Assembly (NCBI GenBank): GCA_002702685.1
Contig: PABD01000225.1
Span: forward strand, 1-32,110
DNA: 32,110 nt
Origin: Planctomyces sp.
GTDB lineage: Bacteria > Planctomycetota > Planctomycetia > Planctomycetales > Planctomycetaceae
Direction: 5' to 3'
The notes beneath the pieces are model-generated. The model had not been told where the DNA came from and made no database searches. It saw only the letters and a list, made by a program, of their open reading frames with translations. Position numbers and translations under genes: made by a program. Position 1 is the first letter of the stretch. Each line of letters begins with the position of its first letter. Of this stretch, positions 1-32,110 are shown piece by piece.

Positions 1-675
1 CTGGGCGAGTTTGTGAACAGGGCTCGTCGTGACTTCGCCCCCACTCAATTCCGTCGTGATAACGGTCTTGCCCTGACTTTCCGCTTCGACCGGGAGCAGG
101 CCGGTGCCGGCAATGTCGGCATAGAGAAACGCGAAGTCAGTGTTATACGCCATCGTCCCCCGCGCCATCTTCCGGCGTTGATCGAGATCATCGACCAGGT
201 GCATATGGGCGCACGGATAAAAATAAATCCCCCGCCCGCCCGTATGCAGGTCGATAACGATGTCGGCCCGCGGAAAGAGTTCTGTCGTCAGGTAATGGGC
301 AACGAGATCAGTCACGGTCCCCTGCGGGTTCCCGGGGAAACAGCGGTTGAGATTCTTCCCGTCGATGGGCGACAGGCGTGTCGAAGCGCGCGAGGCGGGG
401 ACATTCAGAATCGGGATCATGATCAGGCGACCGTGAATCTGCTCGACCTGGAGTTCCCGCATCAAACGCATGATCGCGACCTGCCCCGGGTATTCGTCGC
501 CGTGGTTACCCGCCATCAGCAGGACCGTCGGGCCGTCCCCGTTCTTGATCTGCGCAATCGGGATCTGAATCTGTGACCAACCGCTGAGGTTATATGAATA
601 GGGAACATTCAATGTTCCCCACTGTTTGCCGGACGCGTCGTAGTCGATCTCCGTCCGAATAGGTGATGAGGTCAT
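1..675 (-). CDS. Succinylglutamate desuccinylase/aspartoacylase family (M14) protein, C-terminus cut by window edge
   Basis: This gene is open from an ATG at 675 to the left edge, giving 225 residues without a stop, so the C-terminus is missing. The family removes acyl groups from amino-acid-like substrates using one zinc ion. Visible zinc ligands are H58 and E61 in a GNHGDE motif and H144 in a DLHTGG motif. NLNR at 108-111 matches the usual substrate-binding stretch. The overall pattern resembles the DoeB-like or AspA/AstE branch, but the substrate cannot be read from sequence. It is the last visible gene of the minus-strand cluster, 57 bp downstream of the enolase-superfamily gene. The catalytic Glu expected in the C-terminal part lies outside the window. 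No signal peptide is seen, so a cytoplasmic enzyme is likely. Confidence 0.87.
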   Translation of the reverse strand, partial: MTSSPIRTEIDYDASGKQWGTLNVPYSYNLSGWSQIQIPIAQIKNGDGPTVLLMAGNHGDEYPGQVAIMRLMRELQVEQIHGRLIMIPILNVPASRASTRLSPIDGKNLNRCFPGNPQGTVTDLVAHYLTTELFPRADIVIDLHTGGRGIYFYPCAHMHLVDDLDQRRKMARGTMAYNTDFAFLYADIAGTGLLPVEAESQGKTVITTELSGGEVTTSPVHKLAQ

Positions 676-732
676 GGAGGGGCTTCTATCTTGAAGAGGA
701 ATTTGAAGGGGGACCGATTGCAATCGAAAGAC

Positions 733-1851
733 TTATTTGGACTCGGCAACGATCAGATCGCTGATGAATTCCTCGTTGAGCGTCACGCCGAGACCGGGAC
801 CATCCGGAACGGTGATCCAGCCATCTTCGGCCTGAACTTTCTCATGCGTCAGGAAGTTGCGAATCGGCTCGTCCTCCACGCAGTCCTCGAAGATGAAGGC
901 GTCCTTACAGGTACTCAACCAGTGCAGGCTCGCCGCAACTGTCAGCGGACTCGTGTAGCAGTGATTGCAGACGCGGGCACCGATCTCCTGCACGCGCTGT
1001 TTGATGTACGAGGCGTCGGTGAAACCATTACGAGCAAGGTCGACCTGATAGACATCGAGCGCCCGTTTGTCGATCAGTGGACGGAACGATTCGCGGCCGC
1101 ACTCTTCTTCCCCAGCGGCGATCGGCACAGGCGACCGATCGCGAAGCCACTGGTAACCATCGACATCGTGCGGGTGCAGCGGTTCTTCCAGCCACTCGAT
1201 GTTGTAATCGGCGAACGAATGCGCCCGTCGCAAAGCGGTTCGCGCGTCCCAGACACAACCGGCGTCAATCAACAATGTCGCATCGCCGAGTCCCTCGCGG
1301 GCGCCGGCGACGAGTTCGATGTCGAGCTTCTCCGACTGTCCCATCGGTTCCCAGCCAAACTTTACCGCCGTGTAACCGGCCTCCGTCCACCGTTTGCCGA
1401 TGTCGCAAGTTTCCTGTCCATCCTTGCCGAACAGAATCGAGGCATACGCCCGGAACTTGTCGTGATGCTTGCCACCCAGCAGGCGGTGGATCGGTTCCTT
1501 GTAATGTTTCCCCTTGAGGTCCCACAGGGCCATGTCAATCGCGCTCATCGCCGTGATGGTGACCGACGTACGACCGAAGTAGAGCGTGTGGCGGTGCATC
1601 TTCTGCCAGAGACGTTCGGTCTCGAGGGGGTTTTCACCCACAATCAGTTCCCGCAGGCCGCAGGCGACGTTGTGCGAATAAGGAGCGTCGATGATCGCTT
1701 TGACGACTTCCGGGGACGAGTCGGCTTCGCCGATTCCTTCCAGCCCGGTATCCGTCCGCACGCGCACAAGCACGGAGTCCTGGCAGCTCGCCGTTTTGTT
1801 AGTCACCGATTTGGAACGCAAAATCTGGCAGACAACTGATTCAATCTTCAT
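733..1851 (-). CDS. Enolase-superfamily (mandelate racemase/muconate lactonizing type) protein, probable sugar-acid dehydratase
   Basis: The 372-residue protein has the usual length for the mandelate racemase (MR) subgroup. Members abstract a proton alpha to a carboxylate, with Mg2+ stabilising the enolate. Metal ligands are visible at D196 (LLIDAG), E222 (WLEEP) and E248 (AAGEEE). The His-Asp dyad is probably H297 (CNHCY) and D271 (QVDLAR), and E322 corresponds to the MR electrophile Glu. The second lysine of the usual KxK motif is absent: the sequence is AVKFGW, with K164 present and Gly at 166. That leaves His as the likely acid/base, which suits a dehydratase more than a racemase; this is inference. 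AGGA lies about 8 nt upstream of the ATG. The gene sits 57 bp downstream of the DUF1501 gene and is probably in the GntR-controlled cluster. The exact sugar acid is unknown. Confidence 0.88.
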   Translation of the reverse strand: MKIESVVCQILRSKSVTNKTASCQDSVLVRVRTDTGLEGIGEADSSPEVVKAIIDAPYSHNVACGLRELIVGENPLETERLWQKMHRHTLYFGRTSVTITAMSAIDMALWDLKGKHYKEPIHRLLGGKHHDKFRAYASILFGKDGQETCDIGKRWTEAGYTAVKFGWEPMGQSEKLDIELVAGAREGLGDATLLIDAGCVWDARTALRRAHSFADYNIEWLEEPLHPHDVDGYQWLRDRSPVPIAAGEEECGRESFRPLIDKRALDVYQVDLARNGFTDASYIKQRVQEIGARVCNHCYTSPLTVAASLHWLSTCKDAFIFEDCVEDEPIRNFLTHEKVQAEDGWITVPDGPGLGVTLNEEFISDLIVAESK

Positions 1852-1908
1852 GAGGGGTCCTGAAATGGAGAGGGAAATGCTTTGATGGTAATTGGATGGA
1901 GTAGACGA

Positions 1909-3312
1909 TTACGAAATGATCTCGTCGACAACGTGACCGTGAACGTCGGTCAGGCGGAAATCGCGACCGGCGTAGCGATACGTGAGTCGTTCGTGGTCGA
2001 GGCCCAGCAGGTGGAGCATCGTCGCGTGGAGGTCGTGTACGTGGACTTTCTTCTCGGCGGCGGCAAAGCCTGTCTCGTCGGTCGCACCATGCACGTGGCC
2101 TCCTTTGACGCCACCGCCCGCCATCCAAACCGAAAAGCCATAATGATTGTGATCGCGTCCGTCCATGGCGGGAAGTTCCGCGACGGGAGTTCTTCCGAAT
2201 TCTCCGCCCCAGAGGACCAGGGTGGAATCGAGCATGCCTCGTTGTTTGAGATCGGTGAGGAAGGCCGCAATCGGTTGGTCCCACATCCCGCACAGTCGAC
2301 GCAGTGAGGCTTCGATCGCGCTATGGTTATCCCACTCCTGCCCGCCGCTATGCCACGCCTGCACGAAACGAACGCCGCGTTCGAGTAACCGGCGGGTAAT
2401 CATCAACTGCCGACCCTGCAGGCCATCGCCATACATGTCGTGGATGTGTTTCGGTTCCTTCGAGAGATCGAAGACGTCGGACGCTTCGAACTGCATCCGG
2501 TAAGCGAGTTCATAGGACTGAATCCGCGCTTCGAGGTTGGCGTCGTGACCACGGGCGTCAAGGTGTCGGGAGTTCATCCGCTGCAGGAGATCCAGCTGTC
2601 GACGCTGTCGCTCGGGCGCTTGCGGATTGGTGATGTTCTCGACCAGTGCCGAGACCCGCGTCTGTTTGGTATCGATGTGTGTTCCCTGAAACGCGCCGGG
2701 AAGAAAGGCCGACCGCCAGTTCTTCGGGCCGACGACGGGAAAGCCATTCGGACAGAGGACGACGAAACCGGGGAGATTCTGGTTCAGCGTCCCGAGCCCG
2801 TAGTTGACCCATGAACCGAAACTGGGACGCGGCAAAGTATTGTCGCCGCAATTCATCAGCATCAGGGAAGGTTCGTGGTTGGGAATATCGGCATGCATCG
2901 AGCGAATCACGCACAGGTCATCAGCATGCTCCGCCGTGCGTGAAAAGAGTTCACTCACCTCGATACCCGACTGCCCGTACTTCTGGAACTTGAACGGAGA
3001 ACCGAGCGCCCCTGCGGTTTTGCGTTCCGTCGGCAAGGCGGGATTCGGCAGCGGCTTTCCGTGGTATTTCGTCAGGAGTGGTTTCGGGTCGAACGTATCC
3101 ACATGCGATGGCCCCCCATTCATAAAGAGGTGCACCACCTGCTTCGCCTTCGGTTCGAAGTGAGGCTGTTGCCGCAACAGGGCGAGGTCCGACTGCGCGC
3201 CGTCCCCGATCGTCTCCCCCCGCGCGAGATCGGCCAGGGCTAACATCCCCATACCCATCCCACACCGGCTCAACATCTCCCGTCGGCTCCAGTTGCTGGT
3301 TATGTCGTTCAT
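1909..3312 (-). CDS. DUF1501 family protein with Tat-like signal
   Basis: This is a 467-residue DUF1501 protein, a family very abundant in planctomycetes and usually paired with PSD1 proteins, as here. The N-terminus has a twin-arginine-like signal (SRREML with RR at 10-11, then a Gly/Met/Leu-rich stretch), so export in folded form is likely. Family landmarks are NGGPSHVDTFDPKP at 65-78, WGGEFGRTP at 368-376 and GRDHNHYGF at 385-393. The fold is related to sulfatases and alkaline phosphatases, but the reaction is not established. I chose the ATG at 3312 because AGAAGAG lies about 9 nt upstream and the Tat motif then sits at the extreme N-terminus. An in-frame GTG at 3366 would add 18 residues encoded by an intergenic repeat arm and is unlikely. 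Confidence 0.93.
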   Translation of the reverse strand: MNDITSNWSRREMLSRCGMGMGMLALADLARGETIGDGAQSDLALLRQQPHFEPKAKQVVHLFMNGGPSHVDTFDPKPLLTKYHGKPLPNPALPTERKTAGALGSPFKFQKYGQSGIEVSELFSRTAEHADDLCVIRSMHADIPNHEPSLMLMNCGDNTLPRPSFGSWVNYGLGTLNQNLPGFVVLCPNGFPVVGPKNWRSAFLPGAFQGTHIDTKQTRVSALVENITNPQAPERQRRQLDLLQRMNSRHLDARGHDANLEARIQSYELAYRMQFEASDVFDLSKEPKHIHDMYGDGLQGRQLMITRRLLERGVRFVQAWHSGGQEWDNHSAIEASLRRLCGMWDQPIAAFLTDLKQRGMLDSTLVLWGGEFGRTPVAELPAMDGRDHNHYGFSVWMAGGGVKGGHVHGATDETGFAAAEKKVHVHDLHATMLHLLGLDHERLTYRYAGRDFRLTDVHGHVVDEIIS

Positions 3313-3367
3313 ATGCTGCACTCTTCTGAAATCCGGCTCAAAGATATTGATACTGTTCTTCAACACG

Positions 3368-3492
3368 AAGGCTCGAAAACACGAAGGTATGAGTAGACTT
3401 CACTGATTATACTGAAATAAAAGCTTTTCTTTTCGCATCAGACACAGTGTCGGCTTTGATACGCCAGCGAACTCTTCGTGACTTCGAACCTT
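3368..3492. repeat. Imperfect inverted repeat of TTCGTG-type motif between PSD1 and DUF1501 genes
   Basis: The arms at 3368-3386 and 3474-3492 are 19 nt each and match at 16 of 19 positions when one is reverse-complemented (CTTCGTG, TTCGA and CCTT shared). They are 87 nt apart. The left arm also overlaps a 10-bp direct repeat, AACACGAAGG, at 3362-3371 and 3378-3387. The block fills most of the intergenic space and contains no gene. It may be a dispersed intergenic element or an RNA hairpin that separates expression of the two genes. Confidence 0.5.
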
Positions 3493-3537
3493 GTATGTTT
3501 GAGTAAGTTGTTCAGTTATTTTATTCGGGACGCTTCT

Positions 3538-6500
3538 TCAATCCACGAATTGAAATTCATTCGACAACAACAGCACTTGCGCCAGGCTTTGCCAGGGGGT
3601 GATGCGGGTCGCGCCGTGAGGGTCGTGGAAGTCTTCGGTGTAGTTCCAGGTCGTGGCAGCGGGAGCTTCGGTCTGCTGGGCTCCTTCTGCCGCGGCGATT
3701 TGCGCGGGCTTCTCCGTGATCGTGGGAGACCACTCGAACATATCGCTGTTGAGTACTTTATGGATGTCAACCACGAAGTCGATCGAATCCCCTGCCTGCA
3801 GGGTCACGGTTTCGACATCGGTGCGGGTTTCACTCTGATGAATCACCCATGGGCCGGCGATCTGTTTTCCCGCCGCGAGGATACGTCCACGGACACCATC
3901 ACCCGGCACCGGCATATGCTGAAAGAGTCCTTCGATCGAGACCGTCATCGGAGCGGGCGCCGTCCACCGGATGACGGCCGCGTGTTCGAGATTGTTTCCC
4001 GGATGCCCACCCGTTGATGTGAGATAAACCCATCCCAGTTGCGCGTCGGGTAATTGCGGTCCACCTTGCAACTGGTCGCCGGTCCAATGCGGCAGCGGCT
4101 CGAAGGAAAGCAGTTGCTGATTCCCCTCGTCCCACGCCCCATAGCCATATTGCCAGGGTGACTTGGCGACTTCGACCGGTTCGGCGAGTTCTTCATTTTC
4201 GATGTTCAGAAAGGCCTGCATATCGGCGAGCTCTGTTTCGCTCGGTTCGCGATGCAGAATCGCGGCGAACAGTTCGCGAATCCCCGCTTCCGGGTTCGCA
4301 GCCTGTTCGGCTTTAGCGGCCAGATCACTGGCGCTGGCGAGTACCAGCGGATGGTTCATGAGGAAGAGTGCCTGACCGGGAACAGTCGTCTTATCGCGTG
4401 AACCGCTGCTGACATCGGGGGGCGGGAAATCGAACATCCGCATGACGGAAGGCAGATCTTCGCGATTGATGAATGTGTACATGGTCCGGCGATGATTGTT
4501 CTCGCTCATGATCCCCTGCACCGATGGCCCCCCGACAGTGATGTCGAGTTCCCCCGATACCGCGAGCAACGCGTCACGCATCGTTTCGAAATCGAGTCGA
4601 CGCCGGTTCTGTCGCCACAGCAGTTTGTTTTCAGGATCGAGTTTTTCGCCTGCGACAAATCCGCGCGACGATTGCTGCCAGGTGGCGGAACTCAGAACGT
4701 AACGGTGTAGATTCTTGATCGAGCCCCCGTTCCGGATAAACCACGTCGCCAGATGGTCGAGCAGTTCCGGGTGCGTCGGCGGCGTGCTCTGCATGCCGAA
4801 GTCGCTCGGCGTGCGAACGAGGCCTTCCCCGAAGTGTTGTTGCCAGACGCGGTTCACGATCACCCGCGCCGTCAACGGGTTGTTCTCGGCGACAATCGCC
4901 TCGGCCAGTTCGAGTCGACCGCTTCCCCGCGTGAAGGGTTGATTCGAAACATGATCGAAGTAGGACAGATACTTGCGCGGTACCGTCTCCCCGGGTCGCG
5001 CGGGATTCCCCCGTTTGAACACGCGAGGTTCGATCATCGTCGCCGCGTCCTGCACCACCAGCATCTGTGACAGTTCCGGCGGCGCTTTCGCGCGGGCGGC
5101 GTCAATCGCGGCGTTCAGTTCATTCACTTTCGCCTGAGATTTCCGATCCGGAAAGAGTCGCAGCAACTTGAATCCGTGATACGGCGTCTTCAGCGGAGAG
5201 CCCTTGCCCGCCACGATGTCATAGATACCCTGCTCGTCCGCAGATAACGCGTCGGCCGGTTTCTGCTCGATCTCCGTGATCGCAGCGACGTAGACATCGA
5301 CCACCGCGTCAAAGCTGGTCAGCTCCGCATTCTTAAGTCGGTCGACGATCAGTTGGTTAACCACTTCCGGTGGAGAACTGAATTCTTCCAGCACGGCGCT
5401 GGCCTTGGTGGCAAAGTTGTCTGTCGGTATCGCCGCGAGTCGGTTCCAGGGTTTCCAGACCGGGGTTCCATTCGCGTCTGCATCTTCCAGAAATTGCTGC
5501 CAGATCAACAACAGCTGCGGACTCAGGTCATCCCCGTCGACGATGACGTCGAAGCTCGTCGTATCCACCCCGCTCCGCTGCGATTGCGCCGTGCGGAGGT
5601 ATTCCCCCAATCGTTCGCGGCCGGTGCGGAGCACTTTTTCGTATTGCGTCTGGTAATGTTCCTCAAGGGCCCGCGCCGCCTGTTCGATCTCCTTCGCCTG
5701 CGGTTTCAGGTTCTCGGGAATGTTGTCCCCCGACCGGAAAGGCAGATGCAGTGGTTCGGTTGAGTTGTGGAAGATACCGTAGAAGGAATAGTAATCATCA
5801 ATCGAAATCGGATCGAACTTGTGATCGTGACAGCGCGCGCACCCCACCGTCAAACCAAGGAACCCACGCGTCACTGCGTCGATCCGGTCGGCCATAATAT
5901 CCGGCACTTCGTTCTTGAAATGCGGGCCAACGGTGATGAACCCGAGCGCTGCCTGGGCATCGGTCGGCGCGTCTTCGAGTTGATCCGCCGCCAGCTGTTC
6001 CTTCACGAACTGCCAGTACGGCTTGTCGTTGTTAAAGCTGTCGATGACGTAATCACGGTAAGTGAACGCATTGTGAAAGGTCGGTTTCTCAAAGAAGACA
6101 TAACCCTTCGTATCGGCATACCGCGCGAGATCAAGCCAGTGTCTCCCCCACCGCTCCCCATAGTGCGGCGACGCCAGGTATTCCTCACGAAACTGATCGA
6201 CGATCGTCGGCTGCGATTCTCCGGCGGACAACTGCTGTTTCGCACGGTCGGCTTCTTCCAGTGACAGGGGAAGGCCGATGAGATCCCATTTCAGACGTCG
6301 CAGCACCGTCACCAGTTCCGCCGCCGGCGCCGGAGAGAGTTCATGTTTTTCCAGCTTCGCGAGAATGAAGCGATCGATGTCGTTCTGCGGCCAGTTGGTT
6401 TGTTGCACTTCAGGAATTGCGGGATCGGCGATCGGTCGAAATGCCCAATGTGATGCAAAGTCGGGGCCGGACTCATCCTGCGGTTTGTCCGATTTCGGCC

Positions 6501-6885
6501 AGTAAGCCCCTTGCTTGACCCACTCGGTCAGCAGGTCGACCTCTTCCTGCGGCAGCTCTTCGTCCGGCGGCATCTCGTACGATTCACGCCGGACCGCTTC
6601 GATCAACAAGCTCTCGTCCGGTTTGAACGGAACGACGGCAGGACCACTGTCACCACCAGCGAGCACGGCCGCGTGTGAATCCAATCGGAGGGCACCATGT
6701 TCTTTTTTCGTGCCATGACATTCAGCGCAGCGATTCGCCAGAATCGGGCGGATCTTCGTTTCAAAAAACTCGACCTGCTCGGGTGTCGGGGCGGGTGATT
6801 CCTGTTCGGCCGCGATCGCGACGACGGGAAGGGTCGCCAGCAACGCGATCACACAGAATAAAGATTGTCGCAGAGGGTGAAGCAT
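3538..6885 (-). CDS. Secreted PSCyt1/DUF1549/DUF1553 (PSD1) planctomycete cytochrome-like protein
   Basis: The 1115-residue protein has a signal peptide at about 1-26. Next is a PSCyt1 cytochrome-c-like domain with CAECH at 53-57 and the conserved MPP at 105-107. DUF1549 follows (about 165-375) with YGERWGRHWLDLARYADT at 242-259 and a second CARCHDHKFDP at 349-359. DUF1553 spans about 655-850 (NPLTARVIVNRVWQQHFG, RRLDFE, PGQALFLMNHP). The family end motif, LLLSNEFQFVD, closes the protein but is split from the rest by an inserted region at about 905-1060. These proteins are thought to act in the planctomycete periplasm, possibly in redox or polymer degradation; function is unproven. An in-frame upstream extension to 7152 overlaps the regulator gene and lacks coding character. 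The ATG at 6885 gives the signal peptide and lies 25 bp after the regulator stop, implying cotranscription. Confidence 0.93.
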   Translation of the reverse strand: MLHPLRQSLFCVIALLATLPVVAIAAEQESPAPTPEQVEFFETKIRPILANRCAECHGTKKEHGALRLDSHAAVLAGGDSGPAVVPFKPDESLLIEAVRRESYEMPPDEELPQEEVDLLTEWVKQGAYWPKSDKPQDESGPDFASHWAFRPIADPAIPEVQQTNWPQNDIDRFILAKLEKHELSPAPAAELVTVLRRLKWDLIGLPLSLEEADRAKQQLSAGESQPTIVDQFREEYLASPHYGERWGRHWLDLARYADTKGYVFFEKPTFHNAFTYRDYVIDSFNNDKPYWQFVKEQLAADQLEDAPTDAQAALGFITVGPHFKNEVPDIMADRIDAVTRGFLGLTVGCARCHDHKFDPISIDDYYSFYGIFHNSTEPLHLPFRSGDNIPENLKPQAKEIEQAARALEEHYQTQYEKVLRTGRERLGEYLRTAQSQRSGVDTTSFDVIVDGDDLSPQLLLIWQQFLEDADANGTPVWKPWNRLAAIPTDNFATKASAVLEEFSSPPEVVNQLIVDRLKNAELTSFDAVVDVYVAAITEIEQKPADALSADEQGIYDIVAGKGSPLKTPYHGFKLLRLFPDRKSQAKVNELNAAIDAARAKAPPELSQMLVVQDAATMIEPRVFKRGNPARPGETVPRKYLSYFDHVSNQPFTRGSGRLELAEAIVAENNPLTARVIVNRVWQQHFGEGLVRTPSDFGMQSTPPTHPELLDHLATWFIRNGGSIKNLHRYVLSSATWQQSSRGFVAGEKLDPENKLLWRQNRRRLDFETMRDALLAVSGELDITVGGPSVQGIMSENNHRRTMYTFINREDLPSVMRMFDFPPPDVSSGSRDKTTVPGQALFLMNHPLVLASASDLAAKAEQAANPEAGIRELFAAILHREPSETELADMQAFLNIENEELAEPVEVAKSPWQYGYGAWDEGNQQLLSFEPLPHWTGDQLQGGPQLPDAQLGWVYLTSTGGHPGNNLEHAAVIRWTAPAPMTVSIEGLFQHMPVPGDGVRGRILAAGKQIAGPWVIHQSETRTDVETVTLQAGDSIDFVVDIHKVLNSDMFEWSPTITEKPAQIAAAEGAQQTEAPAATTWNYTEDFHDPHGATRITPWQSLAQVLLLSNEFQFVD

Positions 6886-6910
6886 GTTGATCTTTCCCGG
6901 CTGAGGCCGC

Positions 6911-7528
6911 TCAGCGGATGTGTTCTTCGAGTAAAAGGATCGCCTGCTGTTTGTCGCCCGTACGGAATGCCTCGAGCAACGGCGTATGTTCCCGATAGAT
7001 ATCCATCGGGTTGTCATACCGCTGGTGCGATTCCCGGAAGTGCCGCCGGACCCGCGCGACGATGACAGACCAGATCGCCAGCAGGTCGGGCGAGTTGGCC
7101 CGCTCCACCAGGAACCGGTGAAAAGCGATGTCCTGTTCGGAGGCCGTGGCAAAGTCCCGCTCGCGGCAGGCCTTCTTCATCGTTTCGAGGATCGCTTCCC
7201 ACCGCTCGAAGTCCGCATCGGTGAGATTGTCCCAGAAGAGGCGGACGGCATACCCTTCAATTGTACGCCGCAGCGGAATGATCAGTTCCTGAATTTCATT
7301 CGGGGCCGACGCGGCGACCTGCGCGCCGCGATTGCGGTCGGTCTGCACGATCCCTTCCCACGAGAGTTGCCGCAGGGCATCGCGAATCGGTCCGCGACTG
7401 ACGGAAAACCGCTCGGCGAGGTCGACCTCGCGCAACCATTCCCCTTCGGCAATCCGCCCCGAAAAAATATCTTCCCGCAGGCGTTCAACAATCTGCTCAC
7501 CCAGTCCGCGTACGAGTTGTGGTTCCAT
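6911..7528 (-). CDS. GntR-family transcriptional regulator, FCD (FadR-type) subfamily
   Basis: This 205-residue regulator has an N-terminal winged helix at about 8-72 (LREVDLAERFSVSRGPIRDAL contains the recognition helix) and a C-terminal FCD ligand-binding domain. The FCD metal site is complete: D133, H137, H181 and H203. The chain stops two residues after the last ligand, so the C-terminus is slightly short for the family. FCD regulators typically repress catabolic operons and release DNA when bound to a carboxylate, often a sugar acid. The gene is first in the minus-strand cluster, with the PSD1 gene starting 25 bp after its stop. A perfect 20-bp palindrome lies 61 bp upstream of its ATG and suggests autoregulation. 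No strong ribosome binding site is visible. Confidence 0.92.
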   Translation of the reverse strand: MEPQLVRGLGEQIVERLREDIFSGRIAEGEWLREVDLAERFSVSRGPIRDALRQLSWEGIVQTDRNRGAQVAASAPNEIQELIIPLRRTIEGYAVRLFWDNLTDADFERWEAILETMKKACRERDFATASEQDIAFHRFLVERANSPDLLAIWSVIVARVRRHFRESHQRYDNPMDIYREHTPLLEAFRTGDKQQAILLLEEHIR

Positions 7529-7569
7529 TTTCGCTCGCTGTTGTGATGTGTAAACGTCTTGAGTCCCGC

Positions 7570-7587
7570 TTAAGAATGGCCTCTTAA
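7570..7587. promoter_or_regulatory. Second dyad TTAAGA-N6-TCTTAA beside the GntR palindrome
   Basis: Two perfect 6-bp arms at 7570-7575 and 7582-7587 flank a 6-nt spacer. The dyad lies between the 20-bp palindrome and the regulator ATG, where the promoter should be. It could be a second protein site or part of the promoter. No function is shown by the sequence alone. Confidence 0.35.
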
Positions 7588-7589
7588 TC

Positions 7590-7609
7590 GTCGATTGTTA
7601 ACAATCGAC
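7590..7609. promoter_or_regulatory. Perfect 20-bp palindrome, probable GntR/FCD operator
   Basis: GTCGATTGTTAACAATCGAC reads identically on both strands. Its centre, TTGT-TA-ACAA, resembles the TTGTnnnACAA-type core sites of FadR/FCD regulators. It lies upstream of the GntR gene and 134 bp before the divergent gene at 7744. The most economical reading is an operator through which the adjacent regulator controls its own cluster, possibly affecting the divergent gene too. Confidence 0.7.
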
Positions 7610-7743
7610 AGACACATCACAACCAAAAAGCCGAACTTTTTCAGACGAACTTCCGCATATCGTGACTAATCCCGGCGTGTACAGGCGGACAAAAGCGGGT
7701 AGGATAGCGAGATCATCTCTCTGCTGACTCTAGAGCACTTCTC

Positions 7744-8532
7744 ATGGCCGACACCTCTACCATCGCCGAGTTCCAGAACGACTTCCGCTACAAGGCAATG
7801 ATCGCCAGCCTGGAACGACGACGTGAAGAGCGCATCACCAATCCTTGGGATGCGGCCTTTTCCTACTGCCTCCCGACGGGAAATTCACCTCGGACGTTTC
7901 GACGCATCCAACGGACCATCTCGGTATTCATTCTTTTCTGCATTCTCATCTTCTTCGTGAGTGGGATCTATGCTCTCATCGCGATTTTCGTCGACACCGG
8001 GCTAAACATCCCGCTCCTGTCGGTAGCATTTGTTTTCTGTGGAAGTGTCATCGGGATGATTCTGGCACACCAATTTCGCTTCTGGTTACTCGACGCTTAT
8101 TTCGAAGGGAGAAAAGAGGCTTGTTGCGACAATTTACGCTGGTACTGCATTTCCCATGTCCATATCGACAACCCCTTCACCTACAATCCCGACAGCACCT
8201 CTCATGGTGACTACTGTTACGTTTGCCTCGACTCGAAAAACAGTCGTCTCATTATTGAAGGGTTTCTTTTCCGCTATCAGTTTTACTCGGAGGATGTGGA
8301 AACATTCATGAGGCGGCAACACGGAAAAAAGACCGCCATCTGGCTTTCCGTCAATATCGCCGACGAAGAACAGCTCCACTTGATGCTGTCACGTGAAGCG
8401 CAGGATACTCCTCCCAGCGAAGAGGTTTCGAATCCCGGCGAAGACCTGTTTGAACGAATCAGCAACACGCTCGACATCGATGAATTCATTCCAGACGACA
8501 ATGCTGCAGAACTCTTTCGCAAATTCCTATAG
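7744..8532 (+). CDS. Hypothetical protein with two transmembrane segments
   Basis: I do not recognise this 262-residue protein. It has a charged N-terminal segment (ERRREER at 24-30), a hydrophobic stretch at about 59-84 and a second at about 88-116. A soluble C-terminal part of about 145 residues follows, rich in aromatic and acidic residues, ending in an acidic tail. Two adjacent hydrophobic segments near the N-terminus suggest a hairpin anchor with both termini on the same side, probably cytoplasmic. Several Cys residues (133, 139 and nearby) are present but form no known motif. The gene is divergent from the GntR regulator and followed after 30 bp by the TfoX-domain gene, so the two could be cotranscribed. 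Coding character is good, but no function can be assigned. Confidence 0.75.
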   Translation: MADTSTIAEFQNDFRYKAMIASLERRREERITNPWDAAFSYCLPTGNSPRTFRRIQRTISVFILFCILIFFVSGIYALIAIFVDTGLNIPLLSVAFVFCGSVIGMILAHQFRFWLLDAYFEGRKEACCDNLRWYCISHVHIDNPFTYNPDSTSHGDYCYVCLDSKNSRLIIEGFLFRYQFYSEDVETFMRRQHGKKTAIWLSVNIADEEQLHLMLSREAQDTPPSEEVSNPGEDLFERISNTLDIDEFIPDDNAAELFRKFL

Positions 8533-8562
8533 ACATACCATTGCTCTGCCTGAGTCACCCCC

Positions 8563-8895
8563 ATGCCCTACGACGAACAACTCGCCGATCGTATTGGCCT
8601 CGCCCTTAAGGGAAAGCGAAACATCTCCGAAAAGAAGATGTTCGGCGGCATCTGCTTTTTCCTCAAAGGGAATATTCTCTGCGGCATTCACAAGCAGAAC
8701 CTGATTCTGCGTCTCGGCCCCGAGCAATCCGAAATCGCCCTCGTCCGCCCGCACTTCGGCCCCTTCGACATCACCGGCCGCCCGATGAAAAACTGGGTAA
8801 TGGTGAGACCAGCCGGTTTCAAAACGGACAAGCAATTGAAGCAGCATATCGAAGAGGCATTCGAGTTCGTGCGAACACTGCCGGGGAAGGATTAA
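8563..8895 (+). CDS. TfoX/Sxy N-terminal domain protein
   Basis: The 110-residue protein matches the stand-alone TfoX N-terminal domain. Landmarks are KKMFGGICFFLKGNILCGI near residues 24-42 and a later FDITGRPMKNWVMV. The pattern MFGG...F...G...G is characteristic. In gammaproteobacteria the two-domain TfoX/Sxy protein activates competence genes with CRP. Single-domain versions are widespread in other phyla and have no established role, so competence should not be assumed here. The ATG at 8563 lies 30 bp after the preceding stop. No signal peptide or membrane segment is seen, so the product should be cytoplasmic. Confidence 0.88.
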   Translation: MPYDEQLADRIGLALKGKRNISEKKMFGGICFFLKGNILCGIHKQNLILRLGPEQSEIALVRPHFGPFDITGRPMKNWVMVRPAGFKTDKQLKQHIEEAFEFVRTLPGKD

Positions 8896-9007
8896 TCCCT
8901 GTTACGGAAGAACGTTTGCTTGCCCTGACTGCATGGACCCGTTTTAATGGTTTGTTGCAACTATCTCCGTTGAAACTCTTACTGACCCACCCGGCAGAGG
9001 ATTCACG

Positions 9008-10951
9008 ATGCGTTCCGATACAGGTCGATTCCGATTTCTCCTTGTCATGTTCTTAACTGTCGTCGCGGGTTTTTCCGGCACCGCCTTCGCTGCGGAGGAT
9101 GTCCCATCCCGGCCGAATATTCTCTGGATCAGTTGCGAGGATATCAGCCCGCATCTGGGGTGTTATGGGGATCCGCATGCGATTACGCCGAACGTCGATC
9201 AACTTGCAACAGAGGGAACACGGTACACGCATGCCTTCACTTCCGCCGGAGTGTGCGCTCCCTGCCGGAGCGGAATTATTACGGGCGTTTATCAATCGTC
9301 GCTCGGCACGCATCACATGCGGTGCGAAGCCCAGTTACCGAAGCGCGATGGGGAACTGTATGTGAAACCGTTTCCGATGTATCTGCGGGACGCGGGGTAC
9401 TACTGCACCAACAACAGCAAGCAGGACTACCAGTTCAAGACGCCGAAAGGGACATGGGACGATTCCTCCGGAAAAGCGCATTGGCGAAATCGCAAAAACA
9501 AAAACCAGCCCTTCTTCGCCGTGTTCAACTTCGTCGGTTGCCATGAATCCGGCATCGCCGATACGGACAAGTACATTAAAGTCACGGAGGATCTCAAACC
9601 GGAAGAGCGACAGGAGGCGGACGCCCTCACGACCCTCCCCCCCTACTATGCCGATACGCCAACCATCCGCGAAGACTGGAAACGCAACTATGAACTGATC
9701 ACTGCCATGGATCATTGGGCGGGCAATCTGATTCAGGAGCTAAAGGACGAAGGCCTGTATGAAAACACCATCATTCTGTTCTGGTCCGATCATGGCGTCG
9801 GTCTGCCTCGGGCAAAGCGCTGGTTGTACGATTCCGGGACGCACATTCCGCTCATCACCCGTATTCCGGAACAGTATCGCGCGGACGGTCAGGGAAAACC
9901 GGGGACGGTAACTGATCAACTCGTCAACTCGGTCGACTTCGGTCCGACAGTGCTGAACCTCGCAGGGGTCGAGATCCCCGACTACATCCAAGGGCAACCT
10001 TTCCTGGGTAAGAACCTGCCGGCCCCGCGCGACTATGTTTACGGCGCGCGCGACCGCATGGACGAGCGGTACGACATCATCCGCATGGTTCGCGACAAAC
10101 AGTATAAATACATTCGCAATTTCGAACCGTGGAAACCGATTCTCGAATACGTCAGCTACCTCGAACAGGGGGCGACGATGACGAATCTGCGCGACCTGCA
10201 CGAAGCGGGACAGCTCCCCGCGGAAATCGACAAGCTCTTCACCGACGCCAAAGCGGTCGAAGAACTTTATGACTGTGAAAGCGATCCCCACGAAATGCAA
10301 AATCTCGCGACGGATCCCGCATATACCGATATTCTGGCGCGCCTCCGCGCTGAACATCTCCGCTGGATGAAGGAAGTCCGCGACCTCGGTTTGATTCCCG
10401 AACCGATCCTGCACGAACGTCGGGCCGAAGTCGGAAGTGAATACATGATCCTGAGACAACCCGGCAGCCTGGAGTACATGGATCGGTTGATGAAGTACGC
10501 GAACGCCGCCACCGGAGGTGAGGTCTCGATTCTGCGGGACGGCCTCAGCGATGACGACAATGTCGTGCGGTACTGGTCGGCAACCGGGATGGGCAACCTC
10601 GCGAAAGGGGGAGCACTCAACGGACAACAAGCGGATAAGCTGAAAGACCTCGCTCAGCACGATCCGACTCCGGTCGTCCGGATTCAGGCCGCCCGCGCGC
10701 TGTGCTATCTGAACATGACGGAGGAGGCTCTGCCGATCCTGCTGAAACATCTCGACGAAGGAACGCAATGGGACCGCGTTTTTGCCGCGACCGTGCTCGA
10801 CGAGATCGATGAACAGGCCCGACCAGTCATCGATGAGATGAAGGTCGGCCTTCAACCCGTTCCGGAATTCCACTCGAATGGCAAGTACCGGGTGCGGATC
10901 ATGAATCGGGCACTCAACCAGTTGCAGGGAACGAAGAACAGCGTGGAATAA
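9008..10951 (+). CDS. Secreted sulfatase with C-terminal HEAT-like region
   Basis: The 647-residue protein begins with a signal peptide at about 1-29. The sulfatase domain opens with RPNILWISCEDISPHLGCYG, whose E44-D45 are likely Ca2+ ligands. The maturation motif is CAPCR at 83-87. C83 should be converted to formylglycine by a formylglycine-generating enzyme, which is not in this window. D261-H262 (FWSDHG) are further expected metal ligands, followed by KRWLYDSGTHIPL. After about residue 490 the sequence turns into short alpha-helical repeats (DDDNVVRYWSATGMGNL, TPVVRIQAARALCYL) typical of HEAT repeats. Planctomycetes carry many such enzymes for sulfated polysaccharides; the substrate is unknown. 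AGAGG is 7 nt upstream of the ATG. The gene is monocistronic in appearance. Confidence 0.93.
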   Translation: MRSDTGRFRFLLVMFLTVVAGFSGTAFAAEDVPSRPNILWISCEDISPHLGCYGDPHAITPNVDQLATEGTRYTHAFTSAGVCAPCRSGIITGVYQSSLGTHHMRCEAQLPKRDGELYVKPFPMYLRDAGYYCTNNSKQDYQFKTPKGTWDDSSGKAHWRNRKNKNQPFFAVFNFVGCHESGIADTDKYIKVTEDLKPEERQEADALTTLPPYYADTPTIREDWKRNYELITAMDHWAGNLIQELKDEGLYENTIILFWSDHGVGLPRAKRWLYDSGTHIPLITRIPEQYRADGQGKPGTVTDQLVNSVDFGPTVLNLAGVEIPDYIQGQPFLGKNLPAPRDYVYGARDRMDERYDIIRMVRDKQYKYIRNFEPWKPILEYVSYLEQGATMTNLRDLHEAGQLPAEIDKLFTDAKAVEELYDCESDPHEMQNLATDPAYTDILARLRAEHLRWMKEVRDLGLIPEPILHERRAEVGSEYMILRQPGSLEYMDRLMKYANAATGGEVSILRDGLSDDDNVVRYWSATGMGNLAKGGALNGQQADKLKDLAQHDPTPVVRIQAARALCYLNMTEEALPILLKHLDEGTQWDRVFAATVLDEIDEQARPVIDEMKVGLQPVPEFHSNGKYRVRIMNRALNQLQGTKNSVE

Positions 10952-11076
10952 CCGCGAAAGTGATGCGAATACTCTTGCACAAAATGAGCAGGCAGTTATG
11001 CTGAAATTTCATCACCCACTCGGGCGTTGCTTCAATCTGTTCGCGGAAACCCTGCGGGCCTGTCAGGAGTACTTGC

Positions 11077-12207
11077 ATGTCACTTCCCATTCTGCGTTTC
11101 GTATTCGCCCTGTTCGCTCTGAGCTACTGCTTTTCAGGAGCCTCCCCGCTGATGGCGGAGAACCAATTCGGCGACAGTGACCAGTCTGGATTATCCTCAA
11201 CACCACCTGACCCGAATGCGCTTCCATCTCAATTCGTGCAGGGACCAGGGATCATGGCCCTTGTTTCCCCCGACGGAAAGACACTCGCGGGAATGGGAAC
11301 TGACGTCGGCGAGTGGGTGACAGTCACGCCGAAAAATGATTCGGGCAAAGCTCAAGTCATCGTTTCTACCCCACTGGCGGTCTGCAAAGACGACGAAAGC
11401 ATTCACGCGCTCGATACGAGATCGCAAGAATGGAAGTCGATCAAGCTGGACGGAGATCATGCCGATCTGATGCCGATCGTGGGAAACACCCTCTCGGCAA
11501 TTCAGGTTGGCAACCGGGTGTATGCGTATGGGACCGGCGCTTACGAATGGAGTGTGCTCACACTCCCGACCGACCTGCCGGATGACCTCCGTCCTCATGT
11601 CATGGACAACTACATCACTGTCTATTCGTCGGAATACATTCACACCTATACGGTCGCCGCGGAGGGTTGGCGGGGCGTGCGGACCAAGTCGGGCAGCGAG
11701 GGTGGAATCGAAACAATCGAAACCGCTGAGCCCGTCGATCTCCAAACTTCGACGGTGCCCACAGAACAGGTCGACAGCGATCTGCCCGCGGACACGAACC
11801 GCCTCACTCCGAACTCGAGCATTGCCCCCCTCTATGGCTCTAGAATCATCGCCCTCATCGCCCCGAATAAACGGAGCCTCTGGGGATACGTGATGGCAAA
11901 GGATAAATGGTTCCGGGTGATCCTGAGCGAAACGGAGACACTCCCGCAAGTCACTATCGGAACAGACATCGCGGTCTGTAAGGTCGGCAATAAGGTTTAC
12001 GCGTTTGGGGATCAGTCCGCTCTCTGGTCGAAGGTCACCTTCCCTCCTGGCGAGGAAATCCAGCTGGAGGTGGGAAGCGGGTTTGCAACGGCTCAGTCGG
12101 AGAATTGCTTATACGTATTCTCCAAAGAAAGGCGCTCGTGGTCCGGGGTCGCTCTCGAAACGCCGGGTAACCCCCAGAGCCCGCTGATTCCGGCGCCGGA
12201 AAACTAA
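11077..12207 (+). CDS. Secreted protein with seven W-ending repeats, probable beta-propeller
   Basis: This 376-residue protein has a signal peptide at about 1-27. I do not recognise a named family. Units of about 39 residues each end in Trp followed by V or I: W80, W119, W158, W198, W278, W317 and W355. Most units contain a G-x-x-[VI]-Y-A-[YF] type strand (RVYAYG, KVYAFG, CLYVFS). The spacing is 39, 39, 40, 80, 39 and 38, the longer gap being a low-complexity Thr/Glu/Pro-rich linker. Seven such units suggest a Kelch-like seven-bladed propeller built as 4+3 blades. AGGAG lies 7 nt upstream of the ATG at 11077, which supports this start. A shorter overlapping frame beginning at 10998 is a shadow. 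The substrate or partner is unknown. Confidence 0.85.
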   Translation: MSLPILRFVFALFALSYCFSGASPLMAENQFGDSDQSGLSSTPPDPNALPSQFVQGPGIMALVSPDGKTLAGMGTDVGEWVTVTPKNDSGKAQVIVSTPLAVCKDDESIHALDTRSQEWKSIKLDGDHADLMPIVGNTLSAIQVGNRVYAYGTGAYEWSVLTLPTDLPDDLRPHVMDNYITVYSSEYIHTYTVAAEGWRGVRTKSGSEGGIETIETAEPVDLQTSTVPTEQVDSDLPADTNRLTPNSSIAPLYGSRIIALIAPNKRSLWGYVMAKDKWFRVILSETETLPQVTIGTDIAVCKVGNKVYAFGDQSALWSKVTFPPGEEIQLEVGSGFATAQSENCLYVFSKERRSWSGVALETPGNPQSPLIPAPEN

Positions 12208-12387
12208 AAGCACCCCACAACAGCGCACACCCGAACACACTTCATAACTCAAAATCCGCTTTTTTCGTCCGGAGTCGCTTCTCACCGGCAAGTCGATTCA
12301 TTAGGATGCCGATCCGATATTTGTTTGAGTAGAGAGGGCTGGCCCCGGTCGGTCCGTTCATGCTTACCCCTCGAAGGTTTTACCATC

Positions 12388-12495
12388 ATGGCGAAAACAC
12401 AACGTAGACTGAAAAAAGCGAATCACGGTCGTCGTCCCGCGAGTGCCAAAGCGCGTAAAGCGAAACGGGCTCACATCAAACTGACGACTCACTAA
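12388..12495 (+). CDS. 35-residue basic protein resembling ribosomal protein bL37
   Basis: The open frame MAKTQRRLKK...KLTTH is 35 residues and very basic, with about half its residues Lys, Arg or His. Its centre, KKANHGRRPASA at 9-20, closely resembles the KANHGKRP segment that ends the 24-residue mycobacterial large-subunit protein bL37, as I remember it. GAAGG is about 9 nt upstream of the ATG. I infer a small ribosomal-subunit-associated protein that would bind rRNA through its positive charge. The frame is too short for many gene callers. It is followed 19 nt later by strong hairpins. An alternative is an unrelated nucleic-acid-binding micro-protein, but the shared ANHG-RP core argues for bL37. 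Confidence 0.72.
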   Translation: MAKTQRRLKKANHGRRPASAKARKAKRAHIKLTTH

Positions 12496-12950
12496 TATAT
12501 TTTGCCGTACAGACGGCGCGTGGCGATGGGTTAACGCTGCGCGCCGCTGAAAGAGCAATGAAGGCTCTTTCAGCGATGCTGTTGCCACTTCCTTACAAGG
12601 AACTGTCCTCCCGATGAGCTGGGTTCGGAGAGACAGGCAGGTGGCCCCTTTTCTTTGTGGAAGTTTCCCCAACTTCCCGCCCCCGACGTCGCCAACCCAC
12701 TGGCCGACACGCTCGCCCTCCACAGAGCGATTCCCTGTCAGCAATGAGGCTGACTGCCGTTTTCGATTCTGATCCAGCTGCTTGCTCCCGTCCGTAAGCT
12801 GCGCCCACCTTGCGCACCTCGGAACCGTTACGCCTTGTCCGGGAGAAGCTTTTCAGAATCGTGTCTCATTCGCGGGAACAACGAGGATCTCCCAGAGGAA
12901 CGTCCCTCGTCTCCTCGGTTCCCGGTTCACAGAATTAGAAGGATTCGTTG
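12496..12950. other. Non-coding stretch with several hairpins after the bL37-like gene
   Basis: About 455 bp contain no convincing gene; minus-strand frames here are low-quality shadows. Three hairpins are visible. One pairs GGCGCG (12515-12520) with CGCGCC (12540-12545). The second is a perfect 12-bp stem at 12545-12575. The third pairs GGAAGTT (12659-12665) with AACTTCC (12671-12677). I found no RNase P, tmRNA or SRP RNA signature on either strand. The last part must hold the promoter and leader of the next gene. Confidence 0.5.
12545..12575 (+). terminator. Perfect 12-bp stem-loop without T-tract
   Basis: CGCTGAAAGAGC at 12545-12556 pairs fully with GCTCTTTCAGCG at 12564-12575 across a 7-nt loop. 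No run of T follows on the plus strand, so it is not a classical intrinsic terminator. It may protect the 3' end of the bL37-like transcript or act as part of a structured RNA. Confidence 0.5.
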
Positions 12951-13859
12951 ATGACACGTAACACGCACACCTGGGCTCTGCTTCCGCTCGTCACCCTGAT
13001 GATGGCCTCCCCCTCTCTGTTCGCCGCCGCAATCGGTACTCCGACGCAGGCCGAACGACTTCCAGAGGAGACCACCTTACGCCAGATCGGCGAGCTCGAC
13101 TGGCACACCGACTACGTGGCCGCCTACAAGGAAGCCAACCGGAACAAGCAGGAACTCCTGATCTGCTTCGAGCACCAGAGCCCCGAACAACAGACCAGGT
13201 TTGAACAGAACGTGCTCAGTAGCGCCGCCTTCAAAGAGGAGCTCGGCGGATTTGTCCGAGCGATTCTGCCGCTGAACGCCGCCGTCCCCGGCGAGAACCA
13301 GACGTTGCTCTGGCACCCGTCCTTTCAGTACATGTACAAACAGGCGGGGATCGCCATTCTGGATCTGACCGATGAAACATCTCCCCTGCATGGCCAGCTT
13401 GTGACGGCACACCCTTTCCGCAGTGGACACACCTGCTCGGCCGATGAACTGCAGACATTGCTGACTCTTCCCTCGGGAACGATCACTCAACGGACTCTTA
13501 TCTACGCCCTGAAACGACATCCGGAGCAACCGCAATCGGTGAACTCTACCGTTCATCCATACCTGCTCCACATGTCGAACGTGAATTCCAACACGATGGC
13601 TCGACTCAACCAGGTTGGCCATCATAACTGGTCTTCGCGTTTCCAGCAGATCAACGGAGCCGTGGGAGGACTCTCCAGCGAAGTTGCAGTGAGCGGAAAC
13701 GGATATACCCTGCTCGACATCGCCAATGACTGCATCCGCACCTGGCGCAGTTCAGCCGGTCATTGGAACTCCATGCGTCAGCGCCATCGCTACTACGGTT
13801 ACGATATGGTTCAAGGTTCGAATGGTACCTGGTACGCCACCGGCGTCTTCGCCGACTGA
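12951..13859 (+). CDS. Secreted thioredoxin-like/CAP-like fusion protein
   Basis: The 302-residue protein has a signal peptide at about 1-27. Residues about 50-175 look like the thioredoxin-like domain found in planctomycete proteins (WHTDYVAAYKEANRNKQELLICF, then VLSSAAFKEEL and ILDLTDE), but no CxxC is present. Residues about 203-302 resemble a CAP/SCP domain: GHHNWSSRF at 223-231, E244, SAGHW at 268-272 and YYGYDM...GTWYATGVF at the end. H224 or H225, E244 and H271 could be the remaining CAP pocket residues. AGAAGGA is 7 nt upstream of the ATG at 12951; an in-frame TTG just before it is less likely. The protein is probably an exported binding protein. The exact role is unknown. Confidence 0.78.
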   Translation: MTRNTHTWALLPLVTLMMASPSLFAAAIGTPTQAERLPEETTLRQIGELDWHTDYVAAYKEANRNKQELLICFEHQSPEQQTRFEQNVLSSAAFKEELGGFVRAILPLNAAVPGENQTLLWHPSFQYMYKQAGIAILDLTDETSPLHGQLVTAHPFRSGHTCSADELQTLLTLPSGTITQRTLIYALKRHPEQPQSVNSTVHPYLLHMSNVNSNTMARLNQVGHHNWSSRFQQINGAVGGLSSEVAVSGNGYTLLDIANDCIRTWRSSAGHWNSMRQRHRYYGYDMVQGSNGTWYATGVFAD

Positions 13860-13888
13860 ATCGCCGTTAATCTATCGTTTAAATAAAG

Positions 13889-13927
13889 AAAAGCCGCTGG
13901 TCGAGCAGTTCGACGAGCGGCTTTTTC
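13889..13927. terminator. Bidirectional intrinsic terminator
   Basis: AAAGCCGCTGGTCGA and TCGACGAGCGGCTTT form a long stem with one mismatch. On the plus strand it runs into TTTTT; on the minus strand it runs into TTTTCTTTATTT. It lies between the convergent stops at 13859 and 13951 and should serve both genes. Confidence 0.88.
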
Positions 13928-13950
13928 CATTCGATGAGGATTGATGCGCT

Positions 13951-15036
13951 CTACTTGAGCGTTCTGATCAACACCCAGGCGGGGCTTTGTCCAACCGGGT
14001 AGGTCGCGAACTGCTGCAACTCTCCTGTTTCCCGGTTGATCTCATAAGCCGCCAGTTTGTGGGAATTCTGCCCCGCCGAATAAACAAACTTTCCCTGCGG
14101 GTCGAGCCCGAATTCCCGCGGCCAGGCTTCCGTCGGCACCTGCCCCAGGCTTGTCAATTTGCCCGTTTCCGAATTCACTGAGTACATCGCCAGGCTGTCG
14201 TGTCCGCGATTGCTGGCATACAGATACTTTCCATCCGGGGTGATGTGAATATCGGCGCAGAAACTTTTCTCCGTGTAGCCTTCCGGCAGTGTGCTGATCG
14301 ACTGAATCTCGGTCAGTGCTCCCGCTTCATCACGAGAAAAGACATCCACGCGGCAGTTGTGTTCATTGACGAAGTACACGAATTTGTTCGACGGATGAAA
14401 AGTGAAATGCCGCGCCCCGGATACTTCGGACGTCTTCACATCAGCCGGTTCGAGCGGCGTCAACTCGCCCGTTTCCGCATTGAATTGAAACTGCTGGATT
14501 AAATCCGCCCCGGTATTCGGAATGTAGACATTCTGATTGTCGAGGTCCGTGCTGATCGAATGCGGATGCTTCGTCGAATCGACGACGCACACGGGGTCCG
14601 GTTGAACTACTCCTTGCTCATTAATCGCGTAAACGGCTGCTTTGGCTTCGCCGTAGTAGGCCGTTAACAGGAACTTGCCGGTCCTGTCTGTTGCGACATA
14701 TACCGGATTTGCCAGCACGGGAGTGCGTCCGAGTTCTTTCAGCCCCCCGGTCGATTCGTTGAGTTCATACGTGACGACATCGCCAGTTGATCGGACGGCG
14801 GCATAAAGTCGATTTTCATCCGGGTTGAGCGCCAGTGCTCCGGGGGCACCACCGGTATTCACTGATCCCACTTCCGACGCGAGGCCCGTCATGGGATCGA
14901 CATTCCAGAGAGCGATGCGATTCTCGCCACCGATCGAAAGGTACATCATCAAACGTTCGGCGTTCTCGGCCGATACACGGTTCCCGGTCATCATCAGTCC
15001 TGTCAAACAGACCAGAGTCACAAGCAAACTTCGCAT
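13951..15036 (-). CDS. Secreted lactonase-family beta-propeller (6-phosphogluconolactonase YbhE-like)
   Basis: The 361-residue protein matches the YbhE-type lactonase family, a seven-bladed propeller of usual length about 340-380. Landmarks are GGAPGALALNPDENRLYAA near residue 65, HPHSI near 157, GARHFTFHPSNKFVYFVNE, ADIHITPDGKYLYASNRGHDS and a last blade with FVYSAGQNSHKLAAYEIN. Residues 1-23 form a signal peptide, so the protein is probably exported. That is unexpected for a pentose-phosphate enzyme acting on a cytoplasmic phospho-lactone; a different lactone or a non-enzymatic role is possible. GGAG lies 7 nt upstream of the ATG at 15036. The in-frame GTG three bases earlier is less well placed. 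It shares a bidirectional terminator with the convergent gene. Confidence 0.85.
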   Translation of the reverse strand: MRSLLVTLVCLTGLMMTGNRVSAENAERLMMYLSIGGENRIALWNVDPMTGLASEVGSVNTGGAPGALALNPDENRLYAAVRSTGDVVTYELNESTGGLKELGRTPVLANPVYVATDRTGKFLLTAYYGEAKAAVYAINEQGVVQPDPVCVVDSTKHPHSISTDLDNQNVYIPNTGADLIQQFQFNAETGELTPLEPADVKTSEVSGARHFTFHPSNKFVYFVNEHNCRVDVFSRDEAGALTEIQSISTLPEGYTEKSFCADIHITPDGKYLYASNRGHDSLAMYSVNSETGKLTSLGQVPTEAWPREFGLDPQGKFVYSAGQNSHKLAAYEINRETGELQQFATYPVGQSPAWVLIRTLK

Positions 15037-15199
15037 CACATTTCTCCGGCAGGGTATTCACGGTGCAAGATTATCAAGTGTTAGAGACGCAGGCTATCAA
15101 ACTCCTGCGCCTGTCTCCAATTCCGTACCATCACCGTACCAGAAGAGGAATCGCCTCACAATCATTCAACTGGTGGAAGGCTGGAAAGAAAACGCCCGT

Positions 15200-15240
15200 A
15201 AAACAAAACAGCCGATCCGCGACAGGTCGTGGATCGGCTG
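15200..15240 (-). terminator. Intrinsic terminator of the PilZ gene
   Basis: CAGCCGATCC at 15209-15218 pairs perfectly with GGATCGGCTG at 15231-15240, with partial pairing inside. On the minus strand the stem is followed by TTTTGTTTT. It lies about 34 bp beyond the PilZ stop. Confidence 0.87.
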
Positions 15241-15273
15241 AAGTATTCTGGATGTTTGCTGTGCGGAGGGGAA

Positions 15274-15669
15274 TCAGATCGAAGCCCGTTCGAGCATGTT
15301 GGCGCCGTATTCCCAGAACTCATTATGAACCTGGCGAGACCGCAGAATTTCCACGAGGAACCAAAGGCTGCCCGACTTTTCCGGGTCGAGGCATATGAGG
15401 TATCTCCCATGTTGCAATTGGCCCGGATAGATGAAGGAGACCCCCCCCTGGGATATATTCCGGGACCAGACGGTAAAGCTGGTCGCTTCCATTGATTCTC
15501 CGGCCATCCCCTCCGATTGCGGAATAAAAACCGTCATCTTGGTGCGGTATGGCTTACGCGAGTATTGTCGTTTCTGGGTATGGTGCCCCTGATTTTTGGC
15601 ATCCCAACGCTCCAGAATGGACAGCACCTCTTCGGCGGATCTTTCCAGTTTTTCGGCAGTTCTAAACAT
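15274..15669 (-). CDS. PilZ-domain protein
   Basis: This 131-residue protein is a single PilZ domain with a short N-terminal helix (about 1-25). The two c-di-GMP-binding elements are both present: R38-x3-R42 (RKPYR) and N71-I-S-Q-G-G76, the usual [DN]xSxGG. Later strands (GRYLICLD, LWFLVEILRSRQV, FWEYGANM) fit the barrel. It should bind c-di-GMP in the cytoplasm and pass the signal to an unknown partner, since no output domain is fused. An HD-GYP gene lies upstream on the same strand, 133 bp away, so the two may be functionally linked. A terminator follows the gene. GAGGT lies about 10 nt upstream of the ATG. Confidence 0.9.
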   Translation of the reverse strand: MFRTAEKLERSAEEVLSILERWDAKNQGHHTQKRQYSRKPYRTKMTVFIPQSEGMAGESMEATSFTVWSRNISQGGVSFIYPGQLQHGRYLICLDPEKSGSLWFLVEILRSRQVHNEFWEYGANMLERASI

Positions 15670-15802
15670 TGTCTCAAGACCTCGAAATTAGTCTTATCGC
15701 ATTCGTTGTAAATCAATCGTGCCAATTACAGGGAATCAAAATCCATCTATGACTATGGCTCCCTGAGTTGGAACGGGATGGGCCGTCATGTAGCTTCGTG
15801 AA

Positions 15803-17152
15803 TCAATATTCATCAAACAGATCGGCGGAGAATGGAATTTCCTCCCTACCGGGCGTAGGCAGAGCCTGTTCGACCTTCAGCTCGCTGGCTCCCAAATCGA
15901 TCACATTTCCCTCCGCGTTCGGATCGGCGGGAGAGCCGTCGGCCATCTGCACCAGTTGTAAAATCGGTTGTGTGTAGTTATTGCGATTGGCGCGGATGAC
16001 CTGCGCTACGCTCCCGTCACTCAGGGTGACGAAGGAACCAATCGGAAACAGGGATTGAATTCTTAAGAGTGCCCGCATGACGTCTGGATCGAGTGACCGC
16101 TCGCGGGAGTGGTGCAGCATGCACTCCATCGCTCCGTATCGGGTGACTGCCGGACGCCACGGACGGGGAGCGGTGAGGCTGATGAAGATGTCCGCAACGG
16201 CGATGATTCTGGCAAAAATAGGAATCGAGTTTCCTCTGCGGCCGCGCGGATAGCCGGTGCCGTTGTACCGCTCGTGGACCTGGTAGACGATCAACGGAAC
16301 AATCTTGGGGACCGAAGCGACCTTCTGCAGCATTTCCATGGAATAAATGGGGTGCCGCTCGATTTCCAGGCGTTCTACTCGGGAAAGCTTGCGTGGCAAC
16401 GCAAGCAGATCGGGGGAAACATGAGCCATTCCCCAGTCATGCGTCAGGGCCGCAATACCGAGGCTTTTAATGTTGTCCGCGTCAAAATCCATTTCGATGC
16501 CAATCGCCATCGCGAGTAACGCCGATTCGAGGGAACTCGCAGCCACTTCGCCCGGAACCTGATTGCCGATGACTGAAGTCAGTACGTTTTCCGTATCTAC
16601 CGCCATCTCTTTCAAGTATTGGGCTGCCATGACGGCAATCGCATCGCAGTCCTTTAAATTTCCATTGGTGGCATCCGTCAACATGGACTGCAACGTTTGT
16701 GCATTGTGGGCGTTCTGTTCCAGAAGGCGTTCACGTTGCTCCGCGTCGTAGGCTTCACAACCATGTTCGACGACCTGATCTTTATAAGACGGGCCCGTGT
16801 TCTTCACGTTGATCAGGCCGTTGTCGAGGATCATGTCGAGCCTGCGACATAATGCTTCGTCGACAGGAAATCGGGGCACTTCTTTGACTTCAACCTGGCG
16901 AAGAGTCAGCTTGGACAAGTCCGCATCATCAACCTGAATCGTACCGCCATGGACGCGATTCTTCAGGTTGGCTTTGATCTCTGTGGTGATGAGCTGGTTT
17001 TCAGCAAGCAGCAGAACTCCATTGACATCGTAGATCGGCATCGTCGACTGGCGACCAATGATCAGTTCATTGATCGACAGCGTCGTACGATTGCGATCTC
17101 CGGGGGCGATGGGCACGTAGGAATGTTGATCTTCAACTGCTTGCGCGGACAT
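15803..17152 (-). CDS. HD-GYP-domain protein with incomplete metal site
   Basis: The 449-residue protein has an N-terminal region of about 160 residues resembling those that precede HD-GYP domains (PIYDVNGVLLLAENQLI), then an HD-GYP domain at about 195-375. H238-D239 (HDWGM), H267 (RHPIYS), H293-E294 with GTGYP at 298-302, and D321 (AVADIF) are present. The first His of the domain appears as Ser in ASSLESALLAMAIG. The first His of the HHE motif is V292, and the HDxGK lysine is Met. Full HD-GYP enzymes hydrolyse c-di-GMP; this one may have altered activity or act as a sensor. The C-terminal IGSFVTLSDGSVAQVI motif is typical of the family. Divergent from the CheX gene, upstream of PilZ. No receiver domain is attached. 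Confidence 0.86.
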   Translation of the reverse strand: MSAQAVEDQHSYVPIAPGDRNRTTLSINELIIGRQSTMPIYDVNGVLLLAENQLITTEIKANLKNRVHGGTIQVDDADLSKLTLRQVEVKEVPRFPVDEALCRRLDMILDNGLINVKNTGPSYKDQVVEHGCEAYDAEQRERLLEQNAHNAQTLQSMLTDATNGNLKDCDAIAVMAAQYLKEMAVDTENVLTSVIGNQVPGEVAASSLESALLAMAIGIEMDFDADNIKSLGIAALTHDWGMAHVSPDLLALPRKLSRVERLEIERHPIYSMEMLQKVASVPKIVPLIVYQVHERYNGTGYPRGRRGNSIPIFARIIAVADIFISLTAPRPWRPAVTRYGAMECMLHHSRERSLDPDVMRALLRIQSLFPIGSFVTLSDGSVAQVIRANRNNYTQPILQLVQMADGSPADPNAEGNVIDLGASELKVEQALPTPGREEIPFSADLFDEY

Positions 17153-17792
17153 TCGATTTTCCCGTCAAGTAATGCAATCAGAGTTGAACCAGGTCAACCA
17201 GAGTAGATGGGTTCCGACCCCTGCCGGAGACAATACACAGATATCAATATCAGGGCCCACGCTAGAAGAGTAGTTTCCATATCGCGAAGCGACGTTGAAA
17301 ACACGTGGCAGTGGCCGCAATGAATGGCGGTTTTCAAGTTTTTCAGTGATGATCGGACTAATCGTTGCAACCGCTACCTTTTCATTCGCCTGAATCTGCT
17401 CGATCGCCACCACTAATCGCGGAACGGACCTTTTTCCACGACTCGTCGTAACGAATATCCCTTCTCTACTGAGGTATTCACCGGTCGTCATTCAGTGCAG
17501 AGTCCACTCAATACGTTCAGCCGGAATCCTAAGATGGGGTAAACCTCCTAAATACCACCGCGTGCCACCCCTAGTGACACTCTTACCGACATTTCGGAAC
17601 TTTCGTCGCGGGGAGTGGCCAGCAATTGCTCATTTCAGCCATTGGATAATCGTTACAACCGGAATAACGAGCATATGATTCCGGTCCTGCGCACTTTTTG
17701 TGCCCACATTGAGGGGTTTTTCTGACATGTTGCAGAGATGAAACCTAGCTTTGGAAAACGAACCGACCACTCGACCCGGAAACAGGTGCGAA
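17153..17792. other. Divergent intergenic region between HD-GYP and CheX genes
   Basis: About 640 bp separate the two divergent genes. A 108-codon minus-strand frame at 17165-17491 ends 12 bp before the HD-GYP start. It has no good ribosome site and resembles no family, so I do not call it. A TTG at 17751 in frame with CheX gives only a 14-residue extension. The region should hold both promoters. I see no strong hairpin or repeat. Confidence 0.4.
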
Positions 17793-18278
17793 ATGAAAAC
17801 AGCTGCCTCTGCAAGTCTTACCTCCCAGATTGTTAATCCCGTCATCTCCGCCACCGTGGATACGTTCAGCATGATGCTGGACAGCTCGATCACACGTACT
17901 GGTCTGGGATTGAAACGGCCGGATACCAGTTTCTATGACATTACCGCCATCATTGGCCTGTCAGGAAAATCAGCCGGCTCCTTCTGTCTCAGCTTTCCTG
18001 CCACCACGGCGTACGAGACTGTCCACCGTATGCTCGACATGGAAGTCCGCGAGATTACACCGCTCGTCTGCGATACCGTCGGTGAATTTGCGAACGTGAT
18101 CGCCGGCAGTGCAAAAGACAAACTCGCATCGCTCGAACTCGAAATGGGACTGCCGAACATTGTCCATGGCACTGGCCATAACGTCGAATTCCCATCGAAC
18201 TCGCAGCCGATGCTCGCCACCTTCGACTCCGAAGTCGGGCCATTCATGCTCGCATTCGGATTCGTAGAACGCGGATAA
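17793..18278 (+). CDS. CheX/CheC-type chemotaxis phosphatase domain protein
   Basis: The 161-residue protein matches the CheX-like fold. NPVISATVDTFSMML at 15-29 is the typical first helix. GLSGKSAGSFCLSF at 55-68 is the central strand pair. VGEFANVIAG at 96-105 holds the phosphatase motif E98-x2-N101. CheX proteins dephosphorylate phospho-CheY, so the CheY-like protein encoded 113 bp downstream is the obvious substrate. Only one ExxN motif is present, as in CheX rather than the two of CheC. AGGTG with a 4-nt spacer precedes the ATG at 17793, which I prefer to the upstream TTG at 17751. The product should be cytoplasmic, possibly dimeric. Confidence 0.85.
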   Translation: MKTAASASLTSQIVNPVISATVDTFSMMLDSSITRTGLGLKRPDTSFYDITAIIGLSGKSAGSFCLSFPATTAYETVHRMLDMEVREITPLVCDTVGEFANVIAGSAKDKLASLELEMGLPNIVHGTGHNVEFPSNSQPMLATFDSEVGPFMLAFGFVERG

Positions 18279-18391
18279 ACAAAAACGTTCTTCAAAGACG
18301 TTTACCAATTCAAATCACACATCCTGACCCGTGAGCTGATGACCTGATTCTCGCTCATTGCTCGAAACTGACCTTCAAAAGGGACCTTTCC

Positions 18392-18757
18392 ATGAACGTA
18401 CTTATCGTCGATGACTCCGAGATGACCCGCATGGTTGCCAAGAAAACCCTCAAGGCTCTCGGAATTGAAAACATTCATGAAGCCGCCGACGGCCAGATCG
18501 CGATTGAACTCTTCAAAGCGAACCCGGTCGACGTCGTCTTCAGCGACTGGAACATGCCCAACATGTCCGGCTTGGAACTGCTGAAAGAAATCCGTGCCAT
18601 CAATACCACCGTCCCCGTGATCATGATCACGACCGAAGGTTCGCGTGGTAAAGTGATGGAAGCGATCCAGCACGGAGTTTCCGACTACCTGGTGAAACCG
18701 TTCACTCCGGTCGGACTTCGCGAAAAGCTGGCCAAATGGGTTCAGACGACTGTCTGA
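18392..18757 (+). CDS. CheY-like single-domain response regulator
   Basis: The 121-residue protein is a stand-alone receiver domain with all signature residues: acidic pair D7-D8, phosphoacceptor D52 (SDWNMP), T80 (MITTEG) and K102 (VKPF). The NMPNMSG loop and T-T-E-G segment are close to chemotaxis CheY sequences. No output domain follows, so it should work by protein contact. AAGGG lies 8 nt before the ATG. Its neighbours are a CheX phosphatase upstream and an HPt-REC protein downstream, suggesting one phosphorelay. No histidine kinase is present in the window. Confidence 0.93.
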   Translation: MNVLIVDDSEMTRMVAKKTLKALGIENIHEAADGQIAIELFKANPVDVVFSDWNMPNMSGLELLKEIRAINTTVPVIMITTEGSRGKVMEAIQHGVSDYLVKPFTPVGLREKLAKWVQTTV

Positions 18758-18775
18758 TTCCCGCTGATCCAATTC

Positions 18776-18808
18776 GACTCTCCCGGCCACTCATGGCTCG
18801 GGGGAGTC
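18776..18808 (+). terminator. Stem-loop after cheY-like gene, no T-tract
   Basis: GACTCTCCCG at 18776-18785 pairs with CGGGGGAGTC at 18799-18808 with one G-U pair. GCCA/TGGC extends the stem around a CTCA loop. It begins 19 nt after the stop. Lack of a T-run makes intrinsic termination uncertain. The rest of the 283-bp gap up to the next gene shows nothing else. Confidence 0.55.
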
Positions 18809-19040
18809 TCCCGGTCACCGTTCGACGCGCTCAGTCGCATCCGCGGCTGAGTAATTCATGACCGAGAAGCCGAACTCAGGTCAATATTCAGAACGACAGT
18901 CGTCCCAACCGTTTTTTGAACGACTCCCGCTCACATATTGTTTCGGTCTTCGTCAATGGCTCCTGTTCTGCTTCACTTGATCTAATTCCCTTGCACCAGC
19001 CGCGGTTGCCAGGCATTAAGGTTTATCATTAGGTGATTTC

Positions 19041-20042
19041 ATGGCCGAATTGAATTTCAACGAGGAACTGGAACTCGATAACGATCCGCAGCTTTACGAA
19101 ATGTTCGTAGAGAATGCGATGGATCTTCTTGATCAGATCGAGTCAGACCTGCTCATTCTCGAGGAGAATGGCGAGAACCTCGACAGTGCGATTGTGAACA
19201 AAGTTTTTCGTTCCGCACACACGATCAAAGGGGACTCCGGTTTCATCGGTCTTAATAAGATCGGAAAGCTGGCTCACGCCATCGAAAACGTACTCGACGC
19301 CCTTCGCGACGATCAGCTCAAGTCATCCCCCGCGATCATCGACACGCTGCTCAAGTCTTTTGACAAGCTCCGTGACATGTGTTCGGACCCGATGGCTTCG
19401 GAAGCCGTAGACACGTCCAGCTTCGTTACAAGACTGCATGCAATCTGGGGCCCCGATGGAGCCGGCGAAGCGACTGCTACCGCCGAATCGATCCCGGCAC
19501 CAGTCGCCGACATTCCCGTACCAGCTCCGGCCCCTGCTCCGGCTCCCGAACCGGCAAGACCCGCCGCGCCGGCCCAGGTCGCCCCAGTCGCTGCTTCACC
19601 AGCCGCAGCCGTGAAAGCCTCTGACCGTAAAATCCCACCCGATGCCCGTATCCTGGTCATCGATGACGACCCGACGATCGGACGTCTCGTTCAGTTCTGG
19701 CTCGGCAAAATCGGTGTCTGCTGTCACTGTGCCACCACGGCCGAAGAAGCCCTCGAAATGATGGGCAAGCAGATGTACTTCATCGCTATCTGCGATATCA
19801 ACATGCAGGGTTCGTGTAGCGGTATTGATCTGATTCCCAAACTGAAAAAACTGAATCCCGTGGTGCAGGTTATCATGCTGACCGGCAATGCCACGACGGA
19901 AAATATCGTCGCCTGCATCGAACGGGGTGCCGTCGACCTGCTGTCCAAAACCAATGACTGGACCACCATCATCCGCCCGGTGACCGACGCCCTCGAGCGT
20001 TCCGTTCGCTGGAGCTCACTGGTGAACAAAAAAATCCAGTAA
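19041..20042 (+). CDS. HPt-receiver hybrid phosphotransfer protein
   Basis: The 333-residue protein has an N-terminal HPt domain at about 12-135, with phosphorylatable H60 in SAHTIKGDSGFIG. A Pro/Ala-rich linker spans about 150-195. A C-terminal receiver domain at about 202-325 has D208-D210, phosphoacceptor D252 (ICDINM), T281 and K303. Having HPt and receiver but no kinase core, it could shuttle phosphate between a distant kinase and the CheY-like protein encoded upstream. The HPt sequence is similar to that of CheA P1 domains. AGGTG lies 5 nt before the ATG. A strong terminator follows. The linker codons are very Pro/Ala rich, which causes shadow frames on the other strand. Confidence 0.9.
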   Translation: MAELNFNEELELDNDPQLYEMFVENAMDLLDQIESDLLILEENGENLDSAIVNKVFRSAHTIKGDSGFIGLNKIGKLAHAIENVLDALRDDQLKSSPAIIDTLLKSFDKLRDMCSDPMASEAVDTSSFVTRLHAIWGPDGAGEATATAESIPAPVADIPVPAPAPAPAPEPARPAAPAQVAPVAASPAAAVKASDRKIPPDARILVIDDDPTIGRLVQFWLGKIGVCCHCATTAEEALEMMGKQMYFIAICDINMQGSCSGIDLIPKLKKLNPVVQVIMLTGNATTENIVACIERGAVDLLSKTNDWTTIIRPVTDALERSVRWSSLVNKKIQ

Positions 20043-20080
20043 TTCGCTGAAATCAGCGTGACATCGTCCTGAAAACATCG

Positions 20081-20126
20081 CCCTGAGTAGAGAGGCCCGC
20101 ACCTCTTTGTTCAGGGTTTTCTTTTT
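20081..20126 (+). terminator. Intrinsic terminator after HPt-REC gene
   Basis: CCCTGA at 20081-20086 pairs with TCAGGG at 20110-20116, with an inner AGAGG/CCTCT stem, followed by TTTTCTTTTT. It is placed 39 bp after the stop of the hybrid protein. Confidence 0.88.
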
Positions 20127-20146
20127 CTCGACAGGACGGCAGAACG

Positions 20147-20830
20147 ATGTCCAAACGAATCTCTCACAGTCTGATCGATCCCTGGCTTGGCCCGAAATTC
20201 AAGGCCGCCTACCCGCATCTGCACATCCCCCACCGATTTCCGCCGGAAGGGATCATCGCAGTCGGCCATGTGAGCGCCCTGCTCGGCGGCATTGGATTCG
20301 CCTTTGCCGGCGCGACCTGGTGGGGAGGATTTTTCGCGGCCGCGGGAGTCTTTGGAAATCATTTTGCCGACTGCCTCGACGGAACACACGCCCGTTCCAC
20401 CGGCCAGTGCCGTAACGGAGGAGAACTGCTCGATCACTTCACGGACCCGATTTCCTTCTGCTACTGGATGATCGGACTCGCCATCGCCTGCGGACGGATG
20501 GAATTGGGAATCGCACTCGTGATGATTCTCATGGCGACCGCGGTCCTGACCAACATCAAAACGAAGATGATCAATGAGTTCACCCTGGCGACATTCGGTC
20601 CCACCGAATTCAAGGCCCTGCTCTCCGGTTTCGGTCTCTTCCTCAGTATCTGGGCGCTGACGCAGGGAACCACCCTGCTTCCGATGATCATGCTCTGGAC
20701 CGCAGTCGTGTTGGTTGTGGTCGGCGTCATTCAACTGATCGTGAACCTCGTAATCGCAGTGAAAGAAGTCAACGCCAAAGGTTCCGCCCCCGACACCTCC
20801 GAATGGAACAACACCCGCAGCGCGGCATAA
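20147..20830 (+). CDS. CDP-alcohol phosphatidyltransferase family membrane protein
   Basis: The 227-residue integral membrane protein carries the complete family signature D75-x2-D78-G79-x2-A82-R83-x8-G92-x3-D96-x3-D100. These residues bind two metals and the CDP moiety. Such enzymes transfer a phosphatidyl group from CDP-diacylglycerol, or another CDP-linked alcohol, to an acceptor alcohol at the inner membrane. Hydrophobic segments at about 36-72, 103-120, 121-140, 155-175 and 178-203 fit the usual six-helix plan. The specific acceptor (glycerol phosphate, inositol, serine or another) cannot be told from sequence. A terminator separates it from the upstream signalling genes, so it is probably independent. 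Confidence 0.88.
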   Translation: MSKRISHSLIDPWLGPKFKAAYPHLHIPHRFPPEGIIAVGHVSALLGGIGFAFAGATWWGGFFAAAGVFGNHFADCLDGTHARSTGQCRNGGELLDHFTDPISFCYWMIGLAIACGRMELGIALVMILMATAVLTNIKTKMINEFTLATFGPTEFKALLSGFGLFLSIWALTQGTTLLPMIMLWTAVVLVVVGVIQLIVNLVIAVKEVNAKGSAPDTSEWNNTRSAA

Positions 20831-20928
20831 CTTCATCCAACTTGATCAGCATCTCCGTGGGTAACCCTGACAATCTCGTTTTCGAGTTGACCGGGTTGCG
20901 CAGCAATAAGTTGAAGCTTCACCGACTG

Positions 20929-21080
20929 GAACCACAGATAAATACAGATCGACACACCTGGGACTGAGATGTTGACCGAGTTCTCATGAAGCATGCGCGA
21001 ATTATCTCAAACTGTTCATTCGCTGTAACGTTTGAAGGTTCCTTGGCTCATCTGTGAAAATCCGTGTTCGTCTCTGGTTC
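20929..21080. repeat. Imperfect inverted repeat of CACAGAT/ATCTGTG-type motif
   Basis: The left arm begins GAACCACAGATAAATACAGA at 20929 and runs to 20955. Reversed and complemented, it matches the right arm at 21054-21080 (ending TCTCTGGTTC) at 19 of 27 positions. The arms flank about 98 bp. CACAGAT-like motifs of this form recur in intergenic regions of many genomes, to my memory, so this may be a decayed dispersed element. Confidence 0.45.
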
Positions 21081-21120
21081 AAAATGAAGAACCAAAACAC
21101 GCACCCCGCACATCGCTTAC

Positions 21121-21180
21121 GCGATTGTACGGGGCTACCCGTGAGCTTATGCGATGGTACGGGGCTATCCGTGAGTGAGA
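21121..21180. repeat. Two-copy 30-bp tandem repeat
   Basis: The units at 21121-21150 and 21151-21180 share GCGAT-GTACGGGGCTA-CCGTGAG, with differences mainly at the end. Each contains a short dyad, ACGGG-GCTA-[CT]CCGT, so each could form a small hairpin. It lies just past the DUF4838 stop. Confidence 0.6.
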
Positions 21181-21227
21181 AACTAACGGGACGCAACCCG
21201 AGCCAACGACGAGCGTTTCAATTGGCT

Positions 21228-23771
21228 TTACCGGTCGCGTTCCACGACCTCCGAGGGCAACAGCAACTGATCGGGGCTGCCCGCCAGATAAGGGGGGACG
21301 GTCATCAGGCGGAAATTCTGGTTGGCGGAACGGATCGTCCACAGTTTACCATCCAGTCCAGTTGGGACAGGGACGCTGTAGTAACTTTGCTGTTTGTCTT
21401 CAAGTACCAGGGCCTCTTTGCCGTCAGGATCGACGATTCGCCCCGTGTCGCCCCCGAGCAGTCCGATGACTTTCGTCCCGCGCGGGACATAGAAATACTG
21501 GTTCATCCGCAACTTGTACATCGGTGGATGATCCATCGATGCCGTAATCGTGAACGGCAGGTTGGACGACCAGGTGATCCGGCTCATGTCGCCGCCATCG
21601 GTCAGCCGCAGTTTATACAATCCCGGTTCCCCCGCCTTGAGTTTCACCGAGTATTGCTCTCCGTCGGGTGGAACCGATTCGTCCGTCGCCACGAGCGTTT
21701 CATTCTCTCCCGTTTCACTCGCGCCGCCGACCTGCCACAGTTCGACTTTCACATTTCCCCGGTCGCGATAATGTTTGATCAACCCGCCTGTTAATCCAAA
21801 CTCGATGACTTCGCCAGCACGCTCTGTCTGCGTGTAACATTCAAAGGCGCCGCGAAAAGTCCATTCGTCCGTCAGCGTTTCCCCTTCCAGCGACAGCGGT
21901 TTCGCGCTGACAAGTTCGTCCGAAAAATCGACTGGAGAAAAGTCCAGTTCGACAGGTTGATACCGGGCGATCCCTTCGTCGAGATACCCTTGAAGTTCGG
22001 CTTCGGTAAACAGTTCGCTCGACTTCCATGGATTCTTCTCTTCGGGGACATTCCATTCGGCCTCCGGTGGGATCATCACATTCCGGTCCCGACCGTCGAT
22101 GTCGCGATACAACGCTTTCGCGTGCATCATCATGGAATTCCGGGACCGGTAGACATGGCGGATCATCTTCTCGAACGCGGCCTGCCGCGCGGCCCCCTGT
22201 GCCTCGGAGTATTGCACGTAGAGGTCGGCATAGCGCGTATAAAGAATCAGGTCATTGAGCCGCGCCTGTACGGCTTTATTGTTCGTTTCCGTCTTCGCCT
22301 GTTTCAGCAGCCTGTACATCCGCGCGAATTGGTCCTCGCGCATAAGATGAGGGCGCGAACCGTCAAGGTGTTGATAATACGCGCGCAAAGTTTCTTTCGC
22401 GTCGCCGAAGCAGTTCGTGAGAAACTCCTCCCGGATATCCTCCAGCCGCCCGGCCTCGTGGATATTCCACAGCAGGCGCGCCGCGAAATAATGCCCGAGC
22501 CCGGTTGTTCCCCAACTCTCCCCCGATTCGGCGGTGGAGAACCGGGCGCCGAGTTCATAGTAGTGGGGAATTCGTTGCTGCAACCATTCGAGATTGGACG
22601 CCCGTGTTTGGCCCGGCAGATCACGATCCCAGGTGCTCACACTGTAATAGTCGCGGATGCCAAGTTTCGCCCCCTTCTCCGCCCAACCTTTCAGTAATTC
22701 ATCGAGTGTATACCCTCCCCGGATAAAAGACGTCGCCACACTGATGATGACATGGGGATCGACTTCGATCGTGGGTGGCGGCGAATGGTAGTTATACGCA
22801 TACATACCGACGAACCGTTCGCGGTCGCTCTCTGCATTGATCGCCCGCGCGACTTCGTTCGCGAGCGTGAGTGCCCGGTTGGAGACGCTTCCCATCTGCT
22901 GGCATTCCTCGCACTCGCACCAGCCACCTCCATCGGAGGGGTCCATCGAGATGGAATCGGCGTCGGGATTTTCCTCAAAGAACTCGTGGGCGTACTCGAC
23001 AACCAATGCCCGCAATCCCGGGTTACTGATACAGAACTTCGCCTGCGGAGAGGGATTCCGTTGACCATCGATGAGGGCCCGGTACTCGGGGTGCGCATCG
23101 AACTCGGCTTGCTTCGCGGAGATGATCCGACCATAGGCGTGCCCCGTATTCAGTTTGATCGCGGCCCCCAACCTGTTCTTCGCCTGCCAGTCTTTCAGGG
23201 GTTCTTCACCATGCTCCCAGGCGCCGTAACCGTACCAGATCAGACGCGAGTGGTAGTCGGGAGAACTCTCCAACGCGAGTTGCAGTTTCAGATCCGGAAT
23301 GTTCGGGATCACCTCCCAGTGCTCGCCCGGAAAATATTGTCGGTAACCGAGATGATAGAGCAGGTCCCAGACTGCGTGCTCCACCCCCTGCTCTGTTTTT
23401 CCGACGACCAGCATCCCCTGACCGAACGTGCCAATTGCATAATCTTCGCGTTCATTCCAGGGTACTTTTTGCGTCGAGCCATTCGGGAAGAGCGAGAACT
23501 TCAACAGTTCACGCGGGCAGACGATAATCCCCGGTTGCGCCATCTCTTCGCTGGTCTCGAATTTCGCACCGGTGATTTTCTCAAGGTAGCGACGCAAGTT
23601 CTCTGCCGCCGCGCGGGTCCGTTCTTCGGCTTCAATGGGGACGATGATGGGGACGAGTGCCTTGCCATCGCGAGTGATTTCGAACGATTCGACTTTCGGC
23701 TCCGCCGCCGATAATCTCGACGCCACGCAAACGAAGAACAGAGAGAGCAAAATGAATAAGGCAGGTCTCAT
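21228..23771 (-). CDS. Secreted DUF4838-domain protein, putative glycan-active
   Basis: The 847-residue protein has a signal peptide at about 1-22. An N-terminal domain (AAENLRRYLEKITGA, then YAIGTFGQGMLVVGKT) resembles the accessory domain that precedes alpha-glucuronidases and related glycosidases. The DUF4838 region follows with DPSDGGGWCECEEC, whose cysteines are at 285, 287 and 290. These could bind a metal or form a disulfide. The C-terminal about 200 residues look beta-rich, perhaps a carbohydrate-binding region. Enzyme activity has not been established for the family to my knowledge. The ATG at 23771 has GGAG 9 nt upstream; an in-frame ATG at 23786 would add five residues and is also possible. 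NadD is encoded 32-48 bp upstream on the same strand. Confidence 0.87.
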   Translation of the reverse strand: MRPALFILLSLFFVCVASRLSAAEPKVESFEITRDGKALVPIIVPIEAEERTRAAAENLRRYLEKITGAKFETSEEMAQPGIIVCPRELLKFSLFPNGSTQKVPWNEREDYAIGTFGQGMLVVGKTEQGVEHAVWDLLYHLGYRQYFPGEHWEVIPNIPDLKLQLALESSPDYHSRLIWYGYGAWEHGEEPLKDWQAKNRLGAAIKLNTGHAYGRIISAKQAEFDAHPEYRALIDGQRNPSPQAKFCISNPGLRALVVEYAHEFFEENPDADSISMDPSDGGGWCECEECQQMGSVSNRALTLANEVARAINAESDRERFVGMYAYNYHSPPPTIEVDPHVIISVATSFIRGGYTLDELLKGWAEKGAKLGIRDYYSVSTWDRDLPGQTRASNLEWLQQRIPHYYELGARFSTAESGESWGTTGLGHYFAARLLWNIHEAGRLEDIREEFLTNCFGDAKETLRAYYQHLDGSRPHLMREDQFARMYRLLKQAKTETNNKAVQARLNDLILYTRYADLYVQYSEAQGAARQAAFEKMIRHVYRSRNSMMMHAKALYRDIDGRDRNVMIPPEAEWNVPEEKNPWKSSELFTEAELQGYLDEGIARYQPVELDFSPVDFSDELVSAKPLSLEGETLTDEWTFRGAFECYTQTERAGEVIEFGLTGGLIKHYRDRGNVKVELWQVGGASETGENETLVATDESVPPDGEQYSVKLKAGEPGLYKLRLTDGGDMSRITWSSNLPFTITASMDHPPMYKLRMNQYFYVPRGTKVIGLLGGDTGRIVDPDGKEALVLEDKQQSYYSVPVPTGLDGKLWTIRSANQNFRLMTVPPYLAGSPDQLLLPSEVVERDR

Positions 23772-23818
23772 GTTGTTGAACTCCATTCATCTTCGGTGAG
23801 CTGGTCTATATCGTAATG

Positions 23819-24409
23819 TCAGGCGCGATACAGCCCATGCTGGTCAATATACACCTCAACGGCACGCGGCACCTGGTAGCGAATGCTGCGCCCTTCCGAG
23901 ACCCGTTGCCTCAGGTCACTCGACGCAATGCCGATATCCGGAATCGTAACGACCTCCACACTGCGGCGGATTTTTTGCGGAATGGAATCGAGATCGGGCA
24001 TCGCGCGTCCCGCCCGATTGACGACCAGCAACGTCGCGAGTTCGGCAATCCGTTCCGGTTCGCGCCACATCGGGAAGTCGTGCAGGGAATCTGCCCCGAT
24101 CAGAAAGTATAACTCGCGGTCCGGATCCTGTTCACGAAGTTCCGCCAATGTATCGACCGTATACGTCGTCCCGCCGCGTTTCACTTCCATATCGTTGATC
24201 TTGAATTGCCGCGCGCCCGCCAGCGCCATCTCCAGCATTTCGATCCGCTGTCTGGCGGGAGTGATCTCGGCCGCCACTTTATGCGGTGGTTTCCCTGTCG
24301 GCAGAAACCAGATTTCGTCCAACTGACACGCCTCGCGGCAGGCTTCCGCCAGAATCAGGTGTCCCAGATGAATCGGATCGAAGGTGCCGCCGAGTAATCC
24401 CAGTCGCAT
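23819..24409 (-). CDS. nadD: Nicotinate-nucleotide adenylyltransferase
   Basis: The 196-residue enzyme joins nicotinate mononucleotide and ATP to make deamido-NAD in the cytoplasm. The nucleotidyltransferase motif GGTFDPIHLGH lies at 7-17. TGKPPHK at about 38-44, TVDTL and FLIGADSLHDFPMW are typical NadD segments. IASSDLRQRVSEGRSIRY near the end holds the SSxxR motif for ATP. The ATG at 24409 puts the strand just before the GGTFDP motif, as in the family; an in-frame GTG at 24421 is less likely. It is the first gene of a possible pair with the DUF4838 gene, which does not look functionally related. It is divergent from priA. Confidence 0.95.
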   Translation of the reverse strand: MRLGLLGGTFDPIHLGHLILAEACREACQLDEIWFLPTGKPPHKVAAEITPARQRIEMLEMALAGARQFKINDMEVKRGGTTYTVDTLAELREQDPDRELYFLIGADSLHDFPMWREPERIAELATLLVVNRAGRAMPDLDSIPQKIRRSVEVVTIPDIGIASSDLRQRVSEGRSIRYQVPRAVEVYIDQHGLYRA

Positions 24410-24582
24410 TGCGGTTTCCACACTAGAATGCAGGTTAAATCAAGTACGTTTACGCTAAAGATAACGGCTCGCACAGTGAAAGAACAGGCGAGGTGTATTT
24501 CGCCACACGACTCGTATAGAATTCGGAGAATGTTCCCCGACAATTGAGCTGTTACACAAGCCACATCACCAAAGGCTGATCC

Positions 24583-26874
24583 TTGAGTTCCCCCTCCCAG
24601 CGCCAACTTTTCGAAACGGAAGTTCTGACCAACTGGGAGGAAGCCGCGCAGCGCGATCAGCTGGTCGCGGAGGTCGTCTTCAATCGACCGCTCCAGGAAT
24701 CGTATTCGTATCTCGTTCCGGATGAGCTGCGCGAATGGATCGGCCCCGCGCGGCGAGTCAAGGTCTCGTTCGGACGCGGGCACCAGACGACCGTTGGTTT
24801 CTGTGTCGCCGTCCGTCCCTGGGAGCCGACCCATCGGAAACTCAAACCGATCGTCGAACTGCTCGACCGCGAACCGCTGCTCGACGACCACATGCTCGAG
24901 CTGACGAAATGGATCGCCGACTATTACCTGTGCGGTTGGGGACAGGTACTCGATTCCGTGATCCCCGCCGGCGTCAAAAAGAAAGCCGGAACGCGGATGA
25001 TCACGCTGTTCACCGTGCCGGAACGTGTCCGTAAGAATCGCGATGCCATTTCGCTGCCGGCGAAGCAGGCGAAGGTCCTCGACGTCCTTTGTGCGAGCGA
25101 TGTCCCGCTTACCATCGATGTGATCTGTGACCGGGCCGACTGCGGAACGTCTCCTGTGCATGCTTTGCGTGACAAAAAACTCATTGACCCCGTTCGCGAG
25201 CGATCTGACAACTTCGAGATCGACAACATTGAACCGACCGAACAGGAACTCGATCTGACGCTCAATGAGGAACAACAGGTCGCCTACGAAAAGGTGCTCG
25301 CGGCGATCCAGTCGCGGGAACATTCGACGATGCTGCTGCACGGAGTCACCGGTTCCGGCAAAACCGAAATCTACATACAAGCCATTCGCGAAATTGTCAG
25401 CTATGGCAAACAGGCCATCGTACTGGTCCCCGAGATCAGCCTCACTCCGCAGACGATCCGTCGCTTTCGTCGCCGCTTTGATCAGGTTGCCGTCCTGCAC
25501 AGCCATCTGACCGACGCCGAACGCCACTGGCATTGGCAACAGATCGCGCGCGGCGAAGTCCAGGTTGTTGTCGGCGCCCGCAGCGCCATCTTCGCCCCCT
25601 GCCCGCAACTCGGACTCATCATCATTGATGAAGAGCACGAGAACACGTTCAAACAGGAAACGACTCCCCGTTACCATGCCCGCGAAGTCGCGCGCAAACG
25701 GGCGGAACTCGAACGGATACCGCTTCTACTGGGGACAGCGACTCCTACCTTCGAATCGTGGCTCAAGGTGCATCAGCGCGAATACGAACTCATCTCGATG
25801 CTCAACCGGGTGGCGAAGTTGCCGTTGCCACCGGTCGTCACGGTGGATGTCCGCAATGATCCGCAGATCAACAAAGGGGCGGCTATCGGTCGCGCGCTCG
25901 AGTCGGCAATGCGACTGACCATTCAGGACGGAGGCCAGGTGATCCTGTTCCTCAACCTGCGCGGGTTTTCTCCCGCCATCTGGTGTCGTGCCTGCGGCAA
26001 GTCCGTCCAATGTCCCAACTGCGATATCACCCTGACGTGGCATAAAGACAAACGGATGGCGCTCTGTCACAGTTGCGACTATCAGGTTCCGCCTCCCACT
26101 GCCTGCCCCAATTGCAATCACCCCGGCGTCCGTTTCGTCGGCATCGGTACGCAGAAACTCGAAGAGGAAGTCCGTACGAAGTTCTCCAACCAGAAGTGTC
26201 TGCGAATGGACAGTGACTCCATGAGTAAACGCGGGAGCCACGACGAGACCCTCGAACTTTTCCGACAGGGAAAGGCCAGCATCCTGCTGGGAACGCAGAT
26301 GATCGCGAAAGGACTCGACTTTCCGAACGTCACCTTAGTGGGCGTGATCGATGCCGATACGATGCTGCATCAACCGGACCTGAGGGCAACGGAACGAACT
26401 TTTCAGTTGATCTCGCAGGTCGCAGGCCGCACGGGTCGCAGCACGCGCGGCGGACGCGTCTTCGTGCAGACGGCGTCACCCGCGGAACCAGCAATTGTCA
26501 AAGCGTCGGAACACGACTACATCGGCTTCGCTCGTCACGAACTTCGCCACCGGCATAGCATGCTAGCGCCACCTTTTTCGAAGATGGCACGCGTCATCTT
26601 TCGGGGTGAGGACGAGCACGATGTTCAGACCTTTGCGCAGGAATTCACGCGATCTTTAAAAGCGACGAAAGAGAACGAAAACCTCGACATTATCCTGCTG
26701 GGCCCCGCCCCCGCCCCCCTCGCCAAACTGAAAAGCAACTACCGTTTTCACCTCCAATTGAGAGCGCCGGCAATCGAGCTGATCCAGCATTTGTGGCGCG
26801 CCACCGAAGCACGATTCCCGAAGTCGAACAGTGTGGAATTCGCGATTGATGTTGAACCAACGAACATGCGGTGA
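24583..26874 (+). CDS. priA: Primosomal protein N', replication-restart helicase
   Basis: The 763-residue protein is PriA, the 3'-5' DNA helicase that reloads the replisome at stalled forks. The 3'-binding domain at about 25-130 includes ESYSYLVP and GRG. Walker A is GVTGSGKT at 254-261, and the Walker B box is DEEH at 349-352. The zinc module inserted in the helicase has all eight Cys: 468, 471, 477, 480, 495, 498, 508 and 511. Helicase motif V/VI is seen as GTQMIAKGLDFPNVTLVG and SQVAGRTGR. The start is a TTG at 24583; the first in-frame ATG would remove about 100 residues of the DNA-binding domain. AAAGG lies 7 nt upstream of the TTG. A large minus-strand open frame over its 5' half is a shadow. 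Confidence 0.96.
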   Translation: MSSPSQRQLFETEVLTNWEEAAQRDQLVAEVVFNRPLQESYSYLVPDELREWIGPARRVKVSFGRGHQTTVGFCVAVRPWEPTHRKLKPIVELLDREPLLDDHMLELTKWIADYYLCGWGQVLDSVIPAGVKKKAGTRMITLFTVPERVRKNRDAISLPAKQAKVLDVLCASDVPLTIDVICDRADCGTSPVHALRDKKLIDPVRERSDNFEIDNIEPTEQELDLTLNEEQQVAYEKVLAAIQSREHSTMLLHGVTGSGKTEIYIQAIREIVSYGKQAIVLVPEISLTPQTIRRFRRRFDQVAVLHSHLTDAERHWHWQQIARGEVQVVVGARSAIFAPCPQLGLIIIDEEHENTFKQETTPRYHAREVARKRAELERIPLLLGTATPTFESWLKVHQREYELISMLNRVAKLPLPPVVTVDVRNDPQINKGAAIGRALESAMRLTIQDGGQVILFLNLRGFSPAIWCRACGKSVQCPNCDITLTWHKDKRMALCHSCDYQVPPPTACPNCNHPGVRFVGIGTQKLEEEVRTKFSNQKCLRMDSDSMSKRGSHDETLELFRQGKASILLGTQMIAKGLDFPNVTLVGVIDADTMLHQPDLRATERTFQLISQVAGRTGRSTRGGRVFVQTASPAEPAIVKASEHDYIGFARHELRHRHSMLAPPFSKMARVIFRGEDEHDVQTFAQEFTRSLKATKENENLDIILLGPAPAPLAKLKSNYRFHLQLRAPAIELIQHLWRATEARFPKSNSVEFAIDVEPTNMR

Positions 26875-27147
26875 TCGTGCGTTCGCTCAACAGCCGTTGA
26901 GTTATCAGCATCCTTTGTTCTGGCCAGCGGCGACATAAGCGGCCTCATAAAGTTACATGCTTACCACAGGTGTTGTTCAATGGCGAAAGAGGGCTTGTTC
27001 AAATGAATCGCATGTCTAAGGAATTTCCCGGAAAACCGGATTGTCTTTTGACCGGGGCACCGTTCTAATAGCGCCCTCTCTAATGACCTCCCCCCGAACG
27101 GAACGTGCTCGCGCTGTCCAGTCACCCTTCGTTTTCTTGATATCGAT

Positions 27148-28368
27148 ATGGCAACGGCGAATATTCAGCCCAGGCACGAGCCTGCAATCATTCAGCAGCA
27201 TATGGTCCAGCTGGATGGACTGCGAGCCTTCGCCGTTTTCGCTGTCGTACTCTGGCACTACAGCGAAGGTAGTTTCGTTCATGACCTGGTGCAGTGGGGC
27301 TTCCTCGGGGTTCGACTCTTCTTCGTTCTGAGCGGCTTTCTCATCACGCGAATTCTGCTGGACTGCCGTGACAAAGTCGATGCCTATGGGTTCTCGACCT
27401 GGTACACCGTCAAGAACTTCTACATACGCCGATTCCTGCGTATCTTCCCAATCTACTACCTCTTCGTATTAGCGATGTTCCTCGGTCTGCCCATCGTGCG
27501 CGAGAACATCTGGTGGTATCTGAGCTACTGCCAGAACATTCGCTTTGCGATGGAGAACAAATTTCTTGCCGGCCCTCATCTGTGGACCCTGGCGGTTGAG
27601 GAACAGTTCTACCTTTTCTGGCCATTCATGATCCTGTTTCTGCCACGCCGGCAGCTCCCCGCCTGGATCATCCTCTCCGTACTCGCTGGCCCCTTTACGA
27701 GATGGCTGCTGTTGTCGCTCGGTTGGTCCCCCTTTGCCGCCATGTTGATGACTCCCTCCAACCTCGACACCCTCGGGATGGGAGCATTGCTCGCCTGGAT
27801 GATGAAAAACAAGCCCGGCGAGCCAACGGAAAAGTTCATGAAGTTCTCACTCTGGGCCGGTCTGCCGCTCCTCGTCCTGTACATCGCGATGCAAAACCTG
27901 GGCCTGGAACGCACGACCAAAGAGGCGCCGACCTCCGGCGAATCATTCCTGTTCGTCTTCGGCGATGTCGCCCTGTCGTTTCTTTCGACCTGGCTGATCT
28001 ATCGCGGTGCCGTCGGATTCACGGGCGTTACCGGCAGAATTCTCAGCCTGTCGCCGATCACCTATATCGGTAAAATCAGCTACGGCATTTATATCTATCA
28101 CCACGCCGTCTTTGTCACCCTGAGCGAGATCGTCTTCCCCCGCCTCGGCATCGAGATTCCGAATTATGTCGTGTTGAACCTGCTGGTATTCGGTTCGGTC
28201 TCCGTGGCGATCTCCGCCGCTTCGTGGCACCTGTTCGAGAAGCCGCTGAACGATTTCAAGAAATACTTTCCGTATGCTCCGCGAGACGCGAACGCAAAAG
28301 CCGGGCAGAATGCTGACCCGGATAATCTCGATGGGAAAAACCGCCATCAACCCTCGAACGCCGGCTGA
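27148..28368 (+). CDS. Acyltransferase-3 family membrane protein
   Basis: The 406-residue protein belongs to the OafA/YrhL acyltransferase-3 family, which transfers acetyl or other acyl groups to surface glycans or lipids across the membrane. The N-terminal motif LDGLRAFAVFAVVLWH includes the conserved R26 and H37. FFVLSGFLIT at 58-67, RRFLRIFPIYY and LAVEEQFYLFWP are the other landmarks. About ten hydrophobic segments are visible. The C-terminal 35 residues are polar and of low complexity, and no SGNH domain is fused. An internal ATG at codon 19 is a possible alternative start, since residues 1-18 are not conserved-looking. It ends 6 bp from the stop of the convergent ATPase gene with no terminator between. 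Confidence 0.92.
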   Translation: MATANIQPRHEPAIIQQHMVQLDGLRAFAVFAVVLWHYSEGSFVHDLVQWGFLGVRLFFVLSGFLITRILLDCRDKVDAYGFSTWYTVKNFYIRRFLRIFPIYYLFVLAMFLGLPIVRENIWWYLSYCQNIRFAMENKFLAGPHLWTLAVEEQFYLFWPFMILFLPRRQLPAWIILSVLAGPFTRWLLLSLGWSPFAAMLMTPSNLDTLGMGALLAWMMKNKPGEPTEKFMKFSLWAGLPLLVLYIAMQNLGLERTTKEAPTSGESFLFVFGDVALSFLSTWLIYRGAVGFTGVTGRILSLSPITYIGKISYGIYIYHHAVFVTLSEIVFPRLGIEIPNYVVLNLLVFGSVSVAISAASWHLFEKPLNDFKKYFPYAPRDANAKAGQNADPDNLDGKNRHQPSNAG

Positions 28369-28374
28369 GACAGC

Positions 28375-30834
28375 TTATTCTATCGTATAAAACGGCTCCG
28401 CGATGCCCGTTCTATCCACGCGCCAGGGCAACCAGACAACGGCGACGGGCGCTGTTTCGATATCCGACTTGAGCGGACTGACTTTCAGCTCTTCAATGGC
28501 GAGGTTTTCCACGTCGAGTTTCGTCTCCAGGCCTTCGACCTCCGCTTCGAATTCCGCTTCAAGTTCCTTCAGTTGCTCCTGATATTGAGCGACCTTCTCT
28601 TTCGCGCGACCGACATCACTCTGCTGCTGCGCGGCGCGACCGGCACTCCGCATGGAGGTTCCGACTTTGGAGACATTCGTGCGGCTCGCCATCTTACGCC
28701 CGAAGAACGCCCCGAACAGCGCGCTCCCAAAGGAAACAGCCGAGTCGAACATCGCGCGGGTCGCCTGTGATTTTTCACGATCCACCGCCGCTTCCGCAGT
28801 CTGAAGCCGGCCTTGCAGCGTCGCTATTTTTGAATTGTATTTATCGCGCAATTTCTCCACGCGCAAGTCGCGTTCTTCCTGTGCCCGTTGACGCAACCGG
28901 ATGCGAAAGTCACCTTCGCTTTCACCGGCAGAGGAACACTCTTTAAGATCAGTACACTTATAAACGATCAGCTCGGCCGATTGATATAGCGCCGTTTTGA
29001 GATCCTTCTCCCACGATTTGTAGCTGTCCGCGCTTAACAGTTCACTCGGTAGAGGTGAAAAGTGAATATCCGCAATGGGCTCGCTTTCCAGATTGATCTT
29101 ATCTGCCGCAATGACTTGAGCCTCATCCCACAGACCCGCCGGGAGCGAATCGCGTACAATGAGTAATCGCGCTCGATCTTCCCAGGTATCGAGGTTGTAC
29201 GTCGACTTCTTGAAATGCAGACGGCCCCGTCCGAGCAACGCGGGCCGATAAACGACACGTTGATCTTCACTGAGACTTGCTTTCGGCCCCACGTAGGAAA
29301 CAGGGACATTGGCCGGGATCACCGGCGGTGTTACGGCTTCGCTCGATGAAGCATTTGCGGGCAATTGTTCTTTCTGTTCCACTACCGGCGCCGCAGTGAC
29401 TTCTGCCGAGTTAGTATCCGACTTGACCGGTTCCATCAGTTGCGAGATCTGTTGCCGCGTCAACGGGCCGCGGAGGTAAGAAAGCGCCCAACGCGTCTGG
29501 AAGACGACCGGCGCATCTTCGTGAACATTATTCATCAGGAAGACCCGATTGCCGAGTCCCGCCAACGTCTGCTCCATCTTCTGGCGATCAAACTCGTATC
29601 CGACAGTACTGGCGGCCCCCTCGAGGCCTTCGAGAACACGAAGCTTATCCCGCTCTGTCTGTAACCGACCGAGGAACCAGGTCCCGGTATTCGACAGTCC
29701 TTTGTAATCGAGGTCGACCGGGTTCTGCGTCGCCAGTACCACACCCAGCCCATACGCCCGCGCCTGCTTGAGCAGCGTCAGCATCGGTTTCTTCGTCGGT
29801 GGATTGGCCGTCGGTGGGAAGTACCCGAAGACTTCATCCATATACAGCAGCGCGCGTAAACTTGACGTCCCTGCTTGAGTACGGATCCAGGCGACGACCT
29901 CGTTGAGCAGAATCGTCACGAAGAACATCCGCTCCGCCTCCGAAAGATGCGCAATCGAGATTACACTCAAACGGGGTTTCCCCGCCTCCGTATACAACAG
30001 CCGCTTGATGTCGAGCGACTCCCCCTCCAGCCAGCTCGCGAAACTGGGCGAAGCCAACAGATTGTTGAGCGACATCGCCAACTGCATCCGGTCATTCGCG
30101 GGGAAGAATGTTTCGAGGTCAATAATGCCCACCTTGGTGAAATGTGGCTTCTGAATCGCGCCAATCAGCCCGGCGATATCAAGACTTTTCCCCTCTTTCC
30201 ATGAGCTCGACAGGATGTTGGCGATAAGAATATGCTCGCGGCTCTGAATCGGGTCGGCCTTGATTCCAAGCAGCGCCAGCAACCCCGACGTCGACGTACT
30301 GACTCGTTCCGCAAGTGCTTCCGTGTCGTTGCGAACCGCCTCCGGCGGGGCGTCAAAACTACGCAGCACCGTGAGAGGCAAACCGGCGCTGCTTCCCGGT
30401 GTGTATATCGCCATATCCACCGCATCGCGAAATCGCTGTATCCGTTCCGGTTCCTGGCCCCACGACGCCAACCCCTCGCGCCAGGTCGTCGCCGTTTTCT
30501 CGGCATACTCGGCAACCGTCTTCCCCTTCCGAGTCGCCTCATCCGGATCGATCCAAGGTTCAAAGTCCGCCGGACGTAATTCGGGAAAGGTCAGAAACAG
30601 GTTGCCGAGGTCCCCCTTGGGGTCGATCGCAATCGCGGGGATCCCGTCAATGGCCGCCTCCTCGAGCAACGACAGACAAAGCCCCGTCTTGCCACTCCCT
30701 GTCATCCCTACACACACGGCATGCGTCGTCAAATCCTTGGAATCATACAGCAGCAGATCCTCGGTGAGCGCCCCCGCCTCCGGGTCGTATCGTTTCCCAA
30801 GATAAAACGCGCTCAGTTTTTCATATTCATGCAT
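28375..30834 (-). CDS. HerA/VirD4-like ATPase with C-terminal coiled coil
   Basis: The 819-residue protein has Walker A GMTGSGKT at 43-50, followed by the DPKGDLGN element at 71-78 characteristic of HerA-type ATPases. Walker B is LLYMDE at 329-334, and VVLATQNPVDLDYKGLSN near 365-382 is the sensor region. A C-terminal half of about 400 residues has no recognised domain. Residues about 645-690 and 735-790 look like coiled coil, separated by a Gly/Ala/Phe-rich stretch (MFDSAVSFGSALFGAFFGRK) that might be membrane-active. The ATG at 30834 gives the usual MHEYEKL...YLGKRYD beginning. An upstream ATG at 30996 would add 54 residues without coding character. It may be a DNA- or protein-pumping hexamer. 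The target is unknown. It is divergent from the NADAR gene. Confidence 0.87.
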   Translation of the reverse strand: MHEYEKLSAFYLGKRYDPEAGALTEDLLLYDSKDLTTHAVCVGMTGSGKTGLCLSLLEEAAIDGIPAIAIDPKGDLGNLFLTFPELRPADFEPWIDPDEATRKGKTVAEYAEKTATTWREGLASWGQEPERIQRFRDAVDMAIYTPGSSAGLPLTVLRSFDAPPEAVRNDTEALAERVSTSTSGLLALLGIKADPIQSREHILIANILSSSWKEGKSLDIAGLIGAIQKPHFTKVGIIDLETFFPANDRMQLAMSLNNLLASPSFASWLEGESLDIKRLLYTEAGKPRLSVISIAHLSEAERMFFVTILLNEVVAWIRTQAGTSSLRALLYMDEVFGYFPPTANPPTKKPMLTLLKQARAYGLGVVLATQNPVDLDYKGLSNTGTWFLGRLQTERDKLRVLEGLEGAASTVGYEFDRQKMEQTLAGLGNRVFLMNNVHEDAPVVFQTRWALSYLRGPLTRQQISQLMEPVKSDTNSAEVTAAPVVEQKEQLPANASSSEAVTPPVIPANVPVSYVGPKASLSEDQRVVYRPALLGRGRLHFKKSTYNLDTWEDRARLLIVRDSLPAGLWDEAQVIAADKINLESEPIADIHFSPLPSELLSADSYKSWEKDLKTALYQSAELIVYKCTDLKECSSAGESEGDFRIRLRQRAQEERDLRVEKLRDKYNSKIATLQGRLQTAEAAVDREKSQATRAMFDSAVSFGSALFGAFFGRKMASRTNVSKVGTSMRSAGRAAQQQSDVGRAKEKVAQYQEQLKELEAEFEAEVEGLETKLDVENLAIEELKVSPLKSDIETAPVAVVWLPWRVDRTGIAEPFYTIE

Positions 30835-31018
30835 GAACTTGGCCAGACAATTGAGGGGGACGAACAGAGATGATCCGAAAGAGAAACGGTCCGGATAGTT
30901 ATGGTACCAGAGGCGCGATTGTTTGCCAGTATCAGCTGTGAATATCATCCAGGGCGAACCTCGCGGATAACGCTGTGTCGGATTTCCTGACATCATCTTT
31001 CATCGAGGCTCAGCGATC

Positions 31019-31462
31019 ATGACGACACCAGCAACAATTAATTTCTACCTTAAGAGTGGAGAGCACGGTTACCTCTCCAACTTTTCGCCCCACCGCGTCT
31101 TCCTCAAAGGAAAAAACTGGCCGACCTCGGAGCATTATTTTCAGGCGCAGAAGTTCGCGGGGACTCCCGCGGAGGAAAAGATCCGTCTCGCAATAACGGC
31201 GCGCGAAGCCGCTAACCTGGGGCGCAGTCGCAAGCTGACATTGCGCCGGGACTGGGAATCCGTGAAGGTGAATATCATGCGAGAAGCCGTGCTCGCCAAG
31301 TTCAGTCAACATGACGATCTGCGTGAACTGCTGCTGGCAACCGGCGACGCCAGACTCATTGAGCATACGGCGAATGATTCCTTCTGGGGCGACGGCGGTG
31401 ATGGTTCGGGAAAAAACTGGCTGGGGCGAATTCTCATGGAAGTCAGGGGCCAATTGGCTTAG
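31019..31462 (+). CDS. NADAR-family (YbiA-like) protein
   Basis: This 147-residue protein matches the NADAR fold. Landmarks are YLSNFSPHRV at 18-27, WPTSEHYFQAQKF at 34-46 with E38, W80, LLLATGDARLIE at 104-115, SFWGDGGDGSGKNWLG at 121-136 and ILMEVR at the end. YbiA-type members hydrolyse N-glycosidic bonds, either clearing unstable riboflavin intermediates or removing ADP-ribose from nucleic acid or protein. Which role applies cannot be told here. The gene is divergent from the HerA-like ATPase, with 184 bp between their starts. GAGG lies about 11 nt before the ATG. No riboflavin genes are nearby. Confidence 0.92.
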   Translation: MTTPATINFYLKSGEHGYLSNFSPHRVFLKGKNWPTSEHYFQAQKFAGTPAEEKIRLAITAREAANLGRSRKLTLRRDWESVKVNIMREAVLAKFSQHDDLRELLLATGDARLIEHTANDSFWGDGGDGSGKNWLGRILMEVRGQLA

Positions 31463-31599
31463 ACCGGTTTCACCAAAACCAAACGTAGACAAGCACGGCC
31501 TCCCCGGTTATCCTCGGGCTCACTGCTAATCAAATCCCCCTGATCCCATGGCCTGATTCCGGGCTGTCTACCTCACGCTGGTAAGGGCCATCCGTTCCG

Positions 31600-32110
31600 A
31601 TGTCGATCTCTTTCTCCTGCCCCGATTGTGGCAAATCGTACCAGGTCCGCGATGATCTGGCGGGCCGTCGGTTCAAATGCAAGGATTGCGAGCGGCCGCT
31701 GAAGGTACCGAGCGCGGTGAAATCAGAAGAGTTCTTCGATGAGGAACCCGCACGTCGCCCCGCCCGCCGGAAGCAATCCACCGGCCGAAAGTCATCCGCT
31801 GATCGTAAACGCTCCTCGTCGAGATCCGGCAGGAAGAATGGCCCTCAGTCTCCCATTCAGACGCTCCTCTCGGATAAGAAGTTGGTGATCATCACTGCTT
31901 GTGTTCTGGGATTGTTTGCGGTCCCGATGTGCAGTTGCTGTGGTTTCTTCGTCTGGGTGGAAACAAAGGTCAAGCAGCAAGCCGAACAGCAGATGGCAGT
32001 TCGAATGGCTCCCGTGCAGAGAAATAACAGCACGATTTCCTACGATGAGCAGAAAGCCCGACTGAAAACGAACCTCACCACTCGGGGACCGGCCCCCCAG
32101 GAATACGAAG
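31600..32110 (+). CDS. Zinc-ribbon membrane protein, C-terminus cut by window edge
   Basis: From the ATG at 31600 the frame stays open to the right edge, for 170 codons. The N-terminus is a zinc ribbon with C7-P-D-C10 and C27-K-D-C30, of the kind (CPxC...GRRFKCKxC) common in planctomycete and myxobacterial membrane proteins. A basic, Ser/Arg-rich linker follows at about 50-85. A single transmembrane segment at about 94-121 contains a Cys cluster (CSCC at 111-114). The remainder is polar and probably lies outside the cytoplasm. The function is unknown, and the gene continues beyond the window. Confidence 0.82.
   Translation, partial: MSISFSCPDCGKSYQVRDDLAGRRFKCKDCERPLKVPSAVKSEEFFDEEPARRPARRKQSTGRKSSADRKRSSSRSGRKNGPQSPIQTLLSDKKLVIITACVLGLFAVPMCSCCGFFVWVETKVKQQAEQQMAVRMAPVQRNNSTISYDEQKARLKTNLTTRGPAPQEYE

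Follow-up and report, generated by a model that had tools for sequence, protein, structure and literature searches.

A 35-codon planctomycete gene probably encodes a form of large-subunit ribosomal protein bL37

Introduction

Ribosomal protein bL37 is called actinobacterial in the structural literature (PMC5876184, PMC10085706), or is said to be known so far from mycobacterial ribosomes only (PMC10618245). In actinobacterial ribosomes it consists of an N-terminal helix and a C-terminal loop, and lies in a pocket formed by H39, H40, the H41/H42 joint, H72 and H89 (PMC5876184), beneath the tip of the 5S rRNA and with its N-terminus on H89 (PMC10085706). A very short reading frame in a 32,110-nucleotide stretch of Planctomyces sp. 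DNA (the window) raises the question of whether it is a gene at all and, if so, whether its product is bL37 and could occupy the same place in the planctomycete ribosome. If the assignment proposed here holds, a ribosomal protein near the peptidyl transferase centre is confirmed outside the actinobacteria.

Results and Discussion

The reading frame

The frame starts with ATG at 12388 and stops with TAA at 12493-12495 of the forward strand, exactly as in the original prediction (Table 1). A longer frame starting from a TTG at 12325 was rejected as the gene because relatives share the ATG start. The GAAGG upstream lies within CCCCTCnnAGGTT, which is common to three members of the genus. Both sequence features first noted in the product, the ANHG[KR]RP core and a second basic block, AKARKAKRAHIKL, are present. 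AlphaFold2 places a helix at residues 20-29 in a weak model of low overall confidence (mean pLDDT 76, pTM 0.31). The contig belongs to an assembly of 4.3 Mb that is 66% complete.

Table 1. Features of the bL37-like locus, in positions of the window
Feature	Position	Strand	Remarks
Predicted bL37 gene	12388..12495	+	35 aa, product MAKTQRRLKKANHGRRPASAKARKAKRAHIKLTTH
Codons 1-17: basic N-terminal segment and KKANHGRRP core	12388..12438	+	residues 5-17 common with actinobacterial bL37
Codons 18-35: basic C-terminal block	12439..12492	+	no counterpart in 24-aa actinobacterial bL37
Likely ribosome binding site, GAAGG	12373..12377	+	10 nt 5' of ATG; sequence-based inference
Strong perfect hairpin, CGCTGAAAGAGC/GCTCTTTCAGCG	12545..12575	+	stem of about 12 bp; downstream of the bL37 gene; no T-run

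Evidence for a coding gene

A frame that is short and situated inside a 740-base intergenic stretch might be open by chance, but the codon changes refute this reading. In comparisons within the genus (36 codons), synonymous and non-synonymous changes number 11/0, 14/1 and 12/1, and more distant pairs of relatives give a similar pattern, e.g., 14/0 and 10/1. The proteins of the window and two congeners are 97-100% identical. At the DNA level, identity amounts to 86-92% within the frame and to about 40-70% over the 100 bases flanking it on either side. The frame is conserved in the relatives examined, a point on which the original prediction held, with 43 of 59 giving a match at E<=1 and most E values falling between 1e-16 and 1e-6; the nearest relatives of the window in this search are planctomycetes. 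An alignment of 40 diverse sequences from several families of the phylum has M1, A11, G14 and R16 invariant and R6, K9, N12, H13 and P17 near-invariant, and the members of the family have in common a KKANHG-x-RP motif and a basic C-terminal block. This conservation across dozens of genera, together with the NF047429 profile match given below, leaves a chance frame with next to no probability. We conclude that 12388-12495 is a protein-coding gene, conserved and under strong purifying selection.

Assignment to bL37

The results from hmmscan indicate that the product matches NCBIfam NF047429 (ribo_Plancto_bL37, "50S ribosomal protein bL37") with 65.3 bits (E value 4.5e-18), for which the curated cut-off is 40 bits. 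The match spans the full model (residues 1-32 on model positions 1-32 of 32), the window protein adding only three C-terminal residues, TTH, which are common to the genus. All 40 members of the alignment match this model. No Pfam model matched the planctomycete protein. The bL37 identity given in the original prediction is borne out; its implied novelty is not, since planctomycete bL37 is already a curated NCBIfam family, named as such by NCBI, and the identification, although right, is not new.

The link with the actinobacterial protein is narrower. The mycobacterial bL37 model, NF047428, matches residues 5-17 (E value 2e-4, 21.5 bits) and its cut-off of 30 bits is not reached; an actinobacterial match of only about 13 residues, below the family cut-off, counts against the assignment. 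Actinobacterial bL37 (NF047428; Mycobacterium tuberculosis, PDB: 7kgb chain v; M. smegmatis, PDB: 5o60 and 5xym; C. acnes, PDB: 8crx) has the same basic N-terminal segment and KANHG[KR]RP core. It differs in having 24 residues, with a longer N-terminal segment, and in stopping directly after the core without the C-terminal basic block. A search of the PDB with the planctomycete profile retrieved four actinobacterial bL37 chain sequences at E values of 0.0018-0.048, the M. tuberculosis protein at 0.0018, while the C. acnes chain was reached at 4.5 only. In the reciprocal search, the M. tuberculosis bL37 fragment placed 178 bL37 segments first among 22,939 segments from six-frame translation, with many genes represented repeatedly.

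A common stretch this short and basic makes descent difficult to establish by sequence, and a short basic ANHG-RP peptide might have arisen by convergence, unrelated to actinobacterial bL37 and placed at the same or another rRNA site. We regard this as very unlikely: the mycobacterial model finds 36 of the 40 diverse sequences at E<=0.1, the ANHG[KR]RP identity and the basic segment before it are in register, and shuffled controls of an mL102 fragment (see below) fail to retrieve the family. The frame contains the KANHG[KR]RP core with a basic segment before it, which characterizes bL37 in the broad sense, and as judged by these resemblances its product is a homologue of bL37.

Proposed site and role

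Since the basic segment and the ANHG-RP core are retained, the best inference is that planctomycete bL37 has the same pocket and the same H89-bracing role as in actinobacteria. The basic N-terminal half and the KKANHG-RP loop would lie in the 23S pocket of H39-H42, H72 and H89 under the tip of the 5S rRNA, and the protein would brace H89, which is part of the peptidyl transferase centre. No structure of a planctomycete ribosome was found in the literature searched. We consider it highly probable that the product of the frame is this large-subunit protein in its planctomycete form, with this role.

The gene lies outside any ribosomal operon, in the window as well as in one group of relatives, its distribution is patchy, and the core alone is common with actinobacterial bL37. 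These features count against the assignment and would also suit a conserved basic RNA- or ribosome-binding micro-protein that is not stoichiometric in the 50S subunit, such as a factor for assembly, stress or hibernation which enters the pocket transiently. Such a factor seems very unlikely, as structures solved in two lineages show the relatives (the bL37 chains and mL102) as structural components of the ribosome, and neither Pfam nor the PDB yields a relative with another role.

The neighbours of the gene in the window are a 376-residue protein with a weak kelch match and, on the other side, a 303-residue protein for which no Pfam or NCBIfam match was found. Outside the family of the window, downstream genes are conserved in 43-60 loci of relatives, including loci named Pirellulaceae, Pirellulales and Thermoguttaceae. 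The first of them, where read, encodes a FabA-like dehydratase, and at some loci a gene for a TrmB-like methyltransferase comes next. This is conservation of order, not of function.

Distribution in the phylum

The survey employed a profile built from the 40-sequence alignment. Within the class, 98 of 199 genomes match at E<=3.4e-11 and the next best value is 0.016 or worse, which is a clean gap; at a looser E<=0.1 the number rises to 115, 17 of them with weak matches only. A draw across the phylum gives matches at E<=0.001 in 99 of 392 genomes; for the more complete genomes the count is 72 of 216. The profile search gave no strong match in the listed genomes of three families (f2, f3 and f4), nor in two genomes of the window's own family. 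We take f2 and f3 to be probably Isosphaeraceae and Gemmataceae, Gemmata being the less sure. A degenerate codon pattern for KANHG-x-RP likewise found no match in 23 genomes without a strong profile match; it also misses one known carrier, which reads KPANHG, and the absence of bL37 therefore rests on the profile. Thus bL37 is widespread but not universal in planctomycetes and, as whole families are without it, their ribosomes in general can dispense with the protein.

Nearly all of the best 80 loci from a scan of contigs are labelled planctomycete. Among the matches listed is a 100% identical copy in the metagenome-assembled genome (MAG) Planctomycetaceae bacterium HKST-UBA56. Also among the matches listed is an 88% identical bL37 on a contig labelled Emcibacter sp., an alphaproteobacterium; this is likely a mislabelled or mixed MAG.

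Absence of uL30 and shape of the 5S rRNA

From work on Borrelia it has been proposed that bL37 and a short uL30 derive from a longer uL30, the N-terminal helix of which takes up the pocket of bL37 (PMC10618245). The N-terminal extension of Borrelia uL30 occupies this pocket, but is part of uL30 (PMC10618245). Planctomycetes offer a test of this proposal because bL37 is present and uL30 undetectable. A search for uL30 (PF00327) gave no match in 30 planctomycete genomes, carriers and non-carriers of bL37 alike, while 13 of 14 control genomes were positive. The absence of L30 from this group has been published, with a small RNA-binding protein specific to the PVC group mentioned as a possible substitute (PMC7203096). 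In the 14 spc operons with a locatable uL15, a uS5-like frame precedes uL15; its spacing to a motif inside uL15 is 72-81 nt in 12 of them, which leaves no room for uL30, and 128 and 251 nt in the other two.

In the planctomycete genomes searched, the bL37 gene is neither attached nor adjacent to a uL30 gene. The protein persists without uL30, and the two are separable, although a uL30-free bL37 does not refute the split hypothesis. That an extended uL30 replaces bL37 in the families lacking it was considered and rejected, as uL30 was detected in neither group.

The planctomycete 5S rRNAs examined are 108-110 nt long and have a shortened helix IV/loop D tip. According to the alignment, several bases are missing there compared with E. 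coli, in carriers and non-carriers alike. A 5S difference between the two groups was looked for as the cause of bL37 absence and rejected, both having the shortened tip. Our conjecture is that the C-terminal block of bL37 fills the space at this tip.

A link to mitoribosomal proteins

The best PDB match of the planctomycete profile is not a bacterial chain but mL102 of the mitoribosome of the ciliate Tetrahymena (PDB: 6z1p chain AQ), with an E value of 1.3e-7, ahead of M. tuberculosis bL37. The mL102 sequence NRNARPPKKANHGARPCSSVMRRLKKKY aligns with the profile over the core and the C-terminal block. Unlike bL37, mL102 has 109 residues with a long N-terminal part, belongs to a mitochondrial ribosome without 5S rRNA, and is not named as bL37 in PMC7326499. 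With the mL102 fragment as the query in turn, 177 bL37 segments came out ahead of all others of the 22,939 (best E value 4.4e-6), and five shuffles of the fragment gave no such ranking. The protein has been described as lying between the central protuberance and the L7/L12 stalk (PMC7326499), which is compatible with the bL37 pocket. We estimate the chances as about even that planctomycete-type bL37 and alveolate mL102 form one family, an ancient pocket protein independent of uL30.

A connection between mL102 and bL37 was not found in the literature searched, and none of the bL37 papers found in an open-access library is a mitoribosome study by title. Such a link would make a protein described as newly identified in the mitoribosome the relative of a bacterial one. 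It is this link and the uL30-free setting that may be useful to ribosome specialists; the gene itself offers little that is new.

Two further chains, mL184 (PDB: 9g6k) and mL102 (PDB: 9i05), probably from Toxoplasma mitoribosomes, contain PKKGNKGCRPVCRAMRKIRKR, which can be aligned to this stretch of Tetrahymena mL102 at E values of 0.0048 and 0.099. They have NKG instead of NHG, and with the planctomycete profile alone the match is not significant (E value 0.19). By alignment they look like further relatives of Tetrahymena mL102, although the bacterial match of mL184 by itself does not suffice for an assignment. In the main texts of two Toxoplasma mitoribosome papers, mL102, mL184 and bL37 are not named. 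Chain UI of 9g6k (35 residues, mL184) and chain AH of 9i05 (396 residues, mL102) are identical at 27 of 27 aligned residues, and are apparently the same mitoribosomal peptide under two names.

Non-coding surroundings

Rfam searches gave nothing in the window at gathering scores, nothing meaningful around the bL37 gene, and no match at 12600-12790. A 115-nt region around the hairpin downstream of the gene has a folding z of -3.93, and the hairpin is possibly a transcript end or a stabiliser of the mRNA 3' end. The congeners seemingly have other hairpins at this place, judging by their letters alone. A sigma-70 promoter scan was empty. About 85 bases 5' of the gene, at 12300-12320, both congeners retain the element ATTAGGATGCCGATCCGAT amid diverging surroundings; it is possibly part of a promoter. 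Farther away, at 9008-10951, the window holds a sulfatase-family gene, with arylsulfatase-like matches that fall under the equivalog cut-offs. Between the bL37 gene and the next, the non-coding stretch at 12600-12790 has 52-84% identity per 50-base block among the congeners, mostly above that of the flanking blocks, and may serve as leader to the gene at 12948.
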